Source: Bifidobacterium asteroides
GTDB taxonomy: Bacteria > Actinomycetota > Actinomycetes > Actinomycetales > Bifidobacteriaceae
Direction: 5' to 3'
Assembly (NCBI RefSeq): GCF_003202695.1
Contig: NZ_QGLL01000008.1
Location: 124,001 to 188,000, forward strand
Length of the DNA stretch: 64,000 nt
Shown one piece after another: positions 1-64,000 of this stretch (position 1 is its first letter; every line of letters starts with the position of its first letter). Both the position numbers and the translations under genes were made by a program. The notes under the pieces are model-generated. The model did not search any database, had not been told where the DNA came from, and was given only the letters and a program-made list of their open reading frames with translations.

Positions 1-498
1 GATCAGCCCGGCGCTGGCAAGCACCTTTAGGGATCGACCCAGATCGATGGGATCACTGGGTATGGCCAGACGCTCGCCATAGCCAATCTGGTCAACGCTC
101 CTGTACTTCTTTGAGTAGAGGTTGAGGGGTGAGATGTAGGTGTCGCCGATGGCTGCGAACCGGTACCCGTGCTGCTTGGACTCCTGCTCCAGAAAGGCGT
201 AGTGCTGGAAGGCATTCAGGTCGATCTCCCCGTTGGACAGCGCCTGATTGGCGTAGCGCCCATATTGGAAGGAGCGGAGCTTGATTTTTATGCCGGCCCG
301 GCGCTGGTCCAACTCGTGCTGAACGGCCTTCCAAATCTCTTCATCGGCATCGCCCACCAGGCCGATGCTGATCTCCCGCTGGCCGCGTTCGGGCTGGTTG
401 ACCTTGACATAGGCCACGCCCATCAGGACGGCGACCACCAGGATGACGACCGAAACAGCCGCCAGCTCTCGCTTGGCCCTGGTTCTTCTGGTGCTCAT
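1..498 (-). CDS. metQ: MetQ/NlpA-family methionine-binding protein, partial
   Basis: Periplasmic-type binding protein for methionine uptake, the last gene of the met operon visible here; the reading frame runs off the left edge, so only the N-terminal 166 residues are seen. The start is the ATG at 498, preceded by an AGGAGG ribosome site. Residues about 10-32 are one hydrophobic segment with no lipobox cysteine, so the protein looks membrane-anchored and not a lipoprotein. The NlpA/MetQ signature follows (GLVGDADEEIWKAV, then IDLNAFQHYAFLE and DTYISPLNLYSKKY). It is a paralogue of the neighbour at 532-1413, which has the same motifs and order. It could have a different substrate from its twin. 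Confidence 0.85.
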   Translation of the reverse strand, partial: MSTRRTRAKRELAAVSVVILVVAVLMGVAYVKVNQPERGQREISIGLVGDADEEIWKAVQHELDQRRAGIKIKLRSFQYGRYANQALSNGEIDLNAFQHYAFLEQESKQHGYRFAAIGDTYISPLNLYSKKYRSVDQIGYGERLAIPSDPIDLGRSLKVLASAGLI

Positions 499-531
499 AT
501 CCGTCCTCCTTCATTGATAGAACCTACCGCA

Positions 532-1413
532 TCAGGAAACCTTGAAGGCCGGCAGGCAGGCGCCCTTGTAGACCCGAACGATGGTGTCGGCCACGGGCTT
601 GGAATGATAGGCGCGTACCACTGCGGCGTAGGTGGGGTTGTCCCGCTGATCCTTGGTGGTGACGATGATGTTGATGTAAGGCTTATTTGCCGGGTTTTGC
701 AGATCGTAGGGAACCTCGTGGATGGCATCATGCACGCTGCGACCTGCATCGACCACGAAGTTGGCATTGGTGACCCCGCCCGCATAGTCGGGCAGCAGAT
801 TGAGGATGCCGGCCGGATCCACCTGCTCGATACTCAGATGCTTGGGATTGTCCACCACATCCTCGGGCAGCGGGTTGGTGGCCTTGGGGTCGCGTAGACC
901 GATGAGTTTGGCATCGGCCAGGACCTTCAGGGCACGGCCCATGTTGGTGGCGTTGTTGGGGATGGCCACCCGGTCGCCGTCCTGGAACTGCGAGGGCTTG
1001 GCATAGCGCTGCGAGTAGAGGTTCATGGGCGAGATGTAGGTATTGCCAAGCACGGCCAGCTGGTAGTGGTTGGTCCTTACATCGTCCTCCAGGTAGGCAT
1101 AGTGCTGGGCTGCGTTGAAATCCACCTCGCGGTTGGACGTGGCCTGGTTGACGTAGATGGCATCCTGGAAAGGCTTGAGCTCGATCCTGATGTGCTCACC
1201 CCGCCGATCCAGCTCTGCCTGGACGGCCTTCCAGATCTGATCGTCCGAACTGCCGATGACGCCGACCTTGACCACCTTGACATCGGCACCCACCTGGTTC
1301 AGGCGGACATCGGTACCGACCACCAACGCCAGCAGGAGGACGATGACCAAGCTGAGCGCCGCCAGCTGGACCTTGGCTTTGTTCTTTTTGCCGACGCGAC
1401 TACGACCGACCAC
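532..1413 (-). CDS. metQ: MetQ/NlpA-family methionine-binding protein
   Basis: Substrate-binding subunit of the MetNIQ importer, expected outside the membrane to deliver methionine or its derivatives to MetI. It has 293 residues. A GTG start at 1413 follows GGAAAGG. A hydrophobic anchor spans residues about 15-35 with no lipobox cysteine, unlike typical Gram-positive MetQ lipoproteins. Family motifs include VGVIGSSDDQIWKAV, VDFNAAQHYAYLED, NTYISPMNLYSQRY and VAIPNNATNMGRAL, the last being the usual NlpA ligand-pocket segment. It lies 25 bases after metI and 33 bases before its paralogue, so the four genes look like one operon. Function is assigned by family and operon; the ligand is not proven. 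Confidence 0.9.
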   Translation of the reverse strand: MVGRSRVGKKNKAKVQLAALSLVIVLLLALVVGTDVRLNQVGADVKVVKVGVIGSSDDQIWKAVQAELDRRGEHIRIELKPFQDAIYVNQATSNREVDFNAAQHYAYLEDDVRTNHYQLAVLGNTYISPMNLYSQRYAKPSQFQDGDRVAIPNNATNMGRALKVLADAKLIGLRDPKATNPLPEDVVDNPKHLSIEQVDPAGILNLLPDYAGGVTNANFVVDAGRSVHDAIHEVPYDLQNPANKPYINIIVTTKDQRDNPTYAAVVRAYHSKPVADTIVRVYKGACLPAFKVS

Positions 1414-1438
1414 GATAATCTGACCTTTCCCGGGTTGC

Positions 1439-2119
1439 TCAGTGTTCGACGACCTCGGCCAGAAGCCGGCCGAACAGTTCGATCAGGGCGATGAAGATGA
1501 CCAGCACAATGATGGTGGCAATGGTCACGTCGTTCATGGACCGCTGGTAGCCCAGACGGATGGCGAAGTCACCCAGCCCGCCGCCGCCCACGATGCCCAC
1601 GGTGGCGGTCTCGCCCACCAGGCTGACGATGGTGATGGTAGTCACCCGGATGATGGAGGGGATGCCCTCACGCAGGTAGACATGCCAGATGATCTGCCAG
1701 GTGGTCATGCCCATGGACTCCGCCGCCTCGACGTACCCAGGATCCAGACCGGCAAGAGCCGACTCGATCTGCCGGGAGAAGAAGGGGGTAATGCCCACGA
1801 CCAGCGGGAAGATCGCCCCCTTGGGCCCGATGGCTGTGCCCATGAGCATCCTGGTCACCGGCACCAGGGCTGCTGCCAGGATGATGAAGGGGATGGAGCG
1901 AAAGAGGTCGATCAGCTTGTCCAGAATGGTGAAGACCAGGCCGTTGCGACGGATGCCGTCACGTCGGCTGATGATCAGTCCCACCCCGATGACCAGAGCC
2001 AGCAGGAAGGAGATCACCCCGGAGACGCCGACCATGACCAGGGTCTGAACCATGCTGCTGAAGAACTCCGGCAACCGGCTCATAACGTTGGGGAACCAGG
2101 TGGTAAGCAGGGACGTCAT
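1439..2119 (-). CDS. metI: Methionine ABC transporter permease MetI
   Basis: Membrane permease of the MetNIQ importer, 226 residues with about five transmembrane helices. The cytoplasmic EAA loop that contacts the ATPase is clear (EAAESMGMTTWQIIWHV). Length and motifs match MetI (about 217 residues in enterobacteria). Its ATG start overlaps the metN stop codon by four bases (ATGA at 2116-2119), which implies translational coupling and equal expression of permease and ATPase. It sits between metN and the metQ genes in the usual order. Confidence 0.93.
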   Translation of the reverse strand: MTSLLTTWFPNVMSRLPEFFSSMVQTLVMVGVSGVISFLLALVIGVGLIISRRDGIRRNGLVFTILDKLIDLFRSIPFIILAAALVPVTRMLMGTAIGPKGAIFPLVVGITPFFSRQIESALAGLDPGYVEAAESMGMTTWQIIWHVYLREGIPSIIRVTTITIVSLVGETATVGIVGGGGLGDFAIRLGYQRSMNDVTIATIIVLVIFIALIELFGRLLAEVVEH

Positions 2120-3168
2120 GACTTGAGAACCTCGATTCCGATGCTGCGCGAGCGCAGGTATTCCATGGCCTGGCGGATATTTTCAGCGTCGCCGCCCACT
2201 CTGACCACCAGACCGCCCAGGGGCGCCCCCTCCACCACATCGATGTCGCCAAAAATGATGTTGACATCCAGGTTGTAGCGACGGCTGATGGTGGAGACCA
2301 GAGCCTCGGATACCTCCTTGGAAACATAAGACATGCGCATGAGGATCTGTCCGGGCTCCAGGGCCACCAGGGGCGAATCGGCGGCCATCAGATCCTTGAC
2401 CTTGTCCAAGTTGGAGGTGGTGGCCACGAAGGATTTGGTCAGCTGGGCCTTGGGGTCTGCAAAGACATCAAAGACCCGGCCCTGCTCCACGATGACACCC
2501 TGGTCGATGACTGCCACCCGGTTGCAGATCTGGCGGATGACCGACATCTCGTGGGTGATCATGACCACCGTGATGTCCAGCTGGTCGTGCAGATCACGGA
2601 GCAGCTGAAGAATGGAGCGCGTGGTGGTCGGATCCAGTGCGCTGGTGGCCTCGTCGCTGAGCAGGATATCCGGCTCGTTGGCCAAAGCTCGGGCGATGGC
2701 CACGCGCTGCTGCTGTCCGCCGGAGAGCTCGGCGGGATAGTGGTCGGCCAGCTCAGTCAGTCCTACCAGTTTCAGAAGCTCGGAAACCCGGGCCCCTCGA
2801 GATGCGCGGTCACGGCCGCTCCCACGCAGAGGGAGGCCAACATTGTCGGCCACCGTCCTGGAGGGCATCAGGTTGAAGTGCTGGAAGATCATGCCGGTGC
2901 GACGTCTCAAGTCCCTCAGCTCGGCCGGAGCCAGATCCTTGACCTCGCGGCCACGGACCTTGACACTGCCCGAATCATAATCCTCCAGCCCGTTAATGCA
3001 GCGGACCAGTGTGGACTTGCCCGCCCCGCTCAGTCCAATGATGCCAAAAATATCCCCAGTCTCGACGGTCAGATCGATGTCGGCCAGTGCCGTCTTGTCT
3101 TCGTCGTCGTCGCTGTGATAGGTCTTGGTCAGGTGCTCCATCCGCACCGCCGGTGTCCGCTCGCTCAC
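2116..3168 (-). CDS. metN: Methionine ABC transporter ATP-binding protein MetN
   Basis: ATPase that powers methionine import. It has a Walker A motif (GLSGAGKST), a Q-loop (FQHFN), an ABC signature (LSGGQQQR), a Walker B motif (ILLSDEATSALD) and an H-switch (MITHEM), followed by a C-terminal NIL domain of about 80 residues, which in E. coli MetN binds methionine and inhibits transport. The GTG at 3168 is preferred because GGGAAGG lies just upstream; an upstream frame to 3228 adds 20 unlikely residues. The NIL domain implies trans-inhibition by internal methionine. It is divergent from purT across a 135-base gap in which I could not find a convincing SAM riboswitch. Confidence 0.93.
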   Translation of the reverse strand: MSERTPAVRMEHLTKTYHSDDDEDKTALADIDLTVETGDIFGIIGLSGAGKSTLVRCINGLEDYDSGSVKVRGREVKDLAPAELRDLRRRTGMIFQHFNLMPSRTVADNVGLPLRGSGRDRASRGARVSELLKLVGLTELADHYPAELSGGQQQRVAIARALANEPDILLSDEATSALDPTTTRSILQLLRDLHDQLDITVVMITHEMSVIRQICNRVAVIDQGVIVEQGRVFDVFADPKAQLTKSFVATTSNLDKVKDLMAADSPLVALEPGQILMRMSYVSKEVSEALVSTISRRYNLDVNIIFGDIDVVEGAPLGGLVVRVGGDAENIRQAMEYLRSRSIGIEVLKS

Positions 3169-3303
3169 GTTCCCGCCTTCCCTGGTCGACTGCCTGACAT
3201 GGTAATCGTCCCGACGGCCAGCGGACAAGAAGGCCTCTATAGATGTCGTTTATAGGCATGTATCCATAAACCGCATCATTGGTCTACGGGTGAGTGGCAG
3301 AAT

Positions 3304-4611
3304 ATGGCCATGAGCGCATCCGGTCAGCAGCGGATTATCAACACCATCAATCCAGAGGAGCGGCCGTTCGGCTCCCCTCTAGGGCCAAGACCCACACGAG
3401 TCCTTCTCCTGGGAGCTGGCGAACTCGGCCGCGAGATCGCCATCAGCCTGATGCGACTGGGGGCTTGGGTAGGTGCAGCAGACTCCTACCCTGGCGCACC
3501 CGCCACACAGGTGGCCCATGCCGGCTACCAGGTGAAGATGAGCGATCCGAAGGCTCTGGAGGACCTGATCGAACAGGTCCAGCCTGATCTGATCGTGCCC
3601 GAAGTGGAGGCCATCGCCACCGATCGCCTGGCCAGCGCCGCGGACCGAGGCATTCAGGTAGTGCCTGCAGCCCCTCTTGCGGCCATGTGCATGGACCGCA
3701 GAGCCCTGCGCGTCTTCGCCCACGAGCAGGTGGGCCTGCCTACCACTCCCTACCGTTTCGCCGACTCCCCCGAAGAGCTGGCCAGTGCGGCGGACCAGGT
3801 GGGTTACCCCTGCATGGTCAAACCCCTGATGAGCTCCTCCGGCCACGGGCAGACCCTGGTAAGAAGCAGCCGAGGATTGTCCCAAGCCTGGAATTCGGCA
3901 CTGACCCAGGGCCGGGCAGCTACCAAGCACCAAGGCAAGGCCGAGGTCATCGTGGAGGCCCTGGCCCCCCTGGCCCATGAGCTGACCGTTCTGACTGTGG
4001 CCTCCTCTGCCGGAGTGGCCACTTGCATGCCTATCGGACAGCGTCAGGAGGACGGGGACTACAGGCTCTCCTGGCAACCGGCGGATCTGAATCCCGACAT
4101 CCTGCAGCAGGCCCGGAACATGGCAACCCGGCTGGTTCAGGCCATGACATCCCTGGCCCGCCAGAGCGCCGAAACGGGTTGGGGAATCTACGGAGTCGAG
4201 ATCTTCGTCCTGCGCGACGGCTCGCTGCTCTTCAACGAGGTGGCTCCGCGCCCGCATGACACTGGCATGGTGACTATGATCTCCCAGCGGCTCAGCGAGT
4301 TTGATCTTCACGCCAGAGCCATCCTGGGCATTCCCGTTCATCAGGAGGATCTGGCTCTGAATCTGCCGGAAGGCACATGTGCCGTCAGCCGACCCATCCT
4401 GGTCAAGGGGCAGGGGCCGGTCAGTTTCGAAGGCTTGCCGCAGGCCCTGGACCACCCTGGCACTGATTTGCGCATCTTCTCCAAGCCCGAAGCACATGGT
4501 CTACGACGCATGGGCGTGGCGCTGGCCTTGGGGCCGGACCTGCAGACTGCCACCGAGCGCGCTGATGCCGTGGCCAGCGATTTGAAACCCCGAGTAGGCG
4601 CGGGGATGTAA
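3304..4611 (+). CDS. purT: Formate-dependent phosphoribosylglycinamide formyltransferase PurT
   Basis: ATP-grasp enzyme that makes formyl-GAR from GAR, formate and ATP, the third step of purine synthesis; this replaces the folate-dependent PurN. It has 435 residues, near the E. coli enzyme (392) with an N-terminal extension. The N-terminal nucleotide-fold motif [17 protein letters not shown] and the ATP-grasp segments [17 protein letters not shown] and [15 protein letters not shown] are typical; the latter two are also shared with PurK, but PurT is favoured because a clear purK lies at 21149. The start is ATG at 3304 or 3310. It is the first gene of the plus-strand purine cluster, 77 bases before purC. 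Confidence 0.9.
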
Positions 4612-4688
4612 CCTGCGCTTGCTATGGTGGTCGTGTCCCAAGCAGTGCAGAAGTTTCCAATTCGCAACAAACTCGAGGAAGGCGAACC

Positions 4689-5441
4689 GTGGAAAAGTTG
4701 GGAATGCGCTATCAAGGCAAGGCCAAGAAACTGTACGAGACGGATGATCCGGACATACTCTGGGTTGAGTACACTGACCAGGCCACCGCGGGGAACGGGG
4801 CCAAGAAGGCCAATATCGAAGGCAAGGCCAGACTGAACAACAGGATCACCACGGTGATATTCTCCTTGCTGGCCCGTCGGGGCATCCCCAGCCACTTCGT
4901 CCGCAGCATCTCCGACACCGAGCAGCTCAACCGCCGGCTGGACATGTTCCCCCTGGAGATCGTCATGCGCAACCGGGCTGCAGGCTCCTTTGCCCAACGG
5001 TACGGGGTGAAGGAAGGCACTGCCTTGAAACAGCCGGTGCTGGAGTTCTTCTACAAATCAGATCCCCTGGAAGATCCATTTATCAACCGGGACGACATTC
5101 TGGCCCTGGGACTGGCCACTGAGCAGGATCTGGACATCATCGCCGCAAAGACCCGGGAGATCAACGGGGCGCTGACCGGCATCTTCCGCGCCATCAACGT
5201 GGAGCTGGTGGACTTCAAGATCGAAATGGGCAAAACTGGATCGGGCATCATCCTTCTCGGCGACGAAATCACCCCCGACACCTGCCGGCTCTGGGCGATC
5301 GGCAATAATCATGACGGCCAGGTTACCCACCTGGACAAGGACATCTTCCGCAGGGACCTCGGCAGCATCATTCCGGCCTATCAGACCATTCTGGACGGAC
5401 TGACCGAATTGGAGGAGCGCGAAAGCCAACCGAACAGCTGA
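4689..5441 (+). CDS. purC: SAICAR synthetase PurC
   Basis: Phosphoribosylaminoimidazole-succinocarboxamide synthase, which joins aspartate to CAIR. It has 250 residues, the normal bacterial length. The family motifs [11 protein letters not shown] near the N-terminus, [15 protein letters not shown] near residue 90 and LVDFKIEMG near residue 175 are present. The GTG start at 4689 follows GAGGAAGG; an internal ATG at 4704 is an alternative. A strong hairpin terminator begins eight bases after the stop, so purC can be transcribed apart from purL. Confidence 0.95.
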
Positions 5442-5448
5442 TCGGTCG

Positions 5449-5481
5449 ACCCGGAAGCGAGCATATCGCCTCCGGGTTTTT
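5449..5481 (+). terminator. Intrinsic terminator or attenuator between purC and purL
   Basis: Arms ACCCGGA and TCCGGGT enclose inner arms GCGA and TCGC around a five-base loop, followed by a run of five T. This is a textbook Rho-independent terminator on the plus strand, placed inside the purine cluster, 38 bases before the purL start. Confidence 0.8.
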
Positions 5482-5519
5482 CATTGGTCCCCAACCAGTC
5501 CATCGCGAAAGGATCCACT

Positions 5520-8500
5520 GTGCTCTTCCGTGTCTATACCGAGAAAAAGCGGGGCTTTGACCAGGCCGCCGACAGGCTTGCCGAACAGCTGCGCACCCTG
5601 CCGGGAGTACAAGGGCTCACCGGCCTGCGCATGATCAACCGCTACGATCTGGAAGGAATCGACGAAGACCTCTTCAAACGCTGCCTGCCCACGGTCTTCG
5701 CTCAGCCCCAGACTGATCTGGTGTCCACCCAACTGGAGCAGGCCCTGCGCATGAAAAGCGACGAAGACCTGCCGTCGCTGGACTCCCCCAGGCTCTTCGC
5801 CGTGGCTCCTCTGCCCGGTCAGTTTGATCAGCGAGCCGACTCCGCAGCCCAGTGCGTCCAGCTGGTCGGCCAAGGCGCCCGCCCCTTGGTGGCCACGGCA
5901 ACCGTCTATCTGCTCCATGGTGACTTGGATGTCCAGCAAATCGAAACCATCCGCAATTACCTGGTCAATCCGGTCGATTCACGGATAGTGGGGCTGGAAC
6001 AGCCTAAGACCCTGGCCATGCCTGACGAGGATCCGGATCCAGTGCCTGTATTAAACGGTTTCCGCAATCTGGACGATCCTGAACTGGAAGCGCTGATCGG
6101 CAAGCTGGACCTGGCCATGGATCTGCCTGACGTCCGCTTCTGCCGAGACCACTACCGCCAGGAAAAGCGTGATCCCACCCTGACTGAGCTCAAGGTGATC
6201 GACACCTACTGGTCCGACCACTGTCGGCACACCACCTTCAACACCAGGCTGGAGAGAATCGAGGCGGACAACCCCCGAGCTCGCGCCACGCTGGAGCGTT
6301 ACCGGGCAATCCGCGCTGAACTGGAACGCCAGGACCGCCCGGAATGCCTGATGGACATGGCCACCATTGGAGCCAAGTATCTGCAGAAGCGTGGCATTTT
6401 GAACGACCTGGACCAGTCCGAAGAGGTCAATGCCTGCACTATCCGGACCAAGGTCGACGTGGACGGCCAGGACCGCGACTGGCTCTTCCTCTTCAAAAAT
6501 GAAACCCATAACCATCCGACAGAGATCGAGCCCTTCGGAGGCGCAGCCACCTGCATCGGCGGAGCCATCCGCGATCCCTTGTCCGGAAGGGGCTACGTCT
6601 ACCAGGCCATGAGGGTCAGCGGTGCGGCAGATCCCCGTCAGCCACTGGATCAGACTCTGCCGGGCAAGCTGCCCCAGAGCCGGATCATCCGTCAGGCAGC
6701 CGATGGCTACTCCTCCTATGGCAACCAGATAGGGCTGGCCACCGGGCAGGTTCGTGAGATCTACCACCCCGGCTATGCGGCCAAGCGGATGGAGGTGGGT
6801 GCTGTGGTGGCCGCCACCCCGGCCGACCATGTGATCCGCCATCGGCCTGCACCCGGCGATCTGATCATCCTGGTGGGCGGGAGGACCGGCCGCGATGGAA
6901 TCGGCGGCGCCACAGGAGCTTCCAAGTCCCAGGACGAACAGAGTCTGGAACGCTGCGGGGCCGAGGTGCAGAAGGGCGATGCCCCTGAGGAGCGCAAGCT
7001 CCAGCGCCTCTTCCGCCGACCAGAGGCAGCCAGGCTGATTGAGCGTTGCAACGATTTCGGAGCCGGCGGTGTGGCCGTGGCCGTGGGCGAGTTGGCGGAC
7101 GGCCTGAAGGTGGACCTGGACCGGGTGCCACTCAAGTACCAGGGGCTGGACGGGACCGAAATCGCCATTTCCGAGAGCCAGGAACGCATGGCTGTGGCCC
7201 TGGCGGCCAAAGACGCACCCGCCTTCATCGAATATGCCCGTCAGGAGGACCTTGAGGCCACTGTCATCGCCAAGGTCACCGAAGAACCCCGACTGCGGAT
7301 GATCTGGCGATCAGAAACCATCGTAGATATCCCCCGATCCTTCCTAGGCTCTAATGGCGCCCCTCATAAGGCCGATGCCCATGTAGCGGTTCCTGCTCCC
7401 TACCATGCTCCCTTCGAGGTCCAAGGCAGCTTGGACGCACGCATGAGGGCCCTGCTTACAGACATCAACGTCTGCTCCCAGCAGGGTCTGGCCGAGCAGT
7501 TCGACTCCACTATCGGCGCAGGCACCGTCCTCATGCCTTTCGGCGGAGCCCGACAGCTGACTCCGGCCCAGGCCATGGTCGCCAAGCTGCCGGTGGACGG
7601 ACACACCACCACCGCCTCGGCCATGACTTGGGGATTCAACCCTTGGATAAGCAGTCGGGATCCATACGCCGGCGCCTACCTAGCCGTGGTCGAAAGTTTG
7701 GCCAAGCTGGTCGCCTCTGGTTTCAGCCGTTCCCGGGCCCATCTGAGTCTGCAGGAGTACTATCCAAAGCCCGGCGACGACCCCAGGCGCTGGGGTCTGC
7801 CTGTGGCCGGCGTCCTGGGCGCCCTCCAGGCTCAACTGGACCTGGCAGTGGGCGCCATAGGCGGCAAGGACTCCATGTCCGGCAGTTTCGAGGACCTGGA
7901 CGTGCCGCCCACCCTGATCAGCTTCGCCGTGTCCCTGGGACAAGTCAAGGATGCGGTCTCCCCTGAGTTCAAGGCCGCGGGCCGTCGGATCTATCTCTTG
8001 GCACCTGAATACCAGAAGGAAGGATTGCTGCCCGATCCGCAGAGTCTGCGAACAGTCATGGACCAGGCGGAGACGCTGATCAGCCAGGGCCTGGTGGATG
8101 CTGTAGCCACTCCGGGCTACGGATGCATCGCCCAGTCCCTGATGGAGATGTGCCTGGGCAACAGGATCGGACTGGATCTGGCGTCAGACACCGTTATATC
8201 GGCGCTCTTCCGCCCAGCCTATGGAAGCTTCATTCTGGAGACCTCAGGTCCAGAGCCCCTATTCATTCAGGATTCCAGCCTGCATTTGCGTCTCCTGGGA
8301 CACACCAGCCAGAATTACCGTCTGCGCTGCGGCGGCGAGGATCTGGACCTGGCAGAGCTTGAGGAAATCCGTGCCAAGGGTCTGGAAGGCATCTTCCCAT
8401 ACCGAGGCCAAGGCGACCCGGTGCCGACTATCGGTCGCACCGACCGTGAGTCCGGCAGGCCTGCAGCGCACAGAACCAAGGGGGCTTTCCATACCGCCCG

Positions 8501-9299
8501 ACCGAAGGTGGTCATGCCCGTCTTCCCCGGCACCAACTGCGAGTTCGACTCCACACGAGCCTTCCATGACGCTGGAGCTCAGGTGGATACCGTGGTCATC
8601 CGCAACTTGAATGCCGACGACGTGACCGAGAGCTCCCGCCGCCTGGCCCAGGCCATCCGCAACAGCCAAATACTCATGCTGCCCGGCGGCTTCTCCGGCG
8701 GCGATGAGCCCGACGGTTCGGCCAAACTAGTGGCATCCTTCCTGCGCTCGAACCAGGTCGCGGATGCCCTCCAGGAGCTTTTGCAGGACCGGGACGGGCT
8801 GATTCTGGGCGTCTGCAACGGCTTCCAGGCTCTGATCAAACTGGGCCTGGTTCCCTACGGCAAAATCGTCACGGGCTCGTCCGAGGACCCCACTCTGGCC
8901 GTCAACGCCATCGGCCGTCATCAGAGCCGTCTGGTCCACACGCGGATCAGCTCTACTCGCTCACCCTGGCTGAGTACCTGCCGGGTGGGTGATATCCATA
9001 CCATGCCCATCAGCCACGGCGAAGGACGGTTCGTGGCCAAGCCCAGCCTCCTGCGCACCCTGATCGAGCGAGGGCAGGTGGCAGCCCAGTATGTAGACGA
9101 ACAGGGCCGCCCCTCCATGGATCCGTTGGTCAACCCCAATGGATCAGCCATGGCTGTCGAAGCCATCACCAGCCCGGACGGCCGAGTGCTGGGCAAGATG
9201 GGGCACACGGAACGCAGCGGTCCCGACCTGTATCTGAATGTGCCGACAGGCCCCCTGCAGCCGCTCTTCCAGTCGGGAGTGGACTACTTTGCCGCCTAG
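5520..9299 (+). CDS. purL: Phosphoribosylformylglycinamidine synthase PurL, large single-chain form
   Basis: Converts formyl-GAR, glutamine and ATP to FGAM. It is a large fused form of about 1259 residues: an N-terminal PurS-like part, two AIRS-type synthetase halves (motifs KNETHNHPTEIEPFGGAATC and GAIGGKDSMSGSF) and a C-terminal class I glutaminase. The glutaminase nucleophile is the cysteine in ILGVCNGFQALI, and HGEGRF supplies the histidine and glutamate. Many Actinobacteria instead use separate PurS, PurQ and PurL. The GTG at 5520 is chosen because GAAAGGA precedes it; the frame is open from a TTG at 5484, but that lies next to the terminator. purF follows after 17 bases. Confidence 0.95.
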   Translation: MLFRVYTEKKRGFDQAADRLAEQLRTLPGVQGLTGLRMINRYDLEGIDEDLFKRCLPTVFAQPQTDLVSTQLEQALRMKSDEDLPSLDSPRLFAVAPLPGQFDQRADSAAQCVQLVGQGARPLVATATVYLLHGDLDVQQIETIRNYLVNPVDSRIVGLEQPKTLAMPDEDPDPVPVLNGFRNLDDPELEALIGKLDLAMDLPDVRFCRDHYRQEKRDPTLTELKVIDTYWSDHCRHTTFNTRLERIEADNPRARATLERYRAIRAELERQDRPECLMDMATIGAKYLQKRGILNDLDQSEEVNACTIRTKVDVDGQDRDWLFLFKNETHNHPTEIEPFGGAATCIGGAIRDPLSGRGYVYQAMRVSGAADPRQPLDQTLPGKLPQSRIIRQAADGYSSYGNQIGLATGQVREIYHPGYAAKRMEVGAVVAATPADHVIRHRPAPGDLIILVGGRTGRDGIGGATGASKSQDEQSLERCGAEVQKGDAPEERKLQRLFRRPEAARLIERCNDFGAGGVAVAVGELADGLKVDLDRVPLKYQGLDGTEIAISESQERMAVALAAKDAPAFIEYARQEDLEATVIAKVTEEPRLRMIWRSETIVDIPRSFLGSNGAPHKADAHVAVPAPYHAPFEVQGSLDARMRALLTDINVCSQQGLAEQFDSTIGAGTVLMPFGGARQLTPAQAMVAKLPVDGHTTTASAMTWGFNPWISSRDPYAGAYLAVVESLAKLVASGFSRSRAHLSLQEYYPKPGDDPRRWGLPVAGVLGALQAQLDLAVGAIGGKDSMSGSFEDLDVPPTLISFAVSLGQVKDAVSPEFKAAGRRIYLLAPEYQKEGLLPDPQSLRTVMDQAETLISQGLVDAVATPGYGCIAQSLMEMCLGNRIGLDLASDTVISALFRPAYGSFILETSGPEPLFIQDSSLHLRLLGHTSQNYRLRCGGEDLDLAELEEIRAKGLEGIFPYRGQGDPVPTIGRTDRESGRPAAHRTKGAFHTARPKVVMPVFPGTNCEFDSTRAFHDAGAQVDTVVIRNLNADDVTESSRRLAQAIRNSQILMLPGGFSGGDEPDGSAKLVASFLRSNQVADALQELLQDRDGLILGVCNGFQALIKLGLVPYGKIVTGSSEDPTLAVNAIGRHQSRLVHTRISSTRSPWLSTCRVGDIHTMPISHGEGRFVAKPSLLRTLIERGQVAAQYVDEQGRPSMDPLVNPNGSAMAVEAITSPDGRVLGKMGHTERSGPDLYLNVPTGPLQPLFQSGVDYFAA

Positions 9300-9316
9300 A
9301 GGAAAGGACATCGACC

Positions 9317-10885
9317 ATGTCGTTGGAGCTTGAGGGCATCCACGAGGAGTGCGGGATCTTCGGGGTCTGGGGCCACCCCGACGCCGCCCGGCTGACCTAC
9401 TTCGGTCTGCACGCCTTGCAGCACCGCGGCCAGGAGGGCGCCGGCATCGTTTCCAACGACCAGGGGCACCTGATCGGAAGGCGGGGCCTGGGCCTTCTGA
9501 CTCAGGTCTTCCCGGACGAGTCCAGCCTGGCGCCGCTGACCGGCGACCGAGCCATTGGCCATGTACGCTATGCCACCACCGGTTCAGGATCCATCGAAAA
9601 CATTCAGCCCTTCGTCTTTCGCTTCCATGACGGAGACATAGCCTTGGCGCACAACGGCAATCTGACCAACTGCAACAGTCTCAAGGCGCAGCTGGAGGAT
9701 CAGGGAGCCATCTTCCACTCCAACTCCGACACCGAGGTGCTCATGCACCTGATCCGCCGCAGTCCTGAACGGGACTTCATGGCGGCGCTCAAGCAGGCCT
9801 TGCGCCAGGTCCATGGCGGCTTCGCATACCTGCTCATGACCGAGAACGCTATGATCGGAGCCCTGGATCCCAATGGTTTCCGTCCCCTCTCCCTGGGTCA
9901 GCTGCCCGGAGGGGCCTACGTCCTGGCCTCCGAAACCTGCGCACTGGACCTGGTCGGCGCAACGTTGGTAAGGGATATCGGCCCTGGCGAAATCGTCCGC
10001 GTGGACGACTCGGGCTACAGCATCGAGCGCTATACCGATCACACCTGCCTATCCATCTGCTCCATGGAGTTCATCTACTTCGCCAGACCCGACTCGAATA
10101 TTTATGGGATCAATGTCCACTCGGCCCGCAAACGGATGGGGGCCAGGCTGGCCCATGAGGCCCCGGTGGACGCAGACATGGTCATCGGCGTACCCAACTC
10201 CTCCTTGTCCGCAGCCTCAGGCTATGCCGAAGCGGCAGGGCTGCCCAACGAGATGGGGCTGATCAAGAACCAATACGTGGCACGCACCTTCATCCAGCCA
10301 AGCCAGGCCATGCGCGAACAGGGTGTCAGAATGAAACTGGCTGCTGTGCGCGGAGTCGTGGCGGGCAAACGGGTTGTGGTGATCGACGACTCCATCGTCC
10401 GAGGCACTACCTCGCGCAGAATCGTCCATCTGCTTCGTGAAGCCGGGGCGAGCGAGGTGCACATGCGAATCGCGTCCCCGCCCCTGCGTTATCCCTGCTA
10501 TTACGGCATCGACATTCAACGGACCTCTGAACTGATCGCTGCCAAAAAGTCTGTAGAGCAGATCAGAGAAACCATTGAGGCCGATACCCTGGCCTACCTG
10601 AGTCTGGACGGTCTGGTGGATTCTATCGGCCTAGGCCGGGAAGCGCCATACCAGGGACTTTGCGTGGCCTACTTCAACGGAGACTACCCCACGCGGCTTG
10701 ACGACTACGAGCAGGGCTTCCTGGCCTCGCTGACCCAAGAGGACCGGGCCCGGCTGGAAGCCTCCAAGGGATCCTATGGGCTTGACATGCCTGCAGGGGC
10801 GGGGCAGAAGAACAGACCTATGAGGACTAGCGAAGAGCTGGACAGACAGAGCAGAGAAAGGGGCATCCATGCCGAAGGCATATGA
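9317..10885 (+). CDS. purF: Amidophosphoribosyltransferase PurF
   Basis: Committing step of purine synthesis: PRPP plus glutamine gives phosphoribosylamine. It has 522 residues and a good AGAGGAAAGG ribosome site. The short propeptide [11 protein letters not shown] precedes the nucleophile CGIFGVWGH, as in Bacillus-type enzymes that self-process. The PRPP motif is [16 protein letters not shown]. Three of the four cysteines that bind the 4Fe-4S cluster in the Bacillus enzyme are found ([28 protein letters not shown]), but the second cysteine of the final CxxC is a tyrosine. The purM start lies inside its last codons (17-base overlap). Confidence 0.95.
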
Positions 10886-11918
10886 ACAGGCTGGAGTATC
10901 GGTGGAGGCCGGATACGAACTGATCGACAGGATCCGCTCCCACACGGCCAGAACCCGAAGGCCGGGCGCCGGTGACATCGGCGGCTTCGGCGGCGACTTT
11001 GATCTGTCTGAGCTCAATTACCGACAACCGGTCCTGGTCTCAGGCACCGATGGCGTGGGCACCAAGCTGATGGTGGCACAGGAAGCTGGTCGCCATGACA
11101 CCATAGGCCAGGACTGCGTGGCCATGTGCGTCAATGACATCATCGCCCAGGGGGCCGAGCCGCTGATCTTTCTGGACTACATTGCCTGCGGACACAACGA
11201 TCCGGCTCTGCTGGAGCAGGTGGTCAAGGGCGTGGCCGACGGCTGCGTCCTGGCCGGGGCTGCCCTGGTAGGCGGGGAGACCGCCGAGATGCCCGACATG
11301 TACCAGCCCGACGAATACGATCTGGCTGGATTCACCGTGGGTGTGGTCGAACGTAAGTCCCTGGTGGACGGATCTGCAATCAGCGAGGGCGACCAGCTGA
11401 TCGGCCTGCCTTCCTCGGGCGTCCACTCCAACGGCTTCTCCCTGATTCGCCAGGTCCTGCTGGATCAGGGAGGCATGAAGCTGGAGGATAGGCCCTACCA
11501 GCTTGGGGGGCGAACCCTGGGAGAGGAGCTGCTGACCCCCACCCGAATCTACGTCAAGGCCCTGCGCCCGCTCTTTGCCTCTGGCCTGCTCAGGGGCGCG
11601 GCACACATCACTGGCGGCGGCTTCGTGGAGAAAGTGCCCCGGATCCTTCCAGAGGGACTGGCCGCCAGCTTCGACCTCGATGCCTGGAAGGTGCCGCCCA
11701 TCTTCGCCATGATCGAAGAAATGGGCGCAGTCAACCATCTGGAGATGTACAACATCTTCAACATGGGCATTGGGATGGTTCTGGTGGTTTCCTCTGACCA
11801 GCTGGACCAGGCTCGCGCAGTCCTTGATGAGGAGCAGGAGCCCTACGCCCTGATCGGGCGGGTAATACGTGCTCAAAACGGCCAGCAGGTCATCCTTAAT
11901 GAAAATGGCCGTCAATAA
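10869..11918 (+). CDS. purM: Phosphoribosylformylglycinamidine cyclo-ligase PurM
   Basis: AIR synthetase, which closes the imidazole ring of FGAM with ATP. It has 349 residues, the usual length. The conserved segments [30 protein letters not shown] and [11 protein letters not shown] are present, as is the C-terminal [12 protein letters not shown] region. The start at 10869 overlaps purF by 17 bases, so translation is probably coupled. purD begins 20 bases after its stop. Confidence 0.95.
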
Positions 11919-11938
11919 TATAGCGAGAGGAGCCCATC

Positions 11939-13210
11939 ATGGCAGACAAGGTACTGGTCATCGGGTCGGGAGCCAGGGAGCATGTTATCGCCACCACTCT
12001 GCTGTCCGGTCCAGGAGTAGATCGGGTCTGGTGCGCCCCGGGCAACCCCGGCATGGAACCGGACGGCATCAGCCTGCTGCAATTGGATTCCTCGCAGCCT
12101 GAAAAACTGATCGCTGCAATACGCGAGCTGAGGATCGACTGGGTCTTCGTCGGACCAGAGGCTCCTTTGACGGCAGGATTGATCGACGACCTGCAGGCGG
12201 CCGGCATCCTCGCCTTTGGACCCACTAAGGCCGCGGCCCGCATTGAGGGATCCAAGGGCTTTGCCAAGGACCTTATGCGCAGGCATGGTATTCCTACCGC
12301 CGACTATGCGGTCTTCCATGACCTGGAAACAGCCAAGGCCTATGTGCGTTCGCACGGCGCACCCTTGGTCATCAAGGCTGACGGACTGGCTGCAGGCAAG
12401 GGAGTGACCGTGGCCGACGACCTTGACCAGGCCATGCAGGCTTTGGATGCCATCTTCATTGGTCATAAGTTCGGACAGGCCGGCGCCCAGGTTGTCATCG
12501 AGGATCGGCTGATGGGCCAGGAGTGCTCGCTCATGTGCTTTGTTCGAGGCGAGCAGTTCTGGCCCATGCCCCTTTCGCAGGACCACAAGCCCGCCTATGA
12601 CGGGGATCGGGGTCCAAACACCGGCGGCATGGGTGCCTACTGCCCTCTGCCTCAGTTCGGACCGGAACTGACCAAAAAGGCTCTGGATACCATCGTTGCA
12701 CCCATCGTCCGTGCCTTGGCCCAGGAAGGCTGCCCCTTCACCGGGGTCCTGTACACGGGGCTGATGGTCACTGACCAAGGCCCTCAGGTCATCGAGTTCA
12801 ATGCGCGACTGGGGGACCCGGAGACCGAAGTGGTGCTGCCTGCACTGACCAGCGACTTGGGCACAGCCATCCGCACGCTGATGGAGGGCGGAGATCCGCA
12901 ATTCACCTGGGACGACTCCCATAGCCGTCTGGGTGTGGTCCTTGCAGCCCAGGGCTATCCCGGCAATCCCAAGACCGGTGTACCCGTACCGCTGATCGCC
13001 CCGGAGCCGGACCTCAGAGCCTACTACGCCGGAGTGTCAGGCTCGGCATCAACTGGTCTGACATCCTCCTCAGGAAGGACCGCCCTGGTGGTTGCCCAAG
13101 GTGACAACCTGGCCCAGGCAGCCCGTCGAGTCTATGACCGGCTGAACGGATTGTCGATGCCAGGCCTCTTCTATCGGCACGACATCGGCCACCGCGGCCT
13201 GGAAGCCTAG
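11939..13210 (+). CDS. purD: Phosphoribosylamine-glycine ligase PurD
   Basis: ATP-grasp enzyme that joins glycine to phosphoribosylamine to give GAR. It has 423 residues. The family motifs KADGLAAGKGV and NTGGMGAYCP are present, with the C-terminal FNARLGDPETEVVLP. The start ATG follows GAGAGGAG. It is the last gene of the plus-strand cluster; its TAG stop lies in the palindrome CTAG, which also supplies the stop of the convergent gene at 13207. purH, purB and purN are not in the window. Confidence 0.95.
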   Translation: MADKVLVIGSGAREHVIATTLLSGPGVDRVWCAPGNPGMEPDGISLLQLDSSQPEKLIAAIRELRIDWVFVGPEAPLTAGLIDDLQAAGILAFGPTKAAARIEGSKGFAKDLMRRHGIPTADYAVFHDLETAKAYVRSHGAPLVIKADGLAAGKGVTVADDLDQAMQALDAIFIGHKFGQAGAQVVIEDRLMGQECSLMCFVRGEQFWPMPLSQDHKPAYDGDRGPNTGGMGAYCPLPQFGPELTKKALDTIVAPIVRALAQEGCPFTGVLYTGLMVTDQGPQVIEFNARLGDPETEVVLPALTSDLGTAIRTLMEGGDPQFTWDDSHSRLGVVLAAQGYPGNPKTGVPVPLIAPEPDLRAYYAGVSGSASTGLTSSSGRTALVVAQGDNLAQAARRVYDRLNGLSMPGLFYRHDIGHRGLEA

Positions 13211-15384
13211 TTGGCCGAGTTGGCCGAGCTCTCCCTGTCCTTGTCCTGGTTCTGCTCTTCCTGACGGGCCTGCTCCTTAGCCTGCTCCTTGGCCTGGCGC
13301 TCCATCTCAGCCTTCTGACGGGCGGCATCCGAGCGGCGGGTGGGAGTGGCAGTGAAGCCGGTCCCCTGCAGGTAGTGCTTGCCGGCCATGATGTCGTACT
13401 GAATCAGCTTGTAATCGTTCAGAAGCTGACGGGTGGCTCGGTCGAAGTCACGGGCATCCATGGGCCGGCCCTGGGCATCCAGATAGTTGGTCTGCCCTGC
13501 CGGGATCCTGTTCCAGTCCTGGATCTGGTTGGCAACCGGGGGCTCGATAGCGCTGATCTTATCGTGCAGCTGGGTCAGGAAGGCCGTGAAAGGCGAGACC
13601 TTGGCATCCATGTGCTCGGCCGCCTGGGCCTGGAAGAAGTTGGGCGAGGAATAGGCACTGTTGCTTACCTGTGCTCCCGAGGCATCCGAGGCTTTGTTGG
13701 ACCAGATGAAGTAATCGGTCAGATGCAGGGCCAGGGAGTTGCGCTCATCCCAGCTTGCCGTTCCATAGATGCCAGGCAGGTGATCACCGTAGAAGACCAC
13801 GGTGACCGGCTTGCTCTGCGCATCCAGGCTCTTCACAAAGTCTGCAGTGGCCTGATCGGTCAGACTGACACCCTTGGCATAGGTGCGGATGGATTGCACC
13901 TCATCATCGCCCAAGGGCATGTTGGGATCGGAGGAGTTGACCGAGAAGTTGTTATCGTCATACCAGTCGTTGTAGGGCATGTGGTTCTGCATGGTGATGA
14001 CTTCGACGAACTGGTTGCCCTTGTCGTCGCCCATCTGCTCCAGGGCGGAGTCGTAGGCGGAGCGATCACCCACATACTGGCTGCGATCGATGCGGTCCTG
14101 GTGGGCTATCTGGTCAGGGCCTGTAAGTGAATAGAAGTGCGAGAAGCCGAACTTCTTATAGTTCTCAGCCCTGGAATACATGGAGGACTCGTAGGGGTGA
14201 AAGGCCAGTGATCTGGATGGCGCTCCCCAGGCCTGATTGACCGTGGGTATCCAGCTCAAGTGAGGAATGACCTGCTGATACGGAGAGGTCAGCGAAGGGT
14301 CGAAGTTGGCCATGGACAGGCCGGTCATGGCCTGGAACTCCAGGTTGGCCGTGCCCCCGCCATAGCCGGAGGAGAGCATGAGTCCGCTGGTGGTGCCCTG
14401 CTTGATGGATCTGATATGAGGCATGGGGTCCTGGTTGAGCGCAACGCCCGGCACGCGTGTGGGATCCGAGAATGACTCGGAGAGAACGTAGACCAGGGTC
14501 GACTCGTTCATATAGGACTTGCGGTCACGGTTGATGCTGTCCGCCGATAGCTGGTAGCGATGGGCCAGAGACTGCATAGTGGCACGGCTGTAGCCTGCGG
14601 GCTGGTCCATGACCTTGGGCCGCAGCTGCCGGGAGAAGGACACGAAGACCCCGTTGCGCTGGGCATCATAAACCGAGTCCCACATGGAGGGCTTGTCCCC
14701 CATGAACTGTGAGAAGCGGTAGGCGGGACTGCCGTAGGTGCCCACGGTGGACATGAACAGCGCCACCACCAGAACCGGGACCAGGACCCCCACCGTACGC
14801 AGCCCGGCGCCCAGCGGCTTGTTGCCAGTGGCCACCGGGCGGCCGCGACGGGCATCCATCCGTGTCACCACCCAGCAGAGCACTCCGAGAACGATCAGAG
14901 CCACGACTCCTAGCCCGATCATGAGCAGAGACCTGGCCGGCAGGAAGGAGACCAGGTTGGCCGCATCGGCATGGAGGAAATCCAGATCGGAGGGCAGGAT
15001 GGCCTCGTAGCGGGCACGTACCTTGAAACGTTCGATGACCGCAATGACCGCACAGATGGCCAGGATCAGGCCCGATGCCGCCCAGAAGCGATTGGTCAAG
15101 CAGGCCAGAGCCAGGTAGACCAGGCCCACAGCCAGCATATTGAGCACCAGAACGAACCGACGCTGGGTCCACATGGCCGAGATGAAGCCCCAGAAGCCGA
15201 TTAGCGGGTTGGACAGTTCTACACGGGAGCTGTTCAGGGAGACTCCCCACTGCAGGATGCCCACTGACAGGAAGTCAATCAGGATGAAGGCGAGCAGATA
15301 GACCCATCCACGCACCCGAAGACGTCCGGTCATGTTCTGCATCCAGGATGTCCACCGGCCGGGCTGACGCTTACGATCCTTCAC
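13207..15384 (-). CDS. LTA-synthase-like phosphoglycerol transferase (sulfatase fold)
   Basis: Membrane enzyme of 725 residues: about five N-terminal transmembrane helices (to about residue 230), then an extracellular alkaline-phosphatase/sulfatase-fold domain. The catalytic threonine is likely that in GGGTANLEF, and metal ligands are in VVFYGDHLPG and ITMQNHMPYN. These match the LtaS/MdoB family, which transfers glycerol phosphate from phosphatidylglycerol to lipoteichoic acid or to glycans. The C-terminal 40 residues are a charged, glutamine-rich tail (KAEMERQAKEQAKEQARQEE) likely to be helical, which is not part of the core fold. The polymer made is unknown. It converges on purD with overlapping stops. 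Confidence 0.85.
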   Translation of the reverse strand: MKDRKRQPGRWTSWMQNMTGRLRVRGWVYLLAFILIDFLSVGILQWGVSLNSSRVELSNPLIGFWGFISAMWTQRRFVLVLNMLAVGLVYLALACLTNRFWAASGLILAICAVIAVIERFKVRARYEAILPSDLDFLHADAANLVSFLPARSLLMIGLGVVALIVLGVLCWVVTRMDARRGRPVATGNKPLGAGLRTVGVLVPVLVVALFMSTVGTYGSPAYRFSQFMGDKPSMWDSVYDAQRNGVFVSFSRQLRPKVMDQPAGYSRATMQSLAHRYQLSADSINRDRKSYMNESTLVYVLSESFSDPTRVPGVALNQDPMPHIRSIKQGTTSGLMLSSGYGGGTANLEFQAMTGLSMANFDPSLTSPYQQVIPHLSWIPTVNQAWGAPSRSLAFHPYESSMYSRAENYKKFGFSHFYSLTGPDQIAHQDRIDRSQYVGDRSAYDSALEQMGDDKGNQFVEVITMQNHMPYNDWYDDNNFSVNSSDPNMPLGDDEVQSIRTYAKGVSLTDQATADFVKSLDAQSKPVTVVFYGDHLPGIYGTASWDERNSLALHLTDYFIWSNKASDASGAQVSNSAYSSPNFFQAQAAEHMDAKVSPFTAFLTQLHDKISAIEPPVANQIQDWNRIPAGQTNYLDAQGRPMDARDFDRATRQLLNDYKLIQYDIMAGKHYLQGTGFTATPTRRSDAARQKAEMERQAKEQAKEQARQEEQNQDKDRESSANSAN

Positions 15385-15510
15385 CGCTTACTCCTGACTT
15401 TGGCGACTGAGCCCCACGGGCCTTTACCGATACCTGTGCCATTGTTCCCATTAAGGACGACAAGCTCCATGAAAACACCTCTTAGCGAACATGAAGCGCG
15501 AGCTGGTCCA

Positions 15511-16431
15511 TCAGGCCTTGGCGCCCGGCACCTGATGGATCAAGGCGCTGATCCAGTCCTCTAGGTTCCGGTACTTCTCAGGGCGCTGCTCGCTGACTTC
15601 GAACACCGGGACATGAGCCTTGCGGGCCTGAATGGCCAGCTCCTTGGAGGTTCGATTGACTTCCTGAACGTTGAGCACCAGCATGTCCAACCGTCTGGAG
15701 GACAGCAGATGCCGGAAGGCCACCAGGTCCTCGGGCGAGGGCTCGCTTTCATTGGCGGCCGCCCGCAGGTACCCCTCGGGGGTCAGATCCTCCATGCCCA
15801 GATCATGGCAAAGATAGTAGGCAGCCGATTCCGTGGCCGCGTAGTGCCATCCCTGGGTCTGCTTGCGCGCTTTGGCAATCAGATCGTCCAGACGGGCCTG
15901 TCGACCTTGCCAGTCCTGGTAAGCCCTGTCGAAGTCGGCTGTTCGGTCGGGACGCAACTGCCCATAAGCCTCATGCACGGCCTTGGCAGCTGCTCTCCTG
16001 CCCTGCGAGGAGAACCAGAGATGGGGGTTATCGCCAGCCTTGCGTCCCGAGGCCTTGGATATGTCCACCATACGGGCCTGCCCGGTTTCAGCAGCCTTGG
16101 CCGCCCAGTCGTCAATGCCTGCACCGTTGACTATGACCAGATCAGCACGGCTGATCCGGGCGATATCTGCCGTTGTCGGCTCATAGTCATGGGCGTCAGT
16201 TGATATGTTGCTCAGAATGGTATCCACCCGAGCCTGGTCGCCGCCCAGATCCACAGCCAGGGACTGCCACTGATTGATGCTGGTCACCACCTGCAGGGGA
16301 CCGGATCCGGCAGCGGACGGGGACGCAGTGCTCGTTCCGCAGCCTGTCAGACAGGTCAGCAGGGTCAGTCCGGCCATGAGAGCGGTGGCCATGGTGCGGA
16401 TCCGGCGGTGGCGTGAGCTGCTGGCATGCAT
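15511..16431 (-). CDS. znuA: Zinc/manganese ABC transporter substrate-binding lipoprotein (ZnuA/AdcA type)
   Basis: Cluster A-I metal-binding lipoprotein, 306 residues from the ATG at 16431, which has AGGAAGG upstream; an earlier frame to 16518 would break the signal peptide. The signal peptide ends in the lipobox LTGC. Likely metal ligands are the histidines in DAHDYEPTTAD, NPHLWFS and GWHYAATES plus an acidic residue near the C-terminus. The long histidine-rich loop of many ZnuA proteins is absent. No permease or ATPase gene is adjacent, so the rest of the transporter must be elsewhere. A Zur-like box 60 bases upstream supports zinc rather than manganese. Confidence 0.88.
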   Translation of the reverse strand: MHASSSRHRRIRTMATALMAGLTLLTCLTGCGTSTASPSAAGSGPLQVVTSINQWQSLAVDLGGDQARVDTILSNISTDAHDYEPTTADIARISRADLVIVNGAGIDDWAAKAAETGQARMVDISKASGRKAGDNPHLWFSSQGRRAAAKAVHEAYGQLRPDRTADFDRAYQDWQGRQARLDDLIAKARKQTQGWHYAATESAAYYLCHDLGMEDLTPEGYLRAAANESEPSPEDLVAFRHLLSSRRLDMLVLNVQEVNRTSKELAIQARKAHVPVFEVSEQRPEKYRNLEDWISALIHQVPGAKA

Positions 16432-16490
16432 GGATGGGGATTCCTTCCTAGCGACTGCAAGAGGCCAGTTGACGGCCTCACGAGCGTTAC

Positions 16491-16505
16491 TGAGATTGAT
16501 TATCA
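16491..16505. promoter_or_regulatory. Candidate Zur box upstream of znuA
   Basis: TGAGATTGATTATCA matches the actinobacterial Zur consensus TGAAAATGATTTTCA at 12 of 15 positions. It sits 60 bases before the znuA start in the divergent gap with the esterase gene. A Zur-like regulator gene is 4 kb away (20642-21079). Confidence 0.65.
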
Positions 16506-16595
16506 ATAAATGTACCATAGATTACCTTTGACCAGAATTCATGAAAGCGTCCGAACAGATACCTGCAAAAATGGCCCTCGTCCGCGTACATTCTC

Positions 16596-16601
16596 TATAC
16601 T
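16596..16601 (+). promoter_or_regulatory. Likely -10 element for the esterase-mprF operon
   Basis: TATACT lies 35 bases upstream of the ATG at 16636, giving a predicted leader of about 28 bases. No good -35 match was seen, so this is a weak call. Confidence 0.45.
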
Positions 16602-16635
16602 GAGCTGCGGGTACATTTTGGTTGGGAGGAATTGC

Positions 16636-18021
16636 ATGGGTACATGGCTGGCAAAGGTCCATCTGACCCAGGGATGGCTGCCCGCGACGATGTTCACCCT
16701 GACGGCCCTGGTCCTAGTCCTGCTGGTGTTGACCGGACTGACTCATGGACGCTGGCGGACCCTATTGAGACAGTTCGCCATTGCCGTGGGCATTGGGGCC
16801 TTGGGACTGCTGGCTACTTGGCTGGTCTCCGACGTCTTCATGCTCTTTGGGGTATCTTTGGGTTGGATGGTCATCATCACTGTGGCCCTGTGCTTCCTGG
16901 CTGCCGGGTTTGCAATCTGCATCCTGTTCACTGCACGTGGATGGCGTCGGTTCCTTGCAGCCCTGAGCGTCCTGCTCTGCCTGCTGTCCACCGGACTTCG
17001 CGTCGATATCATCTACGGGGAGTTCACCACCCTGGGATCCCTGTTCGACGTCACCCTTTACCCGGACTACGGAAGTCATCCAGCGGCCAGACCGGCCATG
17101 AGCGTGGCCCAATGGCGGTCCCGGGCCTCCCGAGGCGATCTGCCGTCCTATCCGCGCAGCGGCCGCTCCTACAGCGTGCGCATCTCCAATGACAGCTCAC
17201 AATTTCTGGCCCGTCCGGCCGATATCTACCTGCCGCCCGCCGCGCTGAGCGAAAAACCGCCAGCCCTGCCAGTCTTCGTCCTCCTGGCTGGCCAGCCCGG
17301 CAGCCCCGATCGGCTTTTCACTGCCGGATCCATCCAGGCCATGATGGATGCCTACGCCGCGCAACACCATGGCTTGGCTCCAGTGGTGGTCTCCCCTGAC
17401 CAGAACGGGTCTTCGTTCCACAACAGCCTGTGCGTGGACTCCCCCGTCTACGGAAAAGCCGAGACCTATTTGAGTCATGACGTGCCTGCCTGGATCCGCG
17501 CCAACCTGCCAGTCGCCAGTCAGCCGCAGCTCTGGGCCATCGGCGGATTCTCCCAAGGTGGAACCTGCTCCACTCAGCTGGGAGCACGGCATCCCGACGT
17601 CTACGGGAACATGCTTCCAGCCGACGGGGAGCTGGAGCCGACCCAGGGTCGAAAGGACCAGATGATCCACGACTACTTCGGCGGCGACCGAAAACGCTTC
17701 CTGGCCCAGGTCCCGGCCAGAGCCATCCTGGAGCGGGCTCCATCAAGTCAGCGTCTATTCACTGCTGCTGGATCCAACGACAAAGAGTCACAACACAATA
17801 TGATGATCATTGCCAAGGCCGCCGACCAGGCAGGCATGAGCGTGGAGGCCGTCGTCACCCAGGGATCGGGCCATGACTGGCACACGGTCAAGGCCGCCTG
17901 GAAACCCGGGCTGGAATGGCTGGGCGAGGCCATGGGTTTGGGAAAAATGTCCCAGCCGGTCCAGGATTTTCCGGATATTGTTGTAGCAGACATCGGTTCA
18001 ACTGCCGACAGGACAGACTAG
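16636..18021 (+). CDS. Membrane-anchored esterase/hydrolase (esterase D-like), partner of MprF
   Basis: 461 residues from the ATG at 16636 (GGGAGGAATTGC upstream). About four transmembrane helices fill residues 10-125. A secreted alpha/beta-hydrolase domain with the nucleophile serine in GGFSQGGTCS follows, with a likely histidine in GSGHDW near the C-terminus. The fold resembles putative esterases of the Fes/esterase D group. The gene is 33 bases ahead of an MprF-like synthase. In Corynebacterium and Pseudomonas, hydrolases beside MprF-type genes (AhyD-like) remove aminoacyl groups from lipids, so the same role is proposed here by context. Confidence 0.8.
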   Translation: MGTWLAKVHLTQGWLPATMFTLTALVLVLLVLTGLTHGRWRTLLRQFAIAVGIGALGLLATWLVSDVFMLFGVSLGWMVIITVALCFLAAGFAICILFTARGWRRFLAALSVLLCLLSTGLRVDIIYGEFTTLGSLFDVTLYPDYGSHPAARPAMSVAQWRSRASRGDLPSYPRSGRSYSVRISNDSSQFLARPADIYLPPAALSEKPPALPVFVLLAGQPGSPDRLFTAGSIQAMMDAYAAQHHGLAPVVVSPDQNGSSFHNSLCVDSPVYGKAETYLSHDVPAWIRANLPVASQPQLWAIGGFSQGGTCSTQLGARHPDVYGNMLPADGELEPTQGRKDQMIHDYFGGDRKRFLAQVPARAILERAPSSQRLFTAAGSNDKESQHNMMIIAKAADQAGMSVEAVVTQGSGHDWHTVKAAWKPGLEWLGEAMGLGKMSQPVQDFPDIVVADIGSTADRTD

Positions 18022-18054
18022 CCGAATCCATAAGCAGAGAGAGCCGCATCGATC

Positions 18055-20664
18055 ATGCAGACAACGAATAAGAGATACGGACTGATGGAGCCTTCAGCAA
18101 AGACCGTCCTTCTGACAGACTTGGCCCATTGGGCCAAACGCCACGCCTTAGCACTGGCCTTCAGCCTCGGACTGATCCTGCTCAATCTGATTAGCTGGCT
18201 GCTCATCTGGCTGCTGCGCATCCCCGGCAGAGCCCGGCTAGGTATGCCTCTGTCCGATCTGATCTTTCTTCAGGCGTCCAGACCCTTCCATGGACAGGGT
18301 CAGCACTCGCTCCTGCTCCAGTTCGCACGACTGCTGGTATCCCTGGTCATCACTCCCGGCCCCCTGCAACTTGCTATAGACGTAGCCTTGGTCCTCGTCA
18401 TGCTGTGCATCGCCGAAACCCGTTTAGGGCGCAGGCGCACTGTGCTGGCCGCAGTCATCAGCGCCATAGGCGGCACAGCAGTCGGTCTGATCATCTGCTC
18501 GCTGATCAATGCCCTCCAAAGCCATTGGTCCTGGTTCATACGAGTGCCCATGTCGCTCAGCCCCATCATCCTGGTGGTCGGCTCCCTGATGGCCTCCATC
18601 CCTTTCAGCGACTTTCTCTGGCGACGCAGGATCGCCACCATAGGTTACACAGCTTTGATCCTTATAGTGCTGTATACCGGCAATCCTGGTTATTATTGCG
18701 CCCTTGCGGCAGCCTTGATCGGCCACCTGACCGGACACCTCTGGCATGGACCAGTCCAGGATGCCAATCCGCACGGGCATAGTGGCTCCTACGAGACCCG
18801 TCATCTGCTGGGCGCCGTCTCCACGGTGCTGGCTCTTGGCCCCGTGGTTACCATCTCCTCGCGAATCCGCGCCGGATTCTTAACCCCCTTGGGCACATTC
18901 CTCAGCCCGACTAGAGTTGGCAACGCTGCACTATCCCACTGCCTTGCCGAAAACAACCAGGCCAGCTGCTATGCCCAGTACGGTCTGGTGAACGGCCATG
19001 GCCCCACAGGCGTCTCGTCCTTGATCATGCCCACCTTGGTTCTGCTGGTGGTGGCCTGGGGCATCTACCACGGCCGTCGAGTCGCTGCCGTCACCGGTCT
19101 GGTTCTCAACACTCTGAACATCGTCCTGGCCCTGCTCTATTTCCTGGTCTTCCCCCTGACCATCGGAGAAGGCCTGGCCCAGGCCATTCGACATGGCGCT
19201 TTGCCCTCGCTGTTGGTCATCACCCTGCCGCCATTGATTCTCAGCTGGTTCCTGGCGCGCAATCTGCGCATCTTCCTGGTGCGGACCAAGACCTCACGTC
19301 TGCAACTGGGCTGGGCGGCCATCGTTCTGGCCTTCCTGACCACCGCCATGGGCTATATGGCATTCACGGCCGTCAGTCCCGGCTCCTTCAATCCACGGCC
19401 CACTACCGGCAGGGCACTCTCCCAGCTGCCTGCGCTCTACCTGCCCAATGGAGTAGCTTCACGCTTCCTTCCAGCCCTGGTTCCACGCACCCCCACGGGG
19501 AGAATAGTCAGCCACGGAATAGGGCTGATTTTCTGGCTAGTGGTCCTGGTGGTTCTGCTCTCCTGGATGCGCAGCTCGGTCATCCAGAACGGCAGCGAGC
19601 GTCAGGAGGCCGATCAGCTGGTGGAGCATGGAGGTGAGAGCATGTCCTTCATGACCACATGGGAGGGCAACAGCTACTGGTTCTCTCACAGCGGCCGATC
19701 GGCCATCGCCTACAGGCTTTTGCACAGCATAGCCCTGACCACCACTGGTCCATTCGGCGACCCTGACGAGTATGCGGACGATCTGGACGAATTCACGCGC
19801 TTCTGCAACGCCCACTCCTGGTCACCGGTCTTCTATAGCATCCACAAGCCCCAGCGCGATCTGCTGGCCGCCCGCGGCTGGTCCACCCTGACAGTCGGCA
19901 CAGAGATGGTGATCACCCCCAGCCTCTGGCAGACCAAGGGCAAGAAGTGGCAGGACATTCGCACAGCCATCAACAAGGCCAAGCGCGACAGCATCACCGA
20001 CGTGCTGACCACATTCAACGACGCCTCCTGGGACGTCCAGTCGCAGATCGTGGACATCTCCGAGCAGTGGGCTGAGCTCAAGGCGCTGCCTGAGATGAAG
20101 TTCACCCTAGGGGGCCTGGATGAGCTGAGAGACCCGCGCATGGCCATCCTCTATGCCGTAGATGGCCAGGGCAAAGTGCTGGCCGTGACCAGCTGGATGC
20201 CCACCTACCGTCAGGGCCAGGTGATCGGCTGGACTCTCGACTTCATGCGGCACAGGACCGACAGCCCTAATGGCATCATGGAGTTTCTGATAGCGCGCAT
20301 GGCCGAACGGCTGCGCGACCAAGGCACAGCCGAATTCATGAGCCTTTCGGCCGCCCCGCTGGCCGGCATGGACAGCAGCGAGGATAACACCGATGAACAG
20401 AGCGAGGATCGGACCGCCTTCCTGCAACATGCCCTGCGTCTGGTGGCCGACCTGATGGAACCAGCCTATGGCTTCAGCTCGCTCTTCTTCTTCAAGAAGA
20501 AGTTCCAGCCCAGCGAGCACCCGGTCTATATCTGCTACCCCGACCCGGCTCAGCTAGCGCAGATCGGACTGGCCGTAGTCCAGGCCTACCTGCCCAATCT
20601 CAAGGCTTCGCAGGCCTGGGATGCCATCAAGACCATCATGCCTAAGGGCAGGGAGGATCACTGA
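18055..20664 (+). CDS. mprF: MprF-like tRNA-dependent aminoacyl-lipid synthase
   Basis: 869 residues: a polytopic N-terminal half with a rhomboid-like region (about residues 60-220) and more helices to about residue 515, then a soluble C-terminal DUF2156 domain, the catalytic unit that moves an amino acid from tRNA to phosphatidylglycerol or diacylglycerol. Catalytic-domain landmarks include FWSHSGR-like FSHSGRSAIAY, GDPDEYADDLDEF and VIGWTLDFMRHR, and a late SLSAAPLAG. Which amino acid and which lipid are used cannot be read from sequence. It follows the esterase gene by 33 bases and its 3' end overlaps the convergent zur gene by 23 bases. Confidence 0.85.
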   Translation: MQTTNKRYGLMEPSAKTVLLTDLAHWAKRHALALAFSLGLILLNLISWLLIWLLRIPGRARLGMPLSDLIFLQASRPFHGQGQHSLLLQFARLLVSLVITPGPLQLAIDVALVLVMLCIAETRLGRRRTVLAAVISAIGGTAVGLIICSLINALQSHWSWFIRVPMSLSPIILVVGSLMASIPFSDFLWRRRIATIGYTALILIVLYTGNPGYYCALAAALIGHLTGHLWHGPVQDANPHGHSGSYETRHLLGAVSTVLALGPVVTISSRIRAGFLTPLGTFLSPTRVGNAALSHCLAENNQASCYAQYGLVNGHGPTGVSSLIMPTLVLLVVAWGIYHGRRVAAVTGLVLNTLNIVLALLYFLVFPLTIGEGLAQAIRHGALPSLLVITLPPLILSWFLARNLRIFLVRTKTSRLQLGWAAIVLAFLTTAMGYMAFTAVSPGSFNPRPTTGRALSQLPALYLPNGVASRFLPALVPRTPTGRIVSHGIGLIFWLVVLVVLLSWMRSSVIQNGSERQEADQLVEHGGESMSFMTTWEGNSYWFSHSGRSAIAYRLLHSIALTTTGPFGDPDEYADDLDEFTRFCNAHSWSPVFYSIHKPQRDLLAARGWSTLTVGTEMVITPSLWQTKGKKWQDIRTAINKAKRDSITDVLTTFNDASWDVQSQIVDISEQWAELKALPEMKFTLGGLDELRDPRMAILYAVDGQGKVLAVTSWMPTYRQGQVIGWTLDFMRHRTDSPNGIMEFLIARMAERLRDQGTAEFMSLSAAPLAGMDSSEDNTDEQSEDRTAFLQHALRLVADLMEPAYGFSSLFFFKKKFQPSEHPVYICYPDPAQLAQIGLAVVQAYLPNLKASQAWDAIKTIMPKGREDH

Positions 20665-21079
20665 CGCGCATCTGATCAGAGCGGTCCCGACAGCTGTTGC
20701 ACAGGCCGTAGACCTCCAAGGTATGCGAGGAGACAGTAAAGCCATGTTCAGCTGCCACCGCCTTCAGCCAGTCCTCATCCGGAGGGCTGATCTCCACGGT
20801 TCTGCCGCAGCGTTCACAGACCAGATGGTGATGGTGTTTTCGCTGAGCAAGGCAGACCCGGTAAAGCCGGATGCCTCCATGCTCAATGCAATCCAGATTG
20901 CCGGACATATGCAGGGTGCTCAGCTGACGGTAGACCGTCGCCAAGCCGATTCGCTGGCCATCATCGCGAAGAAGCCTGTGCAGCTCCTTGGCTGAGACGA
21001 AGTCGTTCTGGGCCTGGAGAACTCTCCAAACGGCGTTTTTCTGCCACGTCCGGCGACCGACGGATGAGTCAGCGTTCAT
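20642..21079 (-). CDS. zur: Fur-family metal regulator, probably Zur
   Basis: 145-residue Fur-type repressor. The N-terminal winged helix contains IGLATVYRQLSTL; the metal region has the histidine run KHHHHLVCERCG and a second CxxC (LCNSC) forming the structural zinc site. The ATG at 21079 is chosen; a GTG at 21091 sits too close to the AAGGAG ribosome site. It is the third gene behind purE-purK, 69 bases downstream. A Zur-like box is found before znuA in the same window, which favours Zur over Fur, but this is inference. Confidence 0.82.
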   Translation of the reverse strand: MNADSSVGRRTWQKNAVWRVLQAQNDFVSAKELHRLLRDDGQRIGLATVYRQLSTLHMSGNLDCIEHGGIRLYRVCLAQRKHHHHLVCERCGRTVEISPPDEDWLKAVAAEHGFTVSSHTLEVYGLCNSCRDRSDQMRVSDPPCP

Positions 21080-21093
21080 GATTAGACACACTC

Positions 21094-21109
21094 CTTGGGC
21101 TCCCCCAAG
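21094..21109. other. Hairpin in the zur leader
   Basis: Arms CTTGGG and CCCAAG with a four-base loop; on the minus strand the right arm runs into the zur ribosome site AAGGAG. It overlaps a second possible hairpin (AAGCC/GGCTT), so it may act as a purK terminator or hide the start. No T-run follows. Confidence 0.35.
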
Positions 21110-21148
21110 CCTACATCCGGCTTGCCGATAAAGATGTGAGGATTCGGT

Positions 21149-22315
21149 TCAGTCCAGGTCGGACCAGCAACCTGTGGCCTCCAGTTCCCGGGCGGTCCTT
21201 TCAGGATTGTCGGTCAGCACCGTCAGATGCCCCATCTTGCGGTCGGTGCGTACCTCAGCCTTGCCGTAATCATGCAGGGACCATTCGGGGTGCTTACTCA
21301 ACAGCCTCCTGACCGGTGCCACATGCTGGCCCAGAACGTTGACCATGACCGCGGGGCTGAGCAGGCGAGGACTAGGCAGGGGCCACCCGGCGATGCCCCG
21401 AACATGGGCATCGAACTGGTCCATGGAGCAGGCCTCGATGGTGTAGTGACCTGAGTTATGGGGCCGCGGAGCCAATTCGTTGACCACCAGACCGCCATCG
21501 GGCATGACAAAAAGCTCAAGAGCCAAGGTCCCGGCCAGCTTGAAGCCGTCCGCGAGCGTCAGAGCCATGTCACGCGCACGGTCAGCCATCGCAGGCTCGA
21601 CCTTGGCTGGTGCCAGAGTCATATGGAGGATGTTGCGACGGTGCTCGTTGCGCACCATGGGGAAGGTGACATAATCCTTCCCGTTGCCTGAGACCAGTAT
21701 CGAGGCCTCGAAGGCGAAGTCCACGAACCCCTCCAGTACGGAGGGCGGAAAGTCCCGGCCTTTCATTCGCGCCATCAGCGCCTGAAAATCCTCATTCGTG
21801 CGCAGCACTGCTTGGCCATGGCCGTCATAGCCGCCGGTTCGCGTCTTGAGCACAGCAGGCATGCCCAGCTCCTGCAGGGCTGCATCCAACTGATCAAGAC
21901 TGTCGACCTGCCTCCAAGGAGCCGTATCAATGCCATGACGGTTGATGAATGTTTTCTCGTGAACCCGATCCTGGGTGACCCTGAGCAGGTCGGTCCCTTG
22001 GGGGACGGCCACACGATCCCTCACCTGGTCCAGTGCGTCGGCATCCACATTCTCGAATTCGTAGGTGAGCACATCGCTGCGTTCAGCAAGCCGCGTGAGG
22101 GCGTTAAGGTCGTCGTAGTCGGCTGTCTCCTGAAAATCAGCCACCTGGGCTGCGGGAGCATCGGGCGTAGGATCCAGCACACCGATGCGAAATCCATGGT
22201 ATCGGGCGCTCAGGGCCATCATCCGTCCCAGCTGACCGCCGCCCACGATCCCAATGACGGCCCCCGGCTCCAGGTGATCAATGCTCCCCTTGGTCTCCTC
22301 AGACAAGCTGGGCAT
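21149..22315 (-). CDS. purK: 5-(carboxyamino)imidazole ribonucleotide synthase PurK
   Basis: ATP-grasp enzyme that carboxylates AIR with bicarbonate to give N5-CAIR for PurE. It has 388 residues from the ATG at 22315, which has GGAGG six bases upstream. Motifs are [16 protein letters not shown] at the N-terminus, [15 protein letters not shown] in the ATP-grasp core and [16 protein letters not shown]. It overlaps purE by 17 bases, indicating coupled translation. The pair is 8 kb from the main purine cluster and on the other strand. Confidence 0.94.
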
Positions 22316-22805
22316 TGGATGCCTCCACAGATTGAGCGAGCTCGGTACGGTAGTCATCCAGGGCCTGAGCAAGTTCGGAATTGTTGATTGATAGGATCGA
22401 AACCGCCAAGAGACCGGCGTTGGCGGCTCCTGATGCTCCTATGGCCGTGGTCGCCACAGGTATGCCGGCAGGCATCTGGACGATGGACAGAAGTGAATCA
22501 ACTCCACTCAAGGCATGTGATTGCACCGGCACCCCGATGACCGGCAGGGTGGTCTGGGCCGCCACCATACCAGGCAGATGGGCTGCTCCGCCAGCCCCGG
22601 CGATAATGACCTCGATGCCCTGGCTCCGTGCCTGATGCGCGAACTCGGCCATGCGCCCAGGCGTGCGATGGGCGGAGATGACCTCCTTGGTGTAGACAAT
22701 AGCGAACCGGTCCAGCATCCGACAGGCTCCCTTCATCGTCTCCCAGTCGCTCGATGATCCCATGATCACTGCGACGCGTGCCCCTTCATGTGTATTGTCA
22801 GCCAT
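22299..22805 (-). CDS. purE: N5-CAIR mutase PurE
   Basis: 168-residue class I PurE that converts N5-CAIR to CAIR. Motifs are [24 protein letters not shown] and [18 protein letters not shown], which form the active-site loops. The ATG at 22805 follows GGAGGG and is better than the upstream frame to 22829. It is the first gene of a purE-purK-zur run, divergent from the DXS-like gene. Confidence 0.95.
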
Positions 22806-22983
22806 CGGCCCTCCAATGTTCATGCACATTCGATACTACGCAAGACCGGGGAGAAGCCGCCCAATCGTGACGGTCCTATGGATGTAAGGGCCAGACCTGG
22901 TGAACATCGGGCTCTCACGGCTCCAAACCGCTGCTCCGGACCTAGAATCATTGGATTGCATCAAGGAAACAGACAGGAGGGCT

Positions 22984-24879
22984 ATGGGCAAGCTTCTGGA
23001 CAGCATCGACTCCCCGCAGGATCTGAATGTTCTCTCCTTAGAAGAGCTGAACCGTCTGGCCGACGAGATCCGTCAGCTCCTGATCCGCTTCTGTCGACGT
23101 CACGGCGGCCACTTGGGCTCCAACCTGGCCACCATCGAACCCATTATTGCCCTGCACCGCGTCTTCAATATGCCTCATGATCATCTGATCTTCGACGTCT
23201 CCCATCAGGCCTATACCCACAAGATCCTGACCGGTCGGCGCCGGGCCTACACGGACCCTGAGTCTCAGGAGGACCTGTCAGGTTTCACCTCGCCCAAGGA
23301 GAGCCCTTACGACGACTTCATGCTGGGGCACACCGGCACCTCCATCGGCCTGGCCTGCGGGATGGCCGCACAGCGGGATGCTACCGGCGGCAAGGCCAAC
23401 ATCATCGCTTTCATCGGCGACGGCTCCCTGAGCAGCGGACCAGCCTTCGAGGGGCTGGACTGGGCTGCCGAACAGGGAGGCAACCTGATCATCGTGGTCA
23501 ACGACAACGAGATGTCCATCGCTGAAAACCACGGGGGGCTGTACAAAAGTCTGGCGGCCCTGCGTGCCAGCGGGGGACGCAGCTCAGACAATCCCTTCCG
23601 GGCGCTTGGACTGGACTACCACTACGTGGAGGAGGGCAACCGGATCGAGGACCTGATCGAGGCCTTCCGTCTGGTCAAAGACACCGACCATCCGGTGGTG
23701 GTCCATATTCACACCCGCAAGGGCCTGGGGCTGGGACAGGGCAGTCAGGGGCAGGCCGGCCCGTCTTCCATAGCCCAGGGCGATGGGCAGACAGCCCATA
23801 TGACTTCCCTGCCTGATTTGCCCGCCGAAGGTCCGGTGGAGGCCAACCACTGGCAGGACGGGCTGGACTCTCTGAATCGCCTGCCCAATTCACGAAAGAC
23901 CTACGGAAGAATGGCCATGCAGGCCTTGGAGGCCAGGTTCCCGCAAGAGCCGGGCCTGATGGTCATCTCCCCCGCCACGCCGCTTTCAAACGGCATCGAT
24001 CCCGATTTCCGACAGCGGGCCGGAAACCACTACCGCGACGTGGGCATCGCCGAATCCCACGCGATAGCCTATGCCGCTGGCATCGCCAAGGCCGGAGGCA
24101 CTCCCGTGGTCGCTACCTCGGCTACTTTCTTTCAGAGGGCCTACGACCAGATCGAGCAGGAGATGGCCTTGAACGGCAGCGCAGTGACTCTGCTGGTTTT
24201 CTCCACCGGCATCGCCAAAACCGATGCCACGCATTCAGGCACGGCCGACATGGTCATGATGCGAGGAATCCCTGGACTGACCTGTCTGGCTCCGACCAGC
24301 GGGGACCAGTTTCTGGACATGCTGGCATGGGCCACCGGTCCGGCTCGGCGGCCTGTGGTCATCAGGGTGCCCGGCGAGCGCACGCTGGCGACAGAACGGG
24401 CAGGCAAGCCAGTAGCGACGGCTCCAGAACCCTTGAAGACCGATGCTGCATGCAGATCGGACGCTGCCCCCTGGGATCGCTATCGCATCCTGCAAAAAGG
24501 CAGAACAGTGGCCCTGCTGGCCCTGGGCGATGCCCTGCCACTGGGCTGCGGCCTTGCTGATTCCTTGGAGAGGTCCATGGGGCTGAAGCCCACACTGGTA
24601 GATCCTCATCGCTATGACTGTTTGGATGAGCAGACCCTGGATGCCCTGGCCAGCACCCACTCTCTGGTGGTCACCATCGAGGACGGCCAACTGGACGGCG
24701 GCTGGGGACAGGCCGTGGCAGCCTACTACGGACCTGCTGAGGTTCACACGTTGGCCTTCGGAGCAGCCAAGGAGTTCAACGATCGAGTTCCCCAAGCCAC
24801 CCTGCTGGAAGGATATGGCATGACCGTTCCTGCAATGACTCGAGCGATATCGGAAGCCCTAGTCGACCAGGCTTCATAG
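22984..24879 (+). CDS. DXS/transketolase-like thiamine-diphosphate enzyme
   Basis: 631 residues from the ATG at 22984 (AGGAGGGCT upstream). The order is a thiamine-diphosphate domain (HGGHLGSNLATIEPIIALH, then GDGSLSSGPAFEGL and VNDNEMSI), a pyrimidine-binding domain with VGIAESHAIAYAAGIAKAGG, and a transketolase C-terminal domain. It is like 1-deoxyxylulose-5-phosphate synthase (DXS) but has FTSPKESPYDDFMLGHTGTS where standard DXS differs, as in DXS-like paralogues of lactobacilli and enterococci that use the mevalonate route. So it may be a true DXS or a relative of unknown reaction. It stands alone, just before tRNA-Arg. Confidence 0.8.
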   Translation: MGKLLDSIDSPQDLNVLSLEELNRLADEIRQLLIRFCRRHGGHLGSNLATIEPIIALHRVFNMPHDHLIFDVSHQAYTHKILTGRRRAYTDPESQEDLSGFTSPKESPYDDFMLGHTGTSIGLACGMAAQRDATGGKANIIAFIGDGSLSSGPAFEGLDWAAEQGGNLIIVVNDNEMSIAENHGGLYKSLAALRASGGRSSDNPFRALGLDYHYVEEGNRIEDLIEAFRLVKDTDHPVVVHIHTRKGLGLGQGSQGQAGPSSIAQGDGQTAHMTSLPDLPAEGPVEANHWQDGLDSLNRLPNSRKTYGRMAMQALEARFPQEPGLMVISPATPLSNGIDPDFRQRAGNHYRDVGIAESHAIAYAAGIAKAGGTPVVATSATFFQRAYDQIEQEMALNGSAVTLLVFSTGIAKTDATHSGTADMVMMRGIPGLTCLAPTSGDQFLDMLAWATGPARRPVVIRVPGERTLATERAGKPVATAPEPLKTDAACRSDAAPWDRYRILQKGRTVALLALGDALPLGCGLADSLERSMGLKPTLVDPHRYDCLDEQTLDALASTHSLVVTIEDGQLDGGWGQAVAAYYGPAEVHTLAFGAAKEFNDRVPQATLLEGYGMTVPAMTRAISEALVDQAS

Positions 24880-24884
24880 ATCTG

Positions 24885-24908
24885 ACCCGCCGGTGGACCC
24901 GGGCGGGT
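24885..24908 (+). terminator. Hairpin after the DXS-like gene
   Basis: Arms ACCCGCC and GGCGGGT flank a 10-base loop, six bases after the stop at 24879. No T-run follows, and the right arm touches the TACAAT -10 of the tRNA gene. Confidence 0.5.
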
Positions 24909-24923
24909 ACAATGAAATGGTTT

Positions 24924-25000
24924 GGCCCCGTAGCTCAGCTGGATAGAGCAACTGACTTCTAATCTGTAGGTCGAGAGTTCGAATCTCTCCGGGGTCACCA
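24924..25000 (+). tRNA. tRNA-Arg (anticodon TCT)
   Basis: 77 bases with encoded CCA. The acceptor stem GGCCCCG pairs with CGGGGTC (one G-T), the D arm is TAGCTCAGCTGGATAGAGC, the anticodon loop CTTCTAA reads AGA, and the T arm is GAGAG-TTCGAAT-CTCTC. A TACAAT -10 box at 24908-24913 lies about 10 bases upstream. Confidence 0.96.
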
Positions 25001-25008
25001 GTCGGGTT

Positions 25009-25033
25009 CCCCGCTCCTTTACTGGAAGCGGGG
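25009..25033 (+). terminator. Hairpin after tRNA-Arg
   Basis: CCCCGCT and AGCGGGG are perfect seven-base arms around an 11-base loop, nine bases after the tRNA. There is no clear T-run, so efficiency is uncertain. Confidence 0.55.
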
Positions 25034-25216
25034 AGTCAACTTGAGCTCATATCTCATAAAATAATGTGTAAGACGAAATACTAACGAGTATGACGATTTC
25101 CGGTAGCTGACAACTACCGACACCGGTTTGTTCATGATCGGCGGTTTGCTATCTCAAGTGCGCAAGCAGTCCGGGCTTTGCACAACGGAATGAAAATTCA
25201 TGGATCGTAGACAAGA

Positions 25217-25926
25217 TCACCGGCTAAGCTTATCAATTTCCCGTATTGAACATGCAGCGATGGTAGGCCCGTCAATGTGCAGCCCATCACGAATCATATT
25301 GGTTATGTCAGCTGACCGCAGCAATTGCAGATCCTCCAGTTCCCAATCGCTGCCGTGATGGCCACTATCGACTGCAGGAATGGACGAAGCGCTATCAAGC
25401 AGCATCTCCATCACCCGCACGTCGTCTTGGACCATTCCGGCATCGGCATGAAGCCTATGCAATTGACGGATGGCATCAGGCTGCGCCCACAATCCAGTCT
25501 CTTCATGCAATTCGTCAATGGCTGTGGTCAGGGGATCTTCACCTTGCTCCCCCATGCCTCGCGGAAATTCCGACGACCAATCTCCAACGGCAACCCGCCG
25601 ATGGCGAGCAATCAGATAAAAGTCCCCTTCCCCCGTTGAATGACTGTCACTCAGATGACGCCTGGTCGACCCTGTTTGACAGATGCCACGTGCAAAGTCA
25701 TGTCAGCGCCTGTCTTTCTTGCCTTGACATCCACAGCAGACACAGTGAAGTCAGCGCCCCCGGTTTCCGTGAAGACCTCCCGATGCCTTATTTTCTGTAA
25801 AGGGCCTACGCGCCCTGGCGGATCTACATTTTTCGCATCCACCGTCTTGGTTGATGATTTCGGCATACTCAAACGGGCTTCACTGTTGAGCGAATACCAT
25901 GATTTGTGCCGCCGAATGCTAGTCAT
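25217..25926 (-). pseudogene. Nudix hydrolase gene split by a one-base frameshift
   Basis: Two overlapping frames read as one Nudix protein of about 236 residues. The first frame starts at the ATG 25926 (GGAG upstream) and ends in VASVKQGRPGVI then a stop at 25651. The second continues, after a minus-one shift at ATC-TGA, as LSDSHSTGEGDFYLIARHRR and carries the Nudix box, EDPLTTAIDELHEETGL. That box fits GX5EX7REUXEEXGU except that R is D. The second frame has no ATG, GTG or TTG of its own upstream of the box. The start overlaps the stop of the preceding membrane gene by eight bases. It could be a real pseudogene or a sequencing error; the family resembles ADP-ribose pyrophosphatases. Confidence 0.7.
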
Positions 25927-26335
25927 ACATCCACTCCGCCATCGTCGGCAACTCAGGAAAAACTTCAATAAACCAGGCCGCTATCAATATCAGGATAATA
26001 GACACAGAGCCTGAAAAAATGATCGTGTCACAGATGACGGATATAGCGGCGATGATCAGAGTTGCAACAAACTGCTTGATAATTTTTGGGTTGTCTTGCC
26101 CCGGGTCAACTGCGATGCTGACTTTTGCACACAATAAGCAATGTTGCGAATATACCGATGCTGCACAGAGGCAGAAGCATCCGGCCTGCAACCAGGTCAC
26201 TGCTGTATCGCGCTTCTTGACTGATAGCAGAACTGCACAAAGCAGGCGTAAGACATCTGCCCCGATACTTCTATGACTTGGCCCGACAGTATCAGTGCAC
26301 GCCTGCCTTCTCGGTTCGTGGCTGATTTTGCTCAA
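25919..26335 (-). CDS. Small membrane protein of unknown function
   Basis: 138 residues; not recognised. About four hydrophobic segments are seen, with cysteines clustered in the second (CFCLCAASVYSQHCLLCAKV) and a strong C-terminal pair (FVATLIIAAISVICDTIIF and VSIILILIAAWFIEVF). The frame begins with a TTG at 26335 with only a weak AGGA upstream, so the true start may be internal. Its stop overlaps the start of the Nudix frame by eight bases, which argues that the pair was once one operon. Base composition is lower in GC than the neighbours. Confidence 0.5.
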   Translation of the reverse strand: MSKISHEPRRQACTDTVGPSHRSIGADVLRLLCAVLLSVKKRDTAVTWLQAGCFCLCAASVYSQHCLLCAKVSIAVDPGQDNPKIIKQFVATLIIAAISVICDTIIFSGSVSIILILIAAWFIEVFPELPTMAEWMYD

Positions 26336-26495
26336 AACATCCTAAAGACAGTTTTTCCTGTCTCGTTCGCCGAGCTGTCGATCACCAGGTACGCAGGCAA
26401 TCGACAGGAGCCTCCAGACTGATCACGATGACAGTACGCATAGTACAAGCAAGCGGTATTCTGAGCTATCGACCAGTGCTCCCCTGCATGCTTGT

Positions 26496-26910
26496 TCAAG
26501 ACAGCCCTGGCTTGTGGAGCGAATCGTCGACTTTTTCAGAAGTGATTGTCTTCTGTAAAACCTGATATTCCAAAGGACGCAGCGTACCTATATCCGGCAG
26601 ACTGACCGCCTCTTCTCCTGATAAAAGCTGATGCTGCTTATCCCGGGACTCTATAGTGAATCCCCGCAGGCATTGGCTCCAAGGTCGGCTGTCTGCCGGA
26701 TATGGTGAGGAAGGGCTTCTCATAACCGCTCTGCCCCAGAAGACCAAGAACGGCTTCAGGGCCGAATGCCAAAAAATAGATACGGCCACAAGTACATGAG
26801 TACTATACAGAAATGCGGTTCTGAGAATGTCAGCAAATCGTTCAGCCGTCCTCTGAATCAAAATCGGTTGACATAATAGCATCCGAGCGTACGAACCGAC
26901 TCATGTCCAT
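26496..26910 (-). pseudogene. Broken gene remnant, possibly the end of a glycoside hydrolase
   Basis: Starts with an ATG at 26910 behind the very strong ribosome site AAGAAGGAGGTC, but that frame stops after 23 codons (MDMSRFVRSDAIM...). A second frame reads RIYFLAFGPEAVLGLLGQ and YEKPFLTISGRQPTLEPMPA to a stop at 26638, and a third reads HQLLSGEEAVSLPDIGTLRP then LEYQVLQ to 26496. The last part resembles the C-terminal beta domain of GH13 enzymes such as amylosucrase (a DL.SGE...L.P...V pattern). The join of frames is inference; the family guess is weak. Confidence 0.35.
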
Positions 26911-27309
26911 ATGCTAGACCTCCTTCTTACCGGTTCATTCAGCATGATCTCGTTCTCAACCGATAGCCGCTGCCAAGCAGATGGATCATCCAATCGCACA
27001 TTTCAAGGGGATCGGCCTGCATCTGATCTGGCAATATTTCTAATGCTTCCGTTCTCTTCGAGGAAGACCTCATCTGGCACAAGCTGTGTCTCGATGCACC
27101 CAGCAAAGTCGGGGTTGAATGAATTCCGGCCTCTACATTTGGTTGTCCAAACCTGTCGTTGTCTGTTTACGCGCAGCTCAGAATTATATGACGTCACTTA
27201 TGCCAGGCAAGGATCGATGGATGACGAATTCTCCCGCTCTGCTTCCGGCACGACTTATCTGATCTGGTTTCAATGCCGGGCATTCTCGGAAACCAAGTCC
27301 TCCTAGCGT

Positions 27310-27315
27310 TATAAT
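27310..27315 (+). promoter_or_regulatory. -10 element of the TM2-protein gene
   Basis: A perfect TATAAT 38 bases before the ATG at 27354. No good -35 box at normal spacing was seen. Confidence 0.6.
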
Positions 27316-27353
27316 GGTGTATTCCGGCAACGACGTCCACAGGAAAGGCAGCC

Positions 27354-27923
27354 ATGAACGATTGGAATCAGCCAATAGACCATCAAACAGGGGACAACCA
27401 AGACCCGGCTCAGGCAGGCGGGAATTACTCCGGCTACAACGGATACGACCAACAATCGTCAAGCTACGGCTACGGGTCTGCTCCGCAGCAGGGAAATCCC
27501 TCGGAAGCAGCCAATCAGTACCCTAACGCGGATCAGCCTTGGCGGACTTCGAACATCCCAGGAGGACCTCAGAATCCCTATGACCAAACCGCATATATGC
27601 CACAATCCAACGGCAGCAGCGAACCGTCCCAGGCTCAACCTTGGCAGCTCCAGACCCAGTATGTCAACGGACCGGGCATGTCAAACAAGTCAAAAGTCAC
27701 GGCAGCCATCCTGGCTTTCTTCCTGGGCAGCTTCGGCGTACACAACTTTTATCTAGGCAAGACCGGGCGAGGGGTCGCCCAGCTGCTGATCACGATTTTC
27801 GTCCTCTTTATCGGCCCTCTCATCTCTTCGATCTGGGCCATCGTAGAAGGCGCGCAGATTCTTGGCTCGCATCCAGGCTCGCCTTACCATATGGACGGCA
27901 AGGGGCTGCAGCTGCAGGATTGA
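27354..27923 (+). CDS. TM2-domain protein with a disordered N-terminus
   Basis: 189 residues. The first 110 are polar, rich in Gln, Asn, Tyr, Ser and Pro (for example NYSGYNGYDQQSSSYGYGS) and likely disordered and cytoplasmic. The TM2 domain follows: KVTAAILAFFLGSFGVHNFY then LGKTGRGVAQLLITIFV, with two transmembrane helices and the typical short turn. TM2 proteins are common in Actinobacteria and have no firm function. ATG at 27354 with AGGAAAGG upstream. It stands alone with its own promoter. Confidence 0.85.
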   Translation: MNDWNQPIDHQTGDNQDPAQAGGNYSGYNGYDQQSSSYGYGSAPQQGNPSEAANQYPNADQPWRTSNIPGGPQNPYDQTAYMPQSNGSSEPSQAQPWQLQTQYVNGPGMSNKSKVTAAILAFFLGSFGVHNFYLGKTGRGVAQLLITIFVLFIGPLISSIWAIVEGAQILGSHPGSPYHMDGKGLQLQD

Positions 27924-27931
27924 AAGCGCAC

Positions 27932-27952
27932 GGACCCGGCCTACACCGGTCC
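27932..27952 (+). terminator. Hairpin after the TM2-protein gene
   Basis: GGACC and GGTCC arms with inner GG/CC pairs and a six-base loop, nine bases after the stop; no T-run. The remaining 200 bases to 28155 show nothing further. Confidence 0.4.
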
Positions 27953-28154
27953 TGGCTGCTTGCAACTGCCTTGGATGCTTTTGGATTCCAACATCCTTTC
28001 GACTGAAAACCAGAGACAATCAGAAGGGCATGGCACAGGCGCCCGCTCAGACACCACCTTCCGTAAGGTCGAAGATCGGCGCGAAATCAAGGATCAGCTC
28101 CGTCCGCAAACTTGGCAGAGACGTCTGGCTAAAAAACAAAAGCCACTTGCCTCG

Positions 28155-30812
28155 TCACGACACCCGTAGGATGCCATGTGCGCCTTTTTCGGCCAGACTC
28201 ATGATGTGGTTGACTATGGAATAGTCACCAGGCTGGTCGACCTTGAGCTCTACAAAGCCGCCTTGGGCCGGCAGCAGGGGCAGGACCTGAGCTCCGGCTG
28301 ATGAGGCAGCGGAATCCGCTCTCGAATCTCCGCCTATCAGATAACGGCCCTCGGTCCAGACAGTATCGAACTGGGTTCCGACGATATGGAAGGACAGCGG
28401 TTGGTTAGGCCCGGCGTCCAGAACCCAGATGCGAACTCTTTGCCCCTTCTCCAGCGTGAGGGGGTGGGCGTCATATTGAAAGGCACGCCCGTTGAAGGTC
28501 ATGATATCCGGGCTCATGGCCGCTACCTTTTCAGCATCGGCAGCACCTCCATTGGAACCTAGATAGATCTCGGACTGGACCAGAACATATTCAGCAGCTA
28601 CTGGCGGCAGGGTGCCGTCATCCACGACCACAGCCCCGTACATGCCGTTGGCTATATGGTTTGACATGGGGTCGCTGCTGCAGTGGTACATCCAGATGCC
28701 GGCCCGATCAGCGGTGAAGGTATATATGAGCTCCTTGCCAGGGTCTATGTTGCGCATCATGGTCTGCGGAACTGCCGGGCCAGCATGAAAGTCAATGGAA
28801 TGGCTCATGCTTCCCTTGTTTCTGATGGTCACTTCAAAGGTGTCTCCCACCCGACCTCTGAGCACCGGACCCTGAGCTAAGGGACGCGATCCCCTATCCC
28901 GCGGATCGCTCGCATCATCGAAGCTCCAGACCGTGCGCTCAAGCCCTGCTGCCACCTGCTCCTTGCGTTCTTTGACGTCCAGAGTGTACTTTCTAGTACC
29001 AGCCCTCCCCTGGTCATCCAGGGGTGGAAGAGCGGCCTTGGCGGGGTCGCTTTTCTCAGCCTGCAACTTGAGCTTGGCTGCCGAAGGGGCCTGGTTCATA
29101 GTCATCTTCGGAGCGGAGGACTGCGCTTGCTCGGTAGTTGTTCCACCCCTGGTTTTGACCTTGAGCTCCATGCCCATCTGACGGTGTCCTGCCAGCGAGC
29201 ACCATCCTAATGTGTCGCCGCCCAGGACGCCTACGTCGACCGAGACGCTCTGGCCTGCAGGCACGGATCCTGTGCTCTTGCCATTGGCAAACACCAAGTC
29301 ATGCCGCTGATCCCCGGTATTCTGAAAATCTACAACCAACCGGTCGCCTGCATCGATGGTGATGGTATCCGGCACAAAGGCCATCCCCTTCACCTTGATT
29401 GAAGCTCTGCTGGTGTGTCCGGTCGGCTGAACGCTCTTCGACGATGCGTCCCGAACGCTCCCAGCACTGGGCGATGCCCCGACCGAGACAGCCAGCGTTG
29501 GCCGTATAGCCATCAAGACCACGGCGGCCACCAGGACCAGCACAGTAGCTGAAGTGGCAACCAGATCCGTCCTCAGGGCAAGTGTTCCTAGCCGTTCGGT
29601 TTCCGGAGAGCCCTCTGGCTGGCGACGACGGTAGCGTTTGGATGCCAGGACCTGCTTGCCACGAGCAGCCAGGTAAACCACGGTCAGCATCATGGAGAGG
29701 ATTCCCAGAACATTCAGCAGGTTCCCCGCCTTCCATAAAGGCGTGTAGAGCCGGATAGCTCCAAGAAGCCTGATCAGCAAGCCGACCTGCATAAGCGCCC
29801 AGGCACCCCAGAGGAGTGGATGAAAAGGCAGTGGCCTGCGAATGACGGAGGGGACGATCATGCAGACATGGGCGATGACCATGGTCATAATGAATCCCAC
29901 AGCCAAGGCATGCAGCGCCATATCGCCCCAGTAGGTGCTGGAATCCAAAGGTGCCGCCATCCATATGAGAGCAGCCAGAAGCCCCCAGGCGTAGGCCGAC
30001 AGCATGCAGGTGCCCATGAATCCTGGCAGGCCACCATGTCGGAAGGTACCCTTGGCCACGTCGTGACTAGCCATGACCAGGAGGAGCAGGCCCAAAGCCA
30101 GCCCCAGAAGCGGATAGCCGACCGAAGGCGCCATGGCTTGAACAGGCAGCATCAGGACGGTCAGAAGACTCAGACCCAGAATCCCCGATTCAAGACGGGC
30201 ATCCGAAAAGACTGCCCTGGCCAGTTCCACCCGCTCCCCGACGATGGTCAGAATCAGAAAGAGAAGCCAGGTTGGAGCTAGAACCGAGGCATCCAATCTC
30301 GCAACCCAGCCAGCGGCCCCGACCAGACCCACCAGGGATCCGAGGACCTGTATGAGCACCTCTGCAGAAGGCTGCCGACGCCAGATAGCCAGATACATGG
30401 CTGTCAGGACCAACATGGACAAAGTCCACGGAATGCCGCCAAAAAGCTCCACCCTGACCCATGATGGGGCAGCAGCGCGGCCCGAGACCATCAGCGACAG
30501 CAGGCAGAGCAGAGACCCCAGCAAGCCCAAGGCAGGGGCGAAAAATCCCCAGGAGGGCTTGCTGGAACCGCCGCTGCGATAAGCCACTGCCCTCTCAAGA
30601 CCAATGGCAGCGCCCAAAAACCCATAGACCATGAGTCCGCCGTGCAGATCGGCCAGGGGCACCCTGTCTGAAGGATGGATCAGATCCGCACGAATCAGCG
30701 CCGCTATAAGGCCAAGCAATGCAGCAAGACCTGCGCCTATGAGAAGGGCCATCCTGGACCTGGGCAAGGCCGTTTTACCGCCGGACTTGCGCATTTTCTG
30801 GTCGTTCTGCAT
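28155..30812 (-). CDS. NnrS-like membrane / cupredoxin / copper nitrite reductase (NirK-type) fusion
   Basis: 885 residues in three parts. Residues about 20-430 are some 12 transmembrane helices resembling NnrS-type proteins, with HALAVGFIMTMVIAHVCMIV and PFHPLLWGAW. Residues about 480-560 are a plastocyanin-like domain with all type 1 copper ligands (RHDLVF, then WCSLAGHRQMGM). Residues about 600-885 are a two-domain copper oxidase with the full nitrite reductase set: H671, C711, H719, M724 for type 1 copper; H676, H710, H869 for type 2 copper; and D674 and H809 at the catalytic Asp and His positions. This predicts nitrite reduction to NO outside the membrane, fed by the attached cupredoxin. 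It is divergent from a regulator-ferredoxin operon. It could also be a general oxidase. Confidence 0.85.
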   Translation of the reverse strand: MQNDQKMRKSGGKTALPRSRMALLIGAGLAALLGLIAALIRADLIHPSDRVPLADLHGGLMVYGFLGAAIGLERAVAYRSGGSSKPSWGFFAPALGLLGSLLCLLSLMVSGRAAAPSWVRVELFGGIPWTLSMLVLTAMYLAIWRRQPSAEVLIQVLGSLVGLVGAAGWVARLDASVLAPTWLLFLILTIVGERVELARAVFSDARLESGILGLSLLTVLMLPVQAMAPSVGYPLLGLALGLLLLVMASHDVAKGTFRHGGLPGFMGTCMLSAYAWGLLAALIWMAAPLDSSTYWGDMALHALAVGFIMTMVIAHVCMIVPSVIRRPLPFHPLLWGAWALMQVGLLIRLLGAIRLYTPLWKAGNLLNVLGILSMMLTVVYLAARGKQVLASKRYRRRQPEGSPETERLGTLALRTDLVATSATVLVLVAAVVLMAIRPTLAVSVGASPSAGSVRDASSKSVQPTGHTSRASIKVKGMAFVPDTITIDAGDRLVVDFQNTGDQRHDLVFANGKSTGSVPAGQSVSVDVGVLGGDTLGWCSLAGHRQMGMELKVKTRGGTTTEQAQSSAPKMTMNQAPSAAKLKLQAEKSDPAKAALPPLDDQGRAGTRKYTLDVKERKEQVAAGLERTVWSFDDASDPRDRGSRPLAQGPVLRGRVGDTFEVTIRNKGSMSHSIDFHAGPAVPQTMMRNIDPGKELIYTFTADRAGIWMYHCSSDPMSNHIANGMYGAVVVDDGTLPPVAAEYVLVQSEIYLGSNGGAADAEKVAAMSPDIMTFNGRAFQYDAHPLTLEKGQRVRIWVLDAGPNQPLSFHIVGTQFDTVWTEGRYLIGGDSRADSAASSAGAQVLPLLPAQGGFVELKVDQPGDYSIVNHIMSLAEKGAHGILRVS

Positions 30813-30835
30813 AGGTCTGTCCGCCTTGTCCTGGG

Positions 30836-30863
30836 TTGATAATTGATTTGATGGTTATACAAT
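30836..30863 (+). promoter_or_regulatory. Promoter giving a leaderless regulator mRNA
   Basis: TTGATA (30836-30841), a 16-base spacer and TACAAT (30858-30863) place the transcription start at about 30870, right at the ATG 30871; there is no ribosome site. The gap of only 58 bases to the divergent oxidase means the two promoters overlap. Confidence 0.6.
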
Positions 30864-30870
30864 TTAATCG

Positions 30871-31623
30871 ATGAGTCAGGAAATTCAAGCCCGCAAGCGA
30901 TGGGTCCAATCCCCATCCAGACGCAGAAGCGGGGAAGAGATTCGCTCCGCAATCTTGAATGATCTGCATACGGCAGCCGAACGGACCGGCGCAGGTCTTA
31001 CCGCACAGCAAATCGGGGCAGCCTTCGACATCCATTCGACCACCGCTCGTTTCCATCTTGAACGTCTGGTCGAACGAGGTGAGGCAGTCCGCCAGAAAAA
31101 AGACAGTAATGCCCAATCAGCCGGTCGAGGCAGGCCGGCTGTCATCTACTCCCCCACATCCGTGAACCGAGCCAGGGAGGATATGATCTCCTCGCTCTGC
31201 ATGGCTTTGGAGGCTGCCTGCCCGGATACCCGAAGCAGGAATAGGGCCGCGCTGAAAGCAGGTGTGGCCTGGGGCCGCACCCTGGCCGGACAGAACAGGG
31301 AAAACGCGAAAAGGGAGATGCCATCGAGCATGGCTCAGACACTATTGGATACGCTGACAACCCTAGGGTTTGCTCCGGTTACGGCAGGACCGAATGCGGC
31401 AAGCCTGCACCTGACCTCATGCCCTTTTTTGGACAGCGTCGGCAGCCATCCCATTATCTGCACAATCCATCTGGGGATGATCCAAGGGCTCGTGGACGGC
31501 AGAAGCAAGAAGACCAGCGGCAAAAAGGCCAGCGTATCCTTGAAACCCTTGTCCTCGCAAAAAGGATGCTTTCTGGAAGTAATAAAAACAGATAGTCGAT
31601 CAAAAAGGAGAGTAAAGCAATGA
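30871..31623 (+). CDS. Winged-helix regulator with C-terminal cysteines (COG2345/SufR-like)
   Basis: 250 residues. The N-terminal winged helix-turn-helix is at about 25-85 ([20 protein letters not shown], then [11 protein letters not shown]). The C-terminal part holds the motif [20 protein letters not shown], the cysteine/histidine pattern of COG2345-type regulators, some of which (SufR) bind an Fe-S cluster. With a predicted NO-forming enzyme divergent and a ferredoxin behind it, it may sense NO or redox state; that is inference. The stop overlaps the ferredoxin start by four bases (ATGA). Confidence 0.8.
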
Positions 31624-32006
31624 CCTACGTGATTGCCCAGCCCTGCGTGGATGTCAAAGACAAGGCCTGCGTGGACGAATGCCCGGTGGATTGCATCTAC
31701 GAGGGCCCCAGGAACCTCTACATCAACCCCAACGAATGCATCGACTGCGGCGCCTGCGAGCCTGTCTGCCCCGTGGAGGCAATCTTCTACGAGGAGGATC
31801 TGCCAGAGGAATGGACCTGGTTCAAGGATGCCTCCGAAGACTTCTTTGCCCAGGTCGGCGATGCCGGCGGCGCCCAGGCCCAGGGACCCTACGATCACGA
31901 CCATCCACAGGTTGCCGCCCTGCTCCACCAGGATAATTTCGTCTGCATTCAGCCGGAATCACGAGGCCAGCGCGCAGTCTGGGTCCGTAAGGACCAGACC
32001 AAATGA
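31620..32006 (+). CDS. fdxA: Ferredoxin, FdxA type (two clusters)
   Basis: 128-residue soluble electron carrier. The N-terminal 60 residues match actinobacterial seven-iron FdxA: cysteines at 9, 17, 21, 25, 40, 43, 46 and 50 ([15 protein letters not shown] and [15 protein letters not shown]), then LPEEWTWF. The C-terminal tail of about 50 residues is acidic and histidine-containing and is not family-typical. AAAGGAGAG precedes the ATG, which overlaps the regulator stop; its own stop overlaps the next start (ATGA), so three genes are translationally coupled. Confidence 0.92.
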
Positions 32007-32608
32007 AGACTGACTCAAGTCAGGACGATCACCTGGCCTTCCCTGACTTTCTGGACCGCCCTGTGGATCAGGCTGCCCGGATGCTTCTGGGCTGCCTGAT
32101 AATCCGAGACTACGAGTCGGATGGGAAACAGGCCAGGGTTCGGATCGTGGAAACCGAAGCCTATGATCAGAATGATCCGGCCAGCCATGCCTACCATGGA
32201 CGGTCAGCTCGCAACGATGCCCTTTTCGGCCCCAGCGGACATATGTATGTCTACTTCACCTATGGAATGCACTACTGCTTGAACATCTCCTGCCAGGAGG
32301 ACGGATTCGGCGCCGGTGTGTTGATTCGGGCCTGTCAGCCAATGCAGGGTCTGGGCCTTCTGCGCAGTCACCGGCATGGCCGTCACCCTGACCGGGATCT
32401 AACCAATGGTCCCGCCAAGCTCTGCCAGGCATTGGACATCGACAAGCGCAACTACGGCCATGACCTGAGAAAACCGCCCATCCGTCTGGCAGCCGCGGAA
32501 CTGGCTCAGGACGAGGCCATCACGGCAACTCCCCGAATCGGCATATCCCACGCCAAGGAAACCCTACGGAGATTCGTCATCGCCGGAAACCCCTACCTGT
32601 CACGATAG
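32003..32608 (+). CDS. 3-methyladenine DNA glycosylase (AAG/MPG family)
   Basis: 201 residues; base-excision glycosylase that removes alkylated or deaminated purines. Motifs are [36 protein letters not shown] and [14 protein letters not shown], with the catalytic glutamate in ETEAY. Length is normal for bacterial members. The ATG overlaps the ferredoxin stop by four bases. Placement behind a predicted NO-producing system suggests repair of deaminated bases, but this link is inference. Confidence 0.93.
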
Positions 32609-32624
32609 GGGGCAAAGAATCCTT

Positions 32625-32653
32625 CACCTAGGGCTTGTACGCCCTAAAGGGTG
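32625..32653. terminator. Bidirectional terminator between the glycosylase and MFS genes
   Basis: CACC-TAGGGC-TTGTAC-GCCCTA-AAG-GGTG: a six-base perfect stem extended by four pairs across a three-base bulge, between converging genes. Confidence 0.6.
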
Positions 32654-32658
32654 ACGAC

Positions 32659-33906
32659 TTATTGCTCGATGAAGCGGGATTCGACACAGCTCTGGAAACG
32701 GACAAGCGAAAGAATGACGGCAGCAAGCAGAGCGATGATCAGCATGCCCATGAAACTGCCGGTTACCGGATCCAAGCCAAACGCTGTTGAGAAAGCCTTG
32801 AAAACCCAGGTGGATGCCGTAAAACCAAGGCTGGTAGTGGCCGAAAAGATCCCCATGACCAGTGGATAGCGCCGGTGCTCGGTCAGATTGGACAGGAGGA
32901 ATGGGCAGGTGGCCATATTGATTGCACTGCCCGACCCTATCAAGAACGCCGACAGACAGACCAATGGGAAGGAGCGGGTGGTCAGGAAGAGCAAGGCGCC
33001 CAGAGCCATGAGAGCAAAGGCGACAGGAATGGTCCATTGCCGGCAAATCCGCTTGATGCCGTTGATGCCGAGTCCAATAACGACCGACGAACCCGTGTTG
33101 AACATCAAGGCCACCCCGGCTGCACTGGTGCCGCCCAGACCGTACTTGGCAATGTAGACCGAGAGCTTGTTGTACAGGACCGCGACCAGGAAAATGCTCA
33201 AAAACCCGATGACAATGCAGGATATGATGCCCCACCAGCATTGTCGGCCTTTCCAGGAGGACGATGCTTCAGACCCTGTGGCCTTGTCAGGCTCATCCTC
33301 GACGGCACCAACCCGTGGGACCATGAAAATGACTAGCGCCAAGGCGGGCAAGGCCAGGAAATAGAGCCAATAGTTGTGCAGCCAACCTCCCTTGGCTAGG
33401 ACACCGCCAAGAGCAAGAACCAGCATGGAAGAGCCATCCTGAACAGCCAATACCAGCCCCATCAGCGCCGCCAGCCGCTTCCCGCGGAAGAACCTGGCCG
33501 ACAGGCTGGGGAGAACAGTAGTGGCGATGCCCACGCCGAACCCGACAACCAAGGCAAACAGGAGAAGCTGGCTTACGCTTCCGTGCAAGACCAAGGGCAT
33601 CAGGCCGCCCAGGGCCACACACAGACAGCTGATGCAGGCAGCGGTTCTGAAACTCATTCTGGTCATGAGCTGGCCAAATAGAAGAGCGGAAACTATAGCC
33701 GCCGAAGAGCCTATGGAGACTACAGATTCAACGGTGGAGGGATCGGCATGGGGAAAGGATGCCTGGATGGCTGCTACGGAAGGGGAGATGATGGAGTCAA
33801 ACCGCGACATGACGGCCAAGGCCATGATTCCGACCAGAACTCCAAGATTCCGTCTGGCCAATATCCCTGTGTCCCTGTGCTCAGACACGTCTTGGTCCGG
33901 TTCCAC
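32659..33906 (-). CDS. MFS transporter
   Basis: 415 residues with about 12 transmembrane helices in two halves joined by a cytoplasmic loop (about residues 195-225). The helix 2-3 loop GQLMTRMSFRTAA is a degenerate form of the MFS GxxxDRxGRR motif. The GTG start at 33906 follows GGGAGG. It lies 56 bases downstream of an anion-permease gene on the same strand, so the two may be co-expressed. The substrate is unknown; both importer and exporter roles are possible. Confidence 0.82.
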   Translation of the reverse strand: MEPDQDVSEHRDTGILARRNLGVLVGIMALAVMSRFDSIISPSVAAIQASFPHADPSTVESVVSIGSSAAIVSALLFGQLMTRMSFRTAACISCLCVALGGLMPLVLHGSVSQLLLFALVVGFGVGIATTVLPSLSARFFRGKRLAALMGLVLAVQDGSSMLVLALGGVLAKGGWLHNYWLYFLALPALALVIFMVPRVGAVEDEPDKATGSEASSSWKGRQCWWGIISCIVIGFLSIFLVAVLYNKLSVYIAKYGLGGTSAAGVALMFNTGSSVVIGLGINGIKRICRQWTIPVAFALMALGALLFLTTRSFPLVCLSAFLIGSGSAINMATCPFLLSNLTEHRRYPLVMGIFSATTSLGFTASTWVFKAFSTAFGLDPVTGSFMGMLIIALLAAVILSLVRFQSCVESRFIEQ

Positions 33907-33962
33907 CGTTGCTGCCTCCCTCTCAATGCCAGCGGCACCATATCTGGTTGATGGAGGGCAGT

Positions 33963-35144
33963 CTACTCCAGCAGCAGGGCCATGCCAACCAAAACAACCA
34001 GAAAAAGCAGATTAAGTGATGTATAGATCTTCAGGTAATTGCCTTTTCTGTCAGGGTACTGCTTGATCACAGCCTTGTAGGAAATCAACGAGGCCATTGA
34101 AGCCACCAGAGTGCCTAGCCCACCTAGGTTGGTGCCAAGAATGATAGGACGCCAGGCTGTCGAAAAACCTGAGACCAGAAGGGCAGTGGGCACGTTGCTG
34201 ATGACCTGGCTGCACAAAACCGAGGTGATCAGAGGATGGATATTGACCAGGCTGCTGACAAGGTTGTAGAACTGGGGAATCCGCCTGGCATTGCCTATAA
34301 AAACGAAGAAAGCCACGAAAGTCAGAAGCAGTCCCCAGTCCACATGCAGAAAGACCCGCCTGTCGCAGATCAGGAAGGTCACAGCCACCACCAGGACCAT
34401 GGCCCATTGGGGAATCAGCTTGGCCACACCGAGCAGGCAGACAAGAAAAAGAAGGAAATAGAGGGTGATACGCCATCCGCTGGACCGCTGCATCTCTTTC
34501 ACCTGAGGTTGTACCCCCTCCTCTCTGGGCGCTAGTATGCTGCGGCGAATCTCCTGTGCATCCATACCCTCGAACTTGTTCAGATGCTGATTCCTGAAGG
34601 CGACCCAGCAGCACAGGAAGAGCATCAGGGCCGCGACCAGGGCGTATGGCGCCATAAGGAGAAGGAACTCACCGGCAGGCATCTCGGAACGGGCCTTGAG
34701 ATATAAGTTGTGGGCATTGCCAATAGGGGTCAGCATGCTGCCCACATTGGCACCCAGAGTCATTAGGGTGACGACCAGCAGGGCATGGCTTTCCAGCTCA
34801 GCCATGATGAGAACGGCAATGGCAAAAGGCACGAAGGTAACCAGGGCGACATCATTGGTAATGAACATGCTCGAAAAGAAAGGCAGCGAAACCAAAACCA
34901 AGGCCAGGCCACGCACCGAGCGGACATGGCTCAGAAGGCTGGCCCCAATGGCGTGGAAGACCCCGATGCGCTGAAATCCGCTGACCACCATCATGAGGGA
35001 ACCCAGCTGAGTGAGGGTATTGACGTGGATGTAGCCCAGGTACTGCCGGTCCGGAGGAATGAGGATGCAGGACACGAGAGCAACGACTGTCGCGACGACC
35101 AGGACGGTCTCGTTTTTCAACAGTCCGATCACCCGATGTTGCAT
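33963..35144 (-). CDS. Anion permease (ArsB/CitMHS/SLC13-like ion transporter superfamily)
   Basis: 393 residues from the ATG at 35144, which has GGAGG five bases upstream; a GTG at 35150 is too close to that site. About 10-11 transmembrane helices. FSSMFITNDVALVTFVPF is the typical ND-containing re-entrant segment of the superfamily, and ISNVPTALLVSGF is the matching motif in the second half. Citrate, dicarboxylate or arsenite are family substrates; none can be chosen here. A pair of ATGCGCATAA repeats lies 160 bases upstream. Confidence 0.82.
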   Translation of the reverse strand: MQHRVIGLLKNETVLVVATVVALVSCILIPPDRQYLGYIHVNTLTQLGSLMMVVSGFQRIGVFHAIGASLLSHVRSVRGLALVLVSLPFFSSMFITNDVALVTFVPFAIAVLIMAELESHALLVVTLMTLGANVGSMLTPIGNAHNLYLKARSEMPAGEFLLLMAPYALVAALMLFLCCWVAFRNQHLNKFEGMDAQEIRRSILAPREEGVQPQVKEMQRSSGWRITLYFLLFLVCLLGVAKLIPQWAMVLVVAVTFLICDRRVFLHVDWGLLLTFVAFFVFIGNARRIPQFYNLVSSLVNIHPLITSVLCSQVISNVPTALLVSGFSTAWRPIILGTNLGGLGTLVASMASLISYKAVIKQYPDRKGNYLKIYTSLNLLFLVVLVGMALLLE

Positions 35145-35303
35145 AGTCACCTCCGGCGAACGAATTCCTCACTTAGTTTACGCGCCCGCCTGCAGCTTAC
35201 AGGGCCTTGCCAGACGCTATTTTCCGCTCCAAAGCCTCAGGTCGGAACGCTTGAGAGCTACTGACTGCTAGCCTGTCCGGCCCCGACTTTTGACTCCCCT
35301 CGG

Positions 35304-35329
35304 ATGCGCATAAAATCAAATGCGCATAA
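35304..35329. repeat. Two palindromic ATGCGCATAA repeats
   Basis: ATGCGCATAA occurs at 35304-35313 and 35320-35329; each contains the perfect palindrome ATGCGCAT, 16 bases apart centre to centre. This suggests an operator for the anion-permease gene downstream on the minus strand. Confidence 0.5.
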
Positions 35330-35340
35330 GGCATGGAAAA

Positions 35341-35372
35341 GGGTCCTGCAAATCAGCACATCCACAGGACCC
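35341..35372 (-). terminator. Intrinsic terminator after the MFS gene at 35389
   Basis: Perfect eight-base arms GGGTCCTG and CAGGACCC; on the minus strand a TTTT run follows. It lies 17 bases past the stop at 35389. Confidence 0.8.
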
Positions 35373-35388
35373 ATATCGAACTGCAATA

Positions 35389-36846
35389 TTACTTGTCGCT
35401 CATTCGTTCCGGATCCGGAATCAGATAGGACAAGGCCAGGGCAACCAGCACCAGCACACCGCCGCCGATCATTGCCGCGACATATCCTGTACGGGCGCCC
35501 CCGGATGCCGCCAGACCACTCATGAATGCATAGAGGACCGCATAACTCAGCCCCGAGCCCAGGTTGAAGGCTCCGGCATTGAGACCGGGCAGATAACCTG
35601 TGTTGTCCGCAGGAGACAGGACGACACCTAGTCCGTTAAGCATGATATTGGCCGTCCCTGCATAGGAGACGCCTAGGATCAGAGAAAGAGCCACCAGACT
35701 CCAGATGCTGGGAACCAGGCAGACGTAGATGCCAAAGGCCAGTCCGAGCACACTGAATAGCTGACCGACCTTCAGCACCTTGAGGTAGCCGAAACGTGAA
35801 GCCAGCATCCCGGCCACCGGGCCAAAGACCAGACCGACCAGGGCATATGGGGTCAATGTGACAAAGGAGACGATGCTGGCCTTCAAGCCGACGCCGACCT
35901 CGCCATCCTGGGCCAGAGCCGGAACGATCCCATTCATGATGGCGAAGACGCCGACCATGGTGGTAAGAGTCGTCAGCAGAAGGCCCCAGGTGCGCCGCTG
36001 CCTCAGATAGATTGTGGTGACCATGGGTGCTGACGAGGTGCTTTCGACCTTCCAGAAGATCATGAAGAAGACCGCAGCCGCCAGGATCTCAACGACCACC
36101 AGGATCCAACGTGCCTGAGCCAGCTTCTCGACCTCGTTGATAGCCAGGTAGGCCGCCAGGAAGGCGATGCACAGGAATACCACACCCGCCCAGTCCATAC
36201 GGGGGCGATCGTCTGCAGAGCTTTCGCGGGCGAAGACTGCCACCAGGAGTACGGCTACCACGGCGATGGCCACCATGAACCAGAAGACCGACCTAAAGCC
36301 GAACGTGCCGGCCAACCATCCGCCCAGTATGGCATCCACGCCGCCGATGCCACCGTTGACCGCTGTCAGAATGGCCATGAGTTTGGCGTAGCGGGCCTCA
36401 TCGGGCACCTCGGCGTGCAGCATGATCAGGGTCATGGGCACGACCGGACCAGCCACCCCCTGAATGACGCGCCCAATCATCAGCACCGTCACATTGGGAG
36501 CCAGAGCGGAAACCACGCATCCCAGCGCTGTAAGGCTCAGCATGCCCAGCAGCACCTTCTTGCGACCGGCCAGATCGCCCAGCCGAGGCAGGAAGAGGGA
36601 GAAGACGGCACAGGAGGTGAAGAACACCGTCTGGGTCAGGCCGATGCTGGAGCTGCTTGCATTGAGTTCGACCCCCATGGTCGTCAGGGCCGGGGAAAGC
36701 ATGGATGCGTTGAGCTGGAAGGCGAAGACAGCGGCCATGAGGGCCGTCATCAAGGCGACTATGGAGGGGCCGGAGCCGCCATCGCTCGTGGCAGCGGTCT
36801 TGTCGGCTTCGGATGATGGGGTATTCGAAGTATTCATGTATCTCAT
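35389..36846 (-). CDS. MFS transporter, EmrB/QacA-like, coupled to a nucleoside hydrolase
   Basis: 485 residues from the ATG at 36846, which overlaps the stop of the nucleoside hydrolase (ATGA); a second ATG at 36837 is possible. About 14 transmembrane helices, with the MFS loop FLPRLGDLAGRKKVLLGML between helices 2 and 3 and an antiporter-like motif GVAGPVVPMTLIMLH. The family usually exports drugs, but tight coupling to a nucleoside hydrolase suggests nucleoside or base transport here. A longer upstream frame to 37011 lies inside the hydrolase and is rejected. Confidence 0.85.
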   Translation of the reverse strand: MRYMNTSNTPSSEADKTAATSDGGSGPSIVALMTALMAAVFAFQLNASMLSPALTTMGVELNASSSSIGLTQTVFFTSCAVFSLFLPRLGDLAGRKKVLLGMLSLTALGCVVSALAPNVTVLMIGRVIQGVAGPVVPMTLIMLHAEVPDEARYAKLMAILTAVNGGIGGVDAILGGWLAGTFGFRSVFWFMVAIAVVAVLLVAVFARESSADDRPRMDWAGVVFLCIAFLAAYLAINEVEKLAQARWILVVVEILAAAVFFMIFWKVESTSSAPMVTTIYLRQRRTWGLLLTTLTTMVGVFAIMNGIVPALAQDGEVGVGLKASIVSFVTLTPYALVGLVFGPVAGMLASRFGYLKVLKVGQLFSVLGLAFGIYVCLVPSIWSLVALSLILGVSYAGTANIMLNGLGVVLSPADNTGYLPGLNAGAFNLGSGLSYAVLYAFMSGLAASGGARTGYVAAMIGGGVLVLVALALSYLIPDPERMSDK

Positions 36847-37787
36847 CCAATCGTGGTAATGGCCTTGACCACCAGGTCCCAGAATCCTCGGAAGTCGAGC
36901 TTGACGGCCACCTGGGTGTGGCAGTCCTCGGCAGATGGCTCCGGACCGCGCAGATCGGCCACGGTCATCCCGCAGGTCAGGTCCCCGCGCAGCTCCACAT
37001 CGACCGGACAACGACGGGTACTCACAATGGACGGGTCAATCAGATAGGCCACAGTGCAGGGATCGTGCACGGGCGGATCCACGAAGTCCTGGTTGTCCTG
37101 GTAGGACTTGCGGAAGAAGTCCATCAGCCCGCTGACGAAATGGGCCAGATCAGTGCCGATGCCCTCAATGCGCTGCTGAACCTCCGGGGTGCACAGGGCC
37201 TGATGAGTCAGATCCAGCCCCACCATGGTGACCGGCCAAGGCTCGTTGAAGACGATATGTGCGGCCTCAGGATCCACCTTGATGTTGAATTCAGCGACAG
37301 CGCTCCAGTTGCCCACGTGGTAGCCGCCGCCCATGAGCACGACCTCGCGGACGCGATCGACGATGCGAGGTTCCTTGCGGACAGCCATGGCGATGTTGGT
37401 CAGGGGCCCTGTGGGAACCAGAGTCACTGTGCCCGGCTCCTCGCGCATGATGGTCTCGATGATCCAATCGACGGCGTGGCCAGGATCCAGCGGCCGGGTA
37501 GGCTCAGGCAGCTCGACCCCGTCCAGACCGGTCTGGCCATGGATGGAGGCGGCCACCTCCTGAGGACGCACCAGCGGCCTATCACATCCGGCGTGCACCG
37601 GCACCTGGCGCGCATGGGCCTTTTCCAGCACAGCCCTCGCATTGTAGGTAACCTTGTCCAGACTCTGGTTGCCGCCAACCGTAGTCACTCCGATCAGGTC
37701 GATCCGCGGATCGCCTACTGCCAGAAGGATAGCCACCGCATCGTCATGCCCTGGATCGCAGTCCAGGATGATCTTGCGCGTCGTCAT
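36843..37787 (-). CDS. Nucleoside hydrolase (inosine-uridine type)
   Basis: 314 residues from the ATG at 37787 (AGGCGAG upstream). It splits ribonucleosides to base and ribose. The calcium-binding motif ILDCDPGHDDAVAILLA is at the N-terminus, with TTVGGNQSLDKVTYNA and the late aspartate in VHDPCTVAYLIDP. Length matches RihA/B/C enzymes. Which nucleosides it prefers is not decided by sequence. It is the first gene of a pair with the MFS transporter and has a 13-base-arm palindrome 28 bases upstream. Confidence 0.93.
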   Translation of the reverse strand: MTTRKIILDCDPGHDDAVAILLAVGDPRIDLIGVTTVGGNQSLDKVTYNARAVLEKAHARQVPVHAGCDRPLVRPQEVAASIHGQTGLDGVELPEPTRPLDPGHAVDWIIETIMREEPGTVTLVPTGPLTNIAMAVRKEPRIVDRVREVVLMGGGYHVGNWSAVAEFNIKVDPEAAHIVFNEPWPVTMVGLDLTHQALCTPEVQQRIEGIGTDLAHFVSGLMDFFRKSYQDNQDFVDPPVHDPCTVAYLIDPSIVSTRRCPVDVELRGDLTCGMTVADLRGPEPSAEDCHTQVAVKLDFRGFWDLVVKAITTIG

Positions 37788-37814
37788 GTACTCGCCTACG
37801 CCTTTCTCATGAAT

Positions 37815-37847
37815 ATGTCCTGGGCCATTGACCATGGCCCAGGACAT
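37815..37847. promoter_or_regulatory. Long perfect inverted repeat upstream of the nucleoside hydrolase
   Basis: Perfect 13-base arms ATGTCCTGGGCCA and TGGCCCAGGACAT with a seven-base loop. It lies between the DUF2075 gene stop (37893) and the hydrolase start. There is no T-run, so it is either an operator or a terminator of the upstream gene. Confidence 0.6.
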
Positions 37848-37892
37848 GATAACCCTGATTGGCATTCAATCCTTGTAGGCGCGTTCGACTGG

Positions 37893-39368
37893 TCAGTCCT
37901 GGACGCGGGCGAATCCACCCACTGCCCAGGCTAGTCGATCCCGAAGATCGGGGTCCACTGCGAATAGCCCCAATCCGTGCACCCCTCGTTTAAGCAGCAC
38001 ATTGAACTCGTGCCGAAGATTATCCACAGGATTCATCTCCAGCTCCGGCCGTTGATTAGTCGCCAATGTGTTGCAACTGAGCTTCGGGTCGAATTCGATC
38101 TTTCCATTCCTATAAGTGACTGAGGGCCCGATAATGACCCCTGCGTAGTTGAGGTCAAAACCTTGGATGGTAAAGATAGAGCCCACCTCATCAATGGTGA
38201 AGGGCAACTCGGCCCAAGCGATCCGGTGATTTGCAGCGGAGTTTCCCTGCGCCTCATAGAGTTCGTAATTCCAGGGCATGGCGAATTCACCATCCCCTTC
38301 CTGACCCTCTTCGACCCATACCCACCGGCCTGAATCCTCTTGGCGCAGTACAACCTGCCAGTGACGGGAAGGATCCCGTGGGTCCGGGTGATTCCTGCTG
38401 CTGTAAGGCCAGTCATAGGTGGCTAGAAGTCGGCAGAGGCCCAAGGAGCCCTCGCTCCTTTGCTCTTGGTCCTTTCGACGAATGAACTTTCTCAAATCCT
38501 TTGGCGAATCAAAAACCTTGATCTCGTAAGGATGCTCCCAGGGATCCGGATGCAGTGGACCAATGACGCCATCCTTGGCCGTCACCCGATCCAGCCAGGC
38601 GCATGTTGCAGGATCAGCCTGAATGCGCATCTGTTGATCCAAACGAATATGACTAACCTGGAAAGTATCCTCACGTACATGCTGACCGTCCCGTGACTTT
38701 TCGCGGATGAGCATGGGTTGCGAGAAGGTCTGGTCATGTTCAGAACCCGTCAACCCCAGAAACCGACTTTCCTGGGCATCCACGAACTGGGATCCTCGCA
38801 AGATCTGTTCTGGGTCGAAGACTACAATGGCTACTTTTGCCCGCCGCAAAATGTCGTAGAGCTGGTTGCTCCCTGAGTAGCTCTGTGACCCTTGTGTCAG
38901 CAGCAGATGCGCCTCGTCAATCAGCACCACATCCGCCTGAGCGTCGACGCTATTCATGGGGTCCGCTGCTCTGCCTGTGGACCGACCATTTTGATTGGTG
39001 TGCTTGCTGAAACGGTTGATGAACTGGACAGCCCCCACCACGCACTGACCGCGTTTCTTTTGCAATCCCAGCTTCAGAGCCATCTGGTTGTAGACATTAG
39101 CCTGCTCGGCCTGGTTGACAATGATGTAGGAACGCTGCCTGGCCTTTGACGAACGGTTATCATCCTTGCCGTTCAAATTTCCGTAGATGCCGTATCTGGC
39201 ACATATTTGATAGAAGAGATGGCTGAGCAAAACGGTCTTGCCAGTCCCTGATATGCCCTGAACGACAATGACCTGCGTAAGGGCATCTTCAATCTGCACC
39301 GGCCCCGTCGACTCCGTCATCGAGTGGAAACCCTCGCTAGGGTTTTGAACTATCACCGACTCCAGCAC
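37893..39368 (-). CDS. DUF2075 / Schlafen-type P-loop helicase domain (C-terminal part of a split gene)
   Basis: About 491 residues. Walker A is VVQGISGTGKTVLLSH, Walker B is DVVLIDEAHLLL, then FDPEQIL, LDQQMRI and VGSIFTIQGFDLNYAGVIIG, the helicase-like motifs of DUF2075 proteins, relatives of Schlafen helicase domains. A GTG at 39368 can be read as a start, but the frame stays open upstream to about 39420 with FRKLTDEQRRAEEAVLHVLE, which is the natural continuation of the GIY-YIG frame in another register. So this is very likely the second half of one GIY-YIG/DUF2075 protein separated by a one-base deletion. Target and role are unknown; a divergent MazG-like gene lies at 40110. Confidence 0.8.
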   Translation of the reverse strand: MLESVIVQNPSEGFHSMTESTGPVQIEDALTQVIVVQGISGTGKTVLLSHLFYQICARYGIYGNLNGKDDNRSSKARQRSYIIVNQAEQANVYNQMALKLGLQKKRGQCVVGAVQFINRFSKHTNQNGRSTGRAADPMNSVDAQADVVLIDEAHLLLTQGSQSYSGSNQLYDILRRAKVAIVVFDPEQILRGSQFVDAQESRFLGLTGSEHDQTFSQPMLIREKSRDGQHVREDTFQVSHIRLDQQMRIQADPATCAWLDRVTAKDGVIGPLHPDPWEHPYEIKVFDSPKDLRKFIRRKDQEQRSEGSLGLCRLLATYDWPYSSRNHPDPRDPSRHWQVVLRQEDSGRWVWVEEGQEGDGEFAMPWNYELYEAQGNSAANHRIAWAELPFTIDEVGSIFTIQGFDLNYAGVIIGPSVTYRNGKIEFDPKLSCNTLATNQRPELEMNPVDNLRHEFNVLLKRGVHGLGLFAVDPDLRDRLAWAVGGFARVQD

Positions 39369-40042
39369 ATGCAGAACAGCCTCTTCAGCCCGCCGCTGTT
39401 CGTCAGTGAGCTTGCGGAAGGCGAGGCTTTGAACAGGGCAGAGTCCAGGATCGCCTTCTCTTCCGGAAACAGATCGGGCTCCATCTGGTGCAGAGTCTGC
39501 CAGGCCTTGGAAAAGATGCTGTCGAATTCATCGCTAGTGTAGTACATGTCCTGAGCGTTGGTTCTACGGTTCATAACCAGCTTGACCGAGTCGACGCTCT
39601 GCATATACCCCATCAACCGATTTTCCATATCCAGTGTCAGAGATTTATTGAAGTGACGATCACCGATGATGTACTGGCAGACCCTGTCATGATTATTGCG
39701 CATGAACCGCACCAGGCGTTCCCAATCCGTCCGGGTCCGTGGATCCAACTCAATATGCTGCCTGGTTCGAGAACGAATGTCGTTAGTTTCCCCGACGTAA
39801 ACCACATAAGGAGACCCACCGCCATGCTTTTTGCCGCTGTCCCTTATATCAGCAGAGACAATGTATACAGTGGGATAGCGCAGGAACAGCTCCTCAAGCA
39901 GCCTCTCCTCCAAATTGCTGCCCTGACTGCCAACAGCTTCTCTCTGCTTGTACTCTGCAATGGCTTTGGAAAAATCTTCATCCCTGGAGTCGCCATAGGG
40001 CAAAGTCATCACCACAGGCTGCGGCGCGCTTGATGAATCCAT
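39353..40042 (-). CDS. GIY-YIG nuclease-like domain (N-terminal part of a split gene)
   Basis: 229 residues from the ATG at 40042. A GIY-YIG fold is seen at about residues 55-160: TVYIVSADIRDS, then YVVYVGETNDIRSRTRQH with the catalytic arginine region, and a metal-binding glutamate in LTLDMENRLMGYM. The reading runs DSALFKASP and then shifts into serine-rich nonsense and a stop at 39353; one extra T after CCT would give FRKLTDEQ and join the helicase frame. Intact relatives carry GIY-YIG and DUF2075 in a single chain. The start is uncertain, since MTLPYGDSRDEDF (ATG near 40009) is an alternative. Confidence 0.75.
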   Translation of the reverse strand: MDSSSAPQPVVMTLPYGDSRDEDFSKAIAEYKQREAVGSQGSNLEERLLEELFLRYPTVYIVSADIRDSGKKHGGGSPYVVYVGETNDIRSRTRQHIELDPRTRTDWERLVRFMRNNHDRVCQYIIGDRHFNKSLTLDMENRLMGYMQSVDSVKLVMNRRTNAQDMYYTSDEFDSIFSKAWQTLHQMEPDLFPEEKAILDSALFKASPSASSLTNSGGLKRLFCMCWSR

Positions 40043-40109
40043 GGTTTTCACTATGCCACGAACCCACACCAATCTCATGGCAGGCGGGCCGACTGGTAGG
40101 CTCGAAACC

Positions 40110-40442
40110 ATGATCAGCGAGGAAACAGAAGCAGCGGTGATGGATTTTGTGCATGAGCGCGACTGGGATCAATTCCACACGCCCGCCAACCTGGCCAAAT
40201 CCATCTGCATCGAAGCTGCAGAACTCTTGGAATGCTATCAGTGGGGAGATGATCCTAGGGACGGTGATGAGGACCACGTGACTGACGAGCTGGCGGACGT
40301 GCTTACCTATTGCATCCAGCTAGCGGATCGGCTGGATCTGGACATGGACAGCATTGTCATGGACAAACTGCAAAGGACGGCCCACAGGTATCCAGTGGCT
40401 GCTTCGCGCGGTTCCAGCCGAAAATATCGGCCCCTGCAGTAG
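40110..40442 (+). CDS. MazG-like nucleotide pyrophosphohydrolase
   Basis: 110 residues of the all-alpha NTP pyrophosphohydrolase fold. The two metal-binding motifs are clear: EAAELLECYQW (ExxE) and DELADVLTYC (ExxD), preceded by NLAKSICI. Length fits the small single-domain group (RS21-C6/YpjD-like), which cut dNTPs or modified nucleotides to monophosphates. The start ATG at 40110 has only a weak ribosome site; an ATG at 40077 would add 11 residues. It is divergent, with a 67-base gap, from the GIY-YIG/DUF2075 gene, so the two probably share control. Confidence 0.85.
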   Translation: MISEETEAAVMDFVHERDWDQFHTPANLAKSICIEAAELLECYQWGDDPRDGDEDHVTDELADVLTYCIQLADRLDLDMDSIVMDKLQRTAHRYPVAASRGSSRKYRPLQ

Positions 40443-40461
40443 ACGGATGAATTCAGCAAGT

Positions 40462-41226
40462 CTATGCTGCGGATGACTCCGATCGTCCGAGCCGCCTGGC
40501 GATCAGTGCTGACAAGTCATCCAAGGTAACTCCGACATAGCTATTTATGGAAGCGAACTGAGGGCCTGATGAAGTGTCCACCGGGTTGGCGCCGGTATAG
40601 GCCACTGTGGTGGCGCCCGATGCCACAGCAGAGGTGATTCCCGTCAAGGTATCCTCAAAAGCCAAACAGGAGGCCATCTGAGCAGGGCTATTGATGTCTA
40701 GCAAACTAGCTGCATGAAGATAGGGCGCGGGATCAGGCTTCTGTGCCAGTCCGTCATCCCCGCAAACATAATCAGCGAAAGCTCCTTCGGGCGCCTTGGC
40801 GACCACAGCCTGAGCCATGCGGCGTGGCGACGTGGTGACCAGAATCGAAGGGATCCCGGCCGCAACAAGGCCTGCCAAGATGTCACGCACCCCGTCAATC
40901 CATGGCATGTGATGCGCCTCCAAGGCGATCACCCCATCGATCAACAGATCGGGGATCTGGTCCTCAGGAACGCCAAGACCCCGATCGCGCATCAGCTTTG
41001 CCACCTTAGGCAGAGGTCTGCCAGAGACCTGCCAACCCATGTCGGCATTCCAGTCTCCGCCATGTTCGCGTGCCAGATCCATCTCCGCCTGATGCCAGTA
41101 GGGCTCTGAGTCGATCAAGGTCCCGTCCATGTCCCAGAAGACGGCCAGTGGCCGACAGCCCCCTTCAGACCGAGCCTCATCAGTCGATCCGGCATGGCTT
41201 TCTTGCATCTGATACTCCATGTTCAT
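40462..41226 (-). CDS. HAD-family phosphatase (beta-phosphoglucomutase-like)
   Basis: 254 residues. HAD motif I is VFWDMDGTLIDSE (DxD nucleophile pair), motif II VTTSPRR, motif III lysine in LAQKPDPAPY and motif IV FEDTLTGI. A helical cap sits between motifs I and II, as in subfamily I phosphatases and phosphoglucomutases. The substrate is unknown. ATG at 41226 or 41220. It ends 20 bases from the convergent MazG-like gene and lies 67 bases downstream of dnaG. Confidence 0.88.
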   Translation of the reverse strand: MNMEYQMQESHAGSTDEARSEGGCRPLAVFWDMDGTLIDSEPYWHQAEMDLAREHGGDWNADMGWQVSGRPLPKVAKLMRDRGLGVPEDQIPDLLIDGVIALEAHHMPWIDGVRDILAGLVAAGIPSILVTTSPRRMAQAVVAKAPEGAFADYVCGDDGLAQKPDPAPYLHAASLLDINSPAQMASCLAFEDTLTGITSAVASGATTVAYTGANPVDTSSGPQFASINSYVGVTLDDLSALIARRLGRSESSAA

Positions 41227-41293
41227 GTATCTACCCTATCGGTAGGGCCTGTCGAAAGTTGCATGCCAACAAGAGACCTATCCAGGCACCAGT

Positions 41294-43384
41294 TCATTCG
41301 GCGTTACCGAAGACCTGGTTGCGCAGCTCATTGCGCTGGGTCTCGTATTGGGTGAGCTGACCGAGAAGATCGAACTTCTCCTGCCCATCTGGCAACTGAT
41401 TCATCCGGTGCCGAGCAGAAGCAATCAGCCGCATGTAAGTGGCATCCAGCAGTCTTGCCAGCAGCTCTGAAGCATACTGACGCTCCTCCGGGCTGGGCTG
41501 TCTCAGCTGAGCGTCCGCTTCCTGGGAGCCCGACACCTGATCGTCTCCCCTGTTGACGACCATGGAGCCCGAGCCTGCCCCCTTCTGCCCATACTCCTGT
41601 GTATCCGAGTTCAAGGGCAGGGGCATGACGGCCAGCTCGTTGATGGCCGACTCCAACATGGGCCCGGCTGCCTTGGTCAGATTATGCATCCACAGTCCCT
41701 GGGGCGTCTTGCTGTCGGGAAGACCTCCGGTCGCCTGCACAGCCCGATAGAGGGAACGGAAAATCGGGACCTCAAAACTATCCGGACTGAGCTGGGCAAA
41801 AGCATTCGATCCGACCGCACCGGGAATCTGGATGAGTACACCCATGAACTGCTGCTCGCAGATAAATACGGCATCATCGATGCGATGGTATCCCTGTCGG
41901 AGAGCATCCTCACGCTGTATCCTGCGGCGTCGCATAGCATCGTCACTGCCGTAGCCTGCGCGCCCCTCCGATTCGCTCGAACCGCGGCGAGGAGTACGGA
42001 TCGCATAGGCATCCCGGTCCTTCACATGCAGCTTGTGGCGGGCCTTGTTAACCTCCTGGCGCAGAAGATCCAGATCCACGCCGATTTGCCTGGCAGTCTT
42101 GCGGGTGTAGGCCCCCACCAGGGAGCGGTCCCTAATCTGGGCCAAAATGGGCGCCACAGCTTTGACCGCCCCCATCTGCCCGGTGGTGTACTGAGTGTCA
42201 AACATGGCCACGGCGGTGTCGATGACGAAGTCATACAGCGGTCGGGCATGCTCGACCAGGGATCGCACCGCCTCATCGCCGTAGCGGATTCGCAGATCGC
42301 AGGGATCCAGATTCTCCCGAGCCACCGCCACGAAAGTCTGCGTCAGAAAGCTCCCGTCAAGGCCGAAGGCATGCAGGGCGGCCTTCTGCCCGGCGGCATC
42401 ACCGTCGAAGGTGAAGACCACCCTGGAACCCTGGACCGGCCCTACCAGTTGGATAGCCCCCAGGGCGTCGTCAGAGATGAGACGGCGGACGATCTTGGCA
42501 TGGTCCTCGCCAAATGCAGTGCCGCAAGTGGCTACTGCCGTGTCGACGCCGGCAAGGTGACATGCCATGACGTCGGTATAGCCCTCCACAATAACCACCT
42601 GCCGCTTTTTGACGATGGCCTCCTTGGCCAGGTCGATGCCGTAGAGCACCTGATTCTTGCGGTAAAGCTGAGTGTCCGGCGTGTTGATGTACTTGGCATT
42701 GATGCCGTCGTCCTCGTAGAGCTTGCGAGCGCCGAAACCCAGGGTGCGGCCTGTGGAATCCCTGATAGGCCAAGTGACCCTGCCCCGGAAGTAGTCGTAG
42801 ACTCCCCGTTGCCCCTGCCTGGCCAGTCCGGCATCCAGCATCTCCTGCTGGGTGAAGCCCTTGTCGGACAGGTGGCGGACCAGGTTATCCCATCCGCGAG
42901 GGGCGTATCCGCAGCCAAAATGGGCGCTGTCAGCCTGCGAGAAGGTCCTGCCGGCCAACAATTTGCGCGCAGCCAGCGCCTCCTTGCTCATAATCTGCGA
43001 AACGAAGAAGCGCTGGGCCTCCTCATTGGCCTCCAGCAGCCGGGAACGTTTGGACCCATGGCGCTGGTCCTGACGGGAATTTTCGTAATGCAGCTCGATC
43101 TGGTACTTGTCTGCCAGGATCTCGACGGCATCGCCGAATTCGACATTCTCCTCCCGCTCCACATAAGTGAAGACATCGCCGCCCAGACCGCAGCCGAAGC
43201 AGTGCCAGACACCCAAGGAGGGACGCACTGAAAAGGAAGGGGTCTTCTCGTCGTGAAAGGGGCACAGACCCATGTAGGTGCCGGAACCGGAAGGCTTCAG
43301 GGTCACGCTTTCAGATACGATCTCATACAGATCGGCCTTGGCTCTGACCTTCTCGATGTCTTCCTTCTTGATCATTCCGGACAT
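41294..43384 (-). CDS. dnaG: DNA primase DnaG
   Basis: 696 residues; makes RNA primers for replication. It has an N-terminal CHC2 zinc finger (CPFHDEKTPSF and VWHCFGCG), a RNA polymerase domain with the TOPRIM motifs VIVEGYTDVMACHLAG and VFTFDGDAAG, and a C-terminal helicase-interacting region with glutamine- and arginine-rich linkers. Length is normal for Actinobacteria. It is followed by the HAD gene and preceded by dgt on the same strand, 57 bases away. Confidence 0.96.
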   Translation of the reverse strand: MSGMIKKEDIEKVRAKADLYEIVSESVTLKPSGSGTYMGLCPFHDEKTPSFSVRPSLGVWHCFGCGLGGDVFTYVEREENVEFGDAVEILADKYQIELHYENSRQDQRHGSKRSRLLEANEEAQRFFVSQIMSKEALAARKLLAGRTFSQADSAHFGCGYAPRGWDNLVRHLSDKGFTQQEMLDAGLARQGQRGVYDYFRGRVTWPIRDSTGRTLGFGARKLYEDDGINAKYINTPDTQLYRKNQVLYGIDLAKEAIVKKRQVVIVEGYTDVMACHLAGVDTAVATCGTAFGEDHAKIVRRLISDDALGAIQLVGPVQGSRVVFTFDGDAAGQKAALHAFGLDGSFLTQTFVAVARENLDPCDLRIRYGDEAVRSLVEHARPLYDFVIDTAVAMFDTQYTTGQMGAVKAVAPILAQIRDRSLVGAYTRKTARQIGVDLDLLRQEVNKARHKLHVKDRDAYAIRTPRRGSSESEGRAGYGSDDAMRRRRIQREDALRQGYHRIDDAVFICEQQFMGVLIQIPGAVGSNAFAQLSPDSFEVPIFRSLYRAVQATGGLPDSKTPQGLWMHNLTKAAGPMLESAINELAVMPLPLNSDTQEYGQKGAGSGSMVVNRGDDQVSGSQEADAQLRQPSPEERQYASELLARLLDATYMRLIASARHRMNQLPDGQEKFDLLGQLTQYETQRNELRNQVFGNAE

Positions 43385-43441
43385 GACACCCAGCCTACCG
43401 GTCCAGGGCGATGTGTTGCGTCCGGCATAAACGCCGCAGGC

Positions 43442-44725
43442 CTAGGAACAGACCAGGGAATGCAGGGCCAGCGCCGAGCCGTCGGTCAAGGAGGCCACCT
43501 GGTCGATGGCCACCCGCAGGCGCTCCCCATCCGAACCGGCATTACGCCAATCCTCCATGAAGACGTCCTCCAAGGCATCAGAGGGCGCTGGCGAGTCGGC
43601 CATCATCACCTCAACCAGGTCGGTCACGATTTTCAGCTGCTCTTCGTGGAAGGGCTCCTTCTCGCGGGGAGCCATGACGAAATAGACAGCGATCCCCTTC
43701 AAAGCCACAATCTCATAGGAGGTCCGAGGAGGAATGACCAGCCCAGCCGAATATCTGGCCAGCGGGCCTTGGCCGTGGCGACCTCGTGTAGCCGCCTCCA
43801 CTGAATCGGCGAAACGGCCGATCAAATAGCTGGTGGTGTTCTTCAAAGTAGCCAGAGCGCGGCGTGAACCATCGAAGCCCAGCGGCAACAGGCCACGGAC
43901 GGTCTCCAGGGCTCGGACCAGCTGGTCAGCATCCCAGCGGTCGCCATACCAGGATCGGGCAGCCCGGACCACGCCATCGATGATCCGGGGCTCGGCCAGC
44001 CGTTCAGGCGCGAAAGAACCGACCACGATAGCATCCTCCACGTCGTGGACGCTGTAGGCGATGTCGTCAGCCAGGTCCATGACCTGGCACTCCATAGGCG
44101 TGCTGGCCGGCGGCGCCCCCTGCTTAAGCCAATGAAAGACCTCCTGATCGTCAGGGTAGACGCAGAACTTGGCGGTCCTCTCCCCCTTTGGATGAGCCGA
44201 GGCCTGGGCCAGAGTCCAAGGATATTTGACCGCAGCGTCCAGGGCGGCTCGGGTCAGATTGACTCCTGCTGAACGTCCGTCCGGATGGAAGACCTTGGGC
44301 TCCAGCCTGGTCAGCAGGCGAAGGGTCTGCGCATTGCCCTCGAATCCCCCTATACCGGAGGCCAGTGAGGACAGGGCGCGTTCGCCGTTGTGGCCGAAAG
44401 GCGGATGACCCAGGTCATGAGCCAAGCAGGCACAATCCACCACGTCGGGATCGCAGCCCAGCATGGTCCCGATCTGCCGTCCGATCTGGGCCACCTCAAG
44501 GGTGTGGGTCAACCGTGTACGGGCAAAGTCGTCAGTACCGGCGACCAGAATTTGCGTCTTGGCCCCCAACCGACGCAGCGCCGAAGAATGAACCAGGCGC
44601 GCCCTATCTCTTTCAAAGGCGGTCCTGCCGCTGGTCTTCGGCGGCTCTTGGGCCCACCGTTCCTGGTCCCGGGCAGAGTAACCCTCGGCCAGCAGGCGGG
44701 ATCCACCCCCTTCGTCACTGCCCAT
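43442..44725 (-). CDS. dgt: Deoxyguanosinetriphosphate triphosphohydrolase-like protein
   Basis: 427 residues of the HD-domain dNTPase family, which splits dGTP (and often other dNTPs) to nucleoside and tripolyphosphate. The metal motifs are RLTHTLEVAQIGR (first His) and CLAHDLGHPPFGHNGE (HD pair), with DLADDIAYSVHDVED as the final Asp motif. The dgt-dnaG order is common in Actinobacteria and links dNTP pool control with replication. The ATG at 44725 follows GGAG at long spacing. Confidence 0.93.
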   Translation of the reverse strand: MGSDEGGGSRLLAEGYSARDQERWAQEPPKTSGRTAFERDRARLVHSSALRRLGAKTQILVAGTDDFARTRLTHTLEVAQIGRQIGTMLGCDPDVVDCACLAHDLGHPPFGHNGERALSSLASGIGGFEGNAQTLRLLTRLEPKVFHPDGRSAGVNLTRAALDAAVKYPWTLAQASAHPKGERTAKFCVYPDDQEVFHWLKQGAPPASTPMECQVMDLADDIAYSVHDVEDAIVVGSFAPERLAEPRIIDGVVRAARSWYGDRWDADQLVRALETVRGLLPLGFDGSRRALATLKNTTSYLIGRFADSVEAATRGRHGQGPLARYSAGLVIPPRTSYEIVALKGIAVYFVMAPREKEPFHEEQLKIVTDLVEVMMADSPAPSDALEDVFMEDWRNAGSDGERLRVAIDQVASLTDGSALALHSLVCS

Positions 44726-44743
44726 CAGGCGCGCCCGCTCCGT

Positions 44744-45202
44744 TCAGTCCAGATCGTCCACGACCACCACTTCAGTAGGCACATTGCCCGCCGTGGCCTT
44801 GGAATAGGGGCAGAGCTCCTGGGTGCGTTCCACCAGTCGGGTGGCCAGATCGCGTTCGACGCCGGGCAGGCTGACCTCGATCAACGCTTTGATGCCGAAG
44901 GACTCGCCCTGGTCGCCGAGGGAGATATGAGTGCGCACTCTGCTCTGGGCCAGCTTGGTGGCCGGTACGCGCAGTTCTTTGCCTGCCAGGCCCATGGCTC
45001 CCTGGAAGCAGGCGCCCCACCCAATGGCGAAGAGCTGCTCGGGATTGGTGCCCTGGCCCTTGCCCCCCATGGCCTTGGGCGTGTCCAGGTCTAAGGAGAG
45101 ATCGGGCTCGTGGCTGACCGCATGGCCCTCGCGGCCTCCAGTGATGTCAGCTACAGCTGTGTATGAGATATTGCTGGGTTCATTTCCTGTATATGTAGTC
45201 AT
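44744..45202 (-). CDS. Ohr/OsmC-family organic hydroperoxide reductase
   Basis: 152 residues. The two redox cysteines are in IGWGACFQGAM and ELCPYSKATAG, and ARG/GLU partner positions fit Ohr more than OsmC. It reduces organic peroxides using lipoylated partners in known cases. ATG at 45202 follows GAGG. It is 18 bases ahead of dgt and may be the first gene of an ohr-dgt-dnaG run. Confidence 0.9.
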   Translation of the reverse strand: MTTYTGNEPSNISYTAVADITGGREGHAVSHEPDLSLDLDTPKAMGGKGQGTNPEQLFAIGWGACFQGAMGLAGKELRVPATKLAQSRVRTHISLGDQGESFGIKALIEVSLPGVERDLATRLVERTQELCPYSKATAGNVPTEVVVVDDLD

Positions 45203-45272
45203 AACCTCATCTCACCACTTATATTGCCCCTTGACAAGACCTTCGGACCAGGTTCTGCCTGTGATAGTGGTC

Positions 45273-46631
45273 TCAAAGAATTGAGTCAGGGGCGAACAGG
45301 TGCAGGTCGGAGGGGTCGATCACCTCATGCACACCAAGATAGAGCCGTGGAATCCGACTACGCAGGCAGGTGAAGATCTCATAGCTGATGGTGTCGGCGG
45401 CCCGGGCCCAGTCATCGGCGGTTGGCTCCGCCTGATCCTCCCCTCTGCCTGGCCCGAAGAGCACAACGGTATCGCCCTCGCTCACGCCAAAGTCGGAGGC
45501 CATGCCTTTGAGATCAAGCACGCACTGGTCCATGCAGACCCTTCCAGCAACGCGAACCAACCTAGGCCCTTGACTAGTCATCAGTCGGACGGGCCCGCCC
45601 AGGTGCTCTCGACCCATAGCGCCCTCGCAGTCGAAGCCCGAGGCTGACCTGTGTATCCCATCGGCGTAGCCCAAGGGCATGATGGCCGTGCTGGTGGGCT
45701 TCTCCGTCAGATAGGTGCGTCCATAGGAGATGCCGTGACCAGCCGGCATATCCTTGACAGTGCCCAGCTGAGCCTGAAGGGTCATAGCCGGACGCAATCC
45801 ATAGTCAGCCGAAACCCCCATGGAGGGATCAGGCTCGTATCCGTACAGGCCAATGCCCGGACGGGTCAGGTCATAGCGTATCCCAGGACGGCTGAGCGTG
45901 GCAGCAGTGTTGGCCAGGTGCCGTACTTCGGGCTTCATGCCTGCGGCCGTCATCCTGTCAGAGAACTCCTCAAAGAGGGCGATTTGCTCGTCAGTGGACG
46001 ACACGAACTCGTCCACGCCAGGCATGTCGGCCACTGCCAGATGACTGAAAAGCCCAACAGGCTCCAACAGGCCCTCGGCGGCCAGGCGAGAGAGCTCGCG
46101 CAGAGCGTCCCCGAAGGTTTCAGGAGTGAAGCCGTTGCGTCCGAAGCCGGTGTCCACCTTGACGTGGACGCGAGCAGGTCTGCCAACCCGATCCGCCGCC
46201 TGGGCCGCCATGTCCATGGTCTTCAATGAACCGACGCCCAGATCTATGTCAGCTTGGATCAGCCTGTCAAAGGGAGCGCGGTCCCCGTTGAACATCCATG
46301 ACAGAATCCTGCAACGGTCTGGGCCGATGCCCGCCCGACGCAGGCAGAGGGCCTCGCTGGACTGGGCCGTGCCCAGCCAGGTTGCCCCGCCGGCCAATGC
46401 CGCCAGAGCGGCTGGGATAAGCCCATGGCCGTAGGCATCGGCCTTGACTACGCCCATGACTGCAGCACCAGGGTTCGTGGAATGAACCAGATTCACCAGG
46501 GTGGCCATATTGGCCTTCAAGGTCCGCAAGTCCACGATGATCTGCCCGGGATAAGCCTGAAGGGCTTGCTCGTAGTGCTTTTTGCCCTCGGGCCCGGAGA
46601 ATCGCCATGCCGGTGCTGCACTCAATGTCAT
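45273..46631 (-). CDS. alr: Alanine racemase
   Basis: PLP enzyme that makes D-alanine for peptidoglycan. The PLP lysine is in VVKADAYGHGL, the second catalytic tyrosine in GHGISYGRTYLTE, and RHLANTAATLS and MSLGYADGIHRS-like MPLGYADGIHRS are present. It is about 452 residues from the ATG at 46631, longer than the usual 370-390; the surplus lies in an N-terminal extension and a DQAEPTADDW insert near residue 390. A GTG at 46667 is an alternative start. It follows the GNAT gene by 42 bases. Confidence 0.92.
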   Translation of the reverse strand: MTLSAAPAWRFSGPEGKKHYEQALQAYPGQIIVDLRTLKANMATLVNLVHSTNPGAAVMGVVKADAYGHGLIPAALAALAGGATWLGTAQSSEALCLRRAGIGPDRCRILSWMFNGDRAPFDRLIQADIDLGVGSLKTMDMAAQAADRVGRPARVHVKVDTGFGRNGFTPETFGDALRELSRLAAEGLLEPVGLFSHLAVADMPGVDEFVSSTDEQIALFEEFSDRMTAAGMKPEVRHLANTAATLSRPGIRYDLTRPGIGLYGYEPDPSMGVSADYGLRPAMTLQAQLGTVKDMPAGHGISYGRTYLTEKPTSTAIMPLGYADGIHRSASGFDCEGAMGREHLGGPVRLMTSQGPRLVRVAGRVCMDQCVLDLKGMASDFGVSEGDTVVLFGPGRGEDQAEPTADDWARAADTISYEIFTCLRSRIPRLYLGVHEVIDPSDLHLFAPDSIL

Positions 46632-46673
46632 GGCTCCATTGTGCGACGGCGCTGCGACGGTCGGCACCCGCCA

Positions 46674-47324
46674 TCAGACAGCGACCAAGTGCTTGGCCGC
46701 CTTTTCGCGCTCCGCCAGGTCGAGCGGACGGTCGTGCCGCTGGTAGGCCACCCGCACGTTCTCAATCTCCTTGTTCTCAGGCATGATGATGTTGCCGCAG
46801 CGGGTGAAGCCATGAGTCTCCAGGATGTGCTGCATGGCGTAGTTCTTCAGTCCCGTATCAGCGCGGATATTCTCGTATCGGCGCATGCTCCAGTCAAGCA
46901 GGTCCCCGGCCGCGTGACGACCCAGTCCCGAGGCGGCCACCCGATGGATGGTGGTATAGGGCCGATCATCCAGCCAGCTGCCATCGATGACTCGATAATC
47001 CGGCTCCGGGTCATGGAAGAGGGCGAAGACGCCGATGATGCGCTCATGGCTGCCCTTGTGCTCGTCAAGCTCGGGTTCAGGGTAGACGGGATCCTCAGGA
47101 ATGTGGTCCATGCCAGCCGCATCATCTATCAACAGCATGGTGTGGCCCCCGGCGATGTCCTCGCGGATGCGTTCGGGCAGGGGGTACTTGTCCCCCCACT
47201 GATGGGGGTTGCCGGTCTCGGCCATCCGCTTTCTGGCGTAGGCGTAGACAGGCATGATCGCCTCAAAGTCGTCCATGGTGGCATGACGGATCCAACGTGC
47301 AGTTTCCATCGCGTACCTGCTCAC
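46674..47324 (-). CDS. GNAT-family N-acetyltransferase
   Basis: 216 residues. The GNAT fold is suggested by IIGVFALFHDPEPDY (strand 4), TIHRVAASGLGRHAAGDLL (the acetyl-CoA loop) and the C-terminal NYAMQHILETHGFTRCG, where the GF after the helix is typical. GTG at 47324 follows AGAGGTAG. The substrate is unknown; many relatives act on small amines. It probably forms a pair with alr. Confidence 0.85.
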   Translation of the reverse strand: MSRYAMETARWIRHATMDDFEAIMPVYAYARKRMAETGNPHQWGDKYPLPERIREDIAGGHTMLLIDDAAGMDHIPEDPVYPEPELDEHKGSHERIIGVFALFHDPEPDYRVIDGSWLDDRPYTTIHRVAASGLGRHAAGDLLDWSMRRYENIRADTGLKNYAMQHILETHGFTRCGNIIMPENKEIENVRVAYQRHDRPLDLAEREKAAKHLVAV

Positions 47325-47352
47325 TGTGGCTACCTCTTTCTCGACCGGTGCG

Positions 47353-47375
47353 GCAGGGACGAGACCCGCCCCTGC
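47353..47375. terminator. Hairpin between the GH127 and GNAT genes
   Basis: GCAGGG and CCCTGC arms around an 11-base loop in the 171-base gap; no T-run. It may end the arabinofuranosidase operon, but is 120 bases after its stop. Confidence 0.3.
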
Positions 47376-47495
47376 GATTGCCGAAGTACGAGTGTATCCA
47401 ACAGAAAGCTGGCACGAAGTGAGTACGCATTGAGCGAATCAGGGAATAGTTTGGGCTATTCTGCGACCCTCATAAGAATTCAGAGCCTATCTCCA

Positions 47496-49499
47496 TCAGC
47501 TACGTAGCCAGACTCTCATGCTTCCCCTCTCCCGATTGGCCCAAGCATAGTAAGGGACCAGCTTCATGCTTGCAGATCGCTCATGCCTATCCGACAGGGG
47601 CATGTAGAGCGGATCATCAGGGTTGTCCTCGGAAGCAAGCATGGCTGGTACGGTCAGCACGTCGACGCCGCCCAGCAGATCCTGGTGGAATTCAGATGAC
47701 ACTTTCCCAGGATCCATAAGAACTCGGTACTGCCACAGCTTTCCCGGGTTATCGGTCGACTCGGCGCAATACACCAGAGGACCTCGCATAAGGGCCACGG
47801 ATCCGGCATCCAACGAAACCCGCGAGTTGGCTCTCATGAACTTAACGTCCATATTCATTTCCAGGTGAACATGGCACCTTTGGCCCGGAGCCAGATCCAC
47901 ATAGAAGAATCCGCGGTCAGGTTCCGTCGATTCTTCAGATCCGTCAAGGGTCAACTTGTATGAATTCGCCGTCCAACCAGGCACTCTGATGCCAAAACGA
48001 ACCGGTCCGAGTGCATCCGCGTCCATCTTCAAGTCGTAATCGACAAGACCGCTCCATGGAAAATTCGTAGACTGTACAACTTCAAGACCATTGTCGAAGC
48101 TGGCCTGATTGGCGATGAACTGATGGCTGAGCACCGTGCTGCCATCAGGCCTTGCATAAATATATCTATCCACGGAAGCGATCAGCCGGGCAATGTTGGC
48201 GGGACAGCATGCACAACCAAACCAGTCCACTCTATGCGCCAGAACGTGATGGCGATCTGGATTGTCCACTCCCTCGGGATCAACCTGGAGAGGATTGACA
48301 TAGAAGTACTGACGCCCATCCAAACTGATGCCCGCCAAGGCACCGTTGAAAAGCTCACGCTCCAGGACGTCGCCATATTCGCCATCTGCATCCAGCGCGA
48401 GCATTCTCTCGGTCAGCATCGCAGCTCCGACCGACGCACAGGTTTCCCCGTACATGGTGTCATTGGGGAGGTCGTAATCATAGGTAAGAGACTCACCGAC
48501 GTGAGTGGACCCGATATTCCCCGTGATGTACATGCGTTTGTCGACCAGGTTGTGGCATAGTCGGCGTACCGTGCGTTCCAAGTCTGCATCCTGGGTAATG
48601 GCGGCCAGATGAGCCATGCCCGTGCACAGATAAATCAACCTCACCGCATGTCCGTGAGCTGTTTGTTGTTGGCGAACCGGCCGCTCAGCCTGAAAGTACT
48701 CCAGAGGATAATCAGCCATATCCGGCGCAATCTGCTCACCCGGCGCGCTCTTTTGCTGCTTTTCGTAGAAACGTGGATCCTGCCCGCGAATATCGATGAG
48801 GTAGGCGGCCAATTGCTTATACCGCTCTTCACCAGTGGCCTCAAAAAGCTTGCAAAGGGCAAGCTCAATTTCCGGATGGCCGTCGGCCCCGTGGATTTTC
48901 CCTTCTTCGGGTCCAATATGCGCATCAATGCAGTCAGCCATCCGACGAGCTATATCCAGTGCCTGCCCATTGCCGGTGGCTTGGTAATAGGCCAGTCCCG
49001 CTTCTATATAATGACCCATGCTGTAGGTTTCATGGGATTGCTGCAGCTGCGTGAAAGGCCTGCGATTCGCCCAAGGCCCCGTCCCAATCTGAAAAGCGGT
49101 GACCAGGTACCCGTCTGGAGCCTGGGCCCGGGAAATAAGATCCACAGTTCTGTCACAGACCTCCTGCAGATGAGGATCCGGATGGTACTTCAGCACATAA
49201 GCAGCCTCCTCCAGCCACTTGTAGACATCCGAATCCTGGAAGACCATCCCTTTGAATTCTCCGGCCCGCTCACCTGCGGCGATGCGCAGATTGCTGACAG
49301 CATGACTGAGCGGGTCGGAACCCTGGTTTCCTGCTGGATCATCGGGCACATTCACATCGACTTGATCATTGAGGACCTGCCACTGATAGGGCAAAACCAC
49401 ACGTGCGATCTGCTCCCGCCGTTGTTTCCAAAAAGCTGATGTAATCCGAACCCGGGGTTCACTAGGCAGTGGCTTCCCGCGCAACTGTGATTTTCTCAT
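47496..49499 (-). CDS. Beta-L-arabinofuranosidase, GH127 (HypBA1-like)
   Basis: 667 residues from the ATG at 49499 with AAGGAGAACGA upstream; the frame runs open to 49709 but that part lies in the permease gene. An alpha6/alpha6 barrel with the GH127 zinc-thiolate site: TMYGETCASVG gives a Glu and Cys, and FGCACCPANIARL gives the paired cysteines of which one is the nucleophile in HypBA1 of B. longum (658 residues). No signal peptide, so it acts on imported sugars, releasing L-arabinose from short beta-arabinofuranosides of plant hydroxyproline-rich proteins. It is the last gene of the operon, behind two permeases and a binding protein. Confidence 0.93.
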   Translation of the reverse strand: MRKSQLRGKPLPSEPRVRITSAFWKQRREQIARVVLPYQWQVLNDQVDVNVPDDPAGNQGSDPLSHAVSNLRIAAGERAGEFKGMVFQDSDVYKWLEEAAYVLKYHPDPHLQEVCDRTVDLISRAQAPDGYLVTAFQIGTGPWANRRPFTQLQQSHETYSMGHYIEAGLAYYQATGNGQALDIARRMADCIDAHIGPEEGKIHGADGHPEIELALCKLFEATGEERYKQLAAYLIDIRGQDPRFYEKQQKSAPGEQIAPDMADYPLEYFQAERPVRQQQTAHGHAVRLIYLCTGMAHLAAITQDADLERTVRRLCHNLVDKRMYITGNIGSTHVGESLTYDYDLPNDTMYGETCASVGAAMLTERMLALDADGEYGDVLERELFNGALAGISLDGRQYFYVNPLQVDPEGVDNPDRHHVLAHRVDWFGCACCPANIARLIASVDRYIYARPDGSTVLSHQFIANQASFDNGLEVVQSTNFPWSGLVDYDLKMDADALGPVRFGIRVPGWTANSYKLTLDGSEESTEPDRGFFYVDLAPGQRCHVHLEMNMDVKFMRANSRVSLDAGSVALMRGPLVYCAESTDNPGKLWQYRVLMDPGKVSSEFHQDLLGGVDVLTVPAMLASEDNPDDPLYMPLSDRHERSASMKLVPYYAWANRERGSMRVWLRS

Positions 49500-49536
49500 T
49501 CGTTCTCCTTCTGTCCCTGATCGCCAACGCGGACCG

Positions 49537-50355
49537 TCAGCCCTTGACCGCCCCTGCCATGAATCCCTTGACGTAATACTTCTGAAGCGCCAGGAAGAGG
49601 ATTGCTGCGGGCAAGAGCAACACAACCACGCCTGCCTCTGTAGCTCCATAATCAATGACGCCCATGGTCTGCTGACGCATGTTGACCAAGGCCAACGGCA
49701 GAGGGGCATGCGAAGATCCGACCAGGTAGAGGGGAATCATGAAGTTATTCCATGCTTCCAGGAAGGCCAGCAGCCCCACGGTCACCATAGAGGGTTTGAC
49801 TACAGGCATCAGGATCTTGACCAGCGCCTGCAGGCTGTTGCATCCGTCCACCATGGCGGCCTCTTCCATGTCCTTGGGAATGGCATCAAAGGCTATGCGC
49901 ATGATGAAGGTGCTCATGGGGAGCTGGAAAAGGGTCAGTACAAGGCCGACACCGACCAGCGAATCGTTCAGACCGATGTCCTTGTACCAGACCATGAGCG
50001 GTATCAGCAGGGACGCATACGGCACCATGAGAATGGACAGCGTCACCATAAATCCCAGATCATGGCCTGGATATTCAAATCTGGAGAAGGAGTATCCGGC
50101 CATAGTGCATACGATTACGGAAAGCACCACCGTAACCAGGGTGATGACCACCGAATTGGCCAGATAGGTAGGCAACCCGTCCTGGTAATGCAGCAAGGTC
50201 AGATAATTGCCCGGCCCCCATCCATCCGTCTGAGCAGATCCCGTCTGCGGACTGAAGGAACAGACGACTACCCATATCAGGGGAGCTACGAAGACCAAGG
50301 CCAGCAGTGCCTGAAGAATCCTGCTTATGCAACGTTTCCACAAGGGCGTAGTCAT
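49537..50355 (-). CDS. Sugar ABC transporter permease (MalG type)
   Basis: 272 residues with six transmembrane helices. The EAA loop is DMEEAAMVDGCNSLQALVKI, the standard contact for the ATPase. ATG at 50355 follows AAGGGGAATC. It pairs with the permease at 50364 (eight-base gap). No ATPase gene is in the operon; a shared MsmK-type ATPase elsewhere is expected, as for many bifidobacterial sugar importers. The substrate is likely an arabinose-containing oligosaccharide because GH127 follows. Confidence 0.9.
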   Translation of the reverse strand: MTTPLWKRCISRILQALLALVFVAPLIWVVVCSFSPQTGSAQTDGWGPGNYLTLLHYQDGLPTYLANSVVITLVTVVLSVIVCTMAGYSFSRFEYPGHDLGFMVTLSILMVPYASLLIPLMVWYKDIGLNDSLVGVGLVLTLFQLPMSTFIMRIAFDAIPKDMEEAAMVDGCNSLQALVKILMPVVKPSMVTVGLLAFLEAWNNFMIPLYLVGSSHAPLPLALVNMRQQTMGVIDYGATEAGVVVLLLPAAILFLALQKYYVKGFMAGAVKG

Positions 50356-50363
50356 GATTCCCC

Positions 50364-51284
50364 TTACTTGGTATTGTCGCGCAGACCGCGCATTTGAATG
50401 GAGTTAATGACGACCAGGGCCAGCAACACGATCAAGGAAAGCGCCGCAGCCATGCCCAGGTCTTTCTTGGAGTCGAAGGCGAAGTTGTAAATGAGCTCTA
50501 CTACAGTCATGGTCGCGTTGTTGGGCCCACCCTTGGTCAGAATGAAGAACTGATCGAAAGCAAGAATGGACCCGGTCACGCAGTAGACCAAGCACATGAC
50601 GATGGTCGGCCGCATCAGAGGAAGGGTGATTGACCTGAAAATCCGCCAAGTACCCGCCCCATCCATGCGTGCGGCTTCGTAAAGATCACCCGGAATGGAT
50701 TGCAGACCTATCATCATGAGCAGCATGTAGTACCCCGAGAACCGCCAGACAATGACAATAATGGTGGCCCAAAGGGCACTCTGCCCGGTGGCCAGCACAG
50801 AACCATTGGCATCCATAAGACCAAGATGAGCGAGGATTTTCGTGACTGGGCCCACCTGAGGTGAATACAGAGCGTAGAAAAGCAACGATGCTGAAGCCAA
50901 TCCGGTGGCGCTAGGCAGCAGGAAGCAAGTTCTAAGCACGTTGTTCCATGCACTGGACTCCTGCACCAGCAAGGCCAGTCCCAGTCCGAGGACCAGGAGA
51001 ATAACGGTCACTATGACCGTGTACTCCAAAGTGAACCCGATGGCGTGGGCAAGCAGTTCATTGTGCAGGACCTTAATGAAATTGGTGGGAAAATTCCAAC
51101 CCCGATTGCCGCCCATCAAGGTCCAGCGAGAACCCGCCATGACGATCAGCAGGACAATGGGAACGACGAAGAGGACGATGATGAACAGCCAATCGGGAAG
51201 AGCATAAATCATCCCTCGGCGCATTCTTCTTCCGCGCGCCTTGCTTCGTCTTCGTGTCACTGCTTGCTCACTGCTGCCTGACAT
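50364..51284 (-). CDS. Sugar ABC transporter permease (MalF type)
   Basis: 306 residues; a basic cytoplasmic N-terminus (TRRRSKARGRRMRRG) and six transmembrane helices. The EAA loop is DLYEAARMDGAGTWRIFRSI. ATG at 51284 after GGGGTGCAAT. It is the partner of the MalG-type permease in a heterodimeric import channel. The operon order is binding protein, MalF type, MalG type, glycosidase. Confidence 0.9.
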   Translation of the reverse strand: MSGSSEQAVTRRRSKARGRRMRRGMIYALPDWLFIIVLFVVPIVLLIVMAGSRWTLMGGNRGWNFPTNFIKVLHNELLAHAIGFTLEYTVIVTVILLVLGLGLALLVQESSAWNNVLRTCFLLPSATGLASASLLFYALYSPQVGPVTKILAHLGLMDANGSVLATGQSALWATIIVIVWRFSGYYMLLMMIGLQSIPGDLYEAARMDGAGTWRIFRSITLPLMRPTIVMCLVYCVTGSILAFDQFFILTKGGPNNATMTVVELIYNFAFDSKKDLGMAAALSLIVLLALVVINSIQMRGLRDNTK

Positions 51285-51384
51285 ATTGCACCCCTTTGCT
51301 TGGTCATGCCCATCGCTGGTTATCGTCAGGGAGGTTCCTGCGAAACCCCTCCGGCAAAACCGATGGACGCTTATCTACGACCAT

Positions 51385-52707
51385 TCACTCCTTGGACAGG
51401 ACCTTGCTGACCGCCTGATTGTCGGCTTGTAAATCGCCCTTGCCCCAGACGGCATTTTGAATCAGCAGCTGCCAAGGCGACCCGGCGGCATTGAACGCCT
51501 CATTGAAGGCCGGGGACTTGGGGGTCTGGCCATGACCATCGATAATGACGGAATTGATGGTCTGCACCCTCGGATCAGCATCGGTATAAGCGGTCTTCAG
51601 GGTACGGATGTTCGAGGCGGTGTCACCCTTGTCGGCGAATACCTGCTTCTGGCTATCCGCTTGCATCAGCCAAGAAAGGAAGTTCCAAGCCTGAGCGACA
51701 TGCTTGCTGTCCTTGGAGATTCCCATGGCATCCCCGCCGAGGAAAGTAGCGGTCTTGCCCTTTTCAGTGCCGGGTATAGGAGCTACACCGACCTTGAAGC
51801 CGCCCTTCTTCTCGGCCTCGATGACTGCGGTCACCGAAGTGTTGGGGTAAGGCATCACACCGACCTTGCCGTTGGCGAATGGGGCTGTCCAGGTGGCGCC
51901 TGTCTCTTCCTTGGAGCCTGCTCCCAAGCCATTGGTCGTCTCAGCAAGCTGATGGTAGGCGTCCAGAGTGGCCTTCATAGAAGGATTGTCCAGAGAGGCC
52001 TTGCTACCGTCGTCATTCATCACTTCATGACCATCAGCCCATGAGGACGGGAACAGATCAAATGCCAGCGCCCCGCCGGATTGACCAGCCAGATATGATC
52101 CTGAGACCCCATCCTTGTTCAAACCGGCGATCTTCTTGGCCTGGCTTGTGAATTCCTCTATGCTGTCCGGGCCTTTCTCCGGATCCAGACCGGCTTGCTG
52201 ATACAGATCCTTGTTCCAGACCATGATCGATACATCGGTGATGAAGGGCAGCGTGTATTTCTTGCCATCCACGGTTCCCGCCTTGATGTGGCCCTGTTGG
52301 AGATCGGCTTTATTCGACAGGGCATCGATTTGCTTGGTGATGTCCTTGAAGATGCCCTCAGAAGCCCAATATGGAATACGGACCACGTCACCAGCCAGGA
52401 TATCCGGCAGCGACCCGGTCTGGGATGCTCCGCCGACCTTGCCTTCCATATCGTCGTTGGGAATGATCTCCAACTTGACCTTGTTCTTATGGGACTTGTT
52501 GTAAACCCCGACCACATTTTTTGCCTGCCGCTCCAACGGGGATCTGGTCCACAGGGTGATTTGAGCCCCGTCGTCCGTCCCCTTGGCCGGTATGTTGTCG
52601 GAAACTGCGCCGGACTGCGATCCTCCTCCACATGCTGCCAATGGCAGGAGCATGGCGGCAGCGGCTATGGCCGTCGTCGTACGTACGATGCTCTTCATCG
52701 AGATCAT
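51385..52707 (-). CDS. Sugar ABC transporter substrate-binding lipoprotein
   Basis: 440 residues from the ATG at 52707; an ATG at 52698 is also possible. Signal peptide with lipobox LAACGGG. It is of the family 1 extracellular solute-binding type: GAQITLWTRSP strand, WASEGIFKDITKQID, and MPYPNTSVTAVIE. Predicted to capture arabino-oligosaccharides for the two permeases. First gene of the operon, divergent from a LacI regulator. Confidence 0.9.
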   Translation of the reverse strand: MISMKSIVRTTTAIAAAAMLLPLAACGGGSQSGAVSDNIPAKGTDDGAQITLWTRSPLERQAKNVVGVYNKSHKNKVKLEIIPNDDMEGKVGGASQTGSLPDILAGDVVRIPYWASEGIFKDITKQIDALSNKADLQQGHIKAGTVDGKKYTLPFITDVSIMVWNKDLYQQAGLDPEKGPDSIEEFTSQAKKIAGLNKDGVSGSYLAGQSGGALAFDLFPSSWADGHEVMNDDGSKASLDNPSMKATLDAYHQLAETTNGLGAGSKEETGATWTAPFANGKVGVMPYPNTSVTAVIEAEKKGGFKVGVAPIPGTEKGKTATFLGGDAMGISKDSKHVAQAWNFLSWLMQADSQKQVFADKGDTASNIRTLKTAYTDADPRVQTINSVIIDGHGQTPKSPAFNEAFNAAGSPWQLLIQNAVWGKGDLQADNQAVSKVLSKE

Positions 52708-52839
52708 ATCTGCTTCTTTCTCTACGTTCCCGCTCATCATTGAGAGCTGGCAGCGGAAACTCCGCTTAGCATTCGACGAGTGTCACTTGAATCCAACCGA
52801 ATGGTCCAGGTCGAAAGCTCTTTCATCATATGCAAGATG

Positions 52840-52859
52840 AGCGAAAATGCAAAATCGCT
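52840..52859. promoter_or_regulatory. Candidate LacI-family operator
   Basis: AGCGAAAATGCAAAATCGCT is an imperfect 20-base palindrome with arms AGCGA/TCGCT and central TGCA, typical in form for LacI repressors. It lies in the 339-base divergent gap between the binding-protein gene and the regulator, 132 bases before the former. Confidence 0.5.
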
Positions 52860-52928
52860 TTCTCATAGTGTTACAAACCTATTTATTCTGCCCATACATA
52901 GTATTTTCTTCTGCACCATAGTTACGAG

Positions 52929-52956
52929 TGCGAAAATAGCGGTCTGAGGTTTCGCA
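52929..52956. promoter_or_regulatory. Second inverted repeat in the divergent gap
   Basis: TGCGAAA and TTTCGCA, perfect seven-base arms with a 14-base spacer, share the GCGAAA core with the operator at 52840. The rest of the gap (52708-53046) shows no gene. Confidence 0.4.
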
Positions 52957-53046
52957 ACTGCCGAAATCCTCGCAAGGCCGCACTAGCATAGGGATTAACG
53001 CAAGGTGCAATCAACTGCTCGGAAAACTCGCGAACTGGAGTTGGAC

Positions 53047-54057
53047 ATGGAGAAGACAACACGGACTGTCAGGCTGTCGGATGTGGCGCAAATGGCCCAG
53101 GTGTCACTGTCGACGGCCTCTAAAGCGCTTCATGACCAGCCCAGAGTAAGTCCAGCGACCAGAAAAAAGGTTCGTGCAGCCGCAGAACGTCTGCACTACA
53201 GTCCAAACAAGATGGCGCAGTCCCTGGCCAGCGGCAAGAGCGGCATCATCGGCTTGGTCACCTCTGATCTGACCGGCCGTTTTTCGACCCCCATTCTGAT
53301 TGGGGCCGAAAACGAGTTGCGCGCCGGCTCCGTATCTGTTTTGCTGGCCAACGCACGAGGCGACGAAGCCCTGGAACGTAGCCATGTTGAAAAACTCCTC
53401 TCGTTGAACGTGGATGGCCTGCTCATCGTGCAAAGAGAGACCAATCCCCGTTCCAGTCTGGGAAACGTGGGTGTTCCTTTGGTCTATGCATATGGACCTT
53501 CGACCAATCCCCATGATGCTTCGGTGACCTGCGACAATGTCGATGCCGGACGAATCGCAGTCAATTCGCTCATCTCCTGCGGGCGCAACAAGATAGCCAT
53601 CATTGGAGGCGACGAAACTTTTACGGCAGCCACAGATCGGACAAAAGGATCTCTTGAAGCCCTGGCAGAATTCGGCCTTGACCCCGCTGGGCCAATCCGA
53701 TATGGCCGCTGGAATGAGAATTGGGGACGCGCAGCTACAAGACTATTGCTTGACCAAGGTGTCGATTTTGATGCAGTCGTCTGTCAAAGCGACCAACTGG
53801 CAAGGGGCTGCATCGATGCACTGAAACAGCAAGGACTGTCGATTCCCGATGATGTAGCGGTAGTAGGCCACGACAACTGGGATGTGCTGGTCAACGCCTC
53901 CAGGCCTTCATTGACCAGCATCGACAACAACACTGAGCTTATTGGCCGCATTGCCGCTCGGCAGCTCATGGATGCCATCAAAGGCCAGCCGCACCATGGG
54001 ATTGATTACGTACCCTGTCGGCTGATTCAGCGCGAGTCCACAGTCCCCATGGATTAA
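53047..54057 (+). CDS. LacI-family transcriptional regulator
   Basis: 336 residues from the ATG at 53047 (GGAG upstream); a frame from 53005 adds 14 unlikely residues. The helix-turn-helix is RLSDVAQMAQVSLSTASKAL with the hinge LHYSPNKMAQSLASGKSG. A periplasmic-binding-protein-like sensor domain follows. It is divergent from the arabinoside operon and probably represses it until the sugar is present; the ligand is not known. Confidence 0.92.
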   Translation: MEKTTRTVRLSDVAQMAQVSLSTASKALHDQPRVSPATRKKVRAAAERLHYSPNKMAQSLASGKSGIIGLVTSDLTGRFSTPILIGAENELRAGSVSVLLANARGDEALERSHVEKLLSLNVDGLLIVQRETNPRSSLGNVGVPLVYAYGPSTNPHDASVTCDNVDAGRIAVNSLISCGRNKIAIIGGDETFTAATDRTKGSLEALAEFGLDPAGPIRYGRWNENWGRAATRLLLDQGVDFDAVVCQSDQLARGCIDALKQQGLSIPDDVAVVGHDNWDVLVNASRPSLTSIDNNTELIGRIAARQLMDAIKGQPHHGIDYVPCRLIQRESTVPMD

Positions 54058-54087
54058 ACGTTTCCTGTAGCACCCAGACAAAACAGG

Positions 54088-54120
54088 GGCCCAGGCAAAA
54101 TTTTCATTTTCGCCTGGGCC
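54088..54120. terminator. Bidirectional terminator between lacI and luxS
   Basis: GGCCCAGGC-AAAAT and ATTTT-C-GCCTGGGCC arms with one bulged C and a four-base loop; A and T runs on both inner sides let it act on both converging genes. Confidence 0.75.
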
Positions 54121-54144
54121 ATACCAGCCAATGTCTGTCAGCGC

Positions 54145-54627
54145 TCAGACCAGCTTGCGCTCGTAAGGATCGGAGCTGATGCCGGCAGCCACGATGTCGC
54201 GGCTCCACTGCTTGGCTGAGAAGAGCGAATGGTCGCGGTAGTTGCCGCAGGAGGTGATCTCGGTGCCCGGCACGTCGTCCCAGGTGGCCTTTTCGGCGAT
54301 AAACTCCAGCGACTCCTTCAAGGCCTTGGCCACATCTTCGGTCGAATGGCGGCCCCAGGCAAGCAGGTGGAAGCCAGTCCGGCAGCCGAAGGGGGAGCAG
54401 TCGATATAGCCGGGGATGCGCTCGCGCAGGAGCACAGCGATGGTGTGCTCGATGGTGTGCAGCCCGGCAGTTGGAATGGCGTTCTGATTGGGCTGGACCA
54501 AACGCAGATCATAGTTGGAGATGATGTCTCCCTGAGGGCCCTTCTCCTCGTCGATCAGACGAACGTAGGGTGCCTTGACCTTGGTGTGGTCCAGTTGGAA
54601 GCTCTCTACGATAGGTTTGTCAGCCAT
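54145..54627 (-). CDS. luxS: S-ribosylhomocysteine lyase LuxS
   Basis: 160 residues. Splits S-ribosylhomocysteine to homocysteine and DPD, the precursor of AI-2, in the activated methyl cycle. The metal site is HTIEHTIA (two His and Glu) plus the Cys in [25 protein letters not shown] holds the catalytic cysteine. ATG at 54627. It converges on the LacI gene and follows recQ by 62 bases, an order seen in other bifidobacteria. Confidence 0.96.
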
Positions 54628-54689
54628 TGTTATTCCTTTCCTGTCGGGCGCCCAGCGTAAAAGGCAGCCGCGATAAAGTCATGCACATC

Positions 54690-56705
54690 TCATGGTAGGC
54701 CGACCCGCCTATCAGATTCTGCCCTGCCGCTGACCACATTCACTCCTCTTCCAGCTGAGAAATCGGAAATGACCCCCATGAACTGGGGTCCATACTGCTC
54801 CAGCTTGTGCTGTCCCACCCCGTTGACAGCCAGGAAGGTCGCATCATCGACTGGCCGAAGACGACACATGTCGCGCAGGGTCCTGTCGGAAAAGACAATG
54901 TAGGGAGGCTTGCCGATCTCGCGGGCTATGCTGGCCCGCAGATCGCGCAGCTCCTGGAAAAGTTCCTCATCCTCTGGGCTGGCATCGCTTGCTCCGGCCT
55001 GGTCGAGACCGTCGTCGAGCGTCGAACAGGACCCGCCGCCGTAGACCTTGCCTGAGGCATGCGGGCGTTCCGTCTGCTTGATCTCGTAGTGGAAGTCCGG
55101 GCTGACCGTTTGTGCGGCCTTGGGTCCGAAATGGACCATGGGCAGTCGTCCCTCGGTGATGTACAGATATCCGTCCGAGGCCATCTGATTGAGCACATCA
55201 CGGATTCGCGCCTCCGGAACCTGGGCCAGAGCGCCATAGCTGGGGCACCGATCCAGCCCGCGCCGAAGCAGATCCTGCGAGCGCGAGCCCCGTAGTATCT
55301 GCGCAATCTTCCCGGAGCCGAACCCCTGGTTCACATCATGAACGCACCTGCTGACGGCACGGGCCACATCGCTCACGTCGATGGTCTTGAAGGTGCTCAG
55401 ACAGTTGGAGCAGTTCTGACAGCCGCCGCTTACCATGTCGGAATGTCCGGAAAGGGTGGCCTCCCCCTTGCCGGCCTCGGCAGGCGAAAGACCTGCGGCA
55501 GCCTGGTCCACCTCTTCGCCGAAGTACCGCAGCATGTACTGGTGAAGACAGCCAGTAGTCCGACAGTAGCCGATCATGACGTTGAGCAGACGCCGGTGCT
55601 CGGCTCTGACCGCTTCAGTCTGGTCCCCGGTGAGCCTGTCGTTGCCGTTGTCCATGTCCAGCAGACGTCTGCGGGTGACGATATCGCTCTCGTTCCACAA
55701 CAGGGAGCAACGAGCCGGCTCGCCGTCGCGTCCCGCCCTGCCGGCCTCCTGGTAGTAGGCCTCGATGCTCTCAGGCATGTTGTGATGGATAACATAGCGC
55801 ACGTTGGACTTGTCGATGCCCATGCCGAAGGCGTTGGTGGCCACGACCACCTGCACCTTGTCGTTGACGAAGTCCCGTTGGGCCTGTTCCCTGTCCTGGG
55901 CATCCATGCCCGCGTGGTAGCTGACAGCGCTGACACCGGCCTTGCTCAGATCGTCCGCCAGGGCTTCGGTCTCCTTACGGGTGGCGCAGTAGACGATGCC
56001 TGAGTCATCGCCATGCTTCAGGGCGTATCGGACCACCCAGCGATTCTTATATTTGCTCTCCAGCTTGATCACGTCGAAGAAGAGGTTGGGCCTGTCGAAC
56101 CCCGTCACAGCCACATACGGGTCGTTAAGACCCAGCATGTATACGATGTCACGCCGAACCTTCTCGGTCGCCGTGGCGGTGAAGGCCGCAACAGTAGGAC
56201 GATACGGCAGAGACCTGATGAAATCCCCAATGCCCAGATACGCAGGTCGGAAATCCTGACCCCACTGGGATACGCAGTGAGCTTCGTCCACAGCCAGCAG
56301 GGAGATCCTTGTACGCTGAGCGAATTCCCTGAATCGAGGGGCGTCCAGCCGCTCCGGCGCCACGTAAAGAATCTTGCTGTGCCCCTGGGAGGCCTGTGCC
56401 ATGGCTAGGGACTGCTCGTCCATGCTCTGAGTGGAATTGACGAATGAGGCCTGGATGCCAGCATCCTCCAGCCCATCCACCTGGTCCTTCATCAGGGAAA
56501 CCAAGGGAGAGATGACGATGGTCAGACCGTCCAGAAGGGTGGCAGGAATCTGATAGCAGATGGACTTGCCAGCCCCGGTCGGCATGACACCCAGGCAGTC
56601 CCGCCCATCCAGAATGGCCTTGACCAGATCCTCCTGACCCGGGCGGAAGGACTCATATCCGAAATACCGCTTCAGCGCCTGCCCTGCATTCTGGATGTCC
56701 ACCAT
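54690..56705 (-). CDS. recQ: ATP-dependent DNA helicase RecQ
   Basis: 671 residues from the ATG at 56705 (GGGGAATC upstream). A superfamily 2 helicase core with Walker A MPTGAGKSICYQIP and LLAVDEAHCVSQWGQDFRP, then the RQC zinc site (IGYCRTTGCLHQYM and CQNCSNC), winged helix, and a C-terminal HRDC domain (DLRASIAREIGKPPYIVF). Unwinds DNA for recombination and repair. Domain order and length match bacterial RecQ; a longer frame to 56765 has no support. Confidence 0.94.
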   Translation of the reverse strand: MVDIQNAGQALKRYFGYESFRPGQEDLVKAILDGRDCLGVMPTGAGKSICYQIPATLLDGLTIVISPLVSLMKDQVDGLEDAGIQASFVNSTQSMDEQSLAMAQASQGHSKILYVAPERLDAPRFREFAQRTRISLLAVDEAHCVSQWGQDFRPAYLGIGDFIRSLPYRPTVAAFTATATEKVRRDIVYMLGLNDPYVAVTGFDRPNLFFDVIKLESKYKNRWVVRYALKHGDDSGIVYCATRKETEALADDLSKAGVSAVSYHAGMDAQDREQAQRDFVNDKVQVVVATNAFGMGIDKSNVRYVIHHNMPESIEAYYQEAGRAGRDGEPARCSLLWNESDIVTRRRLLDMDNGNDRLTGDQTEAVRAEHRRLLNVMIGYCRTTGCLHQYMLRYFGEEVDQAAAGLSPAEAGKGEATLSGHSDMVSGGCQNCSNCLSTFKTIDVSDVARAVSRCVHDVNQGFGSGKIAQILRGSRSQDLLRRGLDRCPSYGALAQVPEARIRDVLNQMASDGYLYITEGRLPMVHFGPKAAQTVSPDFHYEIKQTERPHASGKVYGGGSCSTLDDGLDQAGASDASPEDEELFQELRDLRASIAREIGKPPYIVFSDRTLRDMCRLRPVDDATFLAVNGVGQHKLEQYGPQFMGVISDFSAGRGVNVVSGRAESDRRVGLP

Positions 56706-56793
56706 GATTCCCCAGTCTATTGCCCCGGCAGGAGTCAAGCAGTGGGTGAACGACCATGTGGTCAATCGTCGCCGGGATGCAGCTATCCTGCCA

Positions 56794-57756
56794 CTAATTC
56801 AGAATGCTGAACCCTTGGATGGCCGGGAGCTGCCGACGACTGGTAAGCCAGTAGCTGAACAGAATGCACATGGCGGAGAAGACCAGGGTGAAAACCACCT
56901 GGGGCCAGAGCACATACACGGTGAAGTATCCCCATAGGTCAGTATTCATGAAGGGACTCAAGGTCTTGTACATCCAATGGCCGCGCGCCAGGTTGATCAT
57001 CTGAACCGCCGTCTGCGGCCATCCCCAGAAATTCCAGCCGGAAATCGAATGCCAGAAACCAACACAGATCAACAGCCCTACCAGCAGCAGGCATCCGCCT
57101 TTTAAATCAAGACAGGCAGCGAGGTCACCCAGCACCTGGCCCAGCAGAACGAAGACCACCTGCACCATAAAGATATGCAGCGCCAGAGCCAGCCAACGGG
57201 ACGGCTGCTGGACATACGACCGGTTAAAGCATGACACGCTCCAGGGATCAAAAGTCAGCCTCCAAGGCGAACAGCCCTGTACGAGAAATCTTTGGTAACT
57301 TTCCGTAAAAGGCATCCATCCGATTTGGCCTAGGCTGCTGATAATCGCGATCACGATCATGAAAGTGGTTGTCGCCAGGGCCATGACCACATTGGAGATG
57401 GTCTGGGTCCATGCGATTGTAGAACGGGTCACAGCGTTGGAGATTAGGGGCCGGAAAGTCGTCAGTGAGCAGACAAAGGCGGTGGCCATGAGTACCATCT
57501 CGGTGAACAGACCGGTGAATCCAGAACTCAAGGGGATAAACCCCATAACTCCCAGAGCGAGGACGAGAGCCCAAATCAAAAAGACGATCAGCCTCGGCAT
57601 CACCTGTACGCGCAGGGCCATCAGGGTCTGCACAGCAGGCGACAGGAAGCGCTTGATTCGAGCCCAGCCTTCAGCAGGTCCAGCACCTAGGTCGGGGCTG
57701 TCTGACCCCGGCTTGGTCTTCGTCCCTACCGACTCTGCAACTTGCGTGTTACTCAT
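56794..57756 (-). CDS. ABC transporter membrane subunit of the YtrA-type operon
   Basis: 320 residues, not recognised by family beyond being a polytopic permease. About six to seven transmembrane helices begin at residue 50, after a polar N-terminus. The middle has a loop with FDPWSVSCFNRSYVQQPSRW. Its ATG overlaps the stop of the ATPase gene (ATGA at 57753-57756), so it is the membrane partner of that ATPase. Export of an antimicrobial or envelope compound is the usual role of GntR-ABC operons of this kind. Confidence 0.75.
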   Translation of the reverse strand: MSNTQVAESVGTKTKPGSDSPDLGAGPAEGWARIKRFLSPAVQTLMALRVQVMPRLIVFLIWALVLALGVMGFIPLSSGFTGLFTEMVLMATAFVCSLTTFRPLISNAVTRSTIAWTQTISNVVMALATTTFMIVIAIISSLGQIGWMPFTESYQRFLVQGCSPWRLTFDPWSVSCFNRSYVQQPSRWLALALHIFMVQVVFVLLGQVLGDLAACLDLKGGCLLLVGLLICVGFWHSISGWNFWGWPQTAVQMINLARGHWMYKTLSPFMNTDLWGYFTVYVLWPQVVFTLVFSAMCILFSYWLTSRRQLPAIQGFSILN

Positions 57757-58613
57757 TGTGCCGCACCTTCCGTAATCTGGACGAAGTAGGTCTGCAAATC
57801 CATGGGGGCGACAATAAGCCCCTTGGGCTGCTCGTCGGGCACCGGACCCTCGAAGCCGACGCGCAGCAGGTTGCCGATGCTCTGCCTGCCCAGCAGCTTC
57901 GGATCGCCCTGGGCAAGGTAGCCCTCCACATCACGCGGACGGCCGGTGACAGTGGTGCCCAGGGCTGACAGATCATCCATGCTGAAAGATCGCAGGACCC
58001 GCCCCTGGTCGATGATCTTGGCGCGGGAGATGAGCTGGCAGACCTCGTTGAGGATATGGGTGGCGATGATCATGGTCGGCCCGCGACGCTGATAGGCCTC
58101 CAGAACGAAGGAGTAGATCCTCTCCCTGGCCGCCGCGTCCATTCCTGTCGTCGGTTCATCCAGAATGAGATAATCCACAGGCAGGCAGAGTCCGATGACG
58201 TCCTTGACCACCTGACGCTGCCCCATGGAAAGGGAGGCAAAGGTGTCAGTGGGCCTCAACGCGAAGCTCTTAAGAATACCCTCAGCCAAGTGCCAGTCGA
58301 AACCGCCGTAAAACCCCTCGGCCATGGCAAATGCTTGTCTAATGTGCCGTCGGGATGGATAGGGCCAGGTTTCGTTGACCAGGGCCACGCGGCGAGCGAT
58401 TCTTGAGTCGTTGACCAGATCGCTTCCATCCAGGTGGATCAGCCCCTGGTCAGGAAGTGCTCTGCCCGTCATCAGATTGCACAGGGTGGACTTGCCGGCC
58501 CCGTTCCGCCCGAAGAGTCCATATATATTGCCGGGCTCAAAGCAGAGTGAAATCTCATCCAGGGCCTTCAGCTTTCCGTACGATTTGTCCACCTTGGAAA
58601 CTGTCAGACTCAT
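57753..58613 (-). CDS. ABC transporter ATP-binding protein (YtrB-like)
   Basis: 286 residues. Walker A GLFGRNGAGKSTL, ABC signature LSMGQRQVVKDV (a degenerate LSGGQ), Walker B DYLILDEPTTGMD and H-switch IIATHIL. Single ATPase domain with a C-terminal extension of about 70 residues. Start overlaps the GntR stop and end overlaps the permease start, each by four bases, so the three genes are tightly coupled. Likely exporter; substrate unknown. Confidence 0.9.
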   Translation of the reverse strand: MSLTVSKVDKSYGKLKALDEISLCFEPGNIYGLFGRNGAGKSTLCNLMTGRALPDQGLIHLDGSDLVNDSRIARRVALVNETWPYPSRRHIRQAFAMAEGFYGGFDWHLAEGILKSFALRPTDTFASLSMGQRQVVKDVIGLCLPVDYLILDEPTTGMDAAARERIYSFVLEAYQRRGPTMIIATHILNEVCQLISRAKIIDQGRVLRSFSMDDLSALGTTVTGRPRDVEGYLAQGDPKLLGRQSIGNLLRVGFEGPVPDEQPKGLIVAPMDLQTYFVQITEGAAQ

Positions 58614-58975
58614 TGGTAGACCCTTTCTATGATGGCGTCCAGGTCCTCACGGGATACGTCCAGAGCCTTGGCTTCTTCGACCAGATCCTGGAACCTTCCG
58701 TTCAGGAGTTCCCTCCTGCGACGCTCACGAACACTCCGGCCCGCACCGGCAGTGACAAACATGCCCAGTCCCCGCCGTTTCTCCAGAAGGCCCCGGTCGA
58801 CAAGTAGGTTCATCCCCTTGAGAACGGTGGCCGGGTTGATCTGGTAGGCGGTGGAGATTTCCGTGGTGCTGGGAATCCTTTCACCGTCGGCGACCAGACC
58901 CTCGGCTATGGCTTCGGCCAACCGGTCTGCCACCTTCACGAAAACGGGCCGACCATCCGGTATTTCGATCGCCAT
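58610..58975 (-). CDS. GntR-family regulator, YtrA subfamily
   Basis: 121 residues: a GntR winged helix (GERIPSTTEISTAYQINPAT then VLKGMNLLVDRGLLEKRRGL) followed by a short C-terminal dimer helix, the small YtrA type with no effector domain. It heads an ABC exporter operon and probably represses it, with a palindrome about 67 bases upstream as its site. Such regulators respond to cell-wall-active compounds in Bacillus; the signal here is unknown. Confidence 0.9.
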   Translation of the reverse strand: MAIEIPDGRPVFVKVADRLAEAIAEGLVADGERIPSTTEISTAYQINPATVLKGMNLLVDRGLLEKRRGLGMFVTAGAGRSVRERRRRELLNGRFQDLVEEAKALDVSREDLDAIIERVYQ

Positions 58976-59041
58976 CGTTTGACCGCCTTGTCTGCCTTGA
59001 TTCGGAGCGTCGAATTAGGACCTTTTACAACTGTTTATTAC

Positions 59042-59061
59042 TTAGTTACTTGAGTAACTAA
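59042..59061. promoter_or_regulatory. Palindromic operator of the GntR/ABC operon
   Basis: TTAGTTACT-TG-AGTAACTAA, perfect nine-base arms with a two-base centre, in the AT-rich promoter region upstream of the GntR gene. Shape and place fit autoregulation by the YtrA-type repressor. Confidence 0.7.
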
Positions 59062-59204
59062 CCAACAGTCTACGACTCCCTCTCACAACCGTCAAATCAC
59101 ATGCAGTCCTCATCCGCCCGATTGCTCTGCGCATATGCTCCTGCCGCCCACTTTCATCCCGGCTAGGATGGGCATGTCCTCATGTAATTCCGCTTGCCGG
59201 AATG

Positions 59205-59218
59205 CCGGATGAATCCGG
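59205..59218. terminator. Short hairpin after the peptide importer operon
   Basis: CGGA/TCCG arms (with outer CC/GG) and a four-base loop, four bases past the stop at 59222. No T-run; weak evidence. Confidence 0.3.
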
Positions 59219-59221
59219 TAC

Positions 59222-60070
59222 CTACAGGGTCGCAGCTGCAAGTAACTGCCGGGTATAGGACTGCTTGGGATGATTGAGAATGGCGTTCACCGGCCCCTCC
59301 TCCACCACCTTGCCCCGGACGAGCACCATGACCCTGTCTGCGATGTGCTGGACAACGCCCAGATCATGGGAGATGATGATCATGGACATCCCATTCGACG
59401 GATCGGCCTGCTGCCTGGACTGTGCCATGATGGATTGAAGGGTATGGAGAATCCCTACGCGCGCCGAGACGTCGATGGCGCTCATAGGCTCATCAGCCAA
59501 GAGTATCCGGGGCTTGACAATCAAAGCCCGGGCTATGGCCGCCCGCTGGGCCTGGCCTCCGGACAGATCCGAGGGATAGGCCGTCATGAGCCTGTCGGGG
59601 TCAAGCTGAACCGCTGACAAGACTTTGGCCACCTGATCGGCAAGACCCGTCCCGTCCTGACGACGATGCCATAGGTGCCCGCTCCCCCTGCGTCTGGCAG
59701 CCAGAAGAGGCTCAGCGACTGACCGGCCAATGGTCCACCGGGGATCCAGGGAGGCAAAGGGATTCTGAAAGACCAGAGCAGAGTCCCGGGCAAGCGCCTT
59801 GGCGGCCGGGGAACCATGCAGAACTGGTCTGCCCTCGTATGCCACCTGTCCGGCATCAGGCCTCAACTGGCCAAGGAGCAGACGGGAAAGCGTGGTCTTC
59901 CCTGAACCAGACTCCCCTATGATTGCCAGGCACTCCCCCGGCAGGAGTGAGACATCGATTCCGTCAACTGCGGCCTTTCGAGCCATGCCGCTGCCCGTGG
60001 AGGCATAGACCTTGGTCAGGCCCTTTCCGGTCAGGATCGGATCGGCAGGTGCATCGTCAGTCAGCCTCAT
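59222..60070 (-). CDS. Peptide/nickel ABC transporter ATP-binding protein (DppF/OppF-like)
   Basis: 282 residues from the ATG at 60070, chosen because GGAGG lies six bases upstream; it overlaps the previous gene by 14 bases. Walker A IIGESGSGKTTL, signature LSGGQAQR, Walker B ILLADEPMSAID and H-switch IIISHDL. It is the second ATPase of the importer. A linker of histidine/arginine-rich sequence (RRRGSGHLWHRRQ) sits near residue 130, which is longer than usual. Confidence 0.9.
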   Translation of the reverse strand: MRLTDDAPADPILTGKGLTKVYASTGSGMARKAAVDGIDVSLLPGECLAIIGESGSGKTTLSRLLLGQLRPDAGQVAYEGRPVLHGSPAAKALARDSALVFQNPFASLDPRWTIGRSVAEPLLAARRRGSGHLWHRRQDGTGLADQVAKVLSAVQLDPDRLMTAYPSDLSGGQAQRAAIARALIVKPRILLADEPMSAIDVSARVGILHTLQSIMAQSRQQADPSNGMSMIIISHDLGVVQHIADRVMVLVRGKVVEEGPVNAILNHPKQSYTRQLLAAATL

Positions 60071-60851
60071 GCTTGCCTCCATCTGCGCTCAGCGTCAACT
60101 CTCTGGCAGCTCTCACCAGAGTCCTGCCCTGTGGACTGGATGGGTCGCGCAGAATGCCCTGCGTCTGCCCGCTTTCCACCAATCGGCCCGCGTCAAGGAT
60201 GTAGCAGTAATCAGCAACCCGGGCCAGGACGGAGAAGTCATGTGTGATGAACAGGAGGGAGGCCCCGCTCTGGTCGACCAAGGAGACCAGCAAGTCAACA
60301 ATCTGCCGCTGGGTGATGGCATCCAGGGCTGTGGTGGGCTCGTCTGCCAGTATCAGTCTGGGCTTGGTGACGAGGGCCGTGGCTATAGCCGCCCGCTGCT
60401 GCTGACCCCCTGACAGCTCATGCGGATAGGAGCCAGCCAGATCCGCATCCAACCCCACCTGTTGCAATATCTCCATGACCCGCCTGCGCCTTTCCTGGGC
60501 GCTCAGGCGATAGTGGCGGCGAAGAGGAAGCTCCACCTGATCGTAAATCTTCTTTACCGGGTTCAGTGCTGTAGAAGGATTCTGAAAGACCATGCCCATC
60601 CGGGCACCGCGCAGGTCCGCCAGGGACCGATCATCGGAACCGAGAATCTGGAGCCCGTCCACCAGAATGGATCCCGACAAGGAGGCCGTCAGTGGTGCGG
60701 TGCCAAGAACGCTGCGGGCAATCATCGACTTTCCGGAGCCTGAGGAGCCGATCAGGCCGACCCGTTGTCCATCCGCCACCCTGAGGTTCACCCTGTCAAG
60801 AATGGTGCGTCCATTGATGGATAGGCTCAGGCCGTCAATATTCAGCGACAT
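60057..60851 (-). CDS. Peptide/nickel ABC transporter ATP-binding protein (DppD/OppD-like)
   Basis: 264 residues from the ATG at 60851 with GGGAGG five bases upstream; an upstream frame to 60905 lies in the permease. Walker A LIGSSGSGKSMI, signature LSGGQQQR, Walker B LILADEPTTALD and H-switch LFITHDF. First ATPase of the importer. The C-terminal cysteine-rich Fe-S segment of some OppD proteins is absent. Overlaps the permease gene by 17 bases. Confidence 0.9.
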   Translation of the reverse strand: MSLNIDGLSLSINGRTILDRVNLRVADGQRVGLIGSSGSGKSMIARSVLGTAPLTASLSGSILVDGLQILGSDDRSLADLRGARMGMVFQNPSTALNPVKKIYDQVELPLRRHYRLSAQERRRRVMEILQQVGLDADLAGSYPHELSGGQQQRAAIATALVTKPRLILADEPTTALDAITQRQIVDLLVSLVDQSGASLLFITHDFSVLARVADYCYILDAGRLVESGQTQGILRDPSSPQGRTLVRAARELTLSADGGKHEAD

Positions 60852-61887
60852 CATTGCCTCCCTCGCCTGCGTAAATCGCATTCTCGACAAGATGATCGGA
60901 ATCATCTAATTGCGCAGAAACCGCCTGAGGCGCAGGTTGAAGAGCAGACCGTCCGGCGGCAGCCACGGCGGCCCTGAGCCTGGAGTTGGTGACCGGATCG
61001 ATGGCATCACGCAGCGCATCACCGAACAGGTTCAGTGCCACCACCACCATGGTGACTACCAGGCCAGGCCAGAGCACGGTCAGCGGAAAAACGTTGATGA
61101 ACTTGACCGAGGCGGTCAGCGAGTGCCCCCAGGAGGGCAGACCGGAGGGAACGCCCACCCCCAGGTAGGTCAACCCTGCTTCAGCCAGAACGGAGGTCCC
61201 CGCCGACATGGAAAGCTGCACGCACAGGACCGGAATGACATTGGGCACCAGATGGGTGCAGAAGATTCTGAAGGACCCGACTCCGCTGTGCCGGGCGGAT
61301 TGCACATAGTCCGACTCTGCCGCCAGGAGCGCCTGGGGCCTTACAATTCGGGCCAGGTTGAGTCCGTAGCCGAATCCGCAGGCCACGACAACCACGGCGA
61401 TGCTGGGCCCCAGGGGAACGGCCAGGATCAGAGCCAACAACACTGTAGGCAGGGAGATCAGAGCATCGACCAGGACTACGACCGTCTGCGATACTCCTGA
61501 ACGGCGCGAGACCATGGCCATGACCAGAAGGAGACCCAATATGCCCGACAGGATGACCGCCAGAAGGCTGATAGCCAGGTTGGTGGCCGAACCCGCCATC
61601 AGCCAGGAGAGAATGTCTGCACCGGTACCGTCCGTTCCCAGAAAGTGGGCATGGCTGGGAGCCTGCCAGATTCGGTACCCGTCAGTGGCCCAAATAGGAA
61701 CCGGGGTCCAGAATCTGGAAATCAGGGAGATCAGGATCCATATGGCCAGAACAATCAGCGAATACCGCCCCGAGGCCTTGCGCCACATGCTGGCCAGCAC
61801 CACCCGCATCCGCCCGAAGAATCCTAGTTGCCCGGGGAATGCGGCCCTCAATACCGAGCGGGGCTTTTCTGCATGTTTCCAACTCAT
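60835..61887 (-). CDS. Peptide/nickel ABC transporter permease (DppC/OppC-like)
   Basis: 350 residues with an N-terminal helix and five more; the EAA-like loop is ESDYVQSARHSGVGSFRIF. Starts with ATG at 61887, overlapping the previous gene by four bases (ATGA). The C-terminal 50 residues run past the usual end of the family, into an alanine-, serine- and acid-rich tail that overlaps the next gene. Second permease of the dimer. Confidence 0.9.
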   Translation of the reverse strand: MSWKHAEKPRSVLRAAFPGQLGFFGRMRVVLASMWRKASGRYSLIVLAIWILISLISRFWTPVPIWATDGYRIWQAPSHAHFLGTDGTGADILSWLMAGSATNLAISLLAVILSGILGLLLVMAMVSRRSGVSQTVVVLVDALISLPTVLLALILAVPLGPSIAVVVVACGFGYGLNLARIVRPQALLAAESDYVQSARHSGVGSFRIFCTHLVPNVIPVLCVQLSMSAGTSVLAEAGLTYLGVGVPSGLPSWGHSLTASVKFINVFPLTVLWPGLVVTMVVVALNLFGDALRDAIDPVTNSRLRAAVAAAGRSALQPAPQAVSAQLDDSDHLVENAIYAGEGGNDVAEY

Positions 61888-62870
61888 CGGTCAGCCACCT
61901 CCTGCCTGGCCGCACCTCGAAAACGCGGATCGATCAGCCTATGAGTAACGTCCACCAGGAGTCCCAGAAAGAGAAAGAAGGCCGCCAGAAGAAGCAACTC
62001 GGACTGAACAGCCGGAAGATCCCGGTTGCCCACATCGGTGATCAGCATGGAGCCCAGGCCCGGTAGGGCGAACAGGTTCTCGCTGACCATGACGCCCGTA
62101 ATCATCTCGGCCATGGTCAGCCCGACCACCGAGACCAGCTGGGGGGAGGCCAGCCGCAGGCCGATGCGTAGGGCGGCCTGGGTTCGGGTCATCCCGCAGG
62201 CCATGCCCATGTCCACATACCCCGAAGAGAGCATATCGGTCAGGAGGGAGCGGGTGTACCGCATGATGCCGGCGCCCACGATGATGCCGGTGGACAGAGC
62301 AGGCAGGGTCAAGGACGACAGGGCCTGCCCCGGCTGAGCCCAGCCGAGAGCAGGAAAGCCCTGGGAGGGCAACAGGCCGATCAGACCGCTCCCCTTGGCG
62401 AAGAGCATAATCAGAAGCAGTCCTGACCAGAGGGCCGGTACGGATCCACCCACGATGGCGGCCATGTGGCTGAAGGACTGCATTCGCGGCGAGCGCGCCA
62501 GAGCGGCGGCGCAGCCTAGGGGGATGCCCAGCAGCAGGGCCACGCCCAGTCCCAAAAGAATCAGCGGAAAAGTAATCTGGGCCCGTATGCCCACCTGGGA
62601 GGCGATGGAACGGTTGGTCAGAATGGACCTGCCCAGGTCCCCTTTCAGAAAGTCGCTAATCCAATCCAGATACTGCCGAGGATAGGAGCGGCCCAGGCCC
62701 ATCTGCCGACGCAGCCGGTCGACACGTTCGGGTGGGGCATCCAGCCCGGCCATGACAGCCGCCATATCCCCGGGCAGGATGCGCAGTGCCAGGAAGATCA
62801 GCAGGGAGATGCCCATCAGTGCTAAGAGGAACAGCACCAGGCGCCGCATCAGGAATCTGGCCATGGTCAT
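61884..62870 (-). CDS. Peptide/nickel ABC transporter permease (DppB/OppB-like)
   Basis: 328 residues, six transmembrane helices and the large extracytoplasmic loop typical of DppB. The N-terminal motif FLALRILPGDMAAVM and the EAA-like YVDMGMACGMTRTQAALRI are clear. ATG at 62870 overlaps the binding-protein stop by four bases. Together with the DppC-type gene it forms the import channel. Confidence 0.9.
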   Translation of the reverse strand: MTMARFLMRRLVLFLLALMGISLLIFLALRILPGDMAAVMAGLDAPPERVDRLRRQMGLGRSYPRQYLDWISDFLKGDLGRSILTNRSIASQVGIRAQITFPLILLGLGVALLLGIPLGCAAALARSPRMQSFSHMAAIVGGSVPALWSGLLLIMLFAKGSGLIGLLPSQGFPALGWAQPGQALSSLTLPALSTGIIVGAGIMRYTRSLLTDMLSSGYVDMGMACGMTRTQAALRIGLRLASPQLVSVVGLTMAEMITGVMVSENLFALPGLGSMLITDVGNRDLPAVQSELLLLAAFFLFLGLLVDVTHRLIDPRFRGAARQEVADR

Positions 62871-64000
62871 GCCCGCCTATAAATCACGTCGGACAAGGGC
62901 ATGAGAGACTGGTTCAAATCGACTGGGAAGCCCTCCAACCCCGTCCGCCAGGCCGCGGTCACCCGGTAATTGAAGAGCCAGTCCGCCGCCGCGTCGTTGC
63001 TGACGATCCGGGCGGCCTGGGCCAGGAGCCTGTCGGAGTCATCGGCGGAAGTCGTGGCCATGGCCTTCTGGTAGAGCTCCTGGACCTGATGATTGTCATA
63101 GTTGTAGTAGTAGCCAGGGTTGGCCCACTGATGGAAGTCGTGGCTCTCGCCATGATCCACCAGAGATAGGTCGTAATCCTTGTTGGCATGCACGTCCTGC
63201 AGCCAGACCGAGAATTCCACCACCCGCACGTCCAGGTCGATGCCCACCTGGCGCAGCTGCGAGCGCAGCTGATCGCCCAACTCGCTACCGTAGGTGTTGG
63301 CGTAGGTCAGCCGCAGCTTCAGCCGGTGGTCGGGACCATATCCGGCCTGGGCCAGAAGCCGCCGTGCCTGCTCCGGATCATGGGGGTAGAGTCCGGTCAA
63401 ATCCTGATAGCCGGGATCCAACGAGGGTATGGGGCCACCCAAAGCGCTGTCCGATCCGCCCCGGGAGGCAATCAGCTGCCGATGGTCGATGGCATAGCGG
63501 ATGGCCTGCCGCACCCGCAGGTCGGATGTAGCAACACCCTTGCCGTTCATGGCCAGGACGTACTTGTCGGTGTCGTCGCCCGCCTTGACCTGGAAATCGG
63601 GGTTGTTGCGGAAGGGACTGGCCAGGTTCTCAGTGACCGGAGCCAGCACCTGCACATCCCCACTGCGCAAGGCATTGACGGCAGCGTTATCGTCATTGAG
63701 GTAACGGATGATGATGGTTTGTGTCTTAGGCTTATCGCTGCCCCAGTAGTGCGGATCGGCCTTGAGGGTGACCGAGTCGTTTGGACGGAAGCTTTCCAGC
63801 AGATATGGGCCGGATCCCACGGCCTGGGTCTTCATGTCGTATTGGGCCCGTCGGTCAAAGACCAGGCCAGCCCGGCCGCTCAGCTGCCAGAGCAGATCCT
63901 GGTAGGGTCTGGACAACGTCAGGCGCACCGTCAGCGGATCCGTAGCCTGAACGCCCTGGAAGCCCTCCAGCATCTCGCTGCCCTGATAGTGGCCTGCCAT
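62867..64000 (-). CDS. Peptide ABC transporter substrate-binding protein, partial
   Basis: C-terminal 377 residues of a family 5 solute-binding protein; the gene continues past the right edge, where an ATG at 64000 is a codon inside it rather than the start. Seen motifs are VGSGPYLLESFRP, LRSGDVQVLAP, RQAIRYAIDHRQLI and YDLSLVDHGESHDF. About 150 residues including the lipobox must lie outside. It heads the operon and determines the ligand, likely a peptide; nickel or other small ligands cannot be excluded. Confidence 0.9.
   Translation of the reverse strand: MAGHYQGSEMLEGFQGVQATDPLTVRLTLSRPYQDLLWQLSGRAGLVFDRRAQYDMKTQAVGSGPYLLESFRPNDSVTLKADPHYWGSDKPKTQTIIIRYLNDDNAAVNALRSGDVQVLAPVTENLASPFRNNPDFQVKAGDDTDKYVLAMNGKGVATSDLRVRQAIRYAIDHRQLIASRGGSDSALGGPIPSLDPGYQDLTGLYPHDPEQARRLLAQAGYGPDHRLKLRLTYANTYGSELGDQLRSQLRQVGIDLDVRVVEFSVWLQDVHANKDYDLSLVDHGESHDFHQWANPGYYYNYDNHQVQELYQKAMATTSADDSDRLLAQAARIVSNDAAADWLFNYRVTAAWRTGLEGFPVDLNQSLMPLSDVIYRRA

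Follow-up and report, generated by a model that had tools for sequence, protein, structure and literature searches.

Among the described systems close to the locus considered here are Nhi, Hna and AbpAB, which share a nuclease plus helicase logic and for which the available text of PMC10732053 reports or proposes a response to phage SSB or to replication complexes. A GIY-YIG nuclease also serves defence in CMoRE (PD-T4-3), which the accessible part of PMC12923530 describes as a type IV restriction enzyme that cuts 5hmC DNA. The helicase family PF09848 (DUF2075, Schlafen group 3) appears among Abi Pfams in the available portion of PMC10121019, and DefensePredictor names MazG as a predicted, unvalidated defence domain; its MazG candidate belongs to the same superfamily as the enzyme described below, but the main text, as far as it is available, contains neither DUF2075 nor Schlafen (PMC13092281). 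A literature search with partial coverage found no paper treating DUF2075 together with MazG, and as far as that search goes, the gene pair reported here is probably undescribed.

The pair lies in a stretch of 64,000 nucleotides from the bee-gut bacterium Bifidobacterium asteroides (contig NZ_QGLL01000008.1, positions 124,001 to 188,000), referred to below as the window. It consists of a nuclease-helicase gene spanning 37893-40042 on the minus strand, and a divergent gene on the plus strand for a MazG-like enzyme, which we call the partner. We consider it reasonably likely that the two form an antiphage defence module, in which a nuclease-helicase acts with a nucleotide hydrolase. The features of the locus are:

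37893..39368, minus strand: Schlafen group 3 (DUF2075) SF1 helicase part with Walker A and B; PF09848, E 7e-73; 89-92% identity in nine close relatives
39400..39435, minus strand: frame-disruption zone of the nuclease-helicase gene, placed only roughly, at ~39.42 kb; two frames here versus one in relatives
39419..40042, minus strand: N-terminal GIY-YIG part of the nuclease-helicase (ORF 39353-40111, likely start 40042); residues 1-231 align to intact relatives
40043..40109, no strand: divergent intergenic stretch of 67 bases, read from the sequence
40110..40442, plus strand: gene for a MazG-like, DCTPP1-type all-alpha NTP pyrophosphohydrolase (the partner); PF12643, DCTPP1/RS21-C6 PDB match, ExxE/ExxD

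The MazG-like open reading frame extends from 40041 to 40442 on the plus strand, and its probable true start is the ATG at 40110, which matches the starts of the orthologous frames at two other loci (L011 and L013). With the nuclease-helicase starting at 40042, the genes begin 67 bases apart on opposite strands, in agreement with the original prediction. No sigma-70-like site was found between them by a consensus scan, which gave one site in total, below the shuffle count. The GC content of the pair is 54%, and that of the window 59%.

In nine of nine close relatives, the intact nuclease-helicase is a single open frame of 742-746 aa spanning both window fragments, and the same divergent MazG-like partner lies beside it. 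Because one frame covers both fragments in all of these relatives, the window gene, with its two frames, is frameshifted near 39.42 kb, as the original prediction had noticed; a DNA alignment with one relative (L032) contains one gap in the nuclease-helicase stretch. Owing to the frameshift, this copy is probably inactive, or produced as two pieces. The further suggestion that it is decaying was not upheld. When compared with seven relatives, the two helicase fragments gave dN/dS values of 0.09-0.14, and the MazG-like gene gave 0.07-0.17. Both fragments are thus as strongly constrained as undamaged genes (dN/dS about 0.1), so that the break is either of recent origin or a sequencing error, and we reject the idea of a decaying pseudogene. 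This constraint, together with the recurrence described below, supports the pair as real beyond chance.

The domain names of the original prediction, and its Schlafen-type assignment of the helicase, agreed with profile searches, PF09848 and PF12643 both scoring over their cut-offs. The window helicase fragment gave 246 bits with PF09848 (cut-off 24) over profile positions 2-354 of 354, and the Walker residues K296, D403 and E404 were present in 11 of 11 aligned relatives. Thus the protein resembles the Schlafen group 3 family in carrying the whole helicase domain with Walker A and B, and differs from it in being fused to a GIY-YIG or, at other loci, a PD-(D/E)XK-like nuclease. The Schlafen/AlbA-type RNase core domain was absent from the window fragments and, among 11 intact relatives, from the 25 (of 26) Pfam families shown. 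The upstream fragment of the window had no Pfam match, and it is assigned to GIY-YIG by its motifs and its relatives: residues Y108, G110, R118, H122 and E166 (L032 numbering) were found in all 11 aligned relatives, and PF01541 (GIY-YIG) scored 27.4 at L090, over the cut-off of 22.6, and 16.5, under it, at L032.

A survey of 73 scanned loci, which are a non-random set, yielded 76 helicase ORFs, 71 of them full-length, with two classes of nuclease. The GIY-YIG motif (Y...YxG, R, H) was seen in 30 of the 31 helicases of the first class, and 21 of the 31 were paired with the partner. In the second class, 19 of 40 were paired, and an ELK-type motif was present in 39 of 40, HPxxQxxxY in 34 of 40, and ELKQW in all 19 paired members (ORFs labelled by profile). 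ELKQW-type motifs are typical of PD-(D/E)XK nucleases. Assignment to this class rests on motifs, because none of eight N-termini gave a Pfam match over cut-off, a single sub-threshold NERD match (L100) being seen. The profile of the class is unrelated to that of the GIY-YIG class (probability 0.4%). An alignment of ten members (A3) showed HPxxQxxxY in all ten and the spaced R.D..ELKQW pattern in eight, ELKQW being no test there because the members had been selected by it. A predicted model of a PD-class protein (mean pLDDT 79) had RecD2, DSH9, SLFN11 and Dna2 as its best folds by E-value, with low whole-chain TM scores of only 0.27-0.34 on the query, which fits an SF1 helicase whose domains are arranged differently. 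Fold matches of an intact 743-aa relative were left unused because its AlphaFold model was poor (mean pLDDT 55.7), and the helicase alignment gave no match at E 0.01 when run against PDB sequences.

Short helicase forms (280-410 aa) were never paired (0 of 5). Among the full-length helicases, up to 30 of 71 were unpaired, which is an upper bound because six such ORFs sit <1 kb from a sequence end; one of these six (L121) has a partner piece by partner search. At L127, a second helicase, of the PD-like class, lies 847 bases from a partner that had already been counted.

Candidate defence models matched these helicases in part. At E 0.001 or better, 26 paired helicases gave matches to the PADLOC models PDC-S41 (22 helicases, best E 1.1e-21), PDC-S14 (16, 5e-11), AbiO (23, 2.3e-15) and Nhi (22, 5.7e-14), but where their extents are shown the matches are partial, PDC-S14 corresponding to the GIY-YIG part, and AbiO and Nhi to short P-loop stretches. 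For the window helicase, the Nhi model matched only around Walker A (positions 194-225 of 470), and AbiO gave no full-length match, only positions 191-216 of 468. AbpAB consists of two other proteins, and the available text of PMC10732053 mentions no MazG-like partner for Nhi, Hna or AbpAB. CMoRE is unlike the pair in that it has one component only and senses modification through a C-terminal domain of its own, and the word helicase is absent from the accessible part of PMC12923530.

A scan of genome contigs with the helicase as seed gave seven close relatives at 90-92% to the helicase fragment, in B. choladohabitans, B. sp. 7101, B. asteroides, B. apousia, B. polysaccharolyticum, B. mellis and B. 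mizhiense; the fragment matched 36 of 119 related genomes. An adjacent partner was found in five further Bifidobacteriaceae genomes (L012, L013, L014, L016, L020), at one of which (L020) it is co-directional with the helicase and overlaps it by 14 bases, and was missing in three (L015, L017, L018). When 66 loci, 65 with a helicase, were scanned with a partner profile, 35 were positive, and in all 35 the partner was <3 kb from the helicase; two of the positives, L057 and L128, are closely related to the window.

The least biased pairing figures come from 396 genomes drawn from the phylum, the helicase and partner counts being taken as the same draw since they agree in size and handles. The helicase was found in 30 genomes, the MazG-like partner in 37, and both in 23 (Fisher p 8.5e-22, kinship ignored), and by their coordinates the two were side by side in 18 of the 23. 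The five non-adjacent cases were G223 and four large genomes of family f21 (G275, G285, G296, G481). Seven helicase genomes had no partner match, 14 of the 37 partner genomes had no helicase match, and an adjacent partner was lacking in 12 of the 30 helicase genomes. We also searched 14 genomes whole with the partner profile. All eight that carried both genes gave one match each, beside the helicase; three of three genomes with an unpaired helicase gave 0 matches, and three helicase-less genomes contained one intact orphan partner, one broken copy and none, respectively.

Outside the phylum, the pair was found on plasmids of L. plantarum, L. salivarius, Priestia and the archaeon Halalkalicoccus, and on a faecal record labelled phage. 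Twelve plasmid and phage matches were chosen from 33 (the genomic loci were hand-chosen as well), and the profile detected a partner in five (L090, L092, L096, L099, L100) and none in seven. In IMG/VR, among the matches listed, the partner was present at 4 of 6 helicase loci. The recurrence across genera on which the original prediction had staked the pairing was therefore found, and given that recurrence (18 of 23 side by side, and carriage on archaeal and bacterial plasmids) we reject accidental pairing.

The partner is divergent from, upstream of or downstream of the helicase, and the spacing is close, often overlapping. Since either nuclease class and all three layouts occur with the same partner, the helicase and the partner stay together while the nuclease and the layout change. 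This bears on the possibility that the partner is a hydrolase for housekeeping or for limiting damage, with the nuclease-helicase as the sole defence effector and the co-location merely reflecting shared defence islands. The full-length helicases lacking a partner would be expected under this explanation, as would the genome that keeps a partner without a helicase (L177), but close spacing in three layouts, and a single profile match placed beside the helicase in all eight paired genomes with none in the three that have an unpaired helicase, argue against it, and we think it unlikely.

The surroundings of the pair were compared among genomes. In all seven named relatives of the asteroides group that were inspected, it is flanked by a nucleoside hydrolase gene and a HAD gene, at a site adjoining dnaG and dgt, and its neighbours in the window are housekeeping genes (nucleoside hydrolase, HAD and dnaG by Pfam; dgt and OsmC assigned by eye). 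Three members of the group lack the helicase (G003, G020, G025). In G025 (L178), the slot of the pair holds a D12 adenine methylase, a 445-aa DUF6996/6997/7226 protein that is possibly a restriction enzyme, and an N6/N4 methylase, so that a putative restriction-modification cluster occupies the site in this sister genome. In G003 (L177), the slot holds two PfkB kinases, an Fe-alcohol dehydrogenase and a PRAI-like gene along with the intact orphan partner, and in G020 (L179) there are ORFs like those of L177, as judged by eye, and a broken partner.

Two paired plasmid loci adjoin type I RM genes, and unpaired plasmid or phage helicase loci adjoin type III-A CRISPR genes or an AspBHI-like restriction gene. 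Three defence genes each lay near the pair in one of 20 pair-bearing genomes examined: a full-length PglW at a distance of 0.3 kb, a type IV restriction enzyme at 0.8 kb and Wadjet JetB at 1.6 kb; these models were placed because a PADLOC scan of neighbours had listed them, and the PglW model matches all 20 genomes, at full length in one only. In that scan, 19 of 20 prepared pair loci were set against 19 of 20 control regions at hand-picked places, and at E 1e-15 or better 142 models were matched from 114 ORFs near the pairs versus 8 from 112 control ORFs, of which only the direction counts because the models are correlated and generic kinase matches are included. The count is inflated, since PD-T4-6 accounts for 13 of the 25 listed models, with two proteins matching each of them, and PD-T4-6 matches near pairs were set aside because one PD-T4-6 model matches 20 of 20 genomes. 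Co-location with known defence genes is thus recurrent, though at only part of the loci. The check proposed in the original prediction, for restriction, CRISPR or mobile genes as neighbours, came out positive at some loci (type I RM, PglW, type IV, JetB); in the window itself the neighbours are housekeeping.

Another possibility is that the pair is a DNA repair or recombination module that handles stalled forks and adjusts dNTPs and is not aimed at phage. The predicted fold matches to RecD2, Dna2 and SLFN11 would suit such a role, and so would the site next to dnaG and dgt in the asteroides group; a scattered distribution (30 of 396 genomes have the helicase), carriage on plasmids, nuclease exchange and, at some loci, defence neighbours are all unusual for repair genes, however, and we regard this explanation as quite unlikely.

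The partner matched PF12643 at 60.5 bits (cut-off 27) and PF03819 at 22.9 bits (cut-off 22), and the ExxE/ExxD motif named in the original prediction corresponds to a metal site (E58, E61, E83, D86) that all 38 distinct partner proteins retain. The best PDB matches of the window partner were DCTPP1/RS21-C6 (E 2.4e-18); with the profile of the partner family, 4qgp, named only pyrophosphatase, slightly outscored them. The two also align over a C-terminal RYPV...SRGSxxKY stretch. According to the available text of PMC4491611, DCTPP1 hydrolyses dCTP and 5-modified dCTPs, with preference for these, and its docked pocket comprises His38, Trp47, Glu63, Glu66, Trp73, Glu95, Asp98 and Tyr102; Asn125 is said to discriminate or select deoxyribose (PMC2954211, available part). 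Seven of the eight pocket residues are retained in the window partner, the exception being His38, which aligns with Val33. Among the 38 distinct partners, equivalents of Trp47, Trp73 and Tyr102 are present in 38, 36 and 35, and the cytosine-contacting His38 in 0, other, mostly hydrophobic residues taking its place. The Asn125 position holds Asn in 20, Thr in 12, Ser in 4 and Ala in 2, the window having Thr. Because most of the DCTPP1 pocket residues are kept, His38 is absent and Asn125 is variable, the partner is likely a pyrophosphohydrolase, for which dCTP is a hypothetical substrate. It also differs from DCTPP1/RS21-C6 in being gene-paired with a helicase, and at E 0.01 no PADLOC model matched the window partner. 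Both halves of the pair have human relatives, an SLFN11-type helicase and DCTPP1.

The alternative that we rate lowest, by a small margin, is that the nuclease-helicase restricts DNA with modified cytosine and the partner clears modified dCTP, keeping the mark out of host DNA and so protecting the cell itself and not starving the phage: the reported substrate preference of DCTPP1 (PMC4491611, available text), the cutting of 5hmC DNA by the GIY-YIG protein CMoRE (PMC12923530, accessible part) and the kept W47, W73 and Y102 equivalents speak for it, but with His38 missing from every partner, no modification-reader domain in the 25 (of 26) Pfam families shown for 11 relatives, a persisting orphan partner in L177 and many full-length helicases without a partner, we consider it quite unlikely.

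The candidate defence module of the original prediction gains support from the recurrence of the pair, from its defence neighbours at part of the loci and from the putative restriction-modification cluster at the site in a sister genome. For the sensing of foreign nucleic acid, the nicking and the nucleotide depletion that the original prediction suggested, the grounds are anatomy and homology. In the antiphage module that we favour, gene 1 would encode a nuclease (GIY-YIG here, PD-(D/E)XK-like elsewhere) fused to a Schlafen group 3 SF1 helicase, and gene 2 a DCTPP1-like nucleoside triphosphate pyrophosphohydrolase. Anatomy and homology suggest a mechanism in which the helicase may engage DNA structures or protein-DNA complexes that arise in phage replication, as has been proposed for Nhi, Hna and AbpAB, and in which ATP turnover would let the nuclease cut the engaged DNA. 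The pyrophosphohydrolase might then lower the (d)NTP pool, possibly dCTP or 5-modified dCTP, so that resynthesis would be blocked. Phage would be the target in this scheme, with trigger and substrate as proposed, and the two proteins would cooperate. Counting against a defence role are the up to 30 of 71 unpaired full-length helicases, the intact orphan in L177, the viral relatives of the partner, only 3 of 35 of which sit by such a helicase, the absent His38, and the housekeeping neighbours in the window. A broader claim, that the pair is a widespread bacterial and archaeal immune system in which one trigger leads both to cutting of phage DNA and to removal of the cytosine nucleotides, perhaps modified ones, from which it would be rebuilt, can be put forward only tentatively, and the balance seems to lie against it.

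If the pair protects against phage, it would add to the known arsenal a nuclease-helicase system with a nucleotide-hydrolase partner. The pair may also help to explore the reason for the repeated occurrence of MazG-type enzymes near defence genes and the signals that Schlafen group 3 helicases sense, and the swapping of two unrelated nucleases while helicase and partner stay the same offers a clean natural experiment.

The MazG-like partner gene was also found without the helicase, in two asteroides-group genomes:

L177, 10533-10922: partner gene, reading frame intact
L179, 8391-8776: partner gene, reading frame broken

At both loci, the orphan gene was adjoined by a PfkB/Fe-ADH gene set, which stood in the helicase's place.

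Conversely, a GIY-YIG helicase was detected without its MazG-like partner on a plasmid:

L089, 5061-10898: region of an L. fermentum plasmid with the GIY-YIG helicase and its neighbours

An unknown 250-aa protein is encoded upstream of this helicase, which is directly followed by two type III-A CRISPR genes, cas6 and cas10/csm1. SLFN-g3 helicases occurred as tandem twos at L115, L117 and L098, none with an adjacent MazG-like gene, possibly representing a distinct two-helicase arrangement. The helicase-only proteins of L131, L132, L133 and L094 (~400 aa) lacked both the N-terminal nuclease and the partner.

Near the pair's chromosomal slot, dnaG contains a 33-base repeat in ∼2 copies (window 41896-41960). 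The slot itself was occupied by other genes in a sister asteroides-group genome:

L178, 7392-10379: D12 methylase, DUF6996/6997/7226 protein and N6/N4 methylase

This content points to the slot being a defence exchange site.
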